DNA of 64,000 nucleotides from Candidatus Tritonobacter lacicola (GTDB lineage Bacteria > Auribacterota > Tritonobacteria > Tritonobacterales > Tritonobacteraceae), in contig JAVCDC010000080.1 in the NCBI GenBank assembly GCA_030765135.1, positions 33,336 to 97,335 on the forward strand, written 5' to 3'. Shown here piece after piece: positions 1 to 64,000 of this stretch (its first letter is position 1; each line of letters starts with the position of its first letter). The notes beneath the pieces were generated by a model. The model had not been told where the DNA came from and did no database searches. It was given only the letters and a program-made list of their open reading frames with translations. The position numbers and the translations under genes are program-made.

Positions 1-1356
1 GCCTGCCTGACGCTCGTTCCTTTCTACCTCCTGGTGAGGCTCATGATGGGGTGGAAAGTCTCCCTGGCGGTCACCTTTCTGTTTTCGGTCTCCCGCTGGC
101 ACCTGTGCTACGCGAGGATATCCCACAACGTCTTTTTACCCGTATTCTTCGTAATATTGTGCATCTACCTGTTGGTGAGGACCCGGTATTCGTGGAAGCC
201 GTCCAACTACGTGTGGGTGGGCCTCCTCGCGGCCGTCCTGCTTTTTTCCTACGCCGGCTATCGGGCGACGATCATCATTGCTGGTTACTACCTCGTCGAG
301 AAGATCGTCCGGGGGGCGTGGGGGTGGAGGAAGCGTCCGGGGAGGGGCGGCGACGTTGTCTGCGCCTCCCTCGGAAGAACCGCCCTCGGCTTGCTTATCG
401 CCCTGGGCGTCGCGCTCGCCATCGCGCTTCCCATGTTCAACCAGGTACAGTCGGCTCGCTACTATTTCGAGGCAGCCAGCCGAACCACCCAGCCCTATGG
501 GGGGTATTACGCCGAGAAGGATTTCCACCAGTACCTTAAGCTGAGGTGGAGGAGGATCGTTGCCACCGCAGGATTGCTCACGTACCGCGGCGACGACGCT
601 CGGACGATGAATCTTCCGTCCGAGCCCATGATGGACCCCCTGAGCGGCTTGTTGTTCTTTCTCGGTTTCGCATACTGTATCGTCACGATGGGGAAGGACG
701 AACACCTGTTCTTCGCGGTGGTGTTGCTGGCTGGAGTGTTCCTGGGGGCGATATTCGTTCACAATTTCGACCCGCGCCGGCTGATCGGCATTATTCCCCT
801 CCTCTATATATTCGTCGCGTTCTCCCTCTCCGCCCTCTGGACGTATGTGAGCAGCCGCGGGTCCCGGCCGGCCCGCGGTGTCTTCATCGCCCTCGTGGTA
901 GCCGTTTGTCTCTTCTCCTTCTGGTACAACTACACCACATTCTTCTGCGCCCAGATCAGCGATAAAAGTGTTCGCGCGTCGTGGAAGAACCATTACACGA
1001 TCCTGATCGAGCATATAAAAGACCTCCATGAGGACAGCTACGTTGTTGTCATGAGCCCGATCATACACAATTTGTTTATACCGAACGACTACGAGTGGAT
1101 GTACAAGGCGCAAGGGAAGTGCGTTCGCACTTTCGATGAGATCTTTCCCCTGCCGGAGCAAGAAAATGTCATCGTTATCTTTCAGGCCCCGCATAATGTG
1201 GAGGCGCTTGCCAAAAGGTTCGGAAAGATGCACCCCGGCGCATCGTGCAGATACCACACCGACCCGGACAGAAATGATTTGCGAATAGCAGTCTGTACCC
1301 TGGATAACCGCGTTTCCGCGCCCGGTGAAAAAGATCCCGGTGTTAAAGAGAAGTAG
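1..1356 (+). CDS. GT-C membrane glycosyltransferase (PMT/ArnT-like), 5' end cut by window edge
   Basis: The frame is open from base 1, so the start lies outside the window; the track start at 34 is an internal GTG. The visible part has about eight hydrophobic segments followed by a soluble C-terminal domain of about 120 residues. The motif WHLCYARISHNVFLP matches WHFIFSRVGWR in the protein at 6365, and DPLSGLLFFLGFAY aligns with FPLSVFFVFGFAI there, so the two are paralogs. Such GT-C enzymes transfer a sugar from a polyprenyl-phosphate donor at the outer face of the inner membrane; acceptor and sugar are unknown. No NHL tail is present in this copy. The next gene starts about 30 bases downstream on the same strand. 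The fold family is fairly sure, the substrate is not. Confidence 0.7.
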   Translation, partial: ACLTLVPFYLLVRLMMGWKVSLAVTFLFSVSRWHLCYARISHNVFLPVFFVILCIYLLVRTRYSWKPSNYVWVGLLAAVLLFSYAGYRATIIIAGYYLVEKIVRGAWGWRKRPGRGGDVVCASLGRTALGLLIALGVALAIALPMFNQVQSARYYFEAASRTTQPYGGYYAEKDFHQYLKLRWRRIVATAGLLTYRGDDARTMNLPSEPMMDPLSGLLFFLGFAYCIVTMGKDEHLFFAVVLLAGVFLGAIFVHNFDPRRLIGIIPLLYIFVAFSLSALWTYVSSRGSRPARGVFIALVVAVCLFSFWYNYTTFFCAQISDKSVRASWKNHYTILIEHIKDLHEDSYVVVMSPIIHNLFIPNDYEWMYKAQGKCVRTFDEIFPLPEQENVIVIFQAPHNVEALAKRFGKMHPGASCRYHTDPDRNDLRIAVCTLDNRVSAPGEKDPGVKEK

Positions 1357-1386
1357 AGATGTCAGCGATTCGCGTTGCTGAATGAG

Positions 1387-2610
1387 ATGAAAGTGTTATT
1401 TCGATGCTGGTTTAACGTTGTGAATTGTAGAAATAAATTGATAGTAGGGTGGGTGCTCGCGTTGTTACTTTTGTTAAACGTGAGCGCTGACGGCTGGATC
1501 AAGCTCGCCAAGGAGAGTCAGCCGAAGGTGCTGCTCTTCGGCCTGGATGCAGGTGATTGGAACATATTGAGAGAGATGTTCGATCAGGGCCGTTGTCCGG
1601 TATTGAAGAAGATGGTTCGGGATGGCGCCTCGGGGTATCTAGAGACTTTTTACAGGGACTCCCCGGTGATATGGACCACGATAGCAACGGGCCGGTCCAA
1701 AGATGTTCACGGTGTGAAAGGTTATAACACGACCTCTGGAGAGAGAAAGGTTAAGGCATTGTGGAACGTGGTCTCCGACTACGGCAAGAAAGGTATTTTT
1801 ATCGGTTGGTGGGCCACGTACCCTACCGAGGAGGTGAATGGTATTATTATCTCGGATCAAGCCCTGGCGGGCAACCTCATCAAGGGAACCGGAAAAAAAG
1901 ACGTTATTTACCCGGCTTCCAGATTCGCGGAGTTTAAAGAAGCTATGTTGAAAGACTCTGAACCCGTTGCCGATACTCTTTCCGATGACAGGATTAAGTT
2001 CCGCCACAGATGGGATACGGCTTTTGCCAATATTGCCGATTACCTCATAGGTGAGAAATGGGACATTTTTTCTCTCTACCTGAGGGTGGTTGATATCTCA
2101 AGCCATGTTTTAACGGACAGGTTGTATAAGAAAAAGGGGCAGCCCCCCTTCGAGAGGATATTGGCCGAAGAAGGAAAGGAAAAAGAGTACTGGCAGACGA
2201 TTTATAATTACTATGAACGTTGCGACGCTATACTCGGGAACCTTTTAAAGAAAAGTGGTCCCGACACGATCGCGATAGTAGTTTCGGATCACGGTTTCTC
2301 CTACGACGGGCGGGATCACAGGTTCTTTCCTATACCGAAGGGCATCGTAATTACATCGGGGCCCGGTATAAAAAAAGGTTTTAAAATTGAGGGTGCGACA
2401 ATTCTGGATGTTATGCCGACGACGCTGGTGACCATGGGTCTGCCCGTGAGCAGGGAACTGGAGGGCAATCCTCTTCTTGAGATATTCGAGGGCAGCCGCA
2501 AGATTAAGTATGTTGACAGCTATGGGCCGCGCCTGGCCGGGCCGGGAGCGGAGGGCAAGCTGGAGAAGGATTTTGTGAAGGAACTGAAAGCCCTTGGCTA
2601 TATACAGTGA
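1387..2610 (+). CDS. Alkaline-phosphatase-superfamily phosphodiesterase-like protein, membrane anchored
   Basis: Type I phosphodiesterase/nucleotide pyrophosphatase-like member of the alkaline phosphatase superfamily. An N-terminal hydrophobic helix (LIVGWVLALLLLLNVSA) should anchor or export it. Metal and nucleophile motifs are visible: FGLDAGDWN near residue 55, VIWTTIATGRSKDVHG near 100 with a Thr/Ser nucleophile, and VVSDHGFSYDGRDHRF near 300. It ends in ELKALGYIQ, a tail echoed in other proteins of this window. The substrate cannot be read from the sequence. ATG at 1387 is preferred over the track's TTG at 1375; neither has a strong ribosome binding site. It follows the truncated GT-C gene closely, suggesting cotranscription and a cell-envelope role. 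Confidence 0.8.
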   Translation: MKVLFRCWFNVVNCRNKLIVGWVLALLLLLNVSADGWIKLAKESQPKVLLFGLDAGDWNILREMFDQGRCPVLKKMVRDGASGYLETFYRDSPVIWTTIATGRSKDVHGVKGYNTTSGERKVKALWNVVSDYGKKGIFIGWWATYPTEEVNGIIISDQALAGNLIKGTGKKDVIYPASRFAEFKEAMLKDSEPVADTLSDDRIKFRHRWDTAFANIADYLIGEKWDIFSLYLRVVDISSHVLTDRLYKKKGQPPFERILAEEGKEKEYWQTIYNYYERCDAILGNLLKKSGPDTIAIVVSDHGFSYDGRDHRFFPIPKGIVITSGPGIKKGFKIEGATILDVMPTTLVTMGLPVSRELEGNPLLEIFEGSRKIKYVDSYGPRLAGPGAEGKLEKDFVKELKALGYIQ

Positions 2611-2663
2611 GGGGGCCGCTGCGCCGGAATCCTTCGCTTACGGGGGGCGGATGACGGCCTCCC

Positions 2664-3311
2664 TTAGTGGGATGCCATCCAGACCTCGGCTTCTTTGATG
2701 AACAGCCAGTCGGTTCCGGTTGCGCCGTCACCGAATTGTTTGCTGATGGAGAACCTCACATACCGGCATTTATAGGGAGCGAACTGGGTCTCGAAGGCGC
2801 ATTGCCCGGCTTCACCGAGGGCGCTCTCCGGCTCGCCCGCCTTCCCGAGGAGCTTCTCCTCCCCGCCGAAGTTCCCGTTTGTGCTGCCGTACACCTCGAC
2901 GTAGTTTGCGCCGTAATCGCATACGTTGTCTTGCAAGTCGAACTTGCTAAAGAAGGTGTAGAGGGTTGCGGCGTGTATCTTCTCCTCCCGGCCGAGGTCG
3001 ATGTCGAGGGTTACGTCCATTGAGTCGTTGTTCCTGGAATACCCGAAACACGACTCCATCGCCACGGGTTTCCTGCCGTCGGTGGCGTCGGCGGTGTAGG
3101 TGTCCGCGTAGCCGTTTGGACTCGGATTGACCGTGTAGCTTTTATTCAAGGCTACATTTTTAGAACTCTCAGTCGGCTTCTTGCTCGCTATCTCTTCTGC
3201 CGGGGAAGAGGATTTATCCCCTTCGCCATTTTTATCCCGCTTGCATCCTGTATAGATCACGAGAGGCGCAACGAGGCACAATGTAAAGAAAACTTTCGTA
3301 TAGTTCATCAT
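2664..3311 (-). CDS. Lipoprotein with F5/8 type C (discoidin-like) carbohydrate-binding domain
   Basis: The N-terminus MMNYTKVFFTLCLVAPLVIYTGC is a signal peptide ending in a lipobox-like YTGC, so a lipid-anchored exported protein is likely. A charged, Ser/Pro-rich linker follows. From about residue 50 the pattern NVALNKSYTVNPSPN, then TDGRKPVA, DVTLDIDLGREEKIHAATLYT and CRYVRFSIS, is characteristic of discoidin/galactose-binding-like beta-sandwiches. It has an AAGGAG ribosome binding site before the ATG pair at 3311/3308. It lies 32 bases downstream of the sulfatase-like gene on the same strand and is probably in its operon. A sugar or glycan ligand is inferred from the fold family. Confidence 0.7.
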   Translation of the reverse strand: MMNYTKVFFTLCLVAPLVIYTGCKRDKNGEGDKSSSPAEEIASKKPTESSKNVALNKSYTVNPSPNGYADTYTADATDGRKPVAMESCFGYSRNNDSMDVTLDIDLGREEKIHAATLYTFFSKFDLQDNVCDYGANYVEVYGSTNGNFGGEEKLLGKAGEPESALGEAGQCAFETQFAPYKCRYVRFSISKQFGDGATGTDWLFIKEAEVWMASH

Positions 3312-3343
3312 TAACTACTCCTTCAGTGTACGCTGTGACTTCT

Positions 3344-6106
3344 TCACGGTGTAGAGTGTAGCAACCGGAGCAGACTTGAGCAAGCAGGCGCTTGCGGAGA
3401 CCGCCTTTCGACCGTGTCACCTACTGCTTCTTCCCTGGCGTGAAAGAGCGCATCCGGAGGCACCGGAATCTTCTTGCCGTGGGGGGAGTACAGGAGCACC
3501 AGCTCGGGTTGCGGATTCCTTTTCTCCGAAAGGCGGAGCCTCAGCACGTGGAAGCCCGGTGCTGCCGGTATGTAGCCTTCCCAGTATTGCGGGTTGTGGA
3601 GCCGCTGTCTGCCCGTGGCGTCCATGATCTTGAGTCCGTCCATCCACATCTCGATCTCAGACCGCCCCTGCACTGCGAATTTCAACGCCTTGTTGTACGG
3701 GCATTTCGGTATATTGATGTAACCGTCCCACTGTATATAAATCCCTTCGTCGGGCATCCGCGCATCATCCCTGACCCACCTGGGAAGGAGTTCGCCGGAG
3801 ACGACGGCCTCAGAAACTGGCGCGCCCATGAAACGGGGATTGTCGTAACGCTTTATCAGGAGGCCCTGCCGGAGGCTCGCGGGATCGACAGGAGCGGCGG
3901 GAAGCTGTTCGGTCTTCACCGACGCTCCGTCCATTTTGTTCACTTCCTCGGCTAGCTCGTCGGCGACGCCGGGCATATCGTCGATGAGGTTAACCTGCTC
4001 CAGCGGGTCGTCTTTGAAGGCGTAGAGCCGGCTGCGCGGATGGCCGGGGTCTATCAGCTTGTAGTCGCCCTTGGTAGCGGTAGTCCTGGACCGGTGGATG
4101 ATATGGAAGTAGGTCCTGCGCGGTTCGGCGCTGCCGCCCGTGGATGCCATGAGCGGCACGAGGCTTCTCCCGCGCAGACTCTCGATTCCCTGCACTCCGG
4201 CTATGTCCAGGATTGTCGGGAAGATGTCTATCAGCCCAACCGTCTCTGATACGGTTTTGGGCTCGAACCCCGGGGCCCTGATGAGGAGGGGGACCAGGAC
4301 CTCACCGTTGAAGGAGCCGCGGGAGTGACCGCAGTAGCCGTGCTCCCCGAGGCCGGCGCCGTGGTCTGCCGTGACGATGAGCATACTGTTGTTGTAGAGG
4401 CCCTCGTCCTTGAGGTGGTCCAGCAGCTTATTGAAATCACGGTCGACTAATTTTATAGTCGTGTCGTAGTTGTCCACACTCGTCGCGCCGAAGGATATCT
4501 CGCGGAACTCCGGATCCCTCGTGCGGGAGTACCCAGGGTCGACGGCACCGTGGAGGCCCAGGTAGTGGAGGTAGCAGAAGGACTTTCCCGCCTTAATGGC
4601 GCTTGTCTTCTCTTTCACCTTTTTCAGCAAAGACCTATCGGTGCATGGCGCCCAGTCGTGAAACCCCCTGGAGTAGCCCCAGTATGCGGGGAAGAGGGTT
4701 CCGGCCCCGAGCGTGTAGAAGCCGTTTTGCTCCAGGACCTGCGCGAGCATCGGGGAGGTGTCGGAACTGATCTTGTAATCCGGTCCATGCATGAGAAAGA
4801 GGTGTCGGAAATCTCGCGAGGTAAAGAGCGTCGGGATTGATTCCGACGTGCGGCACCCCGGGGCGATACAGTACCTGAAGAGGACGGCCTCCTCGGAAAA
4901 CGAGTCGATAGTGGGGGAGGTTTCGCGCGAGTACCCGTAGCATGAGAGGTGGTCGGCGCGGAGTGCGTCGATTATGATGAGAAAGACCCTGAGGGACTCC
5001 GGGCGCGGAATGCGCGGCGTGGCGGCTCTCGCAGCGGGCCGGGCGATCGGCACCGGATGCTCTCCCGGCACAGGTGCCGTAACACCGTGTTTCCCGATTG
5101 CTGTGATGGCTGCGTGCTTGACGTGAAGCAGCGGCAGGAGAAGGCTGCCCTCGAGCGAGGTGTCGCCCCGCGTCGCGGGGCGCAGATCCAGGCGAACGGC
5201 TATAACCGCCGCAGCGGCTATGACGGCCGCGAACAGGGCAAAGACGGCGCGGGCGGCCGCCCGCCGATCACTTAGAAGTTTTACGCTGAGCATGAGGGAG
5301 AGCGCGAACAGGTCCAGCAGCAGGTAGGCCAGGATCCTGATTAAAAGATGCGCCCCGCCGTATAGGCCGACGTACATATGAGATTCGAGCCAGTAGAGGC
5401 AGACAGCGAGTGCGGGGCAGACAACGAGCATGCATGTTCTTGCGAGCCGGGATATGCGCATCTCCCCGCCCCCGCCCGCCGTCGCTCGCAATGCCCCGAT
5501 GAAGTAGAGGAGCCCTAAAGAGAGGAGCGAGGCCCACCATATTCCCATGTAGAAGGAGATCTGGATTGGCCTGAATCGGTAATGCAGCAGTGAAAAGAGC
5601 GATGTGCCTGAAGCCGCGGTAAAAAAGAGCGCGGAAGCGAGCACGGTCGCCAGGAGAAGCCGGGCGGGATGAGCACAGCGGCAGGCGAGCAGCTTCAGTG
5701 CGATGACGGCGATGAGAGCTCCGGCAAGAGCCACGGATAGGTACGCCCACCATCCGCAGAGCGCGTGTCGCTGTTCCAGAATGGATTCCAGTAACGGGTA
5801 GGCGGGGCCAATGACCAGGATGAGGATGCCCAGCGCCCATATGGAATTCCTGAGCAACCGGCCCCCGCCTGTGCGGCACGCGTTCACGATCCGAAAGAGA
5901 ACCCCCTCGAGTATCCCAACGAGGGTTCCCCATAGGAGAAAGAGGCCGATCATGCCGAGGGGAAGTAGGCACGCCTCCAAGGGCTCCGTCGCCCGGGGCG
6001 CGCTGCCCGAGAGAAGCTGGTCAAACGCGCCACACGAGCCGAGGATGAAGAAGGCTATCTGGCTTGCCATAACTTCCGGCAGCCATTCTTTAAGTGTCTT
6101 AATCAT
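3344..6106 (-). CDS. Large sulfatase-superfamily membrane enzyme with C-terminal PA14-like domain
   Basis: About 920 residues. Residues 1-320 contain roughly nine hydrophobic segments. The sulfatase-like domain starts near 375 (VFLIIIDALRADHLSCYGY) and includes TADHGAGLGEHGYCGHSRG near 565, both typical metal-binding regions. The position expected to carry the formylglycine motif C/S-x-P-x-R reads GCRTSESIPTLFTSR, without that motif, so this may be a phosphotransferase- or LtaS-like member rather than a classical sulfatase. Residues of about 790-890 (YIQWDGYINIP, IEMWMDGLKIMD, PGFHVLRLRL) resemble a PA14-type sugar-binding beta-sandwich. Its downstream neighbour is the F5/8C-like lipoprotein. 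Substrate unknown; an envelope glycan or lipid is the reasonable inference. Confidence 0.75.
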   Translation of the reverse strand: MIKTLKEWLPEVMASQIAFFILGSCGAFDQLLSGSAPRATEPLEACLLPLGMIGLFLLWGTLVGILEGVLFRIVNACRTGGGRLLRNSIWALGILILVIGPAYPLLESILEQRHALCGWWAYLSVALAGALIAVIALKLLACRCAHPARLLLATVLASALFFTAASGTSLFSLLHYRFRPIQISFYMGIWWASLLSLGLLYFIGALRATAGGGGEMRISRLARTCMLVVCPALAVCLYWLESHMYVGLYGGAHLLIRILAYLLLDLFALSLMLSVKLLSDRRAAARAVFALFAAVIAAAAVIAVRLDLRPATRGDTSLEGSLLLPLLHVKHAAITAIGKHGVTAPVPGEHPVPIARPAARAATPRIPRPESLRVFLIIIDALRADHLSCYGYSRETSPTIDSFSEEAVLFRYCIAPGCRTSESIPTLFTSRDFRHLFLMHGPDYKISSDTSPMLAQVLEQNGFYTLGAGTLFPAYWGYSRGFHDWAPCTDRSLLKKVKEKTSAIKAGKSFCYLHYLGLHGAVDPGYSRTRDPEFREISFGATSVDNYDTTIKLVDRDFNKLLDHLKDEGLYNNSMLIVTADHGAGLGEHGYCGHSRGSFNGEVLVPLLIRAPGFEPKTVSETVGLIDIFPTILDIAGVQGIESLRGRSLVPLMASTGGSAEPRRTYFHIIHRSRTTATKGDYKLIDPGHPRSRLYAFKDDPLEQVNLIDDMPGVADELAEEVNKMDGASVKTEQLPAAPVDPASLRQGLLIKRYDNPRFMGAPVSEAVVSGELLPRWVRDDARMPDEGIYIQWDGYINIPKCPYNKALKFAVQGRSEIEMWMDGLKIMDATGRQRLHNPQYWEGYIPAAPGFHVLRLRLSEKRNPQPELVLLYSPHGKKIPVPPDALFHAREEAVGDTVERRSPQAPACSSLLRLLHSTP

Positions 6107-6222
6107 AAATGGACCTGATTTTGTACTTATCCATGTGGCTATAGTAATTGGTCGACAGGCACCTCTTATCAGCTGCTTATTAATTATTATTCAACTCCTT
6201 AATCAATAGCAAGGAGACAAGT

Positions 6223-6303
6223 ATGCGGGCTGCAGGGGCTATCGTTTTGGGTGATACCCGCTATGTCTGCGGCGAGTGCTTACTCCGCCTTTGTATTACT
6301 TGA
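6223..6303 (+). CDS. Possible 26-residue small ORF or leader
   Basis: In the 240-base gap between divergent genes an AAGGAG sequence precedes ATG at good spacing, giving a 26-codon frame with two cysteines (YVCGECLLRLC) ending at TGA 6301. It lies about 60 bases before the GT-C/NHL gene. I know no family; it could be a leader peptide or chance. Confidence 0.2.
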   Translation: MRAAGAIVLGDTRYVCGECLLRLCIT

Positions 6304-6364
6304 AAACACTCCCCTTTTTACTTAAGGTAATCGAGAGATCAACCTCTTGGAAAAGCCCATACAG

Positions 6365-9049
6365 ATGACCTCCCCTTCAGGAGAGAGAGCGTGGTGGAAG
6401 TGGCTGGCGGTCTCCCTCCTCCTTGTCGCCGTTGCGGGCGCCGTCACGGCCCAGGTCTTCTTCGATGGGAAGATGTACTTCGGCCTCGCCGCTGTCCTGT
6501 ACCTGTCGAGCCTGATCCTCTTCGCCGTTGTACTGGCGAAGCCTATCTGGAGAGCGTTTCCAAAGCCGGCGGCGGGCTATCGGTCGGAGAACATCTTCTT
6601 CGATAATCGACGGTTGGAGCCCCAGATTAAACCTCTCTGGGAGATCGTCGGTTTCATTGCCGTCATCGCCATCGGGATATTCTTCCGCTTCTATCAGCTG
6701 GACGCAGTGCCGCCAGGGTTCAATCACGATGCGGCACTGGAAAGCCGGTACGCCATAGAGTTTCTACAAGGGAAGGAAACCCTGAAGCCTTTCTATGTCG
6801 CACCTGGCCGCTTTGGCAACGAGACATTCCAGCCTCTTGTGACCGCCCTCTATATGACTTTCTTGGGTGTTATCCCCCTTGCGTGCAAGCTTTCGTCGGC
6901 GACCTCCGGCCTGGCAGCCCTTATTGTTTTTTACTTTTTGGTGCGGTTCATGTTTGGTAAGAGGATGGCTCTCATATCCGCCTTTTTTATGTCGGTGTGC
7001 GGCTGGCACTTCATCTTCAGCCGTGTCGGCTGGCGCTGCATAGCTGTTCCCCTCTGGGAAATTGTCGCTCTTTTTCTCCTCTTTGCGGCCATTAAGCGCA
7101 GGAAGCTGGCTCTCTTTGCCTTAGCGGGCGCGGCAACAGCCATCAACCTGCTAACCTATAGCGTAAGCCGAACTTTTATCGTAAAGGAACTGGCCATAGC
7201 CGGGTATTTGTGGATTAAGAAGATAATCACCATCAAGTCATATTGGAAACCGGGCGTGCTTTTCCTGGTCGTTTTCACTGTCTGTTCTCTTCCTGTTGTG
7301 CATTACGCAATTAACAACATGGAGGCCTTTCAGGGCCGTGCACGCGCGATCCTCATTACCGGCCGGTTGGGAAGGGAAGGTATTGCACCTCTCCTGGAGA
7401 ACCTGAAGAGGACGGTCCTGAACTTCAACTACCGCGCCGGCGGGAACGATTTTTTCGTGAACGAGCCCATCCTCGATTTCCCCCTCTCCGTATTCTTTGT
7501 CTTCGGCTTTGCCATATGCTGCCTCCTCTTTAACCGGCCCCGCTATGGCATTCTGCTGATATGGTTCCTCATGTCGCTGGTTCCCGGCTTATTGACAGCG
7601 CCCAATGCCAATCGCAATATAGGCGCCCTTCCGCCCGCGATGATCATTGCTGCTATTGCCTGCGATACGGCCATCGCTTCTCTCTGGGGCACGCTTTCGC
7701 GCTTTTGGAGGAGGGCAGGCACAGTCCTGGCCGTTCTTGCCGTTACCATCGGACTGGTCATTACATACTGCAACTACCGGTGGTATATATCTCCGGATAC
7801 CCGGCGGGAACTGTGGGGGGTTTACCCCGAGACGAGGGTGGTGGGGGAATATATGGATACTATCCTTGATGAATACGATGTCTACGTAGCGGATAATTAT
7901 CCCATAGATGCGCTAACCTTCCTGACCTATCGCGGGGGGGACTTTGTCCCCCGTTTTCACCATCTCTGGGAGAGAGGCCACAGGATCCTCGAGAAGGATT
8001 TAGCGCCTCCTTCCGGAAAAGGCGTGGCGTTCATCGCGAAGCCGATACGAAAGAACGAGCCTGTTTTCAGAAGGCTCCTGGCCCGGTACCCGGGATCGCA
8101 GCTCATAGAACTCAAGGAAGTTATTAATCTCAAAGATCCCGATAAGGTCATCGCTAAGGTCGTCCTCATCGGGCCACAGGCCCTGAAGAACAAGGTGCCC
8201 CTTAAGGTAGTGGAAACTTGGGAAGAGGAGCAAAGGAAGCGCGCGCCGCGTATCTTTATAGGCGGAAGGGGAAGCGGACCCGGCCTCTTTGATAACATTA
8301 TGGATCTCACCGTGGATGGGAAGGGCAACATTTACGCCGTTGATATGGTGAACAGGAGGGTTCAGAAATTCGACCCGCGCGGCAAGTATCTTCTCTCATG
8401 GGGGAGGGCAGGGGCGCGGCCGGGAGAGTTCAACGAGCCCAGGGGAATTGCTGTGGATCGCAGAGGCAATGTCTACGTCGTCGACACGTGGAATCACAGG
8501 GTGCAGAAGTTCACTCCGGAAGGGGAGTTTTTAAAAGCGTGGACATCGCCTGGCGGTTTATATGGTCCCCGTGGGATTGCAGTGAAGGGGAAGCGGGTTT
8601 ATGTTGCAGATTCGGGAAATAACCGGATTGAGGTTTTTGACACAAAGGGGAAGCATAAGGTGAGCTGGGGGAGAAGGGGTACCGGTCCGGGAGAGTTTGC
8701 CGAGCCTGTCGGCATAGCCGTTGATGAAAAGGGTTTCGTGTATGTCGTTGATTCCGCTAATAACAGGATCCAGAAGCTGGACAGCAAGGGTGATTTCGTG
8801 GTCTCTTGGAAGGTGGAGGGATGGAATGACAGTCATCTTAAGGAGGCCTATATCGCGTGTGACGGGTCGGGGAATGTCTACATCGCGGATCCACTTTCCG
8901 GGAGCGTCTTTCGATACTCCGGCGAAGGTTTGTTGATCGGGAGGGTCGAGGGGCAACTAAAGGGGCCAACAGGATTGGCCGTGAGGGGTAGGGAGATATA
9001 TATCAGCGAGAGGGGCGCGAACAGGATAAGGAGGGAGAAGCTTGAATAA
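6365..9049 (+). CDS. GT-C membrane glycosyltransferase fused to six NHL repeats
   Basis: The N-terminal ~600 residues form a multi-pass GT-C enzyme of the PMT/ArnT type. DAVPPGFNHDAALESRYA, close to the first periplasmic loop, carries the acidic residue expected for catalysis. WHFIFSRVGWR and DFPLSVFFVFGFA are shared with the truncated paralog at 1-1356. From about residue 640 come six NHL repeats (for example GNVYVVDTWNHRVQKF and RVYVADSGNNRIEVF), enough for a complete six-bladed propeller facing the periplasm. Full-length fusion of a glycosyltransferase to an NHL propeller is unusual; the propeller may bind the acceptor protein or glycan (inference). ATG 6365 is chosen over the track TTG 6347; ribosome binding signals are weak for both. 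Confidence 0.75.
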   Translation: MTSPSGERAWWKWLAVSLLLVAVAGAVTAQVFFDGKMYFGLAAVLYLSSLILFAVVLAKPIWRAFPKPAAGYRSENIFFDNRRLEPQIKPLWEIVGFIAVIAIGIFFRFYQLDAVPPGFNHDAALESRYAIEFLQGKETLKPFYVAPGRFGNETFQPLVTALYMTFLGVIPLACKLSSATSGLAALIVFYFLVRFMFGKRMALISAFFMSVCGWHFIFSRVGWRCIAVPLWEIVALFLLFAAIKRRKLALFALAGAATAINLLTYSVSRTFIVKELAIAGYLWIKKIITIKSYWKPGVLFLVVFTVCSLPVVHYAINNMEAFQGRARAILITGRLGREGIAPLLENLKRTVLNFNYRAGGNDFFVNEPILDFPLSVFFVFGFAICCLLFNRPRYGILLIWFLMSLVPGLLTAPNANRNIGALPPAMIIAAIACDTAIASLWGTLSRFWRRAGTVLAVLAVTIGLVITYCNYRWYISPDTRRELWGVYPETRVVGEYMDTILDEYDVYVADNYPIDALTFLTYRGGDFVPRFHHLWERGHRILEKDLAPPSGKGVAFIAKPIRKNEPVFRRLLARYPGSQLIELKEVINLKDPDKVIAKVVLIGPQALKNKVPLKVVETWEEEQRKRAPRIFIGGRGSGPGLFDNIMDLTVDGKGNIYAVDMVNRRVQKFDPRGKYLLSWGRAGARPGEFNEPRGIAVDRRGNVYVVDTWNHRVQKFTPEGEFLKAWTSPGGLYGPRGIAVKGKRVYVADSGNNRIEVFDTKGKHKVSWGRRGTGPGEFAEPVGIAVDEKGFVYVVDSANNRIQKLDSKGDFVVSWKVEGWNDSHLKEAYIACDGSGNVYIADPLSGSVFRYSGEGLLIGRVEGQLKGPTGLAVRGREIYISERGANRIRREKLE

Positions 9050-9096
9050 ATTAATTCGCTTCCTGCCTGCCGGCAGGCAGGCGCTCATTAATTTAT
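9046..9096. terminator. Long hairpin overlapping the stop codon of the GT-C/NHL gene
   Basis: The arms ATAAATTAATtcGC and GCGCTCATTAATTTAT enclose CCTGCCTGCCGGCAGGCAGG, a near-perfect stem of about 50 bases that includes the TAA stop. It has no U-tract of a classical terminator. A sister hairpin of the same design lies at 14563-14614. Confidence 0.55.
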
Positions 9097-9180
9097 CCGG
9101 CTCCGGCTTCGTCGTAGCACCCTTGTTCAGTGATTAACCTGAAATTGTACCCTTTCCGAGACGCAGGAGAGAGTATTTGC

Positions 9181-9186
9181 TATAAT
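9181..9186 (+). promoter_or_regulatory. -10 box candidate for tRNA-Gly
   Basis: TATAAT lies 13 bases before the first base of the tRNA. I could not identify a convincing -35 box at 16-18 bases spacing. Confidence 0.4.
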
Positions 9187-9199
9187 AGGTGAGAAACTG

Positions 9200-9273
9200 G
9201 CGGGTGTAGCACAATGGTAGTGCTCCGGCTTCCCAAGCCGACTACGAGGGTTCGATTCCCTTCACCCGCTCCA
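9200..9273 (+). tRNA. tRNA-Gly (CCC)
   Basis: The acceptor stem GCGGGTG pairs with CACCCGC; D-arm GCAC/GTGC; anticodon loop TTCCCAA gives CCC; T-arm GAGGG TTCGATT CCCTT; discriminator T; CCA is encoded. The top pair of the anticodon stem (C27-A43) is mismatched. Downstream, the 3' end of the gene is repeated at 9413-9433. Confidence 0.95.
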
Positions 9274-9433
9274 AAAACAATCTTAGGCGGGATATTTATC
9301 GAGGGTGGTTAAATAAAAGGGTTCTCAGTCACCCCGCTGAACGCGGGGTGCCTGATCTCCGTCAGGCGAGTTGACCTGCCGGACAGGCGGCACCGCCGGA
9401 GGCGGTGACGGAGATTCCCTTCACCCGCTCCAA
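9254..9433. repeat. 21-bp direct repeat: tRNA-Gly 3' end duplicated 159 bp downstream
   Basis: GATTCCCTTCACCCGCTCCAA occurs at 9254-9274 (tRNA 3' part with CCA) and again at 9413-9433. A partial copy of a tRNA 3' end is the usual footprint of site-specific integration at a tRNA gene, but the interval here is only about 140 bp and carries no integrase. Confidence 0.8.
9322..9414. other. Cluster of nested palindromes between the two tRNA-end copies
   Basis: CACCCCGC/GCGGGGTG (9330-9350), CCTGA/TCAGG (9351-9366), an outer pair TCTCCGTCA (9356-9364)/TGACGGAGA (9406-9414), and inside it CACCGCC-GGA-GGCGGTG (9391-9407). It could form a branched structure but is not a tRNA: there is no anticodon or T-arm geometry. 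Confidence 0.6.
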
Positions 9434-9514
9434 CTTCAAGGTCACGGTTACGGTGACGAAGCCCTGCCTGCCCCGGTGAACATCGGGGTTTCGGTAACGG
9501 TAACGGTGACGTAA

Positions 9515-9673
9515 ATGACGGGTAAGAAGAGGATAACGAGCTTCAAAGACCTGGACGCATACCAGAATACATATCAGGCTGCGTCAAAGTTGCCATGCTT
9601 GTCAAAATGGATGGGATGGCGGAATGGCTGTCTTCTTCGCAATTGCGACTATGCTGAGGCCGAATGGCAATGA
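9515..9673 (+). pseudogene. Truncated four-helix-bundle (23S rRNA IVS-type) protein gene
   Basis: ATG at 9515 opens a 52-codon frame beginning MTGKKRITSFKDLDAYQNTY. This matches the N-terminus of the intact four-helix-bundle protein at 41658 (TIKSFQDLHVYQNLY) and then diverges after about 25 residues, where the 3' end of the methyltransferase gene takes over. It is preceded by the short-word repeats GTCACGGTTACGGTGACG (9441-9458) and CGGTAACGGTAACGGTGACG (9492-9511). It looks like the 5' remnant of a second copy of this element. Confidence 0.55.
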
Positions 9674-10381
9674 GATTTTCCTCAGGAGAAATCTCTCCAG
9701 GCCCATAGCTGCCGCAAGGGCATTATTGAGGATTTGCGGCGGGATCCAGAAATCCGTTTTGTATTGTTTCCCTCTCCTGAATGGCATGATCGCTTTCCTG
9801 GTCAAACGGACGATAAGAGCAGGCAGATATAAGATCGTATTGAATCGGGAGATATAGATGATTTTAAAGCCGGCCTTTCGAAGCTCTTGCTCGAGCAGGC
9901 GTCGATTGTACCTTTTTATATGGCCGAAAGCGAGGTCATGTTCGCTGAAGAACCATTGACCGGCCGGGACCGTCACAAGGAGGGTCACTCTATCTGTTAA
10001 AGAGCGGTTAATTTGTTTGAGGAAGCGAACGGGATCTCGGAGATGCTCTAAAAGGTCGAGGAGTAGAATTCCATCGACCTCTTGGGTCATGTTTCCCATG
10101 ACATCGAGTCTGTCGCCCAGGAATACGGGACACCCTGTTTTTCTTCTCGCTATATTTGCAGCGCGGGGTGAGATCTCCGTCCCGATCGCTCTGTAGTATT
10201 TTCTTAACTGAGCGAGGTTCCCACCCGTTCCACACCCCACCTCCACGACGGTGAGGCCCTTGTTACGGGGCAGGTAGAAGGAAAGTCGGTCCAGGATAAT
10301 TTTTCTTCTTGCAAGGAACCACCAATGTCGATCCTCTATTTCGCGGTGGAGCTCGTATCTGAGCTCTGGCATCTCGCTCAT
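9602..10381 (-). CDS. Class I SAM-dependent methyltransferase
   Basis: About 259 residues with a Rossmann methyltransferase core: VVEVGCGTGGNLAQL (motif I), IGTEISPRAANIARR (motif II region) and EVDGILLLDLLEHLRDP (motif post-II/III). The N-terminal RHWWFLARRKIILDRL is common in methyltransferases of polysaccharide and lipid-sugar clusters. The track ORF extends to 10528 but its first 49 residues overlap the GT2 gene; ATG 10381, eight bases after the GT2 stop, is the sensible start. It is probably cotranscribed with the GT2 gene. The acceptor is unknown, probably a sugar or lipid-linked intermediate. Confidence 0.75.
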   Translation of the reverse strand: MSEMPELRYELHREIEDRHWWFLARRKIILDRLSFYLPRNKGLTVVEVGCGTGGNLAQLRKYYRAIGTEISPRAANIARRKTGCPVFLGDRLDVMGNMTQEVDGILLLDLLEHLRDPVRFLKQINRSLTDRVTLLVTVPAGQWFFSEHDLAFGHIKRYNRRLLEQELRKAGFKIIYISRFNTILYLPALIVRLTRKAIMPFRRGKQYKTDFWIPPQILNNALAAAMGLERFLLRKISLPFGLSIVAIAKKTAIPPSHPF

Positions 10382-10389
10382 GGGATGGG

Positions 10390-11415
10390 CTAGATTTCCT
10401 CTGCAATGAAGCTGTGGGGCCGTCGTTTGACCTCGGTGTATACGTGTCCCAGATAGCACCCGATAATGCTGATATAGAGTGATAGGAACCCGCCGAGCCC
10501 TACCAGGAGGGTGCTGTAGGTAGCCCATCCCGGTATCGCCATGTCGGTAAAAACGCGGGTGTAAACGATGCCCAGAATGACGATCAAGCTGAGCATCAGA
10601 CTGAGGAGCCCGACGACCAGTCCGAACTGGAGGGGGGCGCTGGAGAAGGATGTTATGCTGGTTATAGCCAATTGCAAGAGTTTCAGGAGGGACTGCCGTG
10701 GAACGGTGTCGTACCGCTTGTTCCTCGAATACCGGACCTCTTCCTGGCGGAATCCCACCCAGGAGCGAAGCCCGGGGATGTAACGAACTCTCTCTGGAAG
10801 GGTGTTGATCAACTGAACGATCCGACTGTCGAGTAGGCAGAATAAGCCTGACTGGGGAACCATGGGAGGTGAGGAGAGGCGGCTGAAGAGGTAGTAGAAT
10901 AACTTAAAAAGGATCTTCTTAGGGACGCTTACCTTTCTCCCTTCTTTAACCGTGTAAACAATCTCCGCTCCGTTCCGCCACTTCTGAAAGAGCTCCGGTA
11001 TGAGCTCGGGAGGGTCCTCAAGGTCGCCATCAATGATGACGACCGCGCGGCCCCTCGCCCTCTCAAGGGCCGTGGTGACGGCAGCCTGAAGCCCGAAGTT
11101 GCGCGAATGGCGGACGCCTCGAAGGAATGGTTTCTGTTGAGCCAGTCTATTTATCTTTCCCCAGGTCTCGTCCCTGCTGCCGTCGTCGACAATGAGAATC
11201 TCAAAATTGGTCGTGCAGCTTGCGGCAGCCCGGGCACAGCGTTCCACGAACTCATCGATAACGCCTTCTTCGCACCACATGGGTGCGCATATTGATAGTT
11301 CTAAATCGGTCGGCCCGGTCCTGAGGGGCGACAGACATATGGGGCAATTGCGGGCTACAGATCCGCTGGAGACAGCAAAATCTTCCCCGCACTTTTTGCA
11401 TGTGTGGATTTTCAT
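10390..11415 (-). CDS. GT2 polyprenyl-phosphate glycosyltransferase (DPM1/GtrB-like) with N-terminal zinc ribbon
   Basis: Residues 1-30 form a CxxC-CxxC zinc ribbon (HTCKKCGEDF ... NCPICLSP). The GT2 catalytic domain follows: ILIVDDGSRDETW near residue 75, VVIIDGDLEDPPELIP near 128 (metal-binding DxD region) and the QSGLFCLLD region. Two C-terminal transmembrane helices (about 255-325) complete the DPM1/GtrB/ArnC-type architecture. Such enzymes load a sugar onto polyprenyl phosphate at the cytoplasmic face and supply GT-C enzymes like those at 1 and 6365. The zinc ribbon on the N-terminus is unusual for the family. Confidence 0.8.
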   Translation of the reverse strand: MKIHTCKKCGEDFAVSSGSVARNCPICLSPLRTGPTDLELSICAPMWCEEGVIDEFVERCARAAASCTTNFEILIVDDGSRDETWGKINRLAQQKPFLRGVRHSRNFGLQAAVTTALERARGRAVVIIDGDLEDPPELIPELFQKWRNGAEIVYTVKEGRKVSVPKKILFKLFYYLFSRLSSPPMVPQSGLFCLLDSRIVQLINTLPERVRYIPGLRSWVGFRQEEVRYSRNKRYDTVPRQSLLKLLQLAITSITSFSSAPLQFGLVVGLLSLMLSLIVILGIVYTRVFTDMAIPGWATYSTLLVGLGGFLSLYISIIGCYLGHVYTEVKRRPHSFIAEEI

Positions 11416-11578
11416 GAGATGCTCTGGGCAAACTTTAACATTGATGATCGAGTACAGCCAAGGATTTAAGTTAATCTAAATATGCTTTTTTTGTATAATC
11501 AAGCGCAATACTATAAGATTATTGAAAAATAAGGTAAATGCTCGGATAAGTTGGCCCAAAGCCGATGGAGCGCTTACA

Positions 11579-11800
11579 GTGCCTATTTTTGAATATAAGT
11601 GCAACAAATGTGGGAAGAGCTTCGAGATTCTTATCAGGGGGAGCGAACGGCCTCGCTGCCCGGCTTGCGGGAGCGGCAAGCTGACAAAGAAGTTTTCGAA
11701 GTTCGGTTTTAAATCCGGGAACAGGGTCGTAACATCGGCGGGGGCTGCTTCGTGCTCCACGTGTGCGCCTTCGCCCGGCCAGTGCACAACCTGCAGGTAG
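11579..11800 (+). CDS. FmdB-family zinc ribbon protein
   Basis: The core VPIFEYKCNKCGKSFEIL followed by RCPACGSGKLTKKFSKFGF is the FmdB/CxxC-CxxC regulatory zinc ribbon family. A further CSTC and a terminal CTTCR are present. The true start is GTG 11579, with GGAG about eight bases upstream; the track ORF begins 57 bases earlier. 73 residues is normal for the family. The HIT gene follows three bases after the stop, so both are likely one operon. The biochemical role of the family is unsettled. Confidence 0.8.
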   Translation: MPIFEYKCNKCGKSFEILIRGSERPRCPACGSGKLTKKFSKFGFKSGNRVVTSAGAASCSTCAPSPGQCTTCR

Positions 11801-11802
11801 CC

Positions 11803-12282
11803 ATGCATATCATATGGGCGCCATGGAGAGTGAAGTACATCCTCGGGGGGGCCGGGGACGGCTGTATCTTCTGCGATAAGCTGAAGGAGAATAAGGACCC
11901 GGAGAACCATATCCTCTTCCGGGGGAAGAAGTCCTTCTGCCTACTCAACGCCTACCCGTATAACAGCGGTCATGTGATGGTGGCCCCCTACAGCCACGTG
12001 GGGGAGCTGGAGCTCCTCGATGATGAAGAACTCCTTGACCTGATGAAGGTCACGCGGATGGCCATGAAGGCCCTTAACGCCGCTTTGAAGCCGGACGGCT
12101 TCAACATCGGTATAAACGTCGGCAGGGTCGCGGGAGCCGGCATCACCGACCACGTTCACGTCCATATCGTCCCCAGGTGGGGCGGCGACACGAACTTCAT
12201 GCCGGTGACGGCAGGTACGAAGGTTATTCCCCAGTCACTCGACGGAATGTACGAAACGCTCATCAAAGAATTTGCTTCTTGA
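11803..12282 (+). CDS. HIT family nucleotide hydrolase/phosphorylase
   Basis: HIT-domain protein of about 159 residues starting MHIIWAPWRVKYI at ATG 11803. It has the CIFC zinc-site motif near residue 20 and the catalytic histidine triad HVHVHIVPRW near 122. The WAPWRxxYI start and CxFC motif are typical of the AP4A phosphorylase-like HIT branch, which acts on dinucleoside polyphosphates or AMP-lysine-type substrates. The track start at 11752 overlaps the FmdB gene and is not needed. Confidence 0.85.
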   Translation: MHIIWAPWRVKYILGGAGDGCIFCDKLKENKDPENHILFRGKKSFCLLNAYPYNSGHVMVAPYSHVGELELLDDEELLDLMKVTRMAMKALNAALKPDGFNIGINVGRVAGAGITDHVHVHIVPRWGGDTNFMPVTAGTKVIPQSLDGMYETLIKEFAS

Positions 12283-12419
12283 CCCTACTGCGCTGACAGT
12301 AGCCACGACCGTCCTTTTTTAACTCTTGCTCTTCGGCTTTTCATATGTGAATAGAGAAAGAATCGGGAAAAGAATTAAACTTCCTGCGATGTTTTACCGT
12401 TTAAAAAAGTGTGGCCGGA

Positions 12420-12998
12420 ATGTGTCCTGAAGAGAAAAAGCTTATTGCAGATTTCCAGGGCGGTGACGGCGGCGCCTTCGACAAGATCTTTGAGATGTAC
12501 CGGGAGAGAGCCTACCGGGCAGCGTACGCATGGACCCGGAACAGGGATGACGCCCTCGATATCGTCCAGGAGGCGTTCATAAAACTCTACAAGGTCCTGG
12601 GGCGGTGGAAACCCAGGGCTTCGGTCTACACATGGCTCTACAGGGTGATTATTAACCTCTCGATAGACAGGGGACGCAAAAAGACCCGCCGCAGGGAGGT
12701 CCGCACGGGAGATATTGTGCCCGAGGAGAGGGACGAGAGGCTTATCTCCCGGGATATCGGCGGGTTCGAGAGCGTCGCGAGGGAAGAGACGAGGACCTTC
12801 ATAAGACGGGCGGTCTCTTCGCTTCCACCGAAACAGAGGGCCGCTTTGATATTGAAATATTTCGAGGGGTTGACTATAGCCGAGATCGCCGTAATCCAGG
12901 GCTGCTCCCAGGGGGCAATCAAGGCGAACCTGTTCCATGCGGTCAACAAGCTCAGAATAATACTTAAAAAAAATGGAACCACGGATTATGCGGATTGA
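12420..12998 (+). CDS. ECF-type RNA polymerase sigma factor
   Basis: Sigma-70 region 2 is visible (AYAWTRNRDDALDIVQEAFIKLY, then YTWLYRVIINLSIDRGRK) and region 4 near residue 140 (LPPKQRAALILKYFEGLTIAEIA, CSQGAIKANLFHAVNKLR). ATG 12420 is preferred to the GTG at 12411. The last residues, GTTDYAD and the stop, are encoded by an intergenic CGGATT-type word repeat that begins at 12978, so the native C-terminus has been replaced by repeat sequence. The anti-sigma-like gene at 13211 is its likely regulator, and a lipoprotein follows. The signal sensed is unknown, presumably envelope related. Confidence 0.9.
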   Translation: MCPEEKKLIADFQGGDGGAFDKIFEMYRERAYRAAYAWTRNRDDALDIVQEAFIKLYKVLGRWKPRASVYTWLYRVIINLSIDRGRKKTRRREVRTGDIVPEERDERLISRDIGGFESVAREETRTFIRRAVSSLPPKQRAALILKYFEGLTIAEIAVIQGCSQGAIKANLFHAVNKLRIILKKNGTTDYAD

Positions 12999-13085
12999 AC
13001 GGATTAAAATCCAGGAACCAGAACGTATTATTTATTTATTCAGTCTAATCCGCCAAATTAATTTAATCGTATAGGAATTTGTTAT
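12978..13085. repeat. CGGATT word array with mirrored 3' arm, joined to dispersed 27-bp repeat
   Basis: ACCACGGATTATGCGGATTGAACGGATTA (12978-13006) is a period-9 array; a partial inverse, CAGTCTAATCCGCC, lies at 13041-13054. TAATTTAATCGTATAGGAATTTGTTAT (13059-13085) is identical to 29051-29077. Confidence 0.75.
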
Positions 13086-13093
13086 TTAGACTA

Positions 13094-13155
13094 GCCACAA
13101 AGGCACGAAGACACGAAGAAAAGCTAATAATAATTATTCTTTGTGTCTTAGTGGC
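13094..13155. repeat. CACGAAG word fold-back
   Basis: GCCACAAAGGCACGAAGACACGAAG (13094-13118) is an array of about 8-nt words; its inverse TTCTTTGTGTCTTAGTGGC lies at 13137-13155. The same word family recurs at 61541-61629. Confidence 0.75.
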
Positions 13156-13210
13156 AAAAGTCCCCGGCGAAGCCGGGATAAGTGCTTAAAAGGAGTGAGA
13201 GGAGAGAAAA

Positions 13211-13816
13211 ATGAGATGTTCTAAATTCAGAAAGGCTGTTCTCCCGCTGGCGATGGAGACCGGGGACGAGAGGGAGCTGGCTCTTCGCCTGGAGAGGACG
13301 GATGTGAAATTGAGGTCCCACCTCGACTCATGTGAAGAGTGCAGGAGCTACCTCCGGTCGTGCCGGGAGACTCTCGCCGGCCTGAGCGTCCTGGAAGCGG
13401 ATCAGCCCGGCGAACGGAAATGGTCGGAGGTGCGGGACGCGATCCATGAGGCAGTGCGGCAGAAGGCCCCTGTTTACGGGGTGGCGTGGCCGTCGTTGTC
13501 CCGGGTGTCGTGGGCAAGGGCAGGTGCCATCGCGGCCGTGGCCCTCATCATCTCCGCGGTCAGCTTTGTGTATTTCAGGCCCGGGCCGCTCGATGAATCG
13601 CTTCCGCGGGCATTGCGGGTGGCCGGCGCCCCGGGCGGCGAGGAGGCGGATCTGGCATTTCTCGATGAATTGGAGGTGACAGACAGGGAATACGATGAGC
13701 TTATTTCCGAGATAGATGAGTTAATGCGTGAAATAGACACGGCGTATGCCCAGCTTGACATCGGTACGGGGGAGGTGTCGCTGGACAAAGGGCGCTTTGA
13801 GAATATCCCCACATAA
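13211..13816 (+). CDS. Zinc-finger anti-sigma factor, membrane spanning
   Basis: 201 residues. HLDSCEECRSYLRSC near residue 37 is the HxxxCxxC zinc-finger signature of anti-sigma factors that hold ECF sigmas. A single transmembrane helix (ARAGAIAAVALIISAVSFVYF) spans about residues 101-121. An acidic periplasmic part rich in Glu/Asp follows (LEVTDREYDELISEIDELMREID). RBS GGAGAG precedes ATG 13211. The gene follows the ECF sigma gene with 211 bases of repeats between them, so cotranscription has probably survived repeat insertion. The pairing is inferred from motif and order. Confidence 0.8.
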   Translation: MRCSKFRKAVLPLAMETGDERELALRLERTDVKLRSHLDSCEECRSYLRSCRETLAGLSVLEADQPGERKWSEVRDAIHEAVRQKAPVYGVAWPSLSRVSWARAGAIAAVALIISAVSFVYFRPGPLDESLPRALRVAGAPGGEEADLAFLDELEVTDREYDELISEIDELMREIDTAYAQLDIGTGEVSLDKGRFENIPT

Positions 13817-13831
13817 TTAACATATTTATCA

Positions 13832-13907
13832 AAACCACTGAGGACACTGAGAAATAATGCCTAGGAAGAATAAGAAACCGCTGATTAGGCGGATTAAGCG
13901 GATTTTA
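13832..13907. repeat. Two short solo word arrays (CACTGA and CGGATT families)
   Basis: AACCACTGAGGACACTGAG (from 13832) and CCGCTGATTAGGCGGATTAAGCGGATT (13877-13907) lie side by side without clear inverse arms, in the gap between the anti-sigma and lipoprotein genes. Confidence 0.6.
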
Positions 13908-13984
13908 TTAGCTGTAGTTTAATAGTGAATACATACCAATTCAGAGGCTTCAGTGTTTTAATTTTTTCATGCAAGGAGGAAATC

Positions 13985-14566
13985 GTGAAAATATGGTTGA
14001 TTGCTTTTACTGTCGTTGCTTTCGGGCTCACAGCCTGCTCCGGCCAGCCGGTCGATCCCGCTGATGTAGAGGAGGAGGGGTGCATTCCTTTCGAGGGGGG
14101 GGCGCTCATGGAGCAAGGGCGGGGACCTGTAGGTTCTGCCGGTTTGCCGGGACGGCCGGGGCGCATGAGGGGAGCCACGGGAAGGAGGAGGCCGAAGAAA
14201 AGGGGGTTCAGGGAGAATTTCAAGGCCGTCAAGGCGGAGTTCGACCTTCTGAAAAGGGAGATTGACGAGAATACGCGGAAGCTGAGGGATCTGCGGGAAC
14301 AACTTTCTTCCGCGCGGGACGGGTTGGAAGAAGCCAGGATCAAGAACGAGATGCGCAGAATTGTCGAAAAGCTCTCTCAATATGAGATTCTTCTGGCCGA
14401 GAAGAAGGTAGAGGTTTCCAAGAAGGCCATGGATCGCGCTTTAGACAGGTATACCAGATCAGAGGTTGAGCTCGAGCAGGCCCGGAGGAGATCGAGGCAC
14501 CGCCTTAAGTGGCTCGAGAAACGGTCAGAAGAGGAAACATCCCCCTGCCGGGATGCTCCCAGATAA
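13985..14566 (+). CDS. Coiled-coil lipoprotein of unknown function
   Basis: GTG 13985 is preceded by AAGGAGG at ideal spacing; the track ORF's 20 extra residues are not needed. MKIWLIAFTVVAFGLTAC is a lipoprotein signal peptide with lipobox LTAC. A Gly/Pro/Arg-rich stretch follows, then a charged heptad-like coiled coil over about 75-170 (FKAVKAEFDLLKREID ... KNEMRRIVEKLSQYEILLAEKK). Position behind the sigma/anti-sigma pair suggests a sensor or regulon member; the helical periplasmic character recalls metal- or stress-sensing partners such as the CpxP/CnrX class, but I see no diagnostic motif. Confidence 0.65.
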   Translation: MKIWLIAFTVVAFGLTACSGQPVDPADVEEEGCIPFEGGALMEQGRGPVGSAGLPGRPGRMRGATGRRRPKKRGFRENFKAVKAEFDLLKREIDENTRKLRDLREQLSSARDGLEEARIKNEMRRIVEKLSQYEILLAEKKVEVSKKAMDRALDRYTRSEVELEQARRRSRHRLKWLEKRSEEETSPCRDAPR

Positions 14567-14614
14567 ATTAGCTTATTTCCTGCCTGTTAGCAGGCAGGAA
14601 GTAAGCTAATTTAT
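14563..14614. terminator. Long near-perfect hairpin overlapping the lipoprotein stop codon
   Basis: ATAAATTAGCTTATTTCCTGCCTG - TTAG - CAGGCAGGAAGTAAGCTAATTTAT. The stem of about 24 bp includes the TAA stop and has the same plan as 9046-9096 (ATAAATTA outer arm, CCTGCC/GGCAGG core). It could act as a terminator, although no U-run follows. Confidence 0.6.
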
Positions 14615-14705
14615 TGCCGGATAAGCAAACAATACCGCCCGTGCCCTGTTTGCTTTTCTTCTTTCTTTTTTGATATACTCCATCCGCAGCGGCGGGGTTA
14701 TATCC

Positions 14706-15833
14706 ATGAATATTAATGAAGAGAGGCTTATCGAGAGATTCCTTGAGCTCGTAGAAATAGACGGGCCGTCGAAGAAGGAGAGGAAGGTTGCCGATTATAT
14801 AAAGAAATGTCTCGAGAAGACGGCCGATGAGGTTGTCGAGGACGACGCGGGTCCGAAAACAGGGGGGAACTCAGGCAATATCGTGGCCAGGGTTCACGGC
14901 GCCGAATCTGCCCCGCCGATAATATTTTCCGCCCACATCGACACGATATCCTCCACCGGGGGGGTTGATCCGAGGATAGTGGATGGCTACATAAAGAGCT
15001 GCGGAAAAACGATCCTCGGCGCCGATGACAGGGCAGCCGTGGCCGCGATGCTCGAGATGGCCGAAGTTCTGAAAGAGGAGGGGTTGGATCATCCTCCCCT
15101 GGAGCTCCTCTTCACCGTGGGCGAGGAGGTGGGGCTGAGCGGGATAAAGGCACTGGACGACAGTATTCTCAAGGGCCGTACGGCCTACGTTCTCGACAGC
15201 GATCAGCCCCCGGGAACAATTATCAACAGGGGGCCCTTCGGGGAGAAGCTGCTTGTGGAGATAAAGGGGAGGGCTGCGCATGCCGGCGCCGAGCCGGAGA
15301 AAGGCATAGACGCCATAGTGCTTGCAAGCCGGGCCATCGCGAGGATGAGGCTGGGTCGCGTTTCTGAAGATGTCAGGGCCAACATAGGACTTATTTCGGG
15401 CGGTATTGCCACGAATATCGTTCCTCCCTCCGTGTCGATCCAGGGCGAGGCGAGGGGTTATTCGCAGGAAGCGGTAATGGAGCAGGTGGAGCATATGTGG
15501 AAGTGTTTCGAGGAAGAGGCGTTCGCCGCCGGGGCGGAGGTTGACTTCAGGAATTCGAGAGATTACGATGGCTTCTTTATAAGCGAGGAGAAAACCATAT
15601 TTCGCCTGGCCGCCGCCGCCGCGGAGAGCGCCGGCCTCGATGTCGCGGCGGGCTCCTCGTGCGGCGCCAGCGACGGCAATTTCCTTAACGCCCGGGGAAT
15701 CGAGGCGGTAGTGCTGGGCATAGGCTACGAGGGGGCCCATACAGTGGACGAGAGGATAGCCGTTTCCAGTCTTGTCTCCTGTTGCCGCTGGATAGTTCAC
15801 ATCGCCCGTTGTTGTCACGATTCGCGTGGTTGA
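14706..15833 (+). CDS. M20 family metallopeptidase (PepT-like aminopeptidase)
   Basis: 375 residues. Metal ligands are visible: FSAHIDTIS near residue 77 (HxD), LGADDRAAVAAMLEM near 108, FTVGEEVGLSG near 139 (Glu-Glu catalytic pair), VLDSDQPPG near 164 and GYEGAHTVDERI near the C-terminus (His ligand). The dimerization domain (GRAAHAGAEPEKGIDAI) lies between. This matches tripeptidase/PepT-like M20B enzymes that release N-terminal residues from small peptides in the cytoplasm. ATG 14706 fits the family start; the track start is 36 bases upstream. No clear ribosome binding site. Confidence 0.85.
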   Translation: MNINEERLIERFLELVEIDGPSKKERKVADYIKKCLEKTADEVVEDDAGPKTGGNSGNIVARVHGAESAPPIIFSAHIDTISSTGGVDPRIVDGYIKSCGKTILGADDRAAVAAMLEMAEVLKEEGLDHPPLELLFTVGEEVGLSGIKALDDSILKGRTAYVLDSDQPPGTIINRGPFGEKLLVEIKGRAAHAGAEPEKGIDAIVLASRAIARMRLGRVSEDVRANIGLISGGIATNIVPPSVSIQGEARGYSQEAVMEQVEHMWKCFEEEAFAAGAEVDFRNSRDYDGFFISEEKTIFRLAAAAAESAGLDVAAGSSCGASDGNFLNARGIEAVVLGIGYEGAHTVDERIAVSSLVSCCRWIVHIARCCHDSRG

Positions 15834-15902
15834 ATATTCTAGGACTTGGGGACTGTGTTAAGATTCTGACAATAGGACAATAGAAGATCAAAGGAGGAAG
15901 CA

Positions 15903-16064
15903 ATGGCAGACAAGCCCGCGTCGAAGGTTGAACAGAAGATATGCGATGACTGCATCATGAGGAAGAACTGCGAGTATATCCCTGATGAGTACGAGCTCAT
16001 CCGCTGTATGGATAAGGTTACGGAGAAGAAATCAACCTCTCCTGAAAAAGAAAAAGGAGAGTGA
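15903..16064 (+). CDS. Small four-cysteine protein (53 aa), not in ORF track
   Basis: A strong AAAGGAGG ribosome binding site precedes ATG 15903; the frame runs 53 codons to TGA 16062. The sequence contains ICDDCIMRKNCEYIP and LIRCMDK, four cysteines suited to zinc or an Fe-S cluster, then a Lys/Glu-rich tail. The good translation signals and codon use make it a real gene. The HNH gene follows 33 bases later, so the two may be cotranscribed. I do not recognise a family. Confidence 0.6.
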   Translation: MADKPASKVEQKICDDCIMRKNCEYIPDEYELIRCMDKVTEKKSTSPEKEKGE

Positions 16065-16097
16065 ACGTCCGGCAACGTTAGTTCCGGTGATCGGATA

Positions 16098-16715
16098 ATG
16101 CTTGATTCAAGTGTCCTTGTACTGAACAGGTTGTGGCAGGCGGTAAACCTGTGCCCGGCGAAAAGGGCCTTCTGCCTCCTGTACATGGACCACGCCCATG
16201 TCGTCATGGAGATAGAAGGGACATTCGACACGTTCGACTTCCGGAAGTGGAGGAAGCTCTCCGAGCATGCGGATGGCGATGAGGTTATCCACACGGTTGA
16301 TTTTAAGCTTTTAATCCCGCACGTGGTCGTCCTTCGTTACTACGACAGGCTGCCCCGCATAGAGGTAAAGTTCAGCCGGGAAAACGTCTTTCGCCGCGAC
16401 CGGGATACGTGCCAGTATTGCGGCAGGCGTCTCCCGAAGAAAGACCTCAATATCGATCATGTTTTTCCCAGGCACCTTGGTGGTGAGACGACATGGGAAA
16501 ATGTCGTATGCAGCTGTATCGAGTGTAACTTCGGTAAGGCGCACAGGATGCTGGGCCAGGTGAAGATGCGCCTGATAAGGCAGCCCAAGAAGCCCTTCTG
16601 GCAGCCTTTCTGGAGCGGAGGGTTCGATGCCAGCAGGCCCAAGAGCTGGAGCCATTTCCTGGGGCTGAACGGCGATGAGGTCCAGATCGGCGATGGAGCA
16701 GGTTCTCGACGGTAA
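16098..16715 (+). CDS. HNH endonuclease domain protein
   Basis: 205 residues. The HNH/zinc core is DTCQYCGRRLPKKDLNIDHVFPRHLGGETTWENVVCSCIECNFGK at about residues 98-145, with the DH catalytic His, the Asn of WENVV and two CxxC pairs for structural zinc. The N-terminal LNRLWQAVNLCPAKRAFCLLYMDHAHVV is the conserved region of standalone HNH proteins that are widespread in bacteria and not tied to restriction systems. It overlaps the LarE gene by 23 bases. Its cellular role is not established. Confidence 0.85.
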   Translation: MLDSSVLVLNRLWQAVNLCPAKRAFCLLYMDHAHVVMEIEGTFDTFDFRKWRKLSEHADGDEVIHTVDFKLLIPHVVVLRYYDRLPRIEVKFSRENVFRRDRDTCQYCGRRLPKKDLNIDHVFPRHLGGETTWENVVCSCIECNFGKAHRMLGQVKMRLIRQPKKPFWQPFWSGGFDASRPKSWSHFLGLNGDEVQIGDGAGSRR

Positions 16716-17526
16716 ACTGGGGAGGCTTCGGGCCCTGATAAGCGGCTACGGCAGCCTCATCGTTGCTTTCTCCGGTGGTGTGGACAGCACCCTCCTCCTG
16801 AAGGTTGCACACGATACACTCGGAGAAAAAGCTGCTGCCGTAACTGCCAGGTTGAAATCATTCCCGGAGAGGGAGTACGAGGCGGCGAAATCAATCGCCC
16901 GGAATATCGGCGCGCGCCACATAACGGTTGATTCGGAGTGCCTGGGCATAGAGGGGTTCCGGATGAATCTCCCCGACAGGTGTTACTTCTGTAAGAAGGA
17001 GATCTTCGGCAAGCTCATGGAGATTGCCCGCGCGGAGGGAATACGCTTTGTCGCGGACGGCGATAGCTGCGACGACCTCAAAGATTACAGGCCGGGCTCG
17101 AAGGCGGCTGCCGAACTGGGCGTCGTCTCACCCCTGCGGGAAGCGTGCCTTTCGAAGGAAGATATCAGGGCCCTCTCGAAAGAGCTGGGACTCTCCACGT
17201 GGGATAAGCCGCCGTTTGCCTGCCTCGCTTCAAGGTTCCCCTGCGGCACGGAGATAACGGAGGAGGCCCTCGATACGGTGAACAGGGCGGAGCAGGTCCT
17301 CCTTGACCTGGGATTCAGGCAGGTGAGGGTGCGGCACTACGGCACAATGGCCAGGATAGAGGTTGGAGCAGACGAGGTGGAGCGCTTCTTCGGGAGAGGA
17401 ATGAAGGACGGCATAGTAAGGGCGCTGAAGGAACTCGGTTACAGGCACGTCTGCCTGGACCTGGAGGGCTACCGGACGGGAAGCATGAATGAGACATTAG
17501 GGTTGCGAGACGAGAAGAATAGGTAA
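16693..17526 (+). CDS. larE: LarE-type ATP-dependent sacrificial sulfur transferase
   Basis: 277 residues from ATG 16693 (track GTG 16675). The PP-loop motif VAFSGGVDSTLLLKVA near residue 22 adenylates the substrate. RMNLPDRCYFCKKEIF near 95 and PPFACLASRFPCGTEI near 170 are family signatures; the Cys in ACLASR corresponds to the sacrificial sulfur donor in LarE of Lactobacillus. LarE sulfurates pyridinium biscarboxylate mononucleotide to make the nickel-pincer nucleotide cofactor. LarB, LarC and lactate racemase are not in this window, so the cofactor role is inferred from family only. The start overlaps the HNH gene. Confidence 0.85.
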   Translation: MEQVLDGKLGRLRALISGYGSLIVAFSGGVDSTLLLKVAHDTLGEKAAAVTARLKSFPEREYEAAKSIARNIGARHITVDSECLGIEGFRMNLPDRCYFCKKEIFGKLMEIARAEGIRFVADGDSCDDLKDYRPGSKAAAELGVVSPLREACLSKEDIRALSKELGLSTWDKPPFACLASRFPCGTEITEEALDTVNRAEQVLLDLGFRQVRVRHYGTMARIEVGADEVERFFGRGMKDGIVRALKELGYRHVCLDLEGYRTGSMNETLGLRDEKNR

Positions 17527-17536
17527 AAAAGCAGAC

Positions 17537-17630
17537 ATTCGTAATCTTACTCGTACTCGTAATCGGTTATAGTATTAACGACATAAAGGGAATGACGAGT
17601 AGGAGTACGAGTACGATTACGAGTAAGAGT
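17537..17630. repeat. TCGTAA/TCGTAC word fold-back
   Basis: ATTCGTAATCTTACTCGTACTCGTAATCG (17537-17565) and its inverse CGAGTAGGAGTACGAGTACGATTACGAGTAAGAGT (17596-17630) flank a 30-base loop. The right arm ends exactly at the in-frame TAG that opens the Thi4 remnant. Confidence 0.85.
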
Positions 17631-17632
17631 AG

Positions 17633-17893
17633 AAGCGCAACTATGATATAAGAAGACTGGAGGAGCGGGGACTGGTGAAGACGTACGGCATGGGGGCTAT
17701 GTGGGTCGAGGAGTCGGAGGACCTCATCGTCCATCACACCCGTGAAGTCATCCCAGGGCTGATCGTGACGGGTATGGCCGTCTCGACTACGTTCGGGCTT
17801 CCCCGCATGGGGCCCACTTTCGGCGGCATGCTCCTCTCCGGCCGCGAGGGCGCCAAACTTGCCATGAAGAAGCTTGGCATAAAAATAGTTTAA
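17633..17893 (+). pseudogene. C-terminal remnant of Thi4/ribose-1,5-bisphosphate isomerase-like protein
   Basis: About 86 codons are open. [36 protein letters not shown] is the diagnostic C-terminal FAD-binding end of Thi4-type thiazole synthases (full length about 260-280 residues). The N-terminal two thirds, with the dinucleotide-binding GxGxxG motif, are missing; the reading frame is closed by a TAG at the junction with the short-word repeat. The track start at 17675 is an internal GTG. A residual small protein could be made, but catalysis is not possible. Confidence 0.75.
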
Positions 17894-18023
17894 GGTTGCT
17901 GCTTCTTCTTTAGCTCTTTGTGGCCCTTGCTGTTCTTCAATCATTTTTTCATACAGGTTCATATGCTAATTCGTGGATAATCATTTTTCTTTCGAACTGT
18001 GGTGAAATAGCCGACTTGATGAT

Positions 18024-21000
18024 ATGGAACAAGCTCGCTTGAAGGAAATAAATCTCGGTATCGATATCGGCTCGGTGAGCGTCAATGTAGCCGTCCTTGC
18101 GCCTGACGGGGATATGGTTGACGAGCGTTATATCCGGCACAGGGGCCGGCCTTTTACCGTCGCCCTGGAGGCCCTCCGGGAGGTGATTTCCCGTTACGGA
18201 GAGGGGGCCGTCCGGCACGTGGCGATGACGGGCTCGGGCGGCCGCAAGGTGGCGGAGGCGCTGTCGGTTCCCTATGTCAACGAGATCGTGGCCCAGGCAA
18301 AGGCGGCCGAGGCGATCCAGCCGGAGGCGAGGACGATCATCGAGATCGGCGGCGAGGACTCCAAGCTGATCAACCTGAAGAGCGAAGACGGCGGGCTGGC
18401 GGTGGAGGATTTCGCGATGAACACGATATGCGCCGCCGGGACCGGATCGTTCCTGGACCAGCAGGCGAGCCGCCTCAACCTCTCCATCGAGGACGAGTTC
18501 GGAAAACTGGCCCTGAAGTCGAAGAACCCCCCGCGCATAGCAGGCCGCTGCTCGGTCTTCGCCAAGACCGATATGATCCACCTCCAGCAGCAGGCCACGC
18601 CGGATTACGACATCGTTGCCGGCCTGTGCTACGCGATGGCGAGAAATTTCAAGAGCAATCTCGGCCGCGGCATGGACTTCGTCAAGCCCGTGGCCTTCCA
18701 CGGCGGCGTCGCGGCAAACATCGGTGTCGTCAAGGCACTCAAGGATGTATTCGACCTGAAAGACGGAGAGCTTATCGTCCCTCACCACCACGCCTCCATG
18801 GGGGCCATAGGTGCCGCCCTCGAAGCCGCAGAGAAGGGTTTCTCCACGGGCGGTTTGTCCATGGAGGGGCTGGAGAGGGCAGGAAGGGAGCTCGCGTCGA
18901 TGAAGGAGATTGATTACCGTCTGGAGCCCCTCTCCTCCGGTGTGGAGGAGGTGAAAGAGAGGCTGTCCACGGGCCGGGCAGTGGCCGGCATGGACGTGTA
19001 CCTGGGAATTGACGTGGGCTCCATCAGCACGAACGTGGTCGCGATAGACGCGGAGGGCGGACTACTGGCGAAAAGCTATCTCATGACGTCCGGGCGTCCC
19101 CTCGATGCGGTTAAGAAGGGGCTGGCCGAGGTTCATGAGAGACTCGGCGTGCAGGTGAACGTGAGAGGGGTGGGGAGCACGGGCTCCGGGCGGTACCTCA
19201 CAGGGGACTTCGTCGGAGCGGACGTGGTGAGGAATGAGATAACCGCCCAGGCGCGGGCGGCGATCGCCATCGACCCGGATGTCGACACGGTCTTCGAGAT
19301 CGGCGGGCAGGACTCCAAATACATAAGCCTGGCCGGCGGCGTCGTGATAGATTTCGAGATGAACCACGCCTGTGCCGCCGGGACGGGATCGTATCTCGAG
19401 GAGCAGGCGGAGAAGCTGGGCATCGACATCAAGGCCGAGTTCGGCGACCTGGCACTGAAAAGCCGCTTTCCGGTAAGGCTGGGAGAGCGCTGCACCGTTT
19501 TCATGGAGTCCGACGTCGTTCACTATCAGCAGGCGGGGGCCTCCATCGACGAGCTGGTGGGAGGCCTCTCCTATTCCATAGTCCGCAATTACCTGAACAG
19601 GGTGGTTGGCAAACGGATGGTGGGCGAGAGGATTTTATTCCAGGGGGGGGTGGCAGCGAACAGAGGCGTGGTCGCCGCCTTCAACAAGGTCGTGGGCAAG
19701 ACCGTTGTTGTTCCCCCTCACCACGAGGTGACGGGCGCCATAGGCGTTGCCCTCCTCGCGAGGGAGCATGCCGGGTCTTCAGCGGGGGATTTCAGGAGCG
19801 GTTTCCGCGGGTTTCAACTCGCCTCCCGGAAGTACGCTCTCAAATCGTTCACCTGCTCCCACTGCCCGAACATGTGCGAGGTGAAAGAGGTTGTCATCGA
19901 GGGCGAGCAGCCCCTGTACTACGGGAGCAGGTGCGACCGCTACAACATAAAAAAGGTGAAGAGGGATAACACCATTCCCGACCTTTTCCTCGAGAGGGAG
20001 GCCATTCTGGAGGGCTATCTAAAGGCCCCCTATAACTACAACGGGATCGACATAGGCATTCCGAGGGCCCTCTTCTTCCATGAATACATGCCTTTCTGGG
20101 CTACGTTCTTTTCCTCCCTGGGCTTCAGGGTCGTGCTGTCCCGTCGAACAAACAAGACCGTGATAAAGAGGGGCGTCGAGTCGGTCCTCTCCGAGACATG
20201 CTTCCCCGTCAAGGCCGCCCACGGCCACGTGATCGATCTCGTGGAGAAGGGGATAAAGCACATATTTATTCCCAGCATTATCACGAGCACCAGGGACGAT
20301 CAAAGACAGGAGAGAAATTTCTTTTGCCCCTATGTCCAGACGATACCCTATCTTGTGAGCGTCGCGCTTCGCGTGGAGCTTTCGGGGAGTACGTTGATAC
20401 GACCGGTCATCTACCTCGACAGGGACAGGGAGGAGATGGTCAGCGCCCTCTTAGGGTGCCTGGAGCCGTACGGGGTGTCCGGGAAGGACGTGGCCGGGGC
20501 CGTGGACATGGCCTGGGACTCGCAGAACGAATTCAACCGGCGGCTGAAGGAGAGGGGACGGGAGGTCCTTGCCGGCTTGCAGTCCGGGGAGAGGGCGTGT
20601 GTTATCGTAAGCAGGGCCTACAACGGCTGCGACCCGGAAATCAACCTTGACCTTCCGGGGAAGCTGCGCGATCTGGGTGTGATGGCAATACCCATGGATT
20701 TTCTCGAGATAGATGCCCGGGGCGATGAGGACCACTGGGACAACATGTTCTGGAAGTACGGCCAGCGGATACTCAAGGCCGCCGGCATCATCAACCGGGA
20801 CGAGCGCATCAACGCCGTCTATCTCTCCAACTTCGGTTGCGGACCTGATTCCTTTCTTACCACCTTCTTCAGGAAGGCGATGGGGGGGAAGCCGTTCCTG
20901 CAGCTGGAGATCGACGAGCACAGCGCCGATGCGGGCATTAGAACACGTTGCGAGGCTTTTCTGGACAGCATGAAGAACGTCGACGGCAGGAAAGCATGGC

Positions 21001-22244
21001 CCTTTTCACCGGCCTCGTTTTTCGTGAAGAAGAGCGTCGATGGACGGATACTGTTTATCCCCCATATGTGCGAGCATGCCCATGGCCTGGCGGCGGCGTT
21101 CAGGACATCCGGCATAGACGCGAGGGTCATGCCGCCTTCCGACGAAGAGAGCCTCGAGCTCGGCAGGAGATACACGGTGGGGAAGGAGTGCTTTCCGGCC
21201 ATCATCACCACCGGCGACATGCTGAGACAGATTTCCTCGCCCGATTTCGACCCTTCGGCCAGCGCGTTCTTCATGCCGTCGGGAACGGGTCCCTGCCGGT
21301 TCGGCCAGTACAATACACTGCACAAAATCATTCTCACCGACCTCGGGTTCGGGGATGTGCCGGTGATGTCTCTGAACCAGGGCAGAAAGTTCTACGAGGA
21401 TTTTAAAGATTTGAAATCGGACCCCAGCAGAAACGCCTGGCACGCTATCCTATCGTCGGACCTCATCACGAAGGCCCTCCACGCGATCAGACCTTACGAG
21501 ACGGAGAAGGGCCTGGCCGACAGGGTGCACGAGGAGGCTATTGCCAGGATCTGCTACGGGATCATGAACGGCAGGACCTTCGCCGCCGTGAGGGAGTGCG
21601 CGAACATGTTCAGGGAGATCCCGACGGATGGCAGGGGCTCAAGGCCCCTGGTCGCCGTGGTCGGGGAGATTTTTGTCAGGCAGCATGTGTTCAGTAACAA
21701 CGATCTCATCCGCCAGCTGGAGGGGCAGGGAGCGGAGGTCGTCCTATCGAGCTTCGCCGAGTGGATCTACTACATCAACTTCACCGGGATGAGGCAGAAC
21801 AGGGAGTTCGGGGACTACCGCCACTATTTCCAGACGCGCGTAAAGGACACGGTGGAGCTTGTTGACGAGATGCGGATGTCCAGGTATTTCCGCGGTCTCT
21901 TCAGCCCCCTCCGCGAGACGAGGCCGCGGAAATACCTGGATCTCAGCAACAGGTACATCCACGACTCGTTCGAGGGAGAGACGACCGTCACGCTGGGCAA
22001 GTCGATCGAGTCTTACCACGAGGGGACCTCCGGCATCGTAAACGTGATGCCTTTTACGTGCATGCCAGGCACCATCGTGAGCGGCATGCTCAAGCAGTTC
22101 CGGGCGGACCACGATTCCATCCCGGTAATATCCATCGCCTACGAGGGGCAAAAAGAGATGGGGGCGGTGACCAGGCTCGAGGCCTTCATGCACCAGGTGC
22201 GCGAGTATCACCGTTCCCGCGAGGGCGCGGGGCGCCGACCTTGA
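18024..22244 (+). CDS. Giant acyl-CoA dehydratase activase-related protein (two BadF/HgdC domains plus DUF2229/HgdB-like)
   Basis: 1406 residues. Two ASKHA ATPase domains of the HgdC/BadF type lie at about 5-285 (LGIDIGSVSVNVAV, IEIGGEDSKLI, CAAGTGSFLDQQA, RCSVFAKTD) and 325-590 (LGIDVGSISTNVVA, FEIGGQDSKYI, CAAGTGSYLEEQA, RCTVFMESD). In HgdC the Cys of CAAGTG and RCxVF bind the [4Fe-4S] cluster. A Cys-rich segment (CSHCPNMCEV, about 615) and a DUF2229/2-hydroxyglutaryl-CoA dehydratase-like part follow (ETCFPVKAAHGH, GKECFPAI, GPCRFGQY, TCMPG). This matches the known fused COG1924-COG3580-COG3581 type, whose substrate is unknown. ATP-driven low-potential electron transfer is the family inference. 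No dehydratase subunits are adjacent. Confidence 0.85.
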   Translation: MEQARLKEINLGIDIGSVSVNVAVLAPDGDMVDERYIRHRGRPFTVALEALREVISRYGEGAVRHVAMTGSGGRKVAEALSVPYVNEIVAQAKAAEAIQPEARTIIEIGGEDSKLINLKSEDGGLAVEDFAMNTICAAGTGSFLDQQASRLNLSIEDEFGKLALKSKNPPRIAGRCSVFAKTDMIHLQQQATPDYDIVAGLCYAMARNFKSNLGRGMDFVKPVAFHGGVAANIGVVKALKDVFDLKDGELIVPHHHASMGAIGAALEAAEKGFSTGGLSMEGLERAGRELASMKEIDYRLEPLSSGVEEVKERLSTGRAVAGMDVYLGIDVGSISTNVVAIDAEGGLLAKSYLMTSGRPLDAVKKGLAEVHERLGVQVNVRGVGSTGSGRYLTGDFVGADVVRNEITAQARAAIAIDPDVDTVFEIGGQDSKYISLAGGVVIDFEMNHACAAGTGSYLEEQAEKLGIDIKAEFGDLALKSRFPVRLGERCTVFMESDVVHYQQAGASIDELVGGLSYSIVRNYLNRVVGKRMVGERILFQGGVAANRGVVAAFNKVVGKTVVVPPHHEVTGAIGVALLAREHAGSSAGDFRSGFRGFQLASRKYALKSFTCSHCPNMCEVKEVVIEGEQPLYYGSRCDRYNIKKVKRDNTIPDLFLEREAILEGYLKAPYNYNGIDIGIPRALFFHEYMPFWATFFSSLGFRVVLSRRTNKTVIKRGVESVLSETCFPVKAAHGHVIDLVEKGIKHIFIPSIITSTRDDQRQERNFFCPYVQTIPYLVSVALRVELSGSTLIRPVIYLDRDREEMVSALLGCLEPYGVSGKDVAGAVDMAWDSQNEFNRRLKERGREVLAGLQSGERACVIVSRAYNGCDPEINLDLPGKLRDLGVMAIPMDFLEIDARGDEDHWDNMFWKYGQRILKAAGIINRDERINAVYLSNFGCGPDSFLTTFFRKAMGGKPFLQLEIDEHSADAGIRTRCEAFLDSMKNVDGRKAWPFSPASFFVKKSVDGRILFIPHMCEHAHGLAAAFRTSGIDARVMPPSDEESLELGRRYTVGKECFPAIITTGDMLRQISSPDFDPSASAFFMPSGTGPCRFGQYNTLHKIILTDLGFGDVPVMSLNQGRKFYEDFKDLKSDPSRNAWHAILSSDLITKALHAIRPYETEKGLADRVHEEAIARICYGIMNGRTFAAVRECANMFREIPTDGRGSRPLVAVVGEIFVRQHVFSNNDLIRQLEGQGAEVVLSSFAEWIYYINFTGMRQNREFGDYRHYFQTRVKDTVELVDEMRMSRYFRGLFSPLRETRPRKYLDLSNRYIHDSFEGETTVTLGKSIESYHEGTSGIVNVMPFTCMPGTIVSGMLKQFRADHDSIPVISIAYEGQKEMGAVTRLEAFMHQVREYHRSREGAGRRP

Positions 22245-22294
22245 ATAGTCAGGTTGTTATCGGCGAGTGGTCACCGCTGCACGGGACATAGACG

Positions 22295-23386
22295 ATGGAT
22301 GCCATAGTTACGATTAAGAGTACGAGGATGTGCCGATTGCCGTATTTACTTGCCAGCTTTTTGATCAGCACTGCTTTACTCCTTCCCCTGCAAGCCCAAG
22401 GGCGGATAGAGATCATTTTAATGGGGCAGACCAGGGGGTTGAGGCCGCCCCCCCTGGGCGACGAGAACTGGTTCTGCGGAACTCCCTTCGGCCACACGGC
22501 GCTCTACATAGAGAGCGCCTGCCCCGATGATGAAAGGGTCGTCCGCCAGTGCCGCGAGGGGGAGAGGGGCGGCCTGGTGCTCACGGTCGACAAGCAGTTG
22601 AAGGATACCTTCTTTACAGCAGTCCCGCGGGAAGAGTTTTTCTACGGACCGCTCGATCCGGATGCCCTGCCTGCCTCGGTCAGCAGGGAAGATATCAAGG
22701 AAGCCTTCGATATTTTTAACGATAAATACGGCTTCCTTTACAAGAAGGGGCCCGGAATCTCGGGATTCGGCCAGGATTACGGCATACTCTATATCAGGAA
22801 GGCGTGGGGCATCGTGTACCCCACCACTAAAGAGGAGGAGGCGAGGATCATCGAGTACTGGCGGGACCACGTGCGCGACGAGTTCTACCCGGTAGCCAAC
22901 AACTGCGCCTCGACCATAACGGAGTCACTGAACAACGCGGGCCTGGGCTTCCACACGTTTATCCGCCGCCGTGCCTCCTACAACGCTTTTATTTACGCGA
23001 TCAAAAAGCTCCTCCTTGCGGGGGCGGGGGCGAGGGCGCCTGACGGGAATTACTTAAGGAGAGAAGGAGCTTATGTCACGGAATACAGCCAGCTCAAATC
23101 CAAGGCTGTTATCTCCTCGAACAGGCCGTTCAACGTTTACACACTGCGCAACCTCGAATATCTTGTCTGGCTCTCCCCGAAGGGAGAACCATCTCTCCCA
23201 AGCGACAAGCCAATCAACTACAGTGAATACCCGGCGGGGAATGAGGTCGCTCTTACGAACCCGGCCAGGGGTTTTCTGTCAAGCCGTCCCCGGTGGCTCC
23301 TGTCAAAGCCCGACGAGTTCATCAGGCTCTGGATACAGTCGGTCAAGGGTGTATGGTATCTCATCAATCCCGTGAAGGGCATTTAG
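22295..23386 (+). CDS. Secreted protein with papain-like (permuted NlpC/P60 or DUF4105-like) signature
   Basis: 363 residues. A hydrophobic leader (CRLPYLLASFLISTALLLPLQAQG) predicts export; ATG 22328 would place the signal peptide at the very start, ATG 22295 adds 11 residues. TPFGHTALYIE near residue 70 and YPVANNCASTITESL near 200 give a His-then-Cys order as in circularly permuted papain-like families (LRAT/YiiX/DUF4105 group). The C-terminal 130 residues are unassigned. A peptidase, amidase or acyltransferase function is possible but unproven. The serpin gene follows 83 bases later, raising the possibility that they are functionally linked. Confidence 0.55.
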   Translation: MDAIVTIKSTRMCRLPYLLASFLISTALLLPLQAQGRIEIILMGQTRGLRPPPLGDENWFCGTPFGHTALYIESACPDDERVVRQCREGERGGLVLTVDKQLKDTFFTAVPREEFFYGPLDPDALPASVSREDIKEAFDIFNDKYGFLYKKGPGISGFGQDYGILYIRKAWGIVYPTTKEEEARIIEYWRDHVRDEFYPVANNCASTITESLNNAGLGFHTFIRRRASYNAFIYAIKKLLLAGAGARAPDGNYLRREGAYVTEYSQLKSKAVISSNRPFNVYTLRNLEYLVWLSPKGEPSLPSDKPINYSEYPAGNEVALTNPARGFLSSRPRWLLSKPDEFIRLWIQSVKGVWYLINPVKGI

Positions 23387-23469
23387 TTTGAGCTTCGATT
23401 TTAATGGAACTTTATGACATGATCAGGTGTCTTATTAATGGATTGGTAAGTACCTAGAAGGAAATTGCT

Positions 23470-24696
23470 ATGGAATGGGCTAAGAAGATATTGGGCGTAT
23501 TGTTAGTGATTGTAGTGGCGGGAACGGTATGGTCTGAGGAGAAGCCGGCTGTAAAGGCCGGGAACGATCGTGCCGTGGTTGTGAAGGGGAACAACGAGTT
23601 CGCCTTCGACCTCTACGCGAAGCTGCGCGGAAGGGAGGGGAACCTTTTTCTCTCTCCCTTCAGCATCTCGACGGCGCTGGCGATGACATACGCCGGGGCG
23701 CGTGGCGGGACGGAGGCACAGATGGCAAAGGCCCTTCATCTCACGCTGCCGGGTGAAGAGCTGCATTCCGCCTTCGCCGGACTGATACGGGGTCTGGATG
23801 AGGATAAAAAAGGGCGGGGCTACGAGCTCGTCGTCGCCAACGCCCTGTGGGGACAGAAGGGCTACGGTTTTCTCAAGGAATACCTGGATTTAACAAGGTC
23901 CTGTTATGGAGCAGGTCTCCACGAGGTTGATTTCGAGAAGGCCGCGGAGGCCGCGCGGAAGTCCATCAATGCCTGGGTCGAGAAAAAAACCAAAGATAAG
24001 ATCAAGGACCTTATAAAGCCCGGCGTGCTGTCCTCCCTCACGCGGCTTGTCCTGACAAACGCAATCTACTTCAAGGGCCAGTGGGCTTCACGGTTCAAGG
24101 AGGAAGCGACGAAGGACGGGCCGTTCACGCTCTCCTCCGGCAAGAAGGTTACCGTCCCCATGATGAACCAAACGGAGGAGTTCGGTTATATGGAGGACGG
24201 GTATATGCAGGCCCTGGAGCTTCCCTATATCGGTGACAGGTTGTCCATGGTTGTCTTACTGCCGAAGAAGGTAGATGGTATGGCGGTCCTCGAGAAATCT
24301 CTCACGGCGAAAAACCTGTCACAGTGGCTGTCGCGATTGCATAAGCGGAAGGTCGTCGTCGCATTGCCGAGGTTTAAGTTCACCTCGGAGTTCGGCCTGG
24401 CAGATGTACTCAAGTCGATGGGAATGACCGACGCCTTCTCCCTGCCGCCCGCCGACTTCTCTGGAATGGACGGAAAGAAGGACCTCTTTATCTCTGCCGT
24501 TATCCACAAGGCGTTCGTCGATGTGAACGAGGAGGGGACTGAGGCCGCCGCGGCCACCGCTGTTGTGATGAAATTGGAAGCCGCAATGCCGGAGCCGGTC
24601 CCAGTATTCCGGGCCGACCACCCTTTCCTTTTCATCATCCGCGACACAAAGACCGGCAGCATCCTCTTCATGGGACGCATGATTGACCCATCTTGA
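23470..24696 (+). CDS. Secreted serpin (serine/cysteine protease inhibitor)
   Basis: 408 residues with signal peptide (KILGVLLVIVVAGTVWS). The serpin fold is clear: NEFAFDLYAKLRGREGNLFLSPFSIS near residue 45, NAIYFKGQWASRF near 195 and HPFLFIIRDTKTGSILFMGRM at the C-terminus. The reactive-centre hinge VNEEGTEAAAATAVV has the small residues needed for loop insertion, so it should be inhibitory. The P1 residue lies in the following LEAAMPEPVPVF segment and cannot be fixed by eye. RBS AAGGA precedes ATG 23470. Bacterial serpins are patchily distributed, so transfer from another lineage is possible. Confidence 0.95.
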   Translation: MEWAKKILGVLLVIVVAGTVWSEEKPAVKAGNDRAVVVKGNNEFAFDLYAKLRGREGNLFLSPFSISTALAMTYAGARGGTEAQMAKALHLTLPGEELHSAFAGLIRGLDEDKKGRGYELVVANALWGQKGYGFLKEYLDLTRSCYGAGLHEVDFEKAAEAARKSINAWVEKKTKDKIKDLIKPGVLSSLTRLVLTNAIYFKGQWASRFKEEATKDGPFTLSSGKKVTVPMMNQTEEFGYMEDGYMQALELPYIGDRLSMVVLLPKKVDGMAVLEKSLTAKNLSQWLSRLHKRKVVVALPRFKFTSEFGLADVLKSMGMTDAFSLPPADFSGMDGKKDLFISAVIHKAFVDVNEEGTEAAAATAVVMKLEAAMPEPVPVFRADHPFLFIIRDTKTGSILFMGRMIDPS

Positions 24697-24763
24697 GGAT
24701 GCTCAACTGCCCCGGATACAAAGGCCGAACAGTAGGTCAGGGATGAAACTCCGGGGGCAGCTA

Positions 24764-24926
24764 ATAACCAAGTAACAAGAAACAAACACCAAACAATGCC
24801 CAATATTCAATAACCGGTCTCCAAACGGAATCTACTTCTATCTGGAGAAATTAATTACCGGGTTTGGTTATTTGAATTTGGAGTTTGTGATTTGTTCGGT
24901 TATTGTTACTTGTATCTTGGTGTTTG
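24764..24926. repeat. AAACAAACACC-type word fold-back
   Basis: ATAACCAAGTAACAAGAAACAAACACCAAACAATG (24764-24798) and the partly inverse GGTTTGGTTATTTGAATTTGGAGTTTGTGATTTGTTCGG...TTGTTACTTGTATCTTGGTGTTTG (24861-24926) flank a 60-base centre. It lies between the convergent serpin and lolA genes and fills the gap. Confidence 0.6.
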
Positions 24927-24928
24927 AT

Positions 24929-25591
24929 CTATAGTTTCGAGTAGTCCACGACCTCCACCCCTTTAGGGGCTTTGAACTTGAAGAAGCTGTCCTTGATCGG
25001 CGGGTTGATGGAGATGTTCGTGAACTCGAAGACGGTCGTGTCCTTCGACCTCTCGAACTGCTCGGTCCTGACGGGGACCATTTTTTCACGGTCCAGCCAG
25101 ACGCGTATTTTTTCCAGGACGTTCGCTATCTCCTTGTTCCTGGGGAAGAAGTCCAGGACGAAGGCGCCGCCTTCATCCTCGCTGACCAGGCTGATTGCGA
25201 AGTTTTTCTTGAGCTCCGATGCAGGTACGCCGAATCCTATAAGGAGCGTCGATATCTTGTAGTCCCTGCCCAGGTCAATCTTCTGTATCTGCTTGATGTC
25301 GGGGATGTACGTCCAGGCGACGCCGTCGTTGAGGTATACCTCGTTCGAGTCGGGTGGGGCGTAGTGCCATGCCATCTTCCCGCCTTTTTTATAGTATATC
25401 CTGCCCCTGGATTCCTGCTTATCATCGAAGAGTGAGAAGCGTTTGACCTGTGTGAAGTCCGCCGTGAGGGTCTCTATCTTACCGCCCTTCTCCTCCATCA
25501 GGGCGAGGACCCTGTCCAGCTGATCGCCGTATGAAGGTACGGCAAAGGATATAAGGATCAAGCAGAGGGACTGGAATAAGACCTTTTTCAT
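24929..25591 (-). CDS. lolA: Outer membrane lipoprotein carrier protein LolA
   Basis: 220 residues with a signal peptide (KKVLFQSLCLILISFAVPSYG). TLTADFTQVKRFSLFDDKQESRGRIYYKKGGKMAWHY and NDGVAWTYIPDIKQIQKI are typical LolA segments. LolA accepts lipoproteins from the LolCDE ABC transporter and carries them across the periplasm. It is the last gene of a minus-strand operon with an ABC ATPase and permease, consistent with a lipoprotein-trafficking role. Length and motif order are normal. Confidence 0.88.
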   Translation of the reverse strand: MKKVLFQSLCLILISFAVPSYGDQLDRVLALMEEKGGKIETLTADFTQVKRFSLFDDKQESRGRIYYKKGGKMAWHYAPPDSNEVYLNDGVAWTYIPDIKQIQKIDLGRDYKISTLLIGFGVPASELKKNFAISLVSEDEGGAFVLDFFPRNKEIANVLEKIRVWLDREKMVPVRTEQFERSKDTTVFEFTNISINPPIKDSFFKFKAPKGVEVVDYSKL

Positions 25592-25602
25592 AACTTATTA
25601 TA

Positions 25603-26388
25603 TCAGGCCGGCTTTCTCCTGGAAAAGCAGCCTTTTTTCTGAAGAAGCTTGAGAAGGCCCGCCAGGGCGGAAGCCGCCACGATGGCCAGGAGGGCCTTCC
25701 ATCCCGGTTTCCATTCGTAGCCGATCACGGCCAGGATCGCGTACCTGGGCCATCTTCCCACCAGGGAGGCGAAGAAGAATCTCATTTTCGGGTACACGGC
25801 CGAGATGGCGAGCATCCTTATGACGTCTATGGGCAGGGGGAGGAAAGAAGCGACGGCTATTGTGATAAAAGGCGCCTTATTGAACCAGCGTACGCTTCTT
25901 TCGTGCGTCCTTGTTTGCCGGATTTTATCCACGGGCCTGAACTTGAAGGTGTAGGTGAGGATGTGGTAGTCGTGCATGTTGGCTATGGCCGATGCTATGG
26001 CCCCGACGGAGGCGACGAGAAACGTGGCGAAGATGAGCGGGTGGTATGCCTCGGCGAGCATGAGACACGGCGGCGCCGTCGGCAGGGGGCAGAAGGTGGA
26101 TGCCACGCTCATGTAGAGGAAGAAGTAGATCAGGTTGGAAGGGGTTTCCCCGGCGGCCTGGCCGAGAATAAGGAGAACGGCGCCCATGCCGAGCACCAGG
26201 AGGCCGTAAAATATGAACCATTTTTTCAGAGCTTTTACGGCCCTCGATACGTCCGTCCGGTTACAGGAGGGTGTTATCTTTCGGGATTGTGCTTCTGCCG
26301 GGGTGCTAACCGCCTGACTGTTGTTCCCGGCCTCCCTGCTTTCTAGCGTCCGGGTTCCGGAACAACGATAAGACATCCGTTCCATCAT
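25603..26388 (-). CDS. VTT/DedA-like membrane protein
   Basis: 261 residues. A soluble N-terminal 50 residues is followed by about five hydrophobic segments. ASFLPLPIDVIRMLAISAVYPKMRFFFASLVGRWPRYAILAVIGY is characteristic of SNARE-associated/VTT (DedA-like) proteins, which are linked to flipping of polyprenyl phosphate or phospholipids across the inner membrane. ATG 26388 overlaps the ABC gene stop by four bases (ATGA), which supports that start; a shorter start near residue 48 would remove an atypical N-terminal tail. Confidence 0.7.
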   Translation of the reverse strand: MMERMSYRCSGTRTLESREAGNNSQAVSTPAEAQSRKITPSCNRTDVSRAVKALKKWFIFYGLLVLGMGAVLLILGQAAGETPSNLIYFFLYMSVASTFCPLPTAPPCLMLAEAYHPLIFATFLVASVGAIASAIANMHDYHILTYTFKFRPVDKIRQTRTHERSVRWFNKAPFITIAVASFLPLPIDVIRMLAISAVYPKMRFFFASLVGRWPRYAILAVIGYEWKPGWKALLAIVAASALAGLLKLLQKKGCFSRRKPA

Positions 26389-27056
26389 CCCTTGATCTTT
26401 CCGTCCAGCATGTGGAGGACGCGGCCCGCCATGCCCGCTATCTTCTTATTGTGCGTTACGATAATGAGTGTGCGTCCGTTCTCCCTGTTCAGCTTCGTGA
26501 GGAGCTCCATGATCCCGCGCGATGTCTTCGAGTCCAGGCTGCCCGTCGGCTCGTCGGCCAGAATGACGGCGGGGTTGCACACGAGGGCCCTTGCTATCGA
26601 TACCCGCTGCTGCTCGCCGACCGAGAGCTCGTTCGGACGCCTGTCCATCTTGTCCTCCAGGCCCACGAGCTGGAGGTATCGGCATATCTCATCCCCGGCG
26701 GCCATTCCGCGAAGCCGTGTCGCTATCCCGAGATTGGCCCGCGCCGTCAGGGTCGGGATGAGGTTGAACTGCTGGAAGACGAAACCGATCGACTTCCTCC
26801 TCAGCCCGGTTAGATCCCGGTCCTTGAGATTTTCAGTAGGTATCCCGTTGATGATTACCCTCCCCGATGTGGGCGTGATGAGGGCCCCCAGCAGGTATAG
26901 AAGGGTCGACTTGCCGCAGCCGGAGGGACCGACGATTGAGACGTGTTCCCCCTCTTCAATTGACAGTGAAATACCCTGAACGGCTTCGACACTGACATTG
27001 CCGGGATGGTAGGTCTTGGCCACGTCCTCGGCTTTAAGGACTGTCTCTTTATTCAT
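26385..27056 (-). CDS. ABC transporter ATPase, LolD/MacB type
   Basis: 223 residues from ATG 27056. Walker A GPSGCGKST, Q-loop FVFQQFNLIPTL, signature LSVGEQQRVSIARAL and Walker B VILADEPTGSLD are all present, with the switch His in IIVTHN. The pattern fits the LolD/MacB/FtsE group. The track start at 27143 runs into the permease gene; the real start overlaps the permease stop by eight bases. With the adjacent permease it forms a transporter that probably moves a lipoprotein or lipid. Confidence 0.9.
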   Translation of the reverse strand: MNKETVLKAEDVAKTYHPGNVSVEAVQGISLSIEEGEHVSIVGPSGCGKSTLLYLLGALITPTSGRVIINGIPTENLKDRDLTGLRRKSIGFVFQQFNLIPTLTARANLGIATRLRGMAAGDEICRYLQLVGLEDKMDRRPNELSVGEQQRVSIARALVCNPAVILADEPTGSLDSKTSRGIMELLTKLNRENGRTLIIVTHNKKIAGMAGRVLHMLDGKIKG

Positions 27057-28152
27057 ACCGCAACGCCTCGATTGGATCCAAGAATGATGCCCGGAGAGCG
27101 GGATAGAGCGCGCCGAGAACTCCACCGAGAATTCCCAGCCCACCGGCTATAACGATCCACCCTGTCGATGTCTCTATTGTGAGAAGCGGGTGGGCGAACA
27201 GTATCCATCGCGTTGAGAGGAATGAGAGAAGGTATCCGACGAGTACACCCATGGCGCACAGGATGACCGACTCCAGGACGATGCTTCTCATGATGTAGGA
27301 TCTTGTTGCACCGATGGCCCTCAGGATCCCGATCTCGCGCGTCCTTTCAAGTATTGTGGTATAGAGGGCCAGCAGAATCACCAGGAAGCTTATTATCAAA
27401 GCGGCCGAGATTATGGTCCCTATGAATTCATCGAGATAGTCGATGTTACCCTGGAGTGCCTCCGCGTAGGCGGCGACTTCGGTCGGTCGCAGTCCGGGAT
27501 ATCGACCGGCTATCTCTTCGGCTACCGTGGAGACGACATTTTCGTCCCGGCTCGCGCACTTGATGAAGAAGAGCGAAGCTTTATCTTTCTGCTTCAGGAG
27601 ATCCTGAAGGGCCGGCAGGGGCATGGAGACGCGAGAACCTATTCCCGCCCTGTAGATTCCGCAGATCGTGAACGGCCGCGCCAGGAACGTCACCTCGTCT
27701 CCCACCTTGTAGCCCGTCGCCTTCGCGAGCCGCTCGTCAACCATTACCTCATTGTCGTTCGTCCAGTATCTTCCCTTCTTGAGGGATAGGCCCGCGCCGA
27801 TCCTGTCGAAGCTTTCGAGGTCTATCCCGTAGATGACGTGTATGACGTTGTTTATCGTGGTCGTCCACGTCATGAGGGGCGAGACCCCGGCGACGCCGTC
27901 GATCTCCTCGATCTTTCCGGCGTAGGCGACCGGAAGGTTGCCGCTCCTCAATCCCAGGAAGTAGGAGCTCCCGGCCGGCTGAACAATAATGTCCGCGCCG
28001 ATCCTGACGACCCTCCTCGATGATTCGGATATCACGCCGCTGCAGAGGCCGACGAGGACGAGCAGGAGCGTTATGCCGAGGGCGACCGCGAGTATGCAGA
28101 TGGCGCTTCGCACCTTGCGTCGCTGCAAGTTGGAAATGGCCAGAGAGATCAT
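27049..28152 (-). CDS. ABC transporter permease, FtsX/MacB-LolC type
   Basis: 367 residues: one N-terminal transmembrane helix (AICILAVALGITLLLVLVGLCSG), a large periplasmic domain (about 45-240), then three C-terminal helices with ERTREIGILRAIGATRSYIMRS, the hallmark coupling region of FtsX/MacB/LolC permeases. A single permease suggests a homodimer. Overlaps with the upstream lipoprotein gene (ATGA) and downstream ATPase gene indicate tight translational coupling. Confidence 0.88.
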   Translation of the reverse strand: MISLAISNLQRRKVRSAICILAVALGITLLLVLVGLCSGVISESSRRVVRIGADIIVQPAGSSYFLGLRSGNLPVAYAGKIEEIDGVAGVSPLMTWTTTINNVIHVIYGIDLESFDRIGAGLSLKKGRYWTNDNEVMVDERLAKATGYKVGDEVTFLARPFTICGIYRAGIGSRVSMPLPALQDLLKQKDKASLFFIKCASRDENVVSTVAEEIAGRYPGLRPTEVAAYAEALQGNIDYLDEFIGTIISAALIISFLVILLALYTTILERTREIGILRAIGATRSYIMRSIVLESVILCAMGVLVGYLLSFLSTRWILFAHPLLTIETSTGWIVIAGGLGILGGVLGALYPALRASFLDPIEALRYE

Positions 28153-28949
28153 TTGTTGACCGGCAGGTCACTGAGGGAGAAGGCCCCGGGGGGGACACTG
28201 CCGGCCCTATCGACGGATTTAAGGGATATATCCAGAACTGCCCCGTCCCCGGGCCAGAAGAGGGTTATCTGTGTGGGAGTGGGGGATAGGCCCGGTTCCC
28301 CTTTAGTGTAGTCTTGCATCGTCGCCATCATGATGGGAATACCGCTCCCGTCATAGTGCACGAGGCCCGCGATCCGCAGCGATTTATTGTCTATCCATAT
28401 TTTCTTTTCGAGGTTACAGCCGCTTTCTTCCCGCCCGGCAAGAGATAGTATGTAATACTTCGGCGTGCACTCCAGGAGGATGATTTCGTCGTCTGAAATG
28501 GATGGCGCGAAAAGGGAACCCAGTGCCCCGTCAAGGAGCCTGCGGCAGAGGGCCCCTTCACCGGAGCTCCCCGGCCTGGTGAACTCGCCCGTGGAATATG
28601 TGTACATGAGAAGCTCATCCCCGTCTGCTGCTGCCTCGAATAGAGTCGGTCCCAGGCTCCTGTATCCCTTGACCCGGAGTTTCCGTGAAGGGTCGGCGAT
28701 TATGAGCGCGCGGCAGGACCGGGGCCTGGCATCGGGTCCAGCCCAGTAGGTCAGCATTCCCTTGAGTTTCAGGGGGCGTGCCCCCCCGGCCTTTTCGTTA
28801 ATGACTTGCCGGAGTTCAGATGCGCCCTTCGGCCTGTCGGGGTAGCTCCATCCGCCCGTAACTTCGTGCCTTGCACACCCGCAGATGAGCGAAAAGATGG
28901 CGGCCAGAACAGGCGTAAATCTATTTACTATATTGAACTTGTGGCTCAT
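28149..28949 (-). CDS. LolA/LolB-fold-like lipoprotein, first gene of ABC-LolA operon
   Basis: 266 residues. FTPVLAAIFSLICGC is a lipoprotein signal peptide. The mature part (ELRQVINEKAGGARPLKLKGMLTYW ... RKLRVKGYRSLGPTLFEAAADGDELLMYTYSTGEFTRPG) resembles LolB/LolA-fold outer-membrane lipoproteins (DUF4292-like) in its strand pattern. Its stop overlaps the permease start by four bases. The operon thus holds both a LolA carrier and a possible LolB-like receptor around one ABC pair. Assignment to LolB is inference from fold and context. Confidence 0.6.
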   Translation of the reverse strand: MSHKFNIVNRFTPVLAAIFSLICGCARHEVTGGWSYPDRPKGASELRQVINEKAGGARPLKLKGMLTYWAGPDARPRSCRALIIADPSRKLRVKGYRSLGPTLFEAAADGDELLMYTYSTGEFTRPGSSGEGALCRRLLDGALGSLFAPSISDDEIILLECTPKYYILSLAGREESGCNLEKKIWIDNKSLRIAGLVHYDGSGIPIMMATMQDYTKGEPGLSPTPTQITLFWPGDGAVLDISLKSVDRAGSVPPGAFSLSDLPVNK

Positions 28950-29050
28950 TCGTTGTATATATAAATAAGTATGTCATTATCACCATATAGGACAGTGATT
29001 CCTAGGAAAAAAAGATGCTACAGTAGATGCTTAGTACTCTATATTCAGGC

Positions 29051-29211
29051 TAATTTAATCGTATAGGAATTTGTTATATTTACAGAGGTCCCGGTAGGGA
29101 TCCCGCCGGAGGGTCTAAGATCCGGCAGTTATTGACGGAAAGTCCCACCGGGACCGGGGTAGGGTGCGTCCCGAAAGCATTCGGGACGGCTACCATATAG
29201 TTACGAAGCTA
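29051..29211. repeat. Composite dispersed element with nested hairpins
   Basis: Left part TAATTTAATCGTATAGGAATTTGTTAT (29051-29077) equals 13059-13085. Middle hairpin GGTCCCGGTAGGGA/TCCCACCGGGACC (29087-29155) encloses GCCGGA/TCCGGC. GGTAGGGTGCGTCCCGAAAGCATTCGGGACGGCTACC (29158-29194) recurs at 33286-33322 with one change. The right part TATAGTTACGAAGCTA (29196-29211) recurs at 45652-45667. Together with 28950-29050, which holds nothing I recognise, this accounts for the 330-base gap. Confidence 0.8.
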
Positions 29212-29230
29212 GGGAATTTGATATATTTTA

Positions 29231-29261
29231 ATAAATTTGCGAGCGTAGTGAGCTAATTTAT
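29231..29261. repeat. ATAAATT...AATTTAT hairpin before radical SAM gene
   Basis: ATAAATTTGC - gagcgtagtga - GCTAATTTAT. The outer arms resemble those of the 9046 and 14563 hairpins. It ends a few bases before the ribosome binding site of the next gene. Confidence 0.5.
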
Positions 29262-29280
29262 CGAGAGGGAGGTGCAAGAA

Positions 29281-30885
29281 GTGGGCAACCAGCAGCTTAT
29301 CAACGGTGTCGATACAAAGGTGTCTTACAGGACGCTCTCAGGAGGCGAGATTACCCCCTTAAAGAAGGGGCTTCCCAAGACGATACAGTCCATATGCCCG
29401 GAGTGCATGAACGTTATAGACGCCGAGCTATACCCTGAAGACGGTAAGGTCATGATGAGGAAGTCGTGCCCGAGTCACGGCTCCTGGACGGATATCTACT
29501 GGGGCGATGTCGATCTTTATCTACGGGCCGAGAAGTGGTATTTTCACGATGGAAAAGGCCTCTCTAATCCCCAGACGGAGAGCACGGGGAACTGCCCCTT
29601 CGAGTGCGGCCTGTGCAATATCCACACGAGCCACACGGGGCTGGGAAACATCGATCTCACCAACAGGTGCAACCTCACATGCCCGATATGTTTCGCCAAC
29701 GCGAACGTCACGAAGTATGTCTATGAGCCCACGCTTGACCAGGTCCGGGATATGCTTATGGCCTACCGCCGTTGCCTTCCCGTCCCCGGCAGGATTATCC
29801 AGTTCTCGGGAGGCGAGCCGACTCTATCGCCCATCTTCCTCGACTCCCTGAGTCTCGCGCGGGAGCTTGGCTTTACCCATATACAGGTAGCAAGCAACGG
29901 GTTGAAGTTTGCCGACGAGGGATTTGCCCACGCCGCGGCGGAGGCGGGCCTTCACACGATCTACCTCCAGTTCGACGGTTTAAGCGATGATATCTATAAG
30001 GTTACACGTGGAAGAGCCGTCCTGGACGAGAAGCTCAGGGCCATAGAGAACATACGCCGGGCCGGTATGAAGCTCGTCTTCGTAGTCACGGTCGTCAAGG
30101 GCCTGAACGACCGGCACGTCGGCGAGATACTGAAGTTCGCGATCGAAAACGTCGACGTTATCGCGGGCATAAGTTTCCAGCCCGTCTGCTTCACGGGAAG
30201 GATATCCCGGGAGGAGAGGATGGCGAAGAGGATCACCTTGCCGGATGTCATGAAGGGCCTCTGCGAGCAGACGGGGATAACGAGGCCGACGGATTTCTAT
30301 CCCGTCTGCTGCTCGGTCCCCTTCTCGAAGATGTTCGGCGCCATCAGGGGCGAGGCCAACATCGAGTTCACGTGCCACCCGCACTGCACGTTATGCACGT
30401 ATCTCGTCGTCGACCCCCACGGCAGGGCACACTGCTTCAGCAGGTTCCTCGATATGGATGACTTCTTCCACGCCCTATACAGGCTCGCCGATAAGCTGAA
30501 GAAGTCCAGGCTCAAATCCCTGGCCAAGGTGAAGACCTTCTACGCCCTGAAAAAATTCTGGCACCAGGAGAGGGCGCCCGAGGGGCTGACCTTCGAGAAG
30601 TTCGCCCACACGCTCTCGGGGATAGTGGACAAGAGCGTGGGCCGGGGTGAGGGTGAGAAGAAGACGTACAAGACGCTCATGGTGGGCGGCATGCACTTCA
30701 TGGACGCCTACAACTACGATCTCGACCGTATCAAGAGATGCGTGATACATTTCGCGACGCCCGAGGGAAAGCTCATATCCTTCTGCTCGTACAACTCGGG
30801 ACCCACCTACAGGACGGCGACGGAAAGGCGTTTCTCCGTCCCCCTGGATGAGTGGAGGAAGAAACAGGGAGAGGCTGGCGAATAA
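29281..30885 (+). CDS. Tetraether-synthase-like (Tes/MJ0619 family) radical SAM protein
   Basis: About 534 residues. N-terminal CPECMNVI and SCPSHGSW carry auxiliary Cys/His ligands; NCPFECGLCNIHTSHT near residue 105 and GNIDLTNRCNLTCPICFANANV near 125 hold further clusters, with CNLTCPIC the radical SAM CxxxCxxC. FSGGEPTLSP is the GGE SAM-binding motif. The order CPxC, CPF/YxCGLC, GNIDxTNRCNxxCPICFANAN matches the archaeal MJ0619/Tes family that couples lipid chains in tetraether synthesis; bacterial relatives may make membrane-spanning or other lipids. GTG 29281 has GGGAGG at good spacing and is preferred to 29272. A second radical SAM gene and a CDP-alcohol phosphatidyltransferase gene lie beside it. 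Confidence 0.75.
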   Translation: MGNQQLINGVDTKVSYRTLSGGEITPLKKGLPKTIQSICPECMNVIDAELYPEDGKVMMRKSCPSHGSWTDIYWGDVDLYLRAEKWYFHDGKGLSNPQTESTGNCPFECGLCNIHTSHTGLGNIDLTNRCNLTCPICFANANVTKYVYEPTLDQVRDMLMAYRRCLPVPGRIIQFSGGEPTLSPIFLDSLSLARELGFTHIQVASNGLKFADEGFAHAAAEAGLHTIYLQFDGLSDDIYKVTRGRAVLDEKLRAIENIRRAGMKLVFVVTVVKGLNDRHVGEILKFAIENVDVIAGISFQPVCFTGRISREERMAKRITLPDVMKGLCEQTGITRPTDFYPVCCSVPFSKMFGAIRGEANIEFTCHPHCTLCTYLVVDPHGRAHCFSRFLDMDDFFHALYRLADKLKKSRLKSLAKVKTFYALKKFWHQERAPEGLTFEKFAHTLSGIVDKSVGRGEGEKKTYKTLMVGGMHFMDAYNYDLDRIKRCVIHFATPEGKLISFCSYNSGPTYRTATERRFSVPLDEWRKKQGEAGE

Positions 30886-30893
30886 AGAGAAGC

Positions 30894-30974
30894 AACCACT
30901 GAAAACACTGAGTACACTGAGGAGAATAAATACCTCCGTAAAGTTTCAGTGCTTTCAGTGTCTTCAGTGGTTTA
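30894..30974. repeat. CACTGA word fold-back
   Basis: AACCACTGAAAACACTGAGTACACTGAGGAG (30894-30924) is a period-9 array with inverse TTTCAGTGCTTTCAGTGTCTTCAGTGGTTTA (30944-30974). The track start of the next ORF falls inside the right arm. Confidence 0.9.
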
Positions 30975-30999
30975 CCTTCGCTACGTAAGGTACGTTGAC

Positions 31000-32016
31000 G
31001 TGTCCAAGGCACTTTCCGCGACGAGGAAGAAGCTTAAGCTGGTTTCCAGCTTTGTCAGGGGGCGCCCTATCTGGTGCACCTGGCAGGTCACCTACCGGTG
31101 TCTCTTCCGCTGCAGGATCTGCGACTACTGGAAAAATCAGCCCGCGGCCGGGTCGGAGCTTTCGCTGGAGGAAATAGCACGGGGCTCTGAGAATATCTCA
31201 AGGCTCGGCTCGTTTGTTATATCGATAGGCGGGGGCGAGCCCTTCCTGAGAGATGACCTTCCGGACATCATAAAAGCTCTTTCTCTGCACCACCTTCCCC
31301 TGGTCACGACGAACGGTTATCTCATTACAAGGTCACTGGCCCGTGAGGTCTTCCGGTCGGGCCTCTGGGGCGTCAGCGTCTCCTTGGATTACTGCGACCC
31401 GGACAGGCACGATGCCCAGAGGGGAGTGAAGGGGGCGTTCGAGAGGGCGCTGAACGCGATCAAAATTTTCTCGGAGGAGAGGCAAAGCCCCCTCCAGAGG
31501 GTGAACCTCATGGCCGTCCTTAAGGACGACAACCTGGGCGAAATGGAAGGGCTCATCCGCCTGGCGGAGAAACACGGCGCTTATTTCATGGTCCAGCCTT
31601 ACTGCGACATAAAGAGCGGAAAGGACGTATACAGGCCGGAGGGGAAGGTTAGCGCCCGTCTTCTCGAACTCAGGAAGAAGCACAAGAATTTTCTATCCAA
31701 CCCGTTGTTCCTCAGCAGGTTCGATGCCGCGCTCGATGGCGGCGTCCCCGGCTGTGTTGCAGGGAAGGCGTTTTTTAATATAGATAATTACGGCAATGTC
31801 GCAATGTGTGTCGAGGCGCTGGATAAGCCCGTTGCCAACATCCTGAAGAACACACCGGAAGAGATAATGGCCGGCTTGAAGACGGCATATAAGGAAAACA
31901 GCTGTAGGGCTTGCTGGTACAACTGCCGGGGAGAGGTCGAGTCCCTTTATTCGCTGCGCGGCTTCATCGCGGCCTTACCCACAATCTTCGCCTCCAGCGG
32001 CACCCCCTCCGAGTAA
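31000..32016 (+). CDS. Radical SAM/SPASM domain protein
   Basis: About 338 residues from GTG 31000; the track start at 30949 reads through repeat DNA. CTWQVTYRCLFRCRICDYW near residue 30 contains the radical SAM CxxxCxxC; SIGGGEPFLRDD is the GGE motif. A C-terminal SPASM-like Cys set is visible (GCVAGKAFFNIDNYGNVAMC, then CRACWYNC), binding one or more auxiliary Fe-S clusters. The substrate is unknown; SPASM proteins modify peptides, sugars or lipid heads. It sits 60 to 110 bases after the Tes-like gene across a fold-back repeat, so shared transcription is possible. Confidence 0.8.
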   Translation: MSKALSATRKKLKLVSSFVRGRPIWCTWQVTYRCLFRCRICDYWKNQPAAGSELSLEEIARGSENISRLGSFVISIGGGEPFLRDDLPDIIKALSLHHLPLVTTNGYLITRSLAREVFRSGLWGVSVSLDYCDPDRHDAQRGVKGAFERALNAIKIFSEERQSPLQRVNLMAVLKDDNLGEMEGLIRLAEKHGAYFMVQPYCDIKSGKDVYRPEGKVSARLLELRKKHKNFLSNPLFLSRFDAALDGGVPGCVAGKAFFNIDNYGNVAMCVEALDKPVANILKNTPEEIMAGLKTAYKENSCRACWYNCRGEVESLYSLRGFIAALPTIFASSGTPSE

Positions 32017-32047
32017 GGGTGTACGCGCTCTATTCATTTGTCCTTTG

Positions 32048-32107
32048 ATTCGTACTCGTAATCGTAATCGATTGTAGGGCGCAGGGGATTACGAGTAAGA
32101 GTAAGAG
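32048..32107. repeat. TCGTAA word fold-back
   Basis: ATTCGTACTCGTAATCGTAATCGATT (32048-32073) and inverse GATTACGAGTAAGAGTAAGAG (32087-32107). Same words as 17537-17630. It lies between convergent genes. Confidence 0.8.
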
Positions 32108-32159
32108 GGGGCAGTTTTCATTCCACCCCGGTCAGATACACCGCAAGAAGCGCTGTTTC

Positions 32160-32876
32160 TCAGGCCTGCAGTGGGATGAGCAGGGGGATGAGTATTCCCA
32201 GGGCGATGTAGATGTCGTACTGCCAGCAGTAGCGCGGGAACTCCCAGAATAAAAGATTGCCTATGATGGGCGGCTTGTAGAGTTCGGTGCCGGGCCTCTC
32301 AAGCTTATTCTTCGTGTAAAGGATCCTGTGTATGGCTGTAACGTTGGCGAATATCGCCAGCTCCCACATGACTGACGGGATCCTGTTGAAGAGGCCGGCC
32401 ATAATGATCATGAAGGTCCTCTCGGGCCTCTCCCAGAAGCCGACCGCGCAGTCAATCCCGAATTTTTCCGCCCTGGCCCTGGCATAGCTGGTGAGGATGC
32501 TGCCGGCCAGGGCGACGAAAGCCAGGACCATATAGAACTCGCTGCCGATCCGGGAGAAATGGATGATTATACCGGTGAAGAGCGCGATATCCGCGTACCT
32601 GTCCATTGTCGAGTCGAGGAAGGAGCCGAATTTCGTCACCCTGTTGAGGACTCTGGCAACCGTGCCGTCCAGGATGTCCATGAAGCCGTCCAATATGATG
32701 AAATAAGCGGCCAGCCTGTAACGTCCGAGGGCGAAGCTTATCCCGGCCATGATGCAGAAGACGGTCCCCATGCAGGTGAGGAGATTGGGAGTCGCGCCGA
32801 TCCCGGCGAGGGTCCTTCCCAGCCAGAGGCGGAACCTGTTTATGATGCGCCGGATGAATTCGGTGTAGGTCATCAT
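32160..32876 (-). CDS. CDP-alcohol phosphatidyltransferase
   Basis: About 238 residues with several transmembrane helices. The signature D-G-x2-A-R-x8-G-x3-D-x3-D is complete: DGTVARVLNRVTKFGSFLDSTMD near residue 80, which binds CDP-diacylglycerol (or CDP-archaeol-type) donor and metal. The alcohol acceptor (inositol phosphate, glycerol phosphate, serine) cannot be told by eye. ATG 32876/32873 is preferred to the GTG at 32906. It is convergent with the two radical SAM genes, and all three may belong to membrane lipid synthesis. Confidence 0.85.
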   Translation of the reverse strand: MMTYTEFIRRIINRFRLWLGRTLAGIGATPNLLTCMGTVFCIMAGISFALGRYRLAAYFIILDGFMDILDGTVARVLNRVTKFGSFLDSTMDRYADIALFTGIIIHFSRIGSEFYMVLAFVALAGSILTSYARARAEKFGIDCAVGFWERPERTFMIIMAGLFNRIPSVMWELAIFANVTAIHRILYTKNKLERPGTELYKPPIIGNLLFWEFPRYCWQYDIYIALGILIPLLIPLQA

Positions 32877-32949
32877 GATTGAGCTTGCGTTGGCTAAAGG
32901 TACCACACAGCCGGTACATTTTTCAATCTCGGGAGGTACCGGAGGATAA

Positions 32950-33166
32950 GAGTTGATGAGTTAAATGAGTTAAATGAGTGATCCGAGTAATTCAGAAGGT
33001 GTGAAAAAATCTGTTTCAGCGCGTCATTGCGAGGACGCCACACGAAGTGTGGCGGACGAAGCAATCTCAACTGCTTCCAAGGAAAGAGATTGCTTCGCTT
33101 CGCTCGCAATGACATTTTTTTCGATTGGTACAATTGCTCAAATAATTTTATTTTTTCACACCTTCT
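32950..33166. repeat. Nested fold-backs: ATGAGTTA array, AGAAGGTGTGAAAAAA inverted repeat, and GTCATTGCGAGG inverted repeat
   Basis: 32950-32990 holds ATGAGTTAA words. AGAAGGTGTGAAAAAA (32994-33009) is perfectly inverted at 33151-33166. Inside it, GTCATTGCGAGG...GAAGCAATCTC (33023-33068, itself containing CGCCACACGAAGTGTGGCG) is inverted as GAGATTGCTTCGCTTCGCTCGCAATGAC at 33086-33113. The track ORF 32974-33201 is an artefact of this repeat. Confidence 0.9.
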
Positions 33167-33260
33167 CACGGACTAAGTTGATTGAAACCTTCACCTTTTA
33201 ACTTTCAACTGTCTTTTCCCCTGTGTCCTCCATAGCTCATTTTTGATAGTATCTTGATGG

Positions 33261-33322
33261 GATAGGAATTGGTTATGTTTTCAAAGGTAGGGTGCGCCCC
33301 GAAAGCATTCGGGACGGCTACC
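33261..33322. repeat. Second copy of the composite dispersed element
   Basis: GATAGGAATTGGTTAT (33261-33276) and GGTAGGGTGCGCCCCGAAAGCATTCGGGACGGCTACC (33286-33322) match the left and middle modules at 29062-29194, lacking the long hairpin between them. It lies just before the thioesterase gene. Confidence 0.8.
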
Positions 33323-33367
33323 GTATAACTGAAAGGATAACTTGGTAAGGGAGATCCTGGCTGCACA

Positions 33368-33775
33368 GTGAAGAAGCACACCATTGAAGTGAGGGTCAGG
33401 TACGCCGAGACCGACCAGATGGGGATCGTGTATCATACGAACCACTTCGTGTGGTTCGAGGTTGCGCGGACCGAGTTTTTCCGGGCCCTCGGTTTGCCGT
33501 ATTCGGAGCTTGAAGAGAAAGGATATTTCCTCCCAGTCCTCAAGGCTCACTGCGAATATAAGTCCCACCTCGGGTACGATGACGAGGCGACTGTAACCGC
33601 TTTCATAGCCGCGCACAAAGGGACACGGATAAGCTTCCATTACGAGGTAAGGAATAAATCAAGTGGCAAGCTGGTGGCCACCGGCTACACGGTCCACGCT
33701 TTCATGAACTCAGATGGCAAGCCCGTAAAGATTCCGGCGGAGGTCTTCAATGCGATAGGGGAGTCGATGGAATGA
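33368..33775 (+). CDS. Acyl-CoA thioesterase, YbgC/4HBT hotdog family
   Basis: 135 residues. RVRYAETDQMGIVYHTNHFVWFEVARTEFFR near the N-terminus is the 4HBT/YbgC signature with the catalytic Asp in the ETDQMG region. Single hotdog domain, usual length. In E. coli YbgC hydrolyses short acyl-CoA and is linked to the Tol-Pal cluster, which is not seen here. GTG start at 33368; ribosome binding signal weak. Confidence 0.85.
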   Translation: MKKHTIEVRVRYAETDQMGIVYHTNHFVWFEVARTEFFRALGLPYSELEEKGYFLPVLKAHCEYKSHLGYDDEATVTAFIAAHKGTRISFHYEVRNKSSGKLVATGYTVHAFMNSDGKPVKIPAEVFNAIGESME

Positions 33776-33838
33776 AAGAGAGCGGAAGCTCAGGCTACCT
33801 GGGATGGATTGACGAAGTGGTTTCGGGCGAGCCCGAAA

Positions 33839-34606
33839 ATGATTCATGTAAATGACAGAAAACCGGGCGGCATCTTTCCTTTCATAACCATTGCCGTTAT
33901 CGTTCTGAACTGCCTGGTCTTGCTCTACGGACTTTCCCTGGGCCCGCGTTTTGAGGCGTTCGTGTATCGCTTTGGCCTGATCCCTTACGAAGTGACCCGC
34001 GGCCGGCAGGTGATATTTGTCTGTCGCCACCTGGTAAGGGATGAGCGCACGGGAGACCTGCAGGTAATGGCTGAGGTATCAGAGGAAGGCTTTCCTGACG
34101 CCCGGTCTGTTCTCAAGGAGGCGTATTTCCCGATACTGTCCTCCATGTTTCTGCACGCCAATCTTCTTCACCTGGCGGGGAACATGGTTTTCTTATGGCT
34201 TTTCGGTCCCAGGATAGAGAACTACCTGGGGCACCTGAGGTTTCTCTGGTTTTACCTGCTCTGCGGTATCATGGCTTCCTTCTGCCATATCGCTTCGAAT
34301 GGCGGCTCGGAAGTACCCACCATCGGAGCCAGCGGGTCCATCTCGGGCATACTCGGGGCTTGCCTCCTGCTGTATCCTAACTACCGGGTCTTCAGGTCTC
34401 TGCCCTTCTTTTACTTCATCAGGATCGGGGCGGTACCGGCGTTTTTCCTCATAGGCATGTGGTTTATCGGCCTGGTGATCTACTCGATAGCGGGTTGTTC
34501 AGTAGCGTGGTTCGCCCATATCGGCGGTTTTGTTGGGGGATTGCTCCTGATACTTATCCTCAGGCCGAGAAAGGGCCTGAGGCGAAGGATTCGCTATTTT
34601 GTTTGA
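33839..34606 (+). CDS. Rhomboid family intramembrane serine protease
   Basis: About 255 residues, six to seven transmembrane segments. SSMFLHANLLHLAGNMVFLWLFG contains the conserved HxxxHxxxN in TM2; TIGASGSISGILG near residue 175 holds the catalytic Ser of GxSG, and WFAHIGGFVGG near 225 the catalytic His. It cleaves transmembrane substrates within the membrane. A loop of about 40 residues (VCRHLVRDERTGDLQVMAEV) lies between TM1 and TM2. ATG 33839 is preferred; the track TTG at 33809 would add ten residues. Confidence 0.9.
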   Translation: MIHVNDRKPGGIFPFITIAVIVLNCLVLLYGLSLGPRFEAFVYRFGLIPYEVTRGRQVIFVCRHLVRDERTGDLQVMAEVSEEGFPDARSVLKEAYFPILSSMFLHANLLHLAGNMVFLWLFGPRIENYLGHLRFLWFYLLCGIMASFCHIASNGGSEVPTIGASGSISGILGACLLLYPNYRVFRSLPFFYFIRIGAVPAFFLIGMWFIGLVIYSIAGCSVAWFAHIGGFVGGLLLILILRPRKGLRRRIRYFV

Positions 34607-34609
34607 TAG

Positions 34610-34659
34610 ATAATTCCGCGGGAACGATACTCATTTGAGTATCTTGTCCACGGAATTAT
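34610..34659. terminator. Convergent hairpin between rhomboid and apgM
   Basis: The outer ATAATTCCG/CGGAATTAT (34610-34618/34651-34659) and inner GATACTCA-TT-TGAGTATC (34626-34643) form a strong stem suited to terminate both converging genes. Confidence 0.7.
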
Positions 34660-35867
34660 TAGGCGCCGAACTTGGCGAGCCTGTGCGCGTTCGCCAGTGC
34701 GATCGACATCAGGTGCACTGTGGGCATCCTTCCCAGCCCGCCCGCCAGGCATGAGATCTCGTCGAAGCGTTCGACAGTATCGGGGCGGCAGCATCCGGAG
34801 CGAACTATTGCCGGAACGGGATGCCAGCTATGCGCCGCCAGGGACGCAGGCGTGGAGTGGTCCCCCGTAACGACGAGAACATCCGGGTTTAATGCTGAAA
34901 TTTCAGGTATTATGGCGTCTATCTTTTCCAGTGCTGCCACCTTGGCGTCGAAGTCGCCGTCCTCGCCCCGCGCGTCCGTGTCCTTGACATGGAAGAAGAA
35001 GAAGTCGAACTTGCCGTAGTTTTCTCTCAGGGCGGTGAGCTGCTCGTCGAGCGTTTTCGTCAGGGGATGGAGCGTCATACCGATGAGGCTGGCAATCCCC
35101 CTGTACATAGGGTAGTTCGCTATTGCAAGGCAGCTCAGGCCGAATCTCTTCTTCATGCTTTTAAAGGGTCTGTGCTTCGCGAACCCCCTGAGGAGCACCA
35201 TGTTCGCCTTCGGCTCGTCAGAGAGTGCTTCCCCGGCCCTGGAGATAAATTCTGCGAGCAGCGCGCATGTACACTCCGCTTCTTTCGCCAGAGGTTCGGG
35301 GTCGAGAGGGGGCACACCCGTCTCCTGCGGGTCCGTGTCGTGAACGAGGTCCGACAGGTTGTCCGCGCGGATGACCAGTAGCGCCCGGTGCTCCTTGACC
35401 GTTCTCACGAATATATCCGCCTTGTCGCCGAGGCTCACCTTCTCCATGATTTTCTCGCAGAGCCGCTCGTTCGTGCCGGTGTCGATCCTGCCGGCTCTCC
35501 GGTCCGTGATGTTGCCGCTTGAGTCGATCGTCGCGAAGTTGATCCGGGCCGCGAGGTCCCTGCCGGTGAGCTCGAAGCCTATGCCGGCCGCTGCCAGGAC
35601 CCCGCGTCCGACGCTGCTCTTGACCGGGTCGTAGCCGAAGAGAGAGAAGTGCCCCGGCCCGCTTCCCGGGGTTATACCCGGCGATACCGGGTCGAGGACG
35701 CCGCAGAGCGACTCTCTCGCGAGTGTGTCCATGTTGGGTATGTTTGCGACCTGCATCTCGGTCCCCGCCTTCCCCGGGAAGGGGAGGCCGCTAACGCCGT
35801 CTATGATGAGGAATATTATCTTCGAGTCGTTCTGCACGACAAGATCGTCCGGAAGAATCATTTTCAT
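34659..35867 (-). CDS. apgM: 2,3-bisphosphoglycerate-independent phosphoglycerate mutase, archaeal type
   Basis: 402 residues, a member of the alkaline phosphatase superfamily in the archaeal/ApgM branch. IIFLIIDGVSGLPFPG near residue 20 is the metal-binding start, SPGITPGSGPGHFSLFGYDP near 60 holds the nucleophile Ser, and VVTGDHSTPASLAAHSWHPVP near 330 the metal ligands. It interconverts 2- and 3-phosphoglycerate in glycolysis/gluconeogenesis. GGGAG precedes ATG 35867. ApgM in bacteria is common among anaerobes and deep lineages. Confidence 0.92.
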   Translation of the reverse strand: MKMILPDDLVVQNDSKIIFLIIDGVSGLPFPGKAGTEMQVANIPNMDTLARESLCGVLDPVSPGITPGSGPGHFSLFGYDPVKSSVGRGVLAAAGIGFELTGRDLAARINFATIDSSGNITDRRAGRIDTGTNERLCEKIMEKVSLGDKADIFVRTVKEHRALLVIRADNLSDLVHDTDPQETGVPPLDPEPLAKEAECTCALLAEFISRAGEALSDEPKANMVLLRGFAKHRPFKSMKKRFGLSCLAIANYPMYRGIASLIGMTLHPLTKTLDEQLTALRENYGKFDFFFFHVKDTDARGEDGDFDAKVAALEKIDAIIPEISALNPDVLVVTGDHSTPASLAAHSWHPVPAIVRSGCCRPDTVERFDEISCLAGGLGRMPTVHLMSIALANAHRLAKFGA

Positions 35868-35905
35868 TGCTTATCTCCCTTTCTTGTTAAGAAGCAACTA
35901 CAATA

Positions 35906-36167
35906 AACCACTGAGGACACGGAGTTAAAAAGCACTGAGGGCACAGAGGTAATAATACGGAAAAAGCAATGCAAAACAAAATCTATTTATCCACGAATTA
36001 TTGAAAATCCGGCTTATTGACGGACACTAATTCTCACGAATTTAAGGGAAAAAATACTCTTCAATCAAAACGAATTATAGAGCCGCGGATTATACGGATT
36101 TAACGGATTTTTATATATTCCAATCACTTCCAATCAGCATAATAAGTAAAAAGTGCAATTCGTGGAT
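35906..36167. repeat. Nested word repeats filling the apgM-ppx gap
   Basis: AACCACTGAGGACACGGAGTT...GCACTGAGGGCACAGAGGT (35906-35950) is a solo array. ATCCACGAATT (35989-35999) is inverted as AATTCGTGGAT (36157-36167), and GCCGCGGATTATACGGATTTAACGGATTTTTA (36082-36113) lies inside that pair. No gene is seen in 35868-36168. Confidence 0.75.
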
Positions 36168-36168
36168 A

Positions 36169-37104
36169 TCATTTTTTTATTTCTTCTTCGAATATTTTCA
36201 TGATGGCGCCGAGGAGAATGCCGTAATCGCTGACGGTCAGGGCCTCGCTGTCCAGCCGATCCATTATGCCGGATACGATTGCGAGGCCGGCCGCGATGAC
36301 GGGAGCGCGCTCCTTCATGAGGCCGGGGACAGTTTCCCTCTCGGTGAGTTTCATGCGGACGAGCCTCTCGTAGGAATTTTTTACCTGCTCACGGCTTATT
36401 CTCATTCCGTGTATTCGGCTGCCGTCGTACTTTTTCATGCCCAGTTCAATGGCCGCCGCGGTCGTTATTGTCCCCCCCGCCCCGGCAAGCGAGGAGGGGA
36501 GAAGCTCACGATGGGGGAGGGCGGCCGCGAGAGTGCGGTATATCGAATTCTCCATTCTCTTTATCTCCGATGGAGCGGGCGGGTCGGAGACGAGGAAACG
36601 GTCTGTGAGGGTGAGGCATCCCGTCTCGCAGCTTATGATGTCGGGCCCTTTTTCACCCGGTTTCCAGACGATCTCCGTGCTGCCGCCGCCGATGTCGATG
36701 ACTGCAGCGTTTTCGCTTTCTATTCTCAGTGCCCTGGTTACCCCCGAGTAGGTGAGCTCGGCCTCCTCCAGGCCGCTGATGATATGAATGGGGATGCCGG
36801 CTTCTTCCTCCATGAGCGCAATTATATCGCCGGAGTTGGCGGCGGACCGCAGGGCCATTGTCCCGTTCGCCCGTATGTGTACGGCACCCGCATCGCGCGC
36901 CCTTTGAGCGAAGCTGCGGATTGCCTTCGCCGAAATCGCGGCGGCCCCGGGAAATATCCGCCCCTCTTGAGACAGACCCCTTCCCAGGGCCGTGACTTTG
37001 AGGCCCCTGTCGACAGCGCGCCACCGCTCCCCATCCACTACGTCGCAGGTGAGAAAGCGGGTTGAATGCGTGCCCACGTCTATGGCGCATATCCTGATCG
37101 GCAT
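36169..37104 (-). CDS. Ppx/GppA-family exopolyphosphatase/pppGpp phosphatase
   Basis: 311 residues from ATG 37104 (track 37155). CAIDVGTHSTRFLTCDV at the N-terminus and AAVIDIGGGSTEIVW near residue 130 are the ASKHA phosphate motifs; ANGTMALRSAANSGDIIALMEEE and HIISGLEEAELTYSGV are Ppx/GppA signatures. It lacks the C-terminal HD-like extension of long Ppx, matching the short form. It hydrolyses polyphosphate or pppGpp. Confidence 0.9.
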   Translation of the reverse strand: MPIRICAIDVGTHSTRFLTCDVVDGERWRAVDRGLKVTALGRGLSQEGRIFPGAAAISAKAIRSFAQRARDAGAVHIRANGTMALRSAANSGDIIALMEEEAGIPIHIISGLEEAELTYSGVTRALRIESENAAVIDIGGGSTEIVWKPGEKGPDIISCETGCLTLTDRFLVSDPPAPSEIKRMENSIYRTLAAALPHRELLPSSLAGAGGTITTAAAIELGMKKYDGSRIHGMRISREQVKNSYERLVRMKLTERETVPGLMKERAPVIAAGLAIVSGIMDRLDSEALTVSDYGILLGAIMKIFEEEIKK

Positions 37105-37158
37105 GGCATGGCCGATTATAGCAGTCAGGTTCGTGCCTGTAAATGAAGGGGGCATTGG

Positions 37159-37250
37159 GATTGAAGATTGAAGATTGACGATTGAAGATTGAAGATTGAA
37201 AAATGGGGATTGAAGAATGGGGATTGAAGATTGAAGATTGAAGATTGACG
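37159..37250. repeat. GATTGAA heptamer tandem array
   Basis: About eleven GATTGAA units with GATTGACG and AATGGG interruptions between divergent ppx and tatA. A simple array with no inverse arm. Confidence 0.9.
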
Positions 37251-37305
37251 AAATGGGTTTGCTAATACCGGCATCCTGTGGTAGATATGTATAAAGGAGG
37301 GGCGT

Positions 37306-37482
37306 ATGCGGTTAGGACCCTGGGAAATTATCCTTATTATCGTGGTGATTCTCCTCATCTTCGGAGCCAGGAGGATTCCCGAGGTCATGAGGTCTCTCGG
37401 GCTGGGGATGAAGGAGTTCAAGAAGGCCGCGGGGGAGGAGAGCGAAGAAGAGAAGCCGGAGGGTGGAGAGAAGAAGGGATGA
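37306..37482 (+). CDS. tatA: Sec-independent protein translocase TatA (58 aa), not in ORF track
   Basis: ATG 37306 with AAAGGAGG eight bases upstream; 58 codons to TGA 37480. MRLGPWEIILIIVVILLIFGARRIPEVMRSLG then GMKEFKKA is the TatA/E pattern: short periplasmic N-terminus, one transmembrane helix, FG hinge, amphipathic helix, then an acidic/Lys tail. It overlaps tatC by 20 bases. Pore-forming part of the twin-arginine translocase. Confidence 0.92.
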   Translation: MRLGPWEIILIIVVILLIFGARRIPEVMRSLGLGMKEFKKAAGEESEEEKPEGGEKKG

Positions 37483-38227
37483 TGTTAAGCCTTTCCTCGA
37501 GCATCTTGAGGATTTCCGCTGGACGGTTATCCGGATGCTCGCCGCTCTCGCTGTTGCCACGGTAATCTGCTACGTATTCCACCCTCAGCTTTTACGGGTT
37601 GTCGTCAGGCCTTTGAGAGCGGCCACATCGGAAGTTGAAGTTCTTCAGGAGCAGGGCAGGCTTCTCCAGGCACTGAGCCCCACGGCCTCGTTCGTCGTTT
37701 CTCTCAGGATTTCTCTTCTCGCCGGTCTGATTGTATCAATGCCCCTCCTCCTTGCGTGCGTTGGCGGATTTATCCTGCCGGCCCTCACCGACACCGAGAA
37801 GAGGTGCCTCCGTCCGGCTTTCGCATCGGGGTTTGTCCTCTTCGTCGCCGGTGTTCTTTTCAGCTACTTCATCGTCCTCCCCATAGCGCTGCGGTATCTC
37901 TGGAATTATTCACTCAGGATGGGCGTCGTCAACATGTGGACCGTGGAGCGGTACTGCTCCTTTTTTGCCAGGTTCATGCTCGCCTTCGGCATTGCTTTCG
38001 AGATGCCCGTCGTCGTGCTTGTCCTTGTCAAGCTGGGAATAGTGGATCACGCGTTTCTCAAATCGAAGCGAAGCTACGTCGTTGTCGGAATCCTCATACT
38101 CTCCGCCGCCCTCACGCCTCCCGATGTTTTCACCATGATAATTCTTGCCGGCCCGATGATCCTGCTTTACGAGGCTTGTGTCTGGATCTCGAAGGTACTG
38201 GAGAAGAAGGAGCGTCTTGCCGGCTGA
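37463..38227 (+). CDS. tatC: Sec-independent protein translocase TatC
   Basis: 254 residues, six transmembrane helices. The N-terminal VKPFLEHLEDFRWTVIRML corresponds to the signal-peptide-binding segment (family E. coli: PLITHLIELRKRL). RFMLAFGIAFEMPVVVLVLVKLGIV and ILSAALTPPDVFTMIILAGPMILLYE are highly conserved TatC regions. The GTG at 37463 within tatA is the likely start, giving translational coupling. Receptor for folded, twin-arginine proteins; exported Fe-S or cofactor proteins are expected elsewhere. Confidence 0.93.
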   Translation: MERRRDDVKPFLEHLEDFRWTVIRMLAALAVATVICYVFHPQLLRVVVRPLRAATSEVEVLQEQGRLLQALSPTASFVVSLRISLLAGLIVSMPLLLACVGGFILPALTDTEKRCLRPAFASGFVLFVAGVLFSYFIVLPIALRYLWNYSLRMGVVNMWTVERYCSFFARFMLAFGIAFEMPVVVLVLVKLGIVDHAFLKSKRSYVVVGILILSAALTPPDVFTMIILAGPMILLYEACVWISKVLEKKERLAG

Positions 38228-38342
38228 TTTTTTCGCTGCTTGAGGCGAAAGGGTAGAATCTAGGGTTGGAAAATAATCCTGTCACTGATAAACTTATCCA
38301 AAATGGCGGTCCAATCGATTTTTTGCACAGCCAGAAATTAAG

Positions 38343-38365
38343 ATATTTTTGCGAAGCAAAAATAT
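38343..38365. promoter_or_regulatory. Perfect hairpin abutting the 5' end of tRNA-Ala
   Basis: ATATTTTTGC - GAA - GCAAAAATAT ends one base before the first tRNA nucleotide. It could be a processing signal or the end of an upstream transcript. The gap 38228-38342 holds a short TTCGC/GCGAA hairpin after tatC and nothing else I recognise. Confidence 0.5.
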
Positions 38366-38441
38366 GGGGGTGTAGCTCAGCTGGGAGAGCGTCGCGTTCG
38401 CAATGCGAAGGCCGGGGGTTCGAGTCCCCCCATCTCCACCA
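38366..38441 (+). tRNA. tRNA-Ala (CGC)
   Basis: GGGGGTG/CATCTCC acceptor with the G3-U70 pair that specifies alanine, D-arm GCTC/GAGC, anticodon loop TTCGCAA (CGC), variable AGGCC, T-arm GGGGG TTCGAGT CCCCC, discriminator A and encoded CCA. Confidence 0.96.
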
Positions 38442-38444
38442 TTA

Positions 38445-38487
38445 ATAAAAATCCCACTTCGCCTGGAAGGCGAAGTGGGATTTTTAT
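38445..38487. terminator. Strong rho-independent terminator after tRNA-Ala
   Basis: The 20-bp perfect stem ATAAAAATCCCACTTCGCCT/AGGCGAAGTGGGATTTTTAT with loop GGA and flanking A/T runs works on either strand. Confidence 0.9.
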
Positions 38488-38571
38488 GCGCTTCACGCTC
38501 CACGAGATACGCCGGTTTAGCCTTGTTAACGCTTCGCCGTTTCCTCTACAATAGTTCACCAATCCGGTGAA

Positions 38572-39447
38572 ATGATGTTTTTCGATATTATAAAGACGAT
38601 GCGGCCGAGGCAGTGGACGAAGAACCTGTTCGTCTTCGCGGCCCTTGTCTTTTCACGGAGGTTCCTGGAACCCGGCGACACCCTTCGGGTGCTGGGCTCT
38701 TTCATCATCTTTTGCGTCCTCTCCGGAGCCGTCTATATCATCAATGATATAGTCGACAGGGAGAAGGACAGGCGGCACGAGCTCAAGCGCACACGCCCAA
38801 TAGCTTCAGGAAGACTATCTTGCGGAACGGCGGCCCTTTTCGCGGCGGTCCTTGCCGCCGCCGCCTTTGTCGCCGCGTTCTCTCTCGGCCGTTCGTTCGG
38901 CGTCGTGGCGGCTTGCTACTTCGCGTTGATGATCGTCTATTCCTTCTTTCTCAAACACGTCGTTATTGTGGACGTGCTAGTGATAGCCTCCGGCTTCGTC
39001 CTCAGGGCGGCGGCCGGTGGCTGCGTGATCCACGTTGTAATATCGCCATGGCTGTTGATCTGTACGATCCTGATAGCCCTCTTCATGGTCCTGAGCAAGC
39101 GCCGGCACGAGCTCGTCCTCCTCGAGGACAATGCGGCAAAACACAGGAGGACACTGCTGGAATACTCCCCCTACCTTCTAGACCAGATGATCGCCGTCGT
39201 CACATCCTCCACCGTGATGGCCTATGCCCTCTACACGATGTGGCCCCGCACGATAGAGGAGGTGAGCCCTTATCTCTACCTGACTATCCCCTTTGTTCTC
39301 TACGGTATCTTCAGGTACCTTTATCTCGTACACCAGAAGGAGAAGGGAGGGAGCCCCGAGAGGCTCCTCCTCTCAGACATGCCGCTCATGGTCGATATAA
39401 TCCTCTGGATTATCGCGGTCGGGGTCATTTTAAGCATTTCTAATTAA
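38572..39447 (+). CDS. UbiA-family prenyltransferase, decaprenyl-phosphate phosphoribosyltransferase-like
   Basis: 291 residues, about eight to nine helices. [19 protein letters not shown] at the N-terminus, [17 protein letters not shown] (NDxxDxxxD) near residue 60 and [10 protein letters not shown] near 170 are typical of the DPPR synthase branch, which transfers 5-phosphoribose from PRPP to polyprenyl phosphate. The product feeds lipid-linked pentose donors. No DprE1/E2 genes follow; instead a UDP-xylose synthase gene comes next. Family sure, precise substrate likely. Confidence 0.82.
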
Positions 39448-39490
39448 CGTTGTATTTTGCAAAAACTTGATAACTGCGGAGTGTGAAGAT

Positions 39491-40432
39491 ATGAATGGAA
39501 GATGCGTGGTGACCGGCGGCGCCGGGTTCCTGGGGTCGCACCTGTGCGACCGCCTTTTAAATGAGGGATACGAGGTTATCTGTATCGATAACCTGTTGAC
39601 CGGCTCCATGAGGAACATAGAGCAGTTCGAGGGCAACGAGCGCTTTTCCTTTATCCGGCAGGATGTGACGACCTACCTCTCGATAGAAGGGCCGCTCGAT
39701 TTCGTTTTTCATTTCGCCTCCCCGGCAAGCCCGATAGACTACATCATGTTCCCGATCCAGACTTTGAAGGTTGGGGCGCTCGGCGTTCACAAGACGCTCG
39801 GGCTCGCCAAGGCCAAGAACGCCGTACACGTGCTCGCCTCGACGTCGGAGGTTTACGGCGACCCCCTGGTCCATCCCCAGAAGGAGGACTACTGGGGGAA
39901 CGTCAACCCGATCGGGCCGCGGGGAGTTTACGACGAGGCGAAGAGGTTTGCCGAGGCCATGGCCATGGCATACTACCGGTACCACCGCGTGAAGAGTCGT
40001 ATTGTCAGGATATTCAACACCTACGGCCCCCGGATGAGGGCCCGTGACGGCAGGGTGGTCCCGGCCTTCATCTGCCAGGCACTGAAGGAGGAGCCCATCA
40101 CGGTCTTCGGCGACGGGTCACAGACCAGGAGCTTCTGCTACGTATCGGACCTGGTGGAGGGTATATGGCGGCTGGCGAAATCAAACATCTCCACTCCCGT
40201 CAACATCGGCAATCCTTACGAGCTGACCGTCAGAGAATTCGCGGACGTTATCCTTTCTTTGACAGGAAGCAGCAGCGAGATCGTCCACGAGGCTCTGCCC
40301 AAGGACGACCCGAAGGTGCGAAAGCCCGACATCACCAAGGCGAAGGCCGAGCTCGGGTGGGAGCCGGTGGTATCCCTCGAAGAGGGGCTCCGGCAGGCCA
40401 TAAAGTACTTCAAAGAAACCATTGATATTTAG
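39491..40432 (+). CDS. UDP-glucuronate decarboxylase (UDP-xylose synthase), SDR family
   Basis: 313 residues from ATG 39491. The NAD-binding [28 protein letters not shown] and [18 protein letters not shown] (YxxxK) motifs together are specific for UXS-type extended SDRs. It converts UDP-glucuronate to UDP-xylose for surface polysaccharide. Also present are the [10 protein letters not shown] and [17 protein letters not shown] substrate-loop motifs. The track start 39467 adds eight residues without better signals. Confidence 0.88.
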
Positions 40433-40522
40433 CTTTTAGAATCGCTTCCCCAATAAGCACGATGGGAAGCAGCAATAAATATACCTGAAAGTTCATTTAT
40501 TTCTGCACATTTGTCCCGGAAT

Positions 40523-41566
40523 ATGAGAGTAACAGTTCTCTACAGGGATCTTTCGCTCGATATCCCGAAATTACCCGCCACGGAGGAAAAGCCGGTCGCT
40601 CACGCATCCCCTCCCGTAGTAGACTCCAGGCAGGACACGAGCCACTGCGACTCCGTCATTGAGGTGCTGGGAAGGCTGGGCCACGACGCGTTCAAGGTCA
40701 ACGCGACAATTGACTGGCTCAAGGGCCTTCATCAGGGGCAGTACGAGCTGGTGTTCAATCTCTGCGACGACGGTTTCAGGTGCCGGTCGGAGCTCGAGCC
40801 CCACGTCTCGGCAGTCATGGACGTGTTCGACATACCGTATACCGGCGCCGGTTATCTTTCCCTGGGTATGTGCCTCGACAAGCATCTCACCAAGAAGCTT
40901 ATGGAGGCGCACGGAATCAGGACTCCGAAGTATCAGCTCTTCGAAAGGGTGGATGAGAAGCTCAAGAAGAGTTTGTCCTTTCCGTTGATAGTGAAGCCCT
41001 GCCGTGAGGACGCCAGCATAGGTATCGAGAGGGACTCCGTTGTTTATGATGAAGCCGCCCTGAGGAAGAAGATCGGTGCGGTGATAGGGAAACTCAAGCA
41101 GCCGGCGCTCGTAGAGGAGTACATCGATGGCAGGGAGATCAATGTCGGTATAATCGGGGACGGAGAGAAGGTCGTTCTTCCGCTCTCAGAGATCATTTTC
41201 GACGGCCTCCCGGAACACCTCGACAGGATCTGCTGCTACGAGGCGAAGTGGATCGAGGAGAGCGTCGAGTTCAGAAAGACGCCGCCGAAATGTCCCGCCG
41301 TTGTTGATAATAAGTTGCGAAACAAGCTCGTGAAAATCGCCCTGAGGGCCTATGGGATAATGCGGTGCAGGGACTACGGAAGGATCGATTTCAGGATCGA
41401 CGGAGAGGGGGTTCCCTATATCCTGGAGGTGAACCCGAACCCCGACATATCGGAGGACGCCGGCCTAGCCAACATGGCCCGCGCCGCGGGAATGTCCTAC
41501 GCGGACCTGATAGGCTATATTGTCAACAGCGCGTGCGACCGGCACGGGATGTATCCTGGTATGTAA
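40523..41566 (+). CDS. ATP-grasp ligase related to D-alanine-D-alanine ligase
   Basis: 347 residues from ATG 40523 (track TTG 40511). The ATP-grasp core: FPLIVKPCREDASIGIERDSVV near residue 155, VEEYIDGREINVGIIGD near 195, and DYGRIDFRIDGEGVPYILEVNPNPDIS near 290 with the metal-binding EVNPNP. The D-Ala-D-Ala ligase fold is clear but the dipeptide-binding residues are not conserved enough to call Ddl. It probably ligates an amino acid or peptide. It precedes PP-loop and GNAT genes, interrupted by a four-helix-bundle element. Confidence 0.8.
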   Translation: MRVTVLYRDLSLDIPKLPATEEKPVAHASPPVVDSRQDTSHCDSVIEVLGRLGHDAFKVNATIDWLKGLHQGQYELVFNLCDDGFRCRSELEPHVSAVMDVFDIPYTGAGYLSLGMCLDKHLTKKLMEAHGIRTPKYQLFERVDEKLKKSLSFPLIVKPCREDASIGIERDSVVYDEAALRKKIGAVIGKLKQPALVEEYIDGREINVGIIGDGEKVVLPLSEIIFDGLPEHLDRICCYEAKWIEESVEFRKTPPKCPAVVDNKLRNKLVKIALRAYGIMRCRDYGRIDFRIDGEGVPYILEVNPNPDISEDAGLANMARAAGMSYADLIGYIVNSACDRHGMYPGM

Positions 41567-41610
41567 TAAATTTGATAGGACATATGCTGCGGTTACTGCA
41601 GCATCTTTTT

Positions 41611-42142
41611 CAGAAATCGGTTGTTGGAAAACGGAAAACTGTAGGGAAAACAGAAAAGTGGAACAAAAAGAAGACAAGAAAAAGACCATAAAGAGTTTTC
41701 AGGATCTACATGTTTATCAGAATCTTTACCGGGCGATGATACTGGTTTTAACCAAGATTATTCCTAAGCTGCCGAAAGAGGAGAAATACGATCTGAAGGA
41801 CCAGATGAGAAGAGCTTGTAAAGCTGCTCCTGCTTTAGTTGCGGAAGGCTTTGCGAAAAGATATCAGAAGAAGAACTGGCAGAAATACCTCGATGACACC
41901 AGGGGTGAGTGCAATGAGATGATACATCATTTATCGGTTTGTATAGATGTGTACGCTGATCACGTGAACGCTGCTTTATGTAAAGATGCCGTTGATTTAT
42001 ACGATATTTCCTGCGCTCAATTATACAATCTGAAAAAGGTTTGGCGAGATTTCCACAAGGATGACTGACATAAATTTACCTCTTTCCGATTTCTGTTTTC
42101 CCTACAGTTTTCGGTTTTCCATTAACCGTTTTCCGATTTCAG
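41611..42142. mobile_element. Fold-back element carrying a four-helix-bundle gene
   Basis: The 5' arm CAGAAATCGGTTGTTGGAAAACGGAAAACTGTAGGGAAAACAGAAA (41611-41656) and the 3' arm TTTCTGTTTTCCCTACAGTTTTCGG...ACCGTTTTCCGATTTCAG (42090-42142) are inverted, with a perfect 23-bp core GAAAACTGTAGGGAAAACAGAAA (41634-41656/42090-42112) and matching outer GAAATCGG ends. One gene is enclosed. The architecture recalls 23S rRNA intervening sequences, which also encode four-helix-bundle proteins between complementary ends, but this copy is intergenic. Confidence 0.75.
41658..42068 (+). CDS. Four-helix-bundle protein (23S rRNA IVS-protein family)
   Basis: 136 residues from GTG 41658. IKSFQDLHVYQNLYRAMILVLTKII at the N-terminus, LPKEEKYDLKDQMRRACKAAPALVAEGFAKR and NWQKYLDDTRGECNEMIHHL are the hallmarks of the TIGR02436/PF05635 four-helix-bundle family. 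The biochemical role is unknown; relatives sit in 23S rRNA intervening sequences, and Avd accessory proteins of diversity-generating retroelements share the fold. The start codon lies immediately inside the 5' inverted arm, so expression depends on the element. The track start at 41520 reads back into the ATP-grasp gene. Confidence 0.88.
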   Translation: MEQKEDKKKTIKSFQDLHVYQNLYRAMILVLTKIIPKLPKEEKYDLKDQMRRACKAAPALVAEGFAKRYQKKNWQKYLDDTRGECNEMIHHLSVCIDVYADHVNAALCKDAVDLYDISCAQLYNLKKVWRDFHKDD

Positions 42143-42207
42143 GGCGAATACTATTTCGCATAGTATATCCAGGGTTCAGGATTGCAGTATAGCCAGAACG
42201 CGTATCC

Positions 42208-43557
42208 ATGGAAATATCATATCATCTTCTCAAGCGTGGCCTGAGCATCACCGTCGATGGTGTTTCCGTCTCCATCACCTACCCCCAGGGAGTTTTCGAG
42301 AAACTCACCCTCCCCCAGAAAAAGCTCGTCTGCGCCAACCTCGTTTACGCCAAGACCATTCCACTGCGCCTTATAAAAAATAACAGGGTCATGAAGTACC
42401 GGACCCCGGTTCCCGTTCTCAAGCCCTTCTTCGACAGTGCCTTGATAGGGGACATCGCGCGTGTCAACGACCAGTCCGACTACATGACGAACGAGACCCT
42501 ATTTCAGCGGTTTCTAGACACGGCGGTTCTTTTCCTCAGCAACGACTTCGAGGCGCCCGGGGACTTCTCGTGCGATGGGAACAGAGCTCTCCTGACGATG
42601 TCTTTCGGAAAGGACAGCCTCCTCAGTTACTGCCTGGCGAGGGAGATGGGTATCCCGTACAGGCTCGTCTTCATACGAGATATCCACGGTGACGATGAGA
42701 TGGACATGAAGCTCCGTATCGCGAAGCGGTTCATGAAAGAGCAGGGAGAGGAGATGATAGAGGTCATCGACAGGAGCGACGAGCTCTACAACGACGAGCG
42801 GATAAACGTCGCGACGCTCGAGATATGCCAGTCCAACGCCATGAACTCGTTTCTCCTGGGCCTCGTTCCCGTGGCGCACCATTGCAGCGCCCGCTACATT
42901 GCCCTGGGCAACGAGAAGAACCTGGACTACCCGTTCATGGATGATGAGGGCTACACCTGTTATTATTCATACGAGCAGACGGAGGAGTGGACGCTCCAGC
43001 AGGACGTCTTCATGAGGCTGCTTACCGGGGGCAAGCTCGGTGTCATAAGTCTTGTCAAACCCCTTCCCAGCATTGCCGAGATAAAGGTCCTGTATGGCCG
43101 CTACCCCGATATTGCAAGGTACCAGATGTCCTGCACCCTCGACGACGCGGCGGACGGGAAGAAGAACCACTGGTGCGAGAACTGCCCGACCTGCACGGAG
43201 ACGTATCTCTACCTGAAAGCGTTCGGCCTCGACCCCGGGAAGTTCGGTCTGAAAAAGGACCTCCTGGCGAAGAAGTTCGAGAGTTGCTTCCCCCTCTTCG
43301 ACGGGGAGGACATAACCGCCTACGAGAAGTCGCGGAACGTGCGGGACGAGAACCTCCTTGCCTTCTACCTCGCCTATAAAAGGGGCGTCGAGGGTTACTG
43401 CATGGACATCTTCAAGAGGCGGTACCTGAAGGAGGCAAGAAGGAGGGAGAAGAGGCTCCGAAAGCTTTTCCTGGCCCCTCATGAGACGCCCCTCGTCCCG
43501 CCCGAATACCGGAAGGCCCTTTACGCCATCTTCAGGGAGGAGTTGAACTCGATATGA
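42208..43557 (+). CDS. PP-loop ATPase superfamily protein of unknown function
   Basis: 449 residues. LLTMSFGKDSLLSYCLAREMGI near residue 135 is an adenylation PP-loop (SxGKDS). The N-terminal 120 residues are unassigned. HWCENCPTCTETYLYLKAFGL near 325 has a CxxCxxC likely to bind metal or sulfur, as in some tRNA thiolases and QueC-like enzymes; overall similarity to those is weak. The stop overlaps the GNAT start by four bases (ATGA), so the two are coupled. With the ATP-grasp gene it may form a small-molecule or peptide-modifying set. Confidence 0.65.
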   Translation: MEISYHLLKRGLSITVDGVSVSITYPQGVFEKLTLPQKKLVCANLVYAKTIPLRLIKNNRVMKYRTPVPVLKPFFDSALIGDIARVNDQSDYMTNETLFQRFLDTAVLFLSNDFEAPGDFSCDGNRALLTMSFGKDSLLSYCLAREMGIPYRLVFIRDIHGDDEMDMKLRIAKRFMKEQGEEMIEVIDRSDELYNDERINVATLEICQSNAMNSFLLGLVPVAHHCSARYIALGNEKNLDYPFMDDEGYTCYYSYEQTEEWTLQQDVFMRLLTGGKLGVISLVKPLPSIAEIKVLYGRYPDIARYQMSCTLDDAADGKKNHWCENCPTCTETYLYLKAFGLDPGKFGLKKDLLAKKFESCFPLFDGEDITAYEKSRNVRDENLLAFYLAYKRGVEGYCMDIFKRRYLKEARRREKRLRKLFLAPHETPLVPPEYRKALYAIFREELNSI

Positions 43558-44024
43558 TCAGGAAATTGATAAAGGACGACATAGTCCCGATCAGGGATTT
43601 TTTAGAAGCGACGCGCATGTTCAAGGAAGAGGAGCTTGACGTCGCCGTCGAGATGATGGAAGAGTGCGCCGGGGATGCCGAACAGGAGGATTACATCTCG
43701 TACGTCAGCGTGGCAGGTGAGCGAGTAGTCGGCTGGATCTGTTTCGGGAAGACCGACTTCTGCGAGGGCGTCTACGACATGTACTGGATATGCGTGGACG
43801 GCGAGTTCCAGGGCGAGGGCGTGGGGAAGAGGCTGATCCTCTTTATGGAAAAGTATTTGAAGGAGAGGGATGACCTGCGCATGATGGTCGCAGAGACCTC
43901 GTCGCAGGAGAAGTACCGCCCGACGTGCAGGTTCTACGAAAAGTGCGGCTTCTCCATCGAGGCCGCCCTCCGCGATTTCTACTCCCCCGGCGACGACAAG
44001 CTGATTTACGTCAAAAGGTATTAA
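43554..44024 (+). CDS. GNAT family N-acetyltransferase
   Basis: 156 residues. The acetyl-CoA-binding motif VDGEFQGEGVGKRLILFMEKYL near residue 85 is clear, followed by the RFYEKCGFSIEAALRDFY motif B region. The FKEEELDVAVEMMEE N-terminal segment recalls GNATs that neighbour ATP-grasp ligases in other genomes (recollection, not searched). The substrate amine is unknown. Confidence 0.85.
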   Translation: MIRKLIKDDIVPIRDFLEATRMFKEEELDVAVEMMEECAGDAEQEDYISYVSVAGERVVGWICFGKTDFCEGVYDMYWICVDGEFQGEGVGKRLILFMEKYLKERDDLRMMVAETSSQEKYRPTCRFYEKCGFSIEAALRDFYSPGDDKLIYVKRY

Positions 44025-44073
44025 CCCCGGTTATCCCTTCAGTAGGGTCCGGGTCTTAAAAGTTAAATATTAG

Positions 44074-45357
44074 TCAGGAAACGCCTTGCTCGATCAGGCG
44101 GCGGACGTCGCCCACCCAGGGGCTCCCGGGGATGTCCGACTGGGGGATGGCGCTCGAGCGGACGAAGAGGAATGCGTCGTCCTGCGTGTGCTTTCCAGTG
44201 AAGACGCCCTTCCGGGTCAGCCCCTTCGCGACGAGGCGGGCCTTCAGGTCGAATCCTTTGTGTGGAAGGACGACCAGGTCGGGGGCTTTATCGAGGTATG
44301 GGCCTGAAAAAGTCTCCTCTCTCCGGCAGATCTTCCTGACGACAGGGCGGCCGTCAACTGTCAACTCCTCGAAAGCGGCGGCGATTTCCTCGGCAACTTT
44401 CGCACGGTCATCCGGCTTCACGCAGCCCCGCGGGTACCTGTCCGTAAGGTTCACGTGTATACGTGCGGGGTCGAGAGCGAAGGCCCTGGAGCCGTCCGCG
44501 ACTCCGTTGAAGGAGTCGGGCGTTGCGTTCTCTATGTTCAGGAACCCCTTCTCCTTGAGAAAGTAGTTGACGTTAATTTCCTTCTCGATCACGCCGAAGC
44601 CGTGGTCGGAGAGCATCATGAAGAGGTCGTCTGCGCCGACCTTCCCGTATATCTCTCCTACGACATCGTCGAGTTTCCTGAAATGGTCGCGGAAGGCCCC
44701 GGCGTAGGGATGGCTCTCGTTCTCGAATGCCTCGAAGAGGAAGTGGCCGAGGCGGTCGGTCCCGGTGAAGACTAAGAAAAAGATGTCCCACTCCTCGTTG
44801 TCCCAGAGATAACGATATGTGCGTATCCTCGCCTCCAGGGTCCTGTCGAGATCCTCGATGAAGGCGTCCATGTCCTCGTGCCCCTTCATCGCGTCCACGT
44901 CTATCCTGTAGCCGAGCTCATGCAGCCTCGGGACGAGGAACCTGGGATAGGTGGCTTTCGGCAGGTCGAGGGCGACGAAGCCCGAGATGAGGACGCCGTT
45001 AAGCTCCCTCGCCGGGTAGGTGGCGGGTATGTTCACGATGACATAGCGCCGCTCCGGGGCCTCCTCCCAGAATGTTTTTGCCTTGAGGTCGTTGAAGTTG
45101 GGGAAGGAGAAGTCGTATGTATCGGGAGCGAGGTTCATGAAGCCGTAGATGTCGTGCTCGCCGGGGTTCTTTCCCGTGATTATGGTGGACCAGGCCACGC
45201 ACGATATGTCAGGCACGGTGGACTCCATCTTCCTGAGCGTCCCGTCTCCAAGGATTCTTCCCATGTTGGGCATTGTTCCGTCTGACACGTACCTCGTTAT
45301 CAGGGGGTGGGGCACGCCGTCCATGCCTATGATGATTCCCCGTCTTTTTCCCGCCAT
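44074..45357 (-). CDS. Alkaline-phosphatase-superfamily protein, cytoplasmic type
   Basis: 427 residues with no signal peptide. IIIGMDGVPHPLITRYVSDG, CVAWSTIITGKNPGEHDIYGF (nucleophile region) and MMLSDHGFGVIEKEINVNYFL give the complete metal-binding framework of type I phosphodiesterase/nucleotide pyrophosphatase-like enzymes; FTGTDRLGHFLF supplies the central Asp/His. A GGAGG precedes ATG 45357. It ends the minus-strand cluster containing CysN, CysD and two other such enzymes. The substrate may be a nucleotide sulfate, phosphate ester or similar (inference). Confidence 0.82.
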   Translation of the reverse strand: MAGKRRGIIIGMDGVPHPLITRYVSDGTMPNMGRILGDGTLRKMESTVPDISCVAWSTIITGKNPGEHDIYGFMNLAPDTYDFSFPNFNDLKAKTFWEEAPERRYVIVNIPATYPARELNGVLISGFVALDLPKATYPRFLVPRLHELGYRIDVDAMKGHEDMDAFIEDLDRTLEARIRTYRYLWDNEEWDIFFLVFTGTDRLGHFLFEAFENESHPYAGAFRDHFRKLDDVVGEIYGKVGADDLFMMLSDHGFGVIEKEINVNYFLKEKGFLNIENATPDSFNGVADGSRAFALDPARIHVNLTDRYPRGCVKPDDRAKVAEEIAAAFEELTVDGRPVVRKICRREETFSGPYLDKAPDLVVLPHKGFDLKARLVAKGLTRKGVFTGKHTQDDAFLFVRSSAIPQSDIPGSPWVGDVRRLIEQGVS

Positions 45358-45497
45358 CTTCGACCTCCGTATTTCCGTATTGCAGAAGTCTTACAATAAA
45401 GGCTCTCTTCCTATCTTTCCAGTGAATTTCTATGCCATAGTTGTATAAATACTTTGGGTTCTCTTTCACTTTGTGTGCGTAGAAGCTTTTCTGTAAA

Positions 45498-45730
45498 ACC
45501 ACGGAGCACACTGAGACCACGGAGTGAAATACAAGAGGCTGAGTCACTGCCGTCGGAATCCAGAAAGATAGGACGCAGATAAACGCTGATTATCAGGATT
45601 GTATCTGATTTTGATTATCTCCGAAGATCTGCGAGAATCTGCGTCCCATACTATAGTTACGAAGCTAAGCTCGAAAGTGATTGCTTTATTCTCCGATTAT
45701 CTTCTCCGTGAACTCCGTGCTCTCCGTGGT
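45498..45730. repeat. Nested fold-backs: CACGGAG words enclosing GACGCAGAT words
   Basis: Outer arms ACCACGGAGCACACTGAGACCACGGAGT (45498-45525) and CTCCGTGAACTCCGTGCTCTCCGTGGT (45704-45730). Inside them GGACGCAGATAAACGCTGATTATCAGGA (45571-45598) is inverted in ATCTGATTTTGATTATC...GCGAGAATCTGCGTCC (45603-45646), and the TATAGTTACGAAGCTA module lies at 45652-45667. Confidence 0.9.
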
Positions 45731-45793
45731 GTATACTGAAGATTACCCCACACTATTCGGGAAAGACCTATATTTTGTAGGCCACCGCTTTTC

Positions 45794-46001
45794 GAAGACA
45801 CTGAGCAAAGCCGAAGGGAACTGTGGCTTTCTTGTAACGGCTCACTTCGACACATTCGACAAGCTCAGCGTTTTAAAAAACCGTGGAATTCATTTCGCAG
45901 GTGTAGGAACGTCCTCGCGGGAGAGAGGACACTGCGTGTGTCTGGAAGGAAGTAGTAATCTTGTACTTCCAGCAACCAGCAACGAGAAACCAGCAACCGC
46001 C
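45794..46001. repeat. CTGAGC fold-back and AGCAACC array
   Basis: GAAGACACTGAGCAAAGCCGAAG (45794-45816) is partly inverted in CTTCGACACATTCGACAAGCTCAGCG (45846-45871). CCAGCAACCAGCAACGAGAAACCAGCAACCGCC (45969-46001) abuts the cysN stop. The whole 45358-46001 gap is repeats; the track ORF 45681-46298 is not a gene. Confidence 0.65.
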
Positions 46002-47240
46002 TTAAAGGCTGTGCGTTATTATGCCGCCGGCTACGATGTCGTTCCCGCGCTCGAGGACGAAGCGGCCCAGTTCGGGGATGAAGCGGAACAGCTCGAAGGA
46101 GACGGGCTTCTCGCACTCTATGAGTATCTCGCCCACCTCGTTCTCCTTAAGCACCCTGGCGTTATCCTCGATTACGTCGAGGGTGGAGGAGTCTATCCTT
46201 CGCATGATCTCCTTGACGGTGCAGGGGGTCTCCTGCGTGTTGGCGCGGAAGGTGAGCTTCTCGCCGATATCGAAGGCCTGGGGGGACATCCAGAATAGGG
46301 TGGCGATGATTTTCTTTCCCGTCCGCGGGCGGTTGCCGGGATCGCTCAGGAGGTCGCCCCTCTTGGCTGTTCCGTCATCGGAGATGGTGATGCCTATGCT
46401 TTCACAGGCCTCCGCGGAGTGTCTCTCCCTGTTGAACTCCAGTACGCCGGTTATTTTGACCTTGATGTCCTCGGGGAGGAGGACGAGCTCTTCGCCGTCC
46501 TTGAGTTTCCCTGACTCGATCCTTCCGGCGATTATCCTTTTGCCCTCGACCTCGTACACGTCCTGGACGGGCATGCGGAGCGGCTTCTCCGAGATGTCCT
46601 TGTCCTTCTCCAGCGCGTCCAGAGCACCGAATACGGTCGGCCCGTCGTACCATGGTATCTTGTCCGACTTCTTCGCGAAGTTTTCGCCGAGTGTCCCGAC
46701 GGCGGGCACTATATACGACGGTGTGATGTCCAGCCTTTTAAGAAATGCGGTTACCTCGTCCCTCACCTCCTCGAAGCGCTCCCGGCTGTAATCGACGAGG
46801 TCCATCTTGTTCATTACCAGGATGTTCTTCTTGAGGTTGAGCATGCCGAGTATGTAGGCGTGGCGCTTCGTCTGCTCCTGGACCCCTTCGTCCACGTCTA
46901 TAACGAGGATCGAGGTCTCGGCCTGGCTCGCGCCGGTGATCATGTTCTTCATGAACTCCTTGTGCCCCGGTGCGTCTATGATGACGTAGTCCCTCGACGG
47001 GGTGTTGAAGAAGGTCTGGGCGGTGTCTATGGTGATGCCGCGCTCACGCTCCTCCCTGAGGTGGTCCATGACGAATGCGAACTCAACGGGCATTCCCATC
47101 TCCTCGCACGTCTTGCGTATAACCTCCATCCTGTCGGGCGGGAGGGAGCCCGTGTCGTAGAGCAGCCTGCCGATGAGCGTGGACTTGCCGTGGTCCACGT
47201 GGCCGACGATGACGATCTTCATGCTTTCTCTCTTGCCCAT
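46002..47240 (-). CDS. cysN: Sulfate adenylyltransferase subunit 1 (CysN-type GTPase)
   Basis: 412 residues. The G1 motif [10 protein letters not shown]3 DAPGHKEF, G4 MNKMDL and switch region [17 protein letters not shown] are those of EF-Tu-like translation GTPases; CysN is the sulfate-activating member and is confirmed by CysD upstream. It drives ATP sulfurylase by GTP hydrolysis to make APS. GAGAGG precedes ATG 47240; ATG 47222 is possible. No APS kinase domain is fused. Since downstream APS/PAPS reductase genes are absent here, the sulfate could serve sulfation as well as assimilation. Confidence 0.88.
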
Positions 47241-47270
47241 ATCAACCTCTCTTTAAATAATCTTTTTAAT

Positions 47271-47354
47271 TAACCGCGGATTAAACGGATTAGACTGATT
47301 ACTTGGAATAATTTACCAGGGGGATTCTTTACAATCCGCTACATCCGCGGTTCA
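47271..47354. repeat. CGGATT word fold-back
   Basis: TAACCGCGGATTAAACGGATTAGACTGATT (47271-47300) with inverse CAATCCGCTACATCCGCGGTTCA (47332-47354) between cysD and cysN, without disturbing either frame. Confidence 0.85.
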
Positions 47355-47393
47355 AGCCAGTTTCTTTTCCTCTTTAAACTTTTAACCGTTTTC

Positions 47394-48197
47394 CTACATA
47401 TAACCGAGGGCGCGGAGCTTCTGCATGGTGTAAGCGTCCTCCTTGTCCTGGGCCCTTCCCGATCGCTCCGAGACGTCGGTCGTCTCGATCTCGTGGATTA
47501 TCTTGTCGATATCGTCCGCGTCGGAGTCCACGGTCGTGCAGCAGCAGGCGCACCCGATTGAGCGGTAGCGCTTGCCGTTCTTGGCGAAGTATAGATCCAC
47601 GACGGGGAGGTCTTCCTTCTTTACGTAGCGCCAGATATCAAGCTCCGTCATGTGGAGAATCGGGTGGACTCTCAGGTGGTCGTGCCCTTCGGTGCTCGAC
47701 TTGAACTGGTCCCACAGCTCCGGCGGCTGGTCCTCGTAGTTCCACTTGAAATGCTCGTCGCGGGGAGAGAAGTAGCGCTCCTTCGAGCGTATGCCGTGCT
47801 CGTCGCGCCTGATTCCCAGGAGTATGGCGTCGAGCTGCAGCTCGGCCAGGAAGTCCTTCAGCGCCTGGGTCTTGAGCGCGTTGCAGCAGTCCAGCTTGGC
47901 GCCCTTGTCCGGCCCCATGCCGGCGTCGATCGCCCTGTCGTTTCTGGCGACTTTCAGGTCCAGGTTCCACTCCTTTGCGTACTTTTCGCGGAACTCGTAT
48001 ATCTCCTTGAACTTGTAGCTCGTATCGATGTGAATTATGGGGAAGGGAACCTCGCCGAAGAATGCCTTCCGGCACATCCAGAGGAGGGACGTCGAGTCCT
48101 TCCCGATGGACCATAGCATGCCGATCCTGTCGAACCTGCTGTAGGCCTCCCGTATCACGTAGATTGTTTTGCTCTCAAGCTCCGTCAGGTAATCCAT
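47394..48197 (-). CDS. cysD: Sulfate adenylyltransferase subunit 2 (CysD)
   Basis: 267 residues. The PP-loop SIGKDSTSLLWM near residue 30, HIDTSYKFKEIYEFREKY, and the C-terminal IGCACCCTTVDSDADDID region with RSGRAQDKEDAYTMQKLRALGYM are CysD signatures. CysD forms the catalytic subunit of ATP sulfurylase with CysN. AGGAGG precedes ATG 48197. The family's usual C-terminus (RQGYF/M) here reads LRALGYM, which resembles the tails of the alkaline-phosphatase proteins. Confidence 0.92.
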   Translation of the reverse strand: MDYLTELESKTIYVIREAYSRFDRIGMLWSIGKDSTSLLWMCRKAFFGEVPFPIIHIDTSYKFKEIYEFREKYAKEWNLDLKVARNDRAIDAGMGPDKGAKLDCCNALKTQALKDFLAELQLDAILLGIRRDEHGIRSKERYFSPRDEHFKWNYEDQPPELWDQFKSSTEGHDHLRVHPILHMTELDIWRYVKKEDLPVVDLYFAKNGKRYRSIGCACCCTTVDSDADDIDKIIHEIETTDVSERSGRAQDKEDAYTMQKLRALGYM

Positions 48198-48208
48198 TAC
48201 AACTCCTC

Positions 48209-49033
48209 CTAAAACTCAACTTTGAAAAATCGTTTGAATATTATACCGAATACTATCGCCAGCAGGAAATAAACGATGCTCCAGTGCAGGTTGAGGCCGA
48301 AAAAACCGATAGTCGCGTGAGTGTAGCCCACAAATACGCTCCGTACGGGCAGCTTGCTTTCTATGGGGGGCTCCCCCGGGCAGATGAGGGCGCCCAGGAC
48401 GACGGACCTCTCCCTGACCGGGTAGATCCTCCGCACCCCTTTCCCTGCGTCCACGCCCTTGCCGATCCGGGCGCCGCCGATCTTGAATACAACCTCGTGC
48501 ATGCCCCTGTCCTCGACCCTGATTCTCCAGTCTATCTCGTTGAGCGCCGCTATCCTCAGGGGCGGAGTCTCCACCGTCAGGCCTTCGGAGGCCGTCAGCT
48601 CCACGCCGGCGTTCACGGCTTTCGTCCCCTCTGAGAGCTTGATCGACACGGGTACGACATCGCCGGGCGCGAGGTGAGAGTAGCCGTACCTGAGCTGCAT
48701 CTGGACGCAGACGATGAGGATCGGGACGAGCACCACTGCGAAGGGGAGGAGGGAGTGACCCATGTAGCGGAGCACGTTCGAGAAGACCTTCCCCTGCGAG
48801 CCGAGTATCTGTGAAATATCGTCCCGGAAGAGGTAGATGCCGAGGAAATGGCCCTGTATCCGCTTCTTGAGCAGTTTTATAGCTTGCTGGTTGGAGACAT
48901 GCTTGTAGATATAGAGGACGAAGAAGGCCGTCAGGAGTGCCAGGAAAGCCACGCCCCACACGGGCGCCAGGTTTCTGAAAGGATAGAGCAGGACATCAAA
49001 CGCCCTGGCCAGGATACTGAATAAAGCGTACAT
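48209..49033 (-). CDS. Membrane protein of unknown function, upstream of cysD
   Basis: 274 residues with four predicted helices: about residues 25-42, 92-110 and near the C-terminus, plus a large middle domain (PVSIKLSEGTKAVNAGVELTASEG) rich in beta strands. KHVSNQQAIKLLKKRIQGHFLGIYLFRDD resembles the coiled-coil hairpin following TM1 in Oxa1/YidC-like DUF106 proteins, but other family motifs are not obvious. It starts a few bases from the ATGAGTTAT array and is followed after eleven bases by cysD, so it is likely cotranscribed with cysDN. Function unknown. Confidence 0.6.
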   Translation of the reverse strand: MYALFSILARAFDVLLYPFRNLAPVWGVAFLALLTAFFVLYIYKHVSNQQAIKLLKKRIQGHFLGIYLFRDDISQILGSQGKVFSNVLRYMGHSLLPFAVVLVPILIVCVQMQLRYGYSHLAPGDVVPVSIKLSEGTKAVNAGVELTASEGLTVETPPLRIAALNEIDWRIRVEDRGMHEVVFKIGGARIGKGVDAGKGVRRIYPVRERSVVLGALICPGEPPIESKLPVRSVFVGYTHATIGFFGLNLHWSIVYFLLAIVFGIIFKRFFKVEF

Positions 49034-49046
49034 GATTAATTCAGTT

Positions 49047-49100
49047 TATGAGTTATATGAGTTATATGAGTTTTATGAGTTCAATGAGTTACTGAGTTCT
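49047..49100. repeat. ATGAGTTAT nonamer array
   Basis: About five ATGAGTT(AT/TT/CA) units in the gap upstream of the membrane protein gene; the array reaches the stop codon region of the RHH gene. The same word occurs at 32950-32990. Confidence 0.85.
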
Positions 49101-49287
49101 ATGATAGATAGCCGAGTCCGCGCAGTTTCTCCTTCACCTTTTCCTCGTCGTCGCCGGCGTCGATGTCCCGGACGGTTTTTTCGAGGATGTGGATGATGAA
49201 CTCCTCGGTGCTCGAGTAGCCCGCCGTTCCGGCGCATTTCTCGAGCTTCTCGTATAAATCGCTCTCGATCTTTATCTTCTTCGCCAT
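49099..49287 (-). CDS. Small ribbon-helix-helix-like protein
   Basis: 62 residues with an ideal GGGAGGGG ribosome binding site before ATG 49287. KKIKIESDLYEKLEKCAGTAGYSSTEEFIIHILEKTV has the strand-helix-helix pattern of CopG/Arc DNA-binding proteins, usually dimeric regulators. A charged tail then ends KLRGLGYLS, the tail motif shared with CysD and the alkaline-phosphatase proteins. It may autoregulate the cluster. No toxin gene partner is next to it. Confidence 0.65.
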   Translation of the reverse strand: MAKKIKIESDLYEKLEKCAGTAGYSSTEEFIIHILEKTVRDIDAGDDEEKVKEKLRGLGYLS

Positions 49288-49397
49288 ATTACCCCTCCCT
49301 GTCTTTATTCATGGATAGTATTCCTTCTTTCTTCTTCACGAATTTTCACCAATTTCGCAAATTCAAGAAAGGAACCCTTGCAATTAAAATAAATATT

Positions 49398-49479
49398 AAA
49401 CCGCGGATTATACGGATTGAACGGATTTGTATTTATACCTGTTCTTTTAATCAGTCTAATCCGTTAAATCCGTGGTTCC
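49398..49479. repeat. CGGATT word fold-back
   Basis: AAACCGCGGATTATACGGATTGAACGGATTT (49398-49428) with inverse AATCAGTCTAATCCGTTAAATCCGTGGTTCC (49449-49479); loop 20 bases. Same family as 12978 and 47271. It accounts for most of the 49288-49581 gap. Confidence 0.9.
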
Positions 49480-49581
49480 ATTTCTTCACCTTTAATTCCT
49501 CTTCATGTCTTTTAAGCTTGCATGCCTCAGGCGAGGTCTTTACGGTTCCATTTTTTCATTGAACATTGTTTATTCGTTTTT

Positions 49582-51618
49582 TTATATGTATCCAAGAGCC
49601 TTCATTTTCTTGTCCATATCTTTCTTTGCCTTCTCGTCCATCGGGGGCGTTTTGCCGAATATATTACTCCCGATCATGTCCGGCGGTTTCGGGATGCCGA
49701 ATTCCCCCAGGATTGTCGGGGCCAGGTCGTAAAGGTGTGGGCCGTCCATGTTTATCTTCTTGTTGGTAAAGAGGATGCCGGGAACTATCTCGGTAGCCCC
49801 GCAGTGGTCCCCGCTCCATTTCTCCTTGCTCACCTTTATAAGCTCATCGGTTATGTCTCCGAGGGCGCTCTCCCAGGATATCCGGTAACCCCAGTCGAAG
49901 CCGACGATGATGTCGGGGGCCTTATCGACGTAATCGCCGGAGTACACCTCCCTCGTTATGTGGGCGCGCTTGATCACCTTTTCGCCGTTCTCCGGGTCTT
50001 TGACTTTCCCGAGCTTACCGGCCAGCTCTTTAAGCAGGATATCTCTCTCCCGGCCGGGATCTACGATTCCCTTTCCCTCCCTGCTACGGAGGTTGAGGTA
50101 GAGCGAGTTGAGCCCCAGGCCGTAGGCCCTGGTCCTGGACCAGTCGATGTTCTTGAAGAGGGAGCCGGTTGCGGCGCCGTTCCTCAGCACGAGGTAGCCG
50201 TTCCGAAGCAGCCAGGTGTTGAGGTTGAAGCCCTTGTAGTAGGGGGAGAAGCCGTGGTCGGACATGATTATGAGTGTCGTGTCTGCGTCCATTCTGTCGA
50301 GGACCTTCCCGACTGTTTTATCCATCTTTTCGTAAATCTCCTCGATGACGTCGCCGAGCTTTGCCCGCGCCTCGGGGTCATATGCAGGGTGTTTCTTATC
50401 CCTCAGGTGCCAGAAGATATGTGTTCCCAGGTCTGTGCTCGAGTAGTAGAAGAAGAAGAGCCCCTTCTCGAACCTGCCGAAGAGGTAGTCGAAGATGCGG
50501 TCGCGCTGTTTCAGAATGAGCTGCGACTGCGTGTAGAACTCTTCCGTGGTGAAGGTGTCGTTGGAGAGGGTCTTCGTGTCCTCGGGCATCCCCTGCGTGT
50601 AGAAGTAGCCGGCGTTGTCGGCTATCTCCTTAGCGAACCCCCTCGGCGTGTCTATCGGCAGGGCGGGCGCCTTCGGGTCTATGTTGATAGGGCTGACGTA
50701 GAGCCTGAAGTGCGGGTGGACCCCCTTCAGGTACATCCTGCATATCCCCTTCACGGGAGGGGCCAGGGCGAGCGGCTTGAAGCTAAGGACGATCCACCCG
50801 CTCCACTCGCCTTCATTCAGGATGATATTTTGGCCGGGGAGGTCGATCCGCGCCACGGGGTTCTCCGGGTCGACCCACGCCGTGAAGTCGACCTTTATCT
50901 TGGGGCTTCCCTTCCTGAAGCTGTTGGGCGGCCCGCTTATGGTGGAGCGCACCGCGCCGTCCATTACTCTAACCACGTTGAACTCCGCCCCGGACGGGTC
51001 CTCGGGTATGTCGGCCGGCTCGGTCGTGAAGTACTGGTAGGTGCCGTAGGTGCCCTGGAGGTCGGGCGTCCCCATGCCCGAGACGGACTCGGCGCCGCAA
51101 TCGACGGGCGGGAAGTTCGAGGGGATCCTGAATATGGTTGCGGGGATGCCGTTCTCGACCAGGTACGCCCAGAAGGCTTTTCCCTTCCGATTAAGAACCA
51201 CCGCGCCTTTTGAGAGGGGCATGATATATTCGCCCACTTTCCATGTTTTTTCCGGCGGGATTGTCTCGGACGTCGAGAGGTAGGGGAGGTACGTCGCCGG
51301 GTCCCTGTGGATGAAGTCGAATATGGCGTGGCCGCCGGGGTTCTTACCGGTTATGAAGTTCGACCAGGCGACGGGGCTCTGTGGCGGGATACTTGACCAG
51401 AGGTCCTTGAAGCTTCCCGTCTCGCTCAGCCTCTTGAAATTGGGGAGCTTCTCCTCATCGAACATCTCACGCACTATCCTCGGGTCCATACCGTCAAACG
51501 CCAGGACGATGACCTTCTTCTTCCCGTCCCGCTTTTCGGCGTGACATGTCTTTGCTGCTGGAAGGAGCAGGCCCGCCCCTGCCAGCAGGAGTGTCAGATA
51601 TTTTACCGTCTTGTTCAT
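49582..51618 (-). CDS. Alkaline-phosphatase-superfamily protein, exported (678 aa)
   Basis: Signal peptide (KYLTLLLAGAGLLLPAAKTCHA). VIVLAFDGMDPRIVREMFDEEKLPNF at about 35, PQSPVAWSNFITGKNPGGHAIFDFIHRDP near 75-105 (nucleophile region), YYSSTDLGTHIFWHL near 400 and IIMSDHGFSPYYKGFNLNTWLLRNGYL near 450 form the catalytic framework. A beta-rich insert of about 200 residues separates the two halves. It is closely similar along its length to the 710-residue protein next door. It ends KMKALGYI. The start overlaps the preceding stop by four bases. Role unknown; periplasmic phosphate or sulfate ester or lipid processing is plausible. Confidence 0.83.
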   Translation of the reverse strand: MNKTVKYLTLLLAGAGLLLPAAKTCHAEKRDGKKKVIVLAFDGMDPRIVREMFDEEKLPNFKRLSETGSFKDLWSSIPPQSPVAWSNFITGKNPGGHAIFDFIHRDPATYLPYLSTSETIPPEKTWKVGEYIMPLSKGAVVLNRKGKAFWAYLVENGIPATIFRIPSNFPPVDCGAESVSGMGTPDLQGTYGTYQYFTTEPADIPEDPSGAEFNVVRVMDGAVRSTISGPPNSFRKGSPKIKVDFTAWVDPENPVARIDLPGQNIILNEGEWSGWIVLSFKPLALAPPVKGICRMYLKGVHPHFRLYVSPINIDPKAPALPIDTPRGFAKEIADNAGYFYTQGMPEDTKTLSNDTFTTEEFYTQSQLILKQRDRIFDYLFGRFEKGLFFFYYSSTDLGTHIFWHLRDKKHPAYDPEARAKLGDVIEEIYEKMDKTVGKVLDRMDADTTLIIMSDHGFSPYYKGFNLNTWLLRNGYLVLRNGAATGSLFKNIDWSRTRAYGLGLNSLYLNLRSREGKGIVDPGRERDILLKELAGKLGKVKDPENGEKVIKRAHITREVYSGDYVDKAPDIIVGFDWGYRISWESALGDITDELIKVSKEKWSGDHCGATEIVPGILFTNKKINMDGPHLYDLAPTILGEFGIPKPPDMIGSNIFGKTPPMDEKAKKDMDKKMKALGYI

Positions 51619-53747
51619 GTTGTTATTTCGCCGGCTTTTTCCAATTGGACATTGATTTTTACCTGCAGATCTTTTCCGTCAATATGTGCCGGCGGCTTTA
51701 TGCCGAAGAGGTTGAGGATGGTTGGCGCGATGTCCCGCAGGTCCGGCTCCGGCTTGTTGATTCTCCTGTTGCAGAACAGGACGCCCGGGACAAACCGGTG
51801 GTCAATGCAGTGGTCCGCGCTCCACGCCTTGTCGTTGTCCGTGAACACCTCCTCCGTGACCTTGCCTGTCACCGACTCCCATGAGGCGCGGAAGCCGGGA
51901 TGATATCCCGCGATCAGGTCCGGCCCGTTGCCGATATATGGGCCGCTGTATATCTCTTTCGTGTCGTACAGAGTGGTTATCGCCTCCTCGCCCGTCTCCT
52001 CGTCCCTCAGGCCGGATAATTTTTCAATGATCTCGCGTTTCAGCCCGTCGGCTTCTTTCGGGTCCACGGCGCCCTGCGCCTCCCTTCCCTTGAGGTTCAG
52101 GTATACGCCCGAGAGGCCGATGGCGTATGCTTTCGTCCCCGGCCAGTCAACCCCCTCGAACCAATCGCCGCACGTCGTCTTGCCGTCTTTCAGCGCCAGG
52201 TAGCCGTTCTTGAGGAACCATGTGTTGAGGTTGACACCCCTCTTGAAGAGCTTGAAGCCGTGGTCCGAGAGGATGATAAGGAGGTCGTCCGGGTTCAGCT
52301 TTTTCATGATGCGGCCCACGAGCCCGTCCATGCGCCTGTAGAGCTCCTCGATGACGAGGGGCTTCGGCGCCTCGCTTTCCTTGAGGGCCGGGTGGTCCTT
52401 CTCCATGTATCGCCAGAACTCGTGCTGGACGACATCCGTGGTGTCGAATACGCAGCACAGGAGGCCTTTCTTGACCTGCCGGAGGGAATGGAAGAAGATG
52501 TCCTCGAGCTTCTTGTGGACGTTGTACGTCTGCTGGAGGAAGCCGTCGTCGGTGAGGACCTTCTCGTTGAGCGCCCAGGTGTCCTGGGGGAGGCCCAGAG
52601 TCGCGAAAGGCCCCAGCACCTTGGAAAGGTACACGGAGTAGATAAGCGGGTGGGAGACGGGGATGGCCGGCTTCTCCGGATCGATGTTGATGGGGGAGAG
52701 GTAAAGCTCGAGAGGGGATGTGTTTTTCAGGAAGAACTGCGCGATACCGTTGATCTTTGTCCCGGGTCCCGCCCGGAACGTCAGCTTGATCCAGTCCGAC
52801 AGGCGCCCCTCGTAGAGGTCGTGGCTCTCGCCGTTTATCTTGACCCGCGCCGTTTTCATGCCGCTGTTGACCGATATCTCAAGGGGGATTTTAATGTCGC
52901 CGTCGTCCCTGAAGGGATTTTTAGGGCCGGATATGTCCGTTTTAAAGACAGGGCCGTCCCCGTCGAGTTTTACGATGTAGCCGCCCGTGTACTCCGCTTC
53001 ACCGGTCTCCCTGTTGGTGTAGAAGGCGAACGTGCCCTGGGAGCCCTTGATGTCCGGCGCGCAGAGGCCGGAGAGGAGGAGCCCCCTGAATTTCTCCGGT
53101 GGGAATGTTATGGGTACTTTAAGGATTATGCTGAAGATGCCGTGTTCGCCGAGCGTCTTCCAGAAAGGGAGACTCTTCCTGAGCATCTTGATAACGGGTT
53201 TCCCGATCGGTATTTTTATCTTGCCGAGCCGGATCGCCCGGGAGGACTCCCCGATCTCCGCCGAGGAGAGGGCGGGCAGATAGGTCTTCGGGTTGCGCGC
53301 AAGGAAGTCGAAAATGTTGTGCTTGCCGGGGTTGACGCCCGTCATGAACGATGACCACGCCACGGGCGATATCGGCGGGTTGGACGTTTTCAGGGGCGAG
53401 AAGTGTCCCCCGGCACGGAGCCTCGAAAAATTGGGAAGCTTCCCCGCTTCCATGTATCCTTCGGCGAGTACGGGGTCCATGCCGTCGAGTCCCACGATTA
53501 CGACGCGGTTGACCCTCGCCTTCGACATTGCCTTTTTTGAACGTTTCTTAATGAGGATAAGCCTTACCGGCAGTGTGAGGATGACCGCGAAGGCGAGAAG
53601 GGCCGCTCCCAGGATGAAGATGAAGGAGCTGAGGAAGGCGAACCCGGCCCCGGGGCCTATGTAGCCGTAAGAGAGCGAGGGCGTGCAGAGGCCGCCCAGG
53701 AGAGCGATGATCGCGCCGCATTTTATCTGTTTCGCCGGAATATTCAT
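51615..53747 (-). CDS. Alkaline-phosphatase-superfamily membrane protein (710 aa), paralog of 678-aa protein
   Basis: The N-terminus has YGYIGPGAGFAFLSSFIFILGAALLAFAVIL, a YIGPGAG motif with one or two transmembrane helices. The catalytic framework is the same as in the 678-residue protein: VVIVGLDGMDPVLAEGYMEAGKLPNF, PPISPVAWSSFMTGVNPGKHNIFDFLARNPKTYLPAL, VFDTTDVVQHEFW and LIILSDHGFKLFKRGVNLNTWFLKNGYL. Long stretches are alignable, showing duplication in place. It is the first gene of the coupled pair (ATGA overlap). A membrane-tethered hydrolase or transferase with unknown substrate. Confidence 0.83.
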   Translation of the reverse strand: MNIPAKQIKCGAIIALLGGLCTPSLSYGYIGPGAGFAFLSSFIFILGAALLAFAVILTLPVRLILIKKRSKKAMSKARVNRVVIVGLDGMDPVLAEGYMEAGKLPNFSRLRAGGHFSPLKTSNPPISPVAWSSFMTGVNPGKHNIFDFLARNPKTYLPALSSAEIGESSRAIRLGKIKIPIGKPVIKMLRKSLPFWKTLGEHGIFSIILKVPITFPPEKFRGLLLSGLCAPDIKGSQGTFAFYTNRETGEAEYTGGYIVKLDGDGPVFKTDISGPKNPFRDDGDIKIPLEISVNSGMKTARVKINGESHDLYEGRLSDWIKLTFRAGPGTKINGIAQFFLKNTSPLELYLSPINIDPEKPAIPVSHPLIYSVYLSKVLGPFATLGLPQDTWALNEKVLTDDGFLQQTYNVHKKLEDIFFHSLRQVKKGLLCCVFDTTDVVQHEFWRYMEKDHPALKESEAPKPLVIEELYRRMDGLVGRIMKKLNPDDLLIILSDHGFKLFKRGVNLNTWFLKNGYLALKDGKTTCGDWFEGVDWPGTKAYAIGLSGVYLNLKGREAQGAVDPKEADGLKREIIEKLSGLRDEETGEEAITTLYDTKEIYSGPYIGNGPDLIAGYHPGFRASWESVTGKVTEEVFTDNDKAWSADHCIDHRFVPGVLFCNRRINKPEPDLRDIAPTILNLFGIKPPAHIDGKDLQVKINVQLEKAGEITT

Positions 53748-53864
53748 AAAGTCAGCCCGTCATAGTATAACGCGGTCAAGGCGGTGTAAATGCTAAAAGA
53801 TATCGTCGGCGAGGGAGAAACAAGCAGTATCCGACCAGTATATTACTGAAAAGAACGTTAAAAA

Positions 53865-53905
53865 ATGTGTAACGTGTAACGTGTAACGTGAAACGTGGAA
53901 CGGAA
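53865..53905. repeat. GTAACGT word array in the 53748-54137 gap
   Basis: TGTGTAACGTGTAACGTGTAACGTGAAACGTGGAACGG, about five words. The rest of this gap holds TTCCCTGATATTCCCCGATATTCCC words and a GCAGGCTCCC/GCCTGCGG fold; no gene is seen. Confidence 0.75.
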
Positions 53906-54137
53906 AAAAGATACAAGATGAAAAAACAGATGCGGGATGCAAGAAAGAACGTGAAATGTGTAACGAAAGGAAAGAATGAAGCAAAGGATGTTCAGTTCTT
54001 TTCCCTGATATTCCCCGATATTCCCTGTTTCTCTGTCTTCCGTTACCTCGGCATCGGGCCGCTGGAAGATGCATTCGGCTGTACGCAGGCTCCCTTCGGT
54101 AAGCTCAGGGTCTTCGAAAAGCCTGCGGCTACCAGGC

Positions 54138-57100
54138 TCAACTTCCGGGCGCCGCTACGCCTACCGTGTCGTTGCCTTCAGGTATTTTCCAGAGGTCGCG
54201 GGCAAGGGGCGAGGGATTCCTCGAAGCAGCGTCCCAGTAGGTCCAGTCTCCCGGCTCGGGGGCGTTCCAGACGTAGAAGCCGTAGTCCCCGACGTAGTTC
54301 TCTATCACACCCAGCTCGTCGGGCGCGCCGCGGCCTATGCCGACAACCTGCTCTATGTCGTTCCTCTGGGGGATGACCCAGAAGTCCCGCGCAAGGGCCG
54401 ACGGGTTACGCGCAAGGGCATCATTGTACGTCCAGTCGCCCGCTAAAGGCATGTTCCACACGTACAGGAGGTAGTCTCCCCCGTCGTTTCTAACCACCAG
54501 GAGGCTGTCCGCATCCCCGTCCCCCGTCGTGTCCAGGCCGCACATCGCCGCAGCGTCGTCACCCTGCGGTATAATCCACAGGTCCCGCGCCAGGGCCGAG
54601 GGATTCCTCGCGTGAGCGTCCCAGTACGTCCAGTCTCCCGGGACAGGGCTGTTCCACAGGTAGAGGTTGTAGTCGCCGCTTTGATCCTTCATGGAGGCTA
54701 TGCGGCTTCCGCCGCCGTCGGCCATCATGACCGTGACCGTGTCGTTGCCATGAGCTATCATCCAGAAGTCGCGTGCAAGGGCCGAGGGGTTCCGCCCGTC
54801 TGCGTCCCAGTAGGACCAGTCGCCCGGAACCGGCACGTTGTAGAGGTAGAGGTTTCTGTCCGTGCCTGCACCGTCCGCCTTCAGGACTGCAAGCTCCTGC
54901 TCGCCCGCTCCGTTCGCGTCTATCTCCGTCATAGCGACAGTGTTGTTGCCCGACGGGATGATCCAGAATTCCCTGCCGAGGGGTGAGGGGTTCCTTGACT
55001 CTGCGTCCCAGTAGGTACTGTCTCCCGCCTCGGGCAACTCGTAGCCGTACAGGTTGTAGTCGCCGCCCTGGTCCTTCATCAGTGCCAGGGGCACGACGGG
55101 CAGTGCCGTGGGCGTGATTGTGGGGGTCGCCGTGGCGGACGGCGTCGACGTGAGAGTGTTCGTGGGAGTCACGGTTGGTGTATCGGTCGGCGTTGATGTT
55201 GGTGTGTTCGTTGGCGTTAGAGAAGGTGTGTCCGTCGGCGTGTTCGTCGGCGTCTGTGTCGGAGTGGGCGTCGGCGTGACGATATAACAATTCCATGAGA
55301 ATTTACTGAGAAAGATGTCTCCGCCGCCGCCGTATGATGACTGATAGGGGTCCTCGACGGGGAAGTCCGTCGAGGAGGTGAAGCCGGCCGCGTAGGCTGC
55401 TGAACCTGAATCGACGGCGACGGCCCGCCCGTAGTCGTCGCCGCTCCCTCCAAGGAGGGTGGAGTAGAAAAGAGAGGAACCGGAGGCGTCGAACCGTGTC
55501 AGGAAGGCATCGATGCCCTGCATCACCGACTGGTAGGGGTTCGCCAGGGGGAAGTCGGAGGCGTAGGTCTCGCCGATGGCGTGGGCCCGCCCGACCCCAT
55601 CAACGGCAATGCAGTAGCCATAATCGTCGGCGCTGGAGCCGAGGTAGGACGCGTAAACCAGGGAGGAGCCGGACGAGGAGAGCTTCGCCACCCAGACATC
55701 GTCGTTCCCGGCCCGCGAGGGCTGGTAGGAGTTGCAGGTGGGAAAGTCGTCCGAGTCGGTGATGCCGACGGCGTATGCCGAGCGGTCCGCGCCCAGGGCG
55801 ATCCCCCGGCCCTCGTCGAACGCGCTCCCTCCAAGGTAGGTCGAATAGATCAGCGCGGAACCGGTTGAGGAGAACTTTGTGATGAAGGCGTCCGCATCGG
55901 TCATCGCCGCGAAACTCGCCTGGTAAGGATTTACCGTCGGGAAATCGGTCGAGTCGGTATAGCCGATGACGTAGGAGTGCCCGTCCCCGTCGACGGCAGC
56001 TCCGCTTCCCGCCTGGCCCGCGGAGCCTCCCAGGAAGCTTGAGTAGACGAGAGCGGAACCGGTGGAGGAGAGCTTGGTGATGCTGGCGGCGGAGGTGCCG
56101 GGATAGGCCGCCTGGTAAGGGTTCAGGGTCGGGAAATCACTGGAGTACGTCATGCCCGTGATGTAGGCGCAGAGCGCGGTGTCCACGGCGATGTATCCCC
56201 CCTGATCCGGATCGCTTCCTCCCAGGTAGGTGGAGTAGAGCAGGGCCGATCCGGAGGAGGAGAGCTTGGAGACGAAGTAGTCGAAGTCTCCGAAACCGCC
56301 TCCCAGGGCCCCCTGGTAGGGGTTCACGGTGGGGAAGTCGTGGGAGATGGTGTAGCCGCCCACGTAGGCGCAGTTCGAGGAATCGAGGGCGATGGATCGC
56401 ACCTCGTCCACCACGCTTCCCCCCAGGTAGGTGGAGTAGACGAGGGAGGAGCCGGAGGAGGAGAGCTTACTCACCACGACGTTGCCGAAGCCGGGAAGGC
56501 CCGCCTGATAGGCGTTGAGGGTCGGGAAATCGGTGGACCAGCTCTGCCCGGCGACATAGGCGCTCGCCGCGGAATCCACTGCGATGCCCCAGGTGGTGTC
56601 CGTGTCGCTCCCTCCCAGGAACGTGGAATACTCGAGCTCCAGGAGACAGACCATGTTCGTCGGCGTGCTCGACGGAGTCGCCGTAGAGGTCTGTGTGACC
56701 GTTGGAGTGGCGGTTGCCTGGGCCTCTCCGAAGGCGCGCAGCACGCCGTCGCCGAAGCCGACATAGAGACGCCCCCCGGAATCTATGACGGGGGAAGACT
56801 CCACATCGCCCCCCGTCGCCCAGCTCCACGCCAGCGAGCCGTCCGAATTGAGGACGTAGAGTGAGCTGGTATCCGAGCCGCAATATACCCGACCGGCGGA
56901 GCCCACGGCGGGGGAGGAATCCACGTCGCCGACCGTCCTGTAGCTCCATCTTAACGCGCCGTCGGAATCGAGGGCGTAAAGGCGGTTGTCCCGCGATCCC
57001 ACGTAGAGAGCGCTATCGCTCCCGATAGCCGGCGATGAGTAAACATCGTTTCCCGTCTCATAGCTCCATAAGAGGGCGCCCGTGGAGGCGAGGCTGTAGA

Positions 57101-58049
57101 GCCTGTCATCGTTTGAGCCCACGTAGAGTGACCCGTCGCTCCCGACGGCCGGCGAGGACTCAACCCAGCCTCCCATCCTATAGCTCCACGAGAGGGCGCC
57201 CGTGGAGGTGATACCGTAAAGCCTGTTACCATCTGAGCCCACGTAGAGGGACCCGTCACCCCCGATGGCCGGCGAGGAGTGAATCTCGCCTCCCGCCACA
57301 TAGCTCCACGAGAGAGAGCCCGTGGAGGTGAGGCTGTAGAGCCTGTGATCGAGTGAGCCCACGTAGAGTGCCCCGTCACTCCCTATGGCAGGCGATGAGC
57401 GAACCCAGTATCCCGTCGCATAGGTCCAGGAGAGTCCGCCCGTGGAGGTGAGGCTGTAGAGGTTGTAATCCCTTGAGCCTGCGTAGAGTGCCCCGTCACT
57501 CCCTATGGCCGGCGATGAGTAAATATCGTTTCCCGTCACATAGGTCCAGGAGAGGGCGCCAGTGGAGGTGAGGCTGTAGAGCCTGTCATCGAGTGAGCCC
57601 ACGTAGAGGGCCCCGTCACTCCTTATGGCAGGCGATGAGCGAACTTCGTTTCCCGTCGCATAGGTCCACGAGATGGCCCCCGTTTGCGGCCCAGCGTACG
57701 GGCTCAGGCCCGTATGGAGCGCGTCGTGGCGGAACATAGGCCATGGCCCGGAATCGGTCTGGCCGTAGCTCAACCTGCTGATGAAGACGTCCTTCGTCGG
57801 ATTTCCCCCGCCGTCGGTGCCCTCGCTCCAGGTCGACTGGTAGGGGTTGGCGGTGGGGAAGTCGGAGGAGTAGGTGTAGCCGGCCACGTACACGGATCCG
57901 GCGGAATCGATGGCCATGTCGTTCGCCTGGTCGTTCTGGTTCCCTCCCAGGTAGGTCGAGTACTCGAGTTGAACGTTCTGGGCGCGTGCCGGGGCGCTCG
58001 CGGCGAGCACCATGAGAGAAAGCACTGCCGGGAAGACCGGGCTTTTCAT
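54138..58049 (-). CDS. Giant exported multi-propeller protein with five C-terminal novel repeats
   Basis: 1303 residues from ATG 58049, which has AAGGAGG upstream; the track start at 58151 is spurious. Signal peptide ([18 protein letters not shown]). Order: one SBBP-like repeat ([30 protein letters not shown]), eight PQQ-like repeats of 40 residues ([10 protein letters not shown]...[18 protein letters not shown]), a TPT-rich linker, seven SBBP repeats (YSTYLGGS...), a long TPT linker, then five repeats of about 65 residues with consensus [42 protein letters not shown]. The eight PQQ units could close one propeller. No sorting or anchor motif is seen at the C-terminus. Probably a cell-surface adhesin or binding protein; divergent from mfd. 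Confidence 0.85.
56990..57690. repeat. 120-bp tandem DNA repeats within the giant protein gene
   Basis: Blocks with CACGTAGAGnGnCCCGTCnCTCCC recur at 57001, 57121, 57241, 57361, 57481 and 57601, exactly 120 bases apart, coding the PQQ-like units. High nucleotide identity suggests recent expansion or gene conversion. Confidence 0.9.
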
Positions 58050-58321
58050 GGAAAACCTCCTTGGGTGGTACGGACGTCTGCGACGGAGAGGGGCACGCCC
58101 CGATTGCGCGGTGGTAAGTCGACCGTGTGATCTTTGATACAGGCTGTTCATGTGTTTCCGTTCATTCTAGGCGCGTGCCGCTCCAACATCAATTTTTTTT
58201 CCGTATATTTCTTGTTTTACAGGACGTTTACTCGCACTCTATTTAATTTTGATATATCATTTTTCATGCCGGGGCTCTCCGGCAGCCGTGAAGGACACGG
58301 CCGCCGTATTCTTCCCGGGGA

Positions 58322-61300
58322 ATGCCGATGAAGCGAAAAGAGTGGGAGCCGGTTGCATCCGTTGCCCGTGTCCTGGGAGAGGGAGATAACGTCTTCGTCT
58401 CGGGGCTCTGCGGGAGCGCTGCTCCCTTCTTCGTCGCCCGCCTGGCCGAGAAACGGGAGGGGTCCCTCCTGGTCGTCACCCGGGGGGCGAAGGAGGAGCG
58501 GGACTTCTTCGACGACCTTCGCACGTTCTCCTCCCGGCCCGTTCACCTCTTCCCCTCACGCGAGACGCTGCCGGGAGAGGGACGGGAGCACCCCGATATC
58601 GTGGAGGCCAGGTTCCGCGTTCTGGACATGCTCCTGCGGGGGGCAATCGACGGCATCCTCGTCTCGTCGGTCAAGGCCCTCCTCCAGAAGCTGCCCCCCG
58701 GGGGGCTTCTCTCCGCCTCCTCGATGCACATAGAGGTGGGAACGAGGCTCGACCTCAAGGGCGCCATCTCCCGCCTTACCGCCCTCGGCTACGAGAGGGA
58801 GGCCGCGGTGTACGAGCGCGGCCAGCTCAGCGTGCGGGGCGGGATACTCGACGTCTTTCCGGGCAGCGCGCCGTCCCCTATCCGGGTCGAGCTTGACGGG
58901 GACGTCGTGGCGTCCGTCAGGCTCTTCGATCCCGCCGACCAGCGGTCCAGGTCGACGGTGAAAGAGTTCACGGTCATGGTCCTGGACGAGCTCGCCTGCG
59001 GCGGAAAGAGCGTCTCCCTCATCGACTATCTCCCGTCCCCGTCGCTGGTGTGCCTAGCCGGCCCGGCCGGGATCAAGGAGGCCGCCCTCGGTCCGGGGGC
59101 GGGCTGCGGGGACCTCTTCACGTTCGGTCACCTCATCGAGAAGGCGGGGTCCTTTGGCCTCGTGTACATGTCCGACGTCGGCGAGGAGATAGAGGAAGCG
59201 GGGGAGGCGCGCCGGGTCCGTGCCGGTTCAAGGTCGGCCGAGCTTCTCGACGGCCCCGGTGTGCTTCCCGGCGTGAAGGCCGAGTTCTGGCGCGGGGCGT
59301 TCGAGAGGATCGCCGGCTGGGTGGAGGAAGGCTACAGAGTCCGGGTCTACTGCAACAACGAGGGTGAGCGATCCAGGCTTCTCGAGCTGGTGGGGGAGAG
59401 GGCGAAGCTCCTTGGCTCCGTGGAGATAGGCTCTGTTGCCTCCTCTTTTCTCGTTCCTGAGATGAAGCTTGTCTTCATCTCGGACTCGGAGATATTCGGC
59501 CGGTACAAGATCCGGCGCCCGGTGGAACGAAGGGCCCGGCAGAGGCCGTTCGGGGAGGTCTCCTCCGAGTTCGAGCCGGGAGAGTACGTCATCCACGTCG
59601 GCCAGGGAATCGGGCGGTACATAGGCCTCAGGAAGCTGAAGCGGGAGGGCGCCGAAAGGGAGTACCTGGCGATCGAGTACCGCGGCAGCTCGAAGCTTTA
59701 CGTCCCTGTCGAGCAGGCGCACCTGGTCGAGAGGTATGTCGGCCTGGGGAGTCGCCGCCCGACGCTCGACGTGCTCGGCTCCGGGCGTTGGACGCGAAGG
59801 AAGGCGGGTGTGGAGAGGGCGATAGTCGACTTCGCGGCCGGGCTCCTGGAGCTCCAGGCGATTCGGTCGTCGCTGCGCGGCATCAGCTACTCCCCCGACA
59901 CGCCGTGGCAGCGTGAGTTCGAGGCCTCTTTCATCTACGAGGAGACGCCCGACCAGGAGAAGGCGATAGAAGAGGTCAAGGCGGACATGGAGAGCGAATG
60001 CCCCATGGACAGGCTGATCTGCGGGGACGTCGGCTACGGGAAGACGGAGGTCGCAATCAGGGCCGCCTTCAAGGCCGTGATGGACGGCAAACAGGTTGCC
60101 GTCCTGGTCCCCACGACGGTCCTCGCCCAGCAGCACTTCACCACTTTCACGGACAGGCTCGCGGATTACCCGGTCGAGGTGCGGGCGCTGAGCCGGTTCC
60201 AGTCCCCGAAGGAGCAGGAGGAGGCCATAGAGGGTCTCATCGCGGGGAAGGTAGATATCGTGATAGGCACCCACCGGCTCCTGCAGTCTGACGTCCTCTT
60301 CAATGACCTCGGCCTGGTCGTGATCGACGAGGAGCAGCGGTTCGGTGTCGGGCACAAGGAGAGGCTGAAGCGGCTCCGGAAGCTGGTGGACGTTCTGACG
60401 ATGACGGCGACGCCGATCCCCAGGACGCTCTACCTTTCGATAACCGGCCTGAGGGACATGTCTGTCATCGACACGCCCCCCAGGGACAGGCTGGCGGTCC
60501 ACACGGAGATAATCCACCACGACGAGAAAACTGTCAGAGACGCGATCCTCCGGGAGCTTGCCAGGGAAGGGCAGGTGTACTACGTTCACAACAGGGTGGC
60601 GACGATCGGGAGGGTGGCGAAGGGCATAGAGAGGCTGGTGCCGGAGGCAAGGGTGGCCGTCGCGCACGGGCAGATGGGCGAGGGCCTCCTCGAGGAGACG
60701 ATGAGGAGGTTTTTCACGGGCGAGGTCGACGTTCTCGCCTGCACGACGATCATCGAGTCGGGCCTGGACATCCCGAACGTCAACACGATATTCATAGACG
60801 CCGCACACCGCTTCGGCCTGGCCGACCTCTACCAGCTCCGGGGGCGGGTGGGCAGGTACAAGCACCGGGCGTTCGCGTACCTGATCATCCCGCGCGGCCC
60901 GATAGGTGACGAGGGCCGCAGGCGCCTCAGGGCGATAGCCGAGCACAGCGAGCTGGGGGCGGGCTTCGGCATCGCGATGCGCGACCTGGAGATACGCGGG
61001 GCGGGAAACGTCCTCGGGAGTGAGCAACACGGCCACATCATGGCCGTTGGCTTCGATCTCTACTGCAGGCTCCTGAAGGACGCGATCGCAGGGCTGGAGG
61101 GGAGGAAGGTCAGGCCGCGGTACGAGGTGTCGCTCAATATAGGCTTCTACCCGTGTATACCCCCGGACTACGTCCCCGCGGGCCGGATCAGGATAGACAT
61201 CTACCGGAGGGTGGGAGGGGCCGGGTCGCCTGACGGGATCGACGCGATGGGCGATGAGATGGGGGACCGTTTCGGGCCGCTGCCGGATGAGGCCCGGCGG

Positions 61301-61525
61301 TACCTGTTGCTGGCAAAGCTGAAGCTCCGGGCTTGGCAGGCGTGCGTGCGCTCCATCGAGCTGGTGAATAACCGCCTATTCATCGATGTACCGGGAGAGA
61401 GGATCATCGAGAAGGTGAAGAAGCGGTCGTTCACGGAGGTAAGCCGCGCTATTAACAAGGTGTTGAAGGGCCTGGAGCAGGGTGCTATAGTCCAGTCTCC
61501 CGGGGAGACGGCGGGGAGTAATTAA
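58322..61525 (+). CDS. mfd: Transcription-repair coupling factor Mfd
   Basis: 1067 residues. The N-terminal UvrB-like module is at about 1-330; the CarD-like RNA polymerase interaction domain follows (FEPGEYVIHVGQGIGRYIGLRKL, about 418). The RecG-like translocase has Walker A ICGDVGYGKTEVAIRAAF near 563, DEEQRFGV near 672 and TATPIPRTLYLSITG near 700, with LRGRVGRYKHRAFAYL in helicase motif VI. The C-terminal TRCF domain begins near 930. It removes stalled RNA polymerase and recruits UvrA at lesions. ATG 58322 is at the end of a gap with no other genes (58050-58321, AT-rich, promoter area for two divergent genes). Confidence 0.97.
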   Translation: MPMKRKEWEPVASVARVLGEGDNVFVSGLCGSAAPFFVARLAEKREGSLLVVTRGAKEERDFFDDLRTFSSRPVHLFPSRETLPGEGREHPDIVEARFRVLDMLLRGAIDGILVSSVKALLQKLPPGGLLSASSMHIEVGTRLDLKGAISRLTALGYEREAAVYERGQLSVRGGILDVFPGSAPSPIRVELDGDVVASVRLFDPADQRSRSTVKEFTVMVLDELACGGKSVSLIDYLPSPSLVCLAGPAGIKEAALGPGAGCGDLFTFGHLIEKAGSFGLVYMSDVGEEIEEAGEARRVRAGSRSAELLDGPGVLPGVKAEFWRGAFERIAGWVEEGYRVRVYCNNEGERSRLLELVGERAKLLGSVEIGSVASSFLVPEMKLVFISDSEIFGRYKIRRPVERRARQRPFGEVSSEFEPGEYVIHVGQGIGRYIGLRKLKREGAEREYLAIEYRGSSKLYVPVEQAHLVERYVGLGSRRPTLDVLGSGRWTRRKAGVERAIVDFAAGLLELQAIRSSLRGISYSPDTPWQREFEASFIYEETPDQEKAIEEVKADMESECPMDRLICGDVGYGKTEVAIRAAFKAVMDGKQVAVLVPTTVLAQQHFTTFTDRLADYPVEVRALSRFQSPKEQEEAIEGLIAGKVDIVIGTHRLLQSDVLFNDLGLVVIDEEQRFGVGHKERLKRLRKLVDVLTMTATPIPRTLYLSITGLRDMSVIDTPPRDRLAVHTEIIHHDEKTVRDAILRELAREGQVYYVHNRVATIGRVAKGIERLVPEARVAVAHGQMGEGLLEETMRRFFTGEVDVLACTTIIESGLDIPNVNTIFIDAAHRFGLADLYQLRGRVGRYKHRAFAYLIIPRGPIGDEGRRRLRAIAEHSELGAGFGIAMRDLEIRGAGNVLGSEQHGHIMAVGFDLYCRLLKDAIAGLEGRKVRPRYEVSLNIGFYPCIPPDYVPAGRIRIDIYRRVGGAGSPDGIDAMGDEMGDRFGPLPDEARRYLLLAKLKLRAWQACVRSIELVNNRLFIDVPGERIIEKVKKRSFTEVSRAINKVLKGLEQGAIVQSPGETAGSN

Positions 61526-61540
61526 CCACAAAATAAAGAT

Positions 61541-61629
61541 GGCCACGAAAAGGCACAAGAGGCACAAAAAGAGGAATGGCAGATGAACGCAAAATGGACA
61601 AACATGTTTTTTGTGCCTTTTCGTGGCTA
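61541..61629. repeat. CACGAAAAGGCACAA word fold-back
   Basis: GGCCACGAAAAGGCACAAGAGGCACAAAAAG (61541-61571) and inverse TTTTTTGTGCCTTTTCGTGGCTA (61607-61629) share 17 perfectly paired bases. The track start of the next gene lies inside the loop. Confidence 0.92.
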
Positions 61630-61654
61630 TAAAAAGATATTATTCGTTTTGCAA

Positions 61655-62623
61655 ATGATATCTGAAACTAATTGGCTGAGAACGGCTTGCATTGCTATCT
61701 TTGTTTTGTTGTCTCTCGCATGCCCGGCCGCGCACGGCGAGCCGTTCGATAAGATAGTCGCCGACGTCAACGGCGAGGTTATAACGCACAGCGAGCTTGA
61801 GGATGTCCTCGAGCCCCTGTACCGGAAATACGAGGACGTCTACTCCGGCCCGAAGCTCTTTGAGAAACTGCAGGCTGCGCGGTGGAGCATGCTTAACCAG
61901 CTGATCGAGGAGAAGCTGATCCTGCAGGAGGTTAAGAAGAAAGAGCTGGAAATCGGAGAGGAAGCCCTGATGAAGAGGATGGAGGAGGTTGAGTCGCGCT
62001 TCTCCTCCAGGGAGGAGTTCCAGAGAGAGCTGGCTCGGTCGGATATGACGCTCGATGAGTTCAGGGAGAGGGAGCGGGAAAGGCTGACGGCTTACTCCCT
62101 GCTGATGGAGGAGATATCCAGAAGGGTCATGATTACTCCCCAGTCGGTTATCTCCCACTACAACGCTCACCGGGACGAGTTCGTTGAACCCGAGAAGGTC
62201 CACCTCTTCCAGATATTCATAAAGAAAGGTGACGATGAGAAGCTGAAACTGGCGGAGGAGGTCCTCGATCGCCTCGATGGGGGAGATGATTTCAAAGAGC
62301 TGGCCCGGGCCTACTCCGATGGGCCCGAGAAGGCCACTGGAGGAGATTGGGGGTTCATAGAGAGGGGGTATCTCAACCCCGATACAATGGGGAAGGTCGA
62401 GGAGGCCGCATTCGGGATCGAGGCCGGCAGCCACAGCGGCATCGTCGAGACGCCGCTCGGCTACCACATCATCGTGGTCGATGCGGTACGGAAGGAGCGG
62501 GCCGTGCCCATATCCGAGGTGTGGAATCAGATCGAGAGGAGGCTGGGCCAGGCCGAGGCAGAGAAAGTAAGGGCCGAGTGGATTTCCGAGCTGAGGAAGA
62601 AAGCATATATCTCCGTAAAATAA
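61655..62623 (+). CDS. Periplasmic peptidyl-prolyl isomerase (SurA/PpiC family)
   Basis: 322 residues from ATG 61655, where a signal peptide starts (TACIAIFVLLSLACPAAHG). A SurA-N-like chaperone region (VADVNGEVITHSELEDVLEP ... LNQLIEEKLILQEVKKKEL) is followed by a single parvulin domain at about 195-290 (KVHLFQIFIKKGDD, ARAYSDGPEKATGGDWGFIERGYL, AGSHSGIVETPLGYHIIVVDA). It assists outer-membrane protein folding. The track start of 61583 reads through the repeat. Two-domain layout with one parvulin unit, shorter than E. coli SurA. Confidence 0.85.
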   Translation: MISETNWLRTACIAIFVLLSLACPAAHGEPFDKIVADVNGEVITHSELEDVLEPLYRKYEDVYSGPKLFEKLQAARWSMLNQLIEEKLILQEVKKKELEIGEEALMKRMEEVESRFSSREEFQRELARSDMTLDEFRERERERLTAYSLLMEEISRRVMITPQSVISHYNAHRDEFVEPEKVHLFQIFIKKGDDEKLKLAEEVLDRLDGGDDFKELARAYSDGPEKATGGDWGFIERGYLNPDTMGKVEEAAFGIEAGSHSGIVETPLGYHIIVVDAVRKERAVPISEVWNQIERRLGQAEAEKVRAEWISELRKKAYISVK

Positions 62624-62746
62624 TAAGTCTAGCTCCCTCTAGGTCTAAGTGTAGATAAATAATGCCCGGCGCGTTCAGGATATTAAAATCCGAAACAAAT
62701 CCGAATGACTAAAACAGGTTTCGAATTCAGAAAAAGAACCAAGACA

Positions 62747-63739
62747 TTGAATAAGCCGCTTATTGGTATAACGATAGGGGACCCGGCGGGCGTCGGGCCG
62801 GAAGTGGCGCTGAAGGCCGCCCTCTCAGGCGATGTTCAGGGTGTTTGCTATCCCTTTCTTATAGGGACTCTTTCCATCGTCGAACGGCACGCGGAATGGC
62901 TGGGCATGACAAAAAGGATAATATCGATCCCCGAGGCCGCGGGAGTTCTTTCAGGGGAAGGAGAAATAGCAGTCCTCGATACGGGGGAAGGCGCTATCGA
63001 GAAGGGTGACCTGGGAAGAGCCGATGGAAAATGGGGAAAGCTCTCGATGTCATACGTGGAGCGTGCGGCCGGGCTGTGCCTCTCCGGTGATATCGCAGCC
63101 ATGGCGACGGCGCCTATCTGCAAGGAGGCGATCCACGCCGCGGGGTTTCGCTTCGAGGGGCACACCGACTACCTCGGCTCCCTTTGCGGGCGGGATGACT
63201 TCGTGATGATGCTCGTGGGGGGCGGCATCCGGACGGTCCTGGCGACGGTCCACGTGCCGCTGAGGAGCGTGCCGGAAGTGCTGACTTCGCGTAAGGTCCT
63301 GAACGCCGTGGAGAAGGGCAACGCTGTTCTCATAAGGCTGGGCATTGAGAGGCCCCGCATAGCGGTAAACGGCCTCAATCCACACGCGGGGGAGGGGGGA
63401 GCCTTCGGAGACGAGGAGGCGGCGATCATCTCTCCCGCCATAGAAGAGGCTGGAGCGATGGGCCTGGATGTAACCGGCCCCCTCCCGCCGGACACCTCGT
63501 TCTGGCGCATGCTGAAAGGGGAGTTTGACCTGGTAGTCTCCATGTATCACGATCAGGGGCTCATTCCCCTCAAGACAATCGCTTTCGACATGGGCGTGAA
63601 CGTAACGCTCGGCCTTCCGATCGTGCGCACCTCGCCCGACCACGGCACGGCCTTCGGCATCGCGGGGCGGGGAAAGGCCGACCCGGCGAGCATGATCGAG
63701 GCGGTCAAGCTTGCCGCCCGCCTGGCCGGCTCAATGTAA
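62747..63739 (+). CDS. pdxA: 4-hydroxythreonine-4-phosphate dehydrogenase (PdxA)
   Basis: 330 residues from TTG 62747, which gives the usual family start NKPLIGITIGDPAGVGPEV. FRFEGHTDYLGSLC near residue 137, VNGLNPHAGEGGAFGDEE near 207 and MYHDQGLIPLKTIAFDMGVNVTLGLPIVRTSPDHGTAF near 267 carry the metal-binding His residues. It is part of the DXP-dependent pyridoxal phosphate pathway, in which PdxA and PdxJ form the ring. The track ATG 62705 adds 14 residues encoded by word-type sequence, so TTG is preferred, but the ribosome binding site is weak. Confidence 0.9.
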   Translation: MNKPLIGITIGDPAGVGPEVALKAALSGDVQGVCYPFLIGTLSIVERHAEWLGMTKRIISIPEAAGVLSGEGEIAVLDTGEGAIEKGDLGRADGKWGKLSMSYVERAAGLCLSGDIAAMATAPICKEAIHAAGFRFEGHTDYLGSLCGRDDFVMMLVGGGIRTVLATVHVPLRSVPEVLTSRKVLNAVEKGNAVLIRLGIERPRIAVNGLNPHAGEGGAFGDEEAAIISPAIEEAGAMGLDVTGPLPPDTSFWRMLKGEFDLVVSMYHDQGLIPLKTIAFDMGVNVTLGLPIVRTSPDHGTAFGIAGRGKADPASMIEAVKLAARLAGSM

Positions 63740-63790
63740 CCGCGGAACTAGGAGTGTGTCCGAGTAATAGCAATTTGAGCTTTTATCACA

Positions 63791-63828
63791 GTCATTGCGA
63801 GCCCTGCGAAGCTGGGCGAAGCAATCTC
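63791..63828. repeat. GTCATTGCGAG...GAAGCAATCTC solo arm
   Basis: GTCATTGCGAGCCCTGCGAAGCTGGGCGAAGCAATCTC resembles the left arm at 33023-33068. The remainder of 63740-64000 shows no gene I can support. Confidence 0.75.
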
Positions 63829-64000
63829 CAAAATTGCAGGTATATGAATCGACAGTACTACATCTATATTATGACTCAGTAGTGTCCCAACGTTCGCTTC
63901 GTTAAAATTCGCAAGATGCTATTAAATAGGAAGTTGCAAAGAAAAATGCCTGTTTCCGACTTGAAAGTGAGTGTACGCTCACACCCTTCAAAACGCAAGG

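Follow-up and report, generated by a model that had tools for sequence, protein, structure and literature searches.

A four-helix-bundle gene between inverted heptad arms in Candidatus Tritonobacter lacicola: a probable mobile cassette of the rRNA intervening-sequence type

Background

The closest described systems are the intervening sequences (IVSs) of 23S rRNA. In Coxiella, the 23S IVS is bounded by inverted ends and contains a sense S23p ORF, with tandem GACAGAT heptamers just before the start codon. It is removed by RNase III, and strains vary in heptamer number (PMC4990558). Where rRNA IVSs and their S23p gene come from, and what they are for, has for decades been described as unclear (PMC4990558). 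Seven-nucleotide words are also found in intergenic gaps of cyanobacteria, as the STRR / TAACTGA heptamer repeats, which were reported as gene-less direct repeats (PMC4679880). A large CRISPR survey lists the 23S rRNA IVP among its domains (PMC10910872). In the searchable literature, a heptameric repeat, 23S rRNA and an IVS came together only in Coxiella (PMC4990558). We found no report linking STRR / TAACTGA heptamers to S23p and, subscription papers and preprints aside, none of a general association between heptad arms and S23p.

The element described here occupies positions 41611-42142 of a 64,000-nt stretch of Candidatus Tritonobacter lacicola, contig JAVCDC010000080.1 (the whole stretch is referred to as the window). 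With the 23S rRNA IVSs of Coxiella and Leptospira it shares the protein family, complementary ends, a sense ORF (judged here from gene orientation), a size of ~430-520 bp and tandem heptamers ahead of the start codon (PMC4990558). An earlier note on this DNA had recognised the plan of an rRNA IVS, and the match extends to the heptamers. Unlike 23S IVSs, the cassettes lie between protein genes, are many per genome and carry words private to each copy. Since the cassettes have all the testable anatomy of the IVS but lie outside rRNA, we classify them as a free-living IVS variant and not as 23S IVSs; they look like the free-living form of the rRNA intervening sequences. The feature is probably a small mobile cassette of IVS type that lives between protein genes and whose arms would be recognised by symmetry, not by sequence.

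The window element

The element is bounded by an inverted repeat (41610-41656 and 42090-42136) of 47 nt, 89% complementary, with a spacing of 433 nt and a perfect 23-nt core (41634-41656 and 42090-42112). This agrees with the perfect 23-bp repeat and the pairing of about 45 bases claimed earlier. The left arm (41614-41656, forward strand) consists of AAATCGG followed by GGAAAAC words at 41626, 41633 and 41645, with a period of 7 (p=0.03). The right arm (42090-42136, forward strand), located by inverted-repeat comparison, pairs with it, and together they form the outermost helix of the predicted RNA fold of the region (z=-4.68 against shuffles). The enclosed forward-strand gene (41658-42068, 136 aa) ends in TGA. 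It starts with GTG two bases from the inner end of the left arm, as had been noted. The 6 nt TTTCAG at 41608-41613 are repeated identically at 42137-42142. These are candidate left and right target-site duplications only, since our survey (below) shows no general excess of such repeats.

The three neighbours named in the earlier note are present. An ATP-grasp gene (D-Ala-D-Ala-ligase-like, 40511-41566, forward strand) lies upstream, a gene for a PP-loop / MurL-like protein (42208-43557, forward strand) downstream, and a GNAT gene (43554-44024) beyond the latter. The PP-loop gene had no match among 59 relatives, so the window element has no empty allele among them. No rRNA was found within the 64-kb window. 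Two gene-less heptad arrays lie on its forward strand: a direct GATTGAA array of 99 nt between genes (37155-37253), with no inverted partner, and an AACGTGT array (53861-53907), whose word is common to a coding element (L005).

The protein scored 57.6 bits with PF05635 (cutoff 33.8) and 50.1 bits with TIGR02436 (cutoff 24), which bears out its assignment to the 23S rRNA IVS-protein family. Its score with NF033474, the accessory variability determinant (Avd) of diversity-generating retroelements (DGRs), was 20.5 (cutoff 80). The AlphaFold model has four helices (pLDDT 95.6), and its best matches among solved structures were the S23p-family entries 2GSC and 2RLD, followed by Avd chains of DGR complexes. 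The cassettes are thus like DGR Avd in their common fold and distant profile match, and unlike DGRs in having neither a reverse transcriptase nor a repeat pair. Their only coding content is the four-helix protein. Within-genome PF05635 copies gave dN/dS values of 0.06-0.17, by which measure the protein is under purifying selection and therefore matters. To our knowledge it has no known catalytic activity, and no catalytic residue or recombinase was identified.

Copies in the genome

The genome (3.2 Mb, 94% complete) contained 15 PF05635 matches, 12 of them above the cutoff. Inverted flanks at the other four-helix copies had been set beforehand as a test of the idea, and all 12 above-cutoff genes had inverted flanking arms that scored above shuffled flanks. 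The flank scores of the three sub-cutoff matches did not stand out from shuffled flanks, and GNAT control genes had flank scores of 9-12. The arms consist of arrays of a ~7-nt word private to the copy; the words include ATGAGTT, CAAGATA, ATTAGCG, AACGTGA, GGAAAAC and CGAGGGG. The genomic background was measured on 417 kb, in which the heptad-structured inverted pairs 200-900 nt apart all belonged to PF05635 elements. The arms of the window element are thus not a chance occurrence.

Common words were found in related copies at different sites 4.5 kb apart (L006 and L008), and identical words in a set of three copies at different sites within one genome (L074, L076 and L078). Such comparisons show cassettes that have been copied to new places.

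Breadth across Bacteria and Archaea

Two samples were surveyed. In the first, relatives from the same phylum and a few outsiders provided 76 testable PF05635 copies, and the arm threshold was the 99th percentile of mispaired flanks (about 1% of which reach it in this set). Arms above threshold were found in 57 of the 76, with a unit of 7 or 14 nt in 45, 8 nt in nine and 10 nt in one. A scan of the GTDB collection provided 80 named PF05635 loci, assessed with the same score cutoff, which 1.5% of mispaired flanks reached. Fifty-three of these were armed, 42 of them with a period of 7 or 14. Armed loci occurred in Planctomycetota, Omnitrophota, Bacteroidota, Pseudomonadota, Desulfobacterota, Chloroflexota, Cyanobacteria, candidate-phyla bacteria, Kiritimatiellota, Bacillota and Methanophagales archaea, among others. 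No rRNA was detected at the 40 cassette loci scanned with Rfam.

Arms were not detected in roughly a quarter to a third of PF05635 copies, which we count against the cassette reading. Protein subfamily was considered as an explanation of the arms and rejected, since armed copies are dispersed through the tree and cluster little. Element arms in Nostoc consist of TAGGGAG words and may be compared with the cyanobacterial STRR / TAACTGA repeats, which are likewise 7-nt words in intergenic gaps (PMC4679880).

Filled and empty sites

The earlier note had proposed comparing insertion and empty alleles. Such pairs were found, not for the window site but for other cassettes of this genome and on cyanobacterial plasmids. 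The rnfA-rnfB gap holds a cassette in this genome and measures ~8-25 bp in four relatives (G013, G003, G011 and G018); in a fifth (G001) it contains a gene-less heptad array. The mnhC-mnhD gap, also filled here, is only a few to ~15 bp long in G003 and G006. When filled, these gaps are ~450 bp in this genome.

Seven plasmid sites (A-G) had filled and empty alleles. The empty form of site A, AAAAAGTAATTAACAAAT, was found in Tolypothrix PCC 7601 and Nostoc linckia. The filled form, AAAAA-GTAAT-cassette-GTAAT-TAACAAAT, was found in Trichormus variabilis ATCC 29413 and Scytonema, with flanks 97.7% identical between filled and empty and a 5-bp duplication, GTAAT. At site F, in Nostoc ATCC 53789, the cassette is bracketed by duplicated TTCTA. 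Of two Picosynechococcus strains, PCC 7003 has site D (cmr2 / cmr3) filled and PCC 7002 has it empty. A third close filled/empty pair, site H, showed no clean duplication, with 16 nt differing at the junction, and direct repeats at arm ends were not in excess in a survey of 116 elements with ends placed by alignment. Given the survey and site H, the 5-bp target duplication finds support in two cases only, those of the best-resolved relatives. Cassettes are seen to insert between genes, in sense for the most part, and compared with its empty counterpart a filled site has gained the gene along with both arms.

Several of these sites also carried reduced forms. Site A has a same-word fold-back without the gene in Brasilonema and a truncated copy in Nostoc C052, and site E has a gene-less GGGAACA fold-back in Nostoc ATCC 53789 and a full cassette in two other Nostoc. 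Gene-less fold-backs occur on cyanobacterial plasmids at sites where coding copies are found (L220 and L229). Another in this genome (L189) has an AACGTGT word in common with cassette L005. The suggestion that the window element is the coding member of a fold-back class fits, since these gene-less fold-backs (L189, L220 and L229) exist.

Inverted ends, gene-less derivatives and the 5-bp duplication in two relatives are traits that the cassettes share with MITEs and insertion sequences. They could accordingly be non-autonomous elements moved by a resident DNA transposase, with the four-helix gene as cargo. The ends nevertheless differ between copies, words being common to close copies only, and such copy-private words leave no shared transposase site. 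The cassettes contain no known transposase, and one constant gene, under purifying selection, recurs with the same anatomy in many phyla. We regard this explanation as unlikely, though it fares best among the alternatives.

Change in the arms

Arm sequences were common to close copies only. One arm differed by one heptad between L224 and L230, and L209 and L214 differed by two heptads. Comparison of copies shows that arms travel with the gene, that they gain or lose whole words as their length changes, and that unrelated copies have different arms. In the two genera that share one orthologous site (L030 and L050), 29 of 32 left-arm bases were identical while 79% of synonymous sites differed, so arms in place are held constant.

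The earlier expectation of RNA-level selection on arm pairing was not upheld. Arm mismatches had no G.U bias (136 wobble-type and 149 non-wobble transitions, p=0.48), so selection for RNA pairing of the arms is not apparent, which we also count against the cassette reading. With no sign of selection on a sense-RNA helix, the mismatch pattern points to symmetry kept in the DNA itself, where it could serve in recognition or come from copying between arms, for instance.

The same result bears on an RNA-level retroelement, in which a spliced-out hairpin RNA would be copied to DNA by a reverse transcriptase acting in trans, with the four-helix protein as an Avd-like partner. The Avd-like fold, the sense orientation in transcripts and the stable predicted RNA fold are in keeping with it. 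Against it, the arms lack G.U bias, the 12 armed copies reside in a genome (3.2 Mb, 94% complete) without a PF00078 reverse transcriptase match, several copy-rich relatives are also without one, and the copy that adjoins a reverse transcriptase (L064) has no arms. We therefore consider such a mechanism improbable.

Position in operons

Genes neighbouring a cassette were on its strand in 174 cases and on the opposite strand in 40 (p=4e-21), and both neighbours were co-directional with it at 74 of 103 sites. Neighbours were called by an ORF rule, and single cases may be wrong. The outer arm ends lay a median of 6 nt past the upstream stop and 1 nt ahead of the next start. The left arm was purine-biased, with G exceeding C in 94 of 112 and the reverse in 14. 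Neighbours varied at nearly every site and included rnf, mnh, tRNA, cas, conjugation and nrd genes. Two cassettes lie inside CRISPR operons of cyanobacterial plasmids, between cas6 and cas4 (L225) and between cmr2 and cmr3 (L221).

This variety of neighbours, together with the empty alleles, makes it very unlikely that the genes are plain operon members that serve the host, with arms that are local regulatory or decaying repeats, even though the gene is under purifying selection, armless copies exist, and one site is kept in two genera with near-constant arms and saturated synonymous sites. Chance landing of the gene between two common heptad arrays deserves almost no credence: solo arrays do occur, as the main tandem class of this genome, but an inverted partner was found at only 1 of the 8 as against 12 of 12 genes, and the filled/empty comparisons, in which gene and both arms come together, refute it.

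Proposed mechanism and implications

In the IVS-type cassette that we favour, outer inverted arms of a ~7-nt word enclose one four-helix-bundle gene (S23p/IVP/Avd fold) of ~110-140 aa. The cassette would lack its own promoter and depend on transcription of the host operon, in which the purine-rich left arm would act as a leader. By analogy with the 23S IVS, the arms may anneal and RNase III may cut the insert out of the transcript. Probably pentameric, as is 2GSC, the protein would recognise the symmetric arm structure by shape and not by sequence, which would allow each copy to keep a private word. Strand transfer could be an unrecognised activity of the four-helix protein or the work of a host enzyme.

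A broader claim is more tentative. The cassettes may represent a very widespread class of transposable elements that insert in operon gaps and whose sole protein, a four-helix bundle of ~120 aa, acts on the symmetry and not the sequence of the heptad arms. From this class the rRNA IVSs would descend, along with many fold-backs and heptad repeats of intergenic DNA. The rRNA IVS would then belong to a larger group of cassettes in operon gaps, whose movement the filled and empty alleles of cultured cyanobacteria make directly testable, and many heptanucleotide repeats may be explained by it. This placement also suggests why the S23p domain appears "linked" to CRISPR and other operons. Hitch-hiking cassettes would mislead guilt-by-association annotation, and those in CRISPR operons are a likely source of a false CRISPR association. 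The earlier note was largely right about the class and is partly supported overall.

Individual loci

Several loci had peculiarities of their own. One cassette (L003) has a word period of 10 rather than 7 and a Moco riboswitch downstream (1804-1926). A ~60-bp unit with ATTAGC words occurs about four times in the left flank of L009 (G000:C34), and the right arm of L012 (G000:C22) apparently supplies the N-terminus of the downstream gene (MPPDNQHSPPAPRPSPLDT...). In another phylum (G051), loci L087 and L088 contained 19 PF05635 matches, mostly head-to-head pairs of a ~100-aa version; the L088 pair forms a large palindrome that has a hairpin at its centre, and AACTGA-type heptads lie on one side. 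A long inverted repeat with ATTGGGGACACTCTT ends, at 15300-16116 of L191 and downstream of L013, is not heptad-like and looks like another repeat family. In L004 (G000:C42) the cassette lies between tRNA genes, with a degenerate copy of a tRNA 3' half between nested arms, and L046, in another genome (G002), adjoins a tRNA that matches this half-copy.
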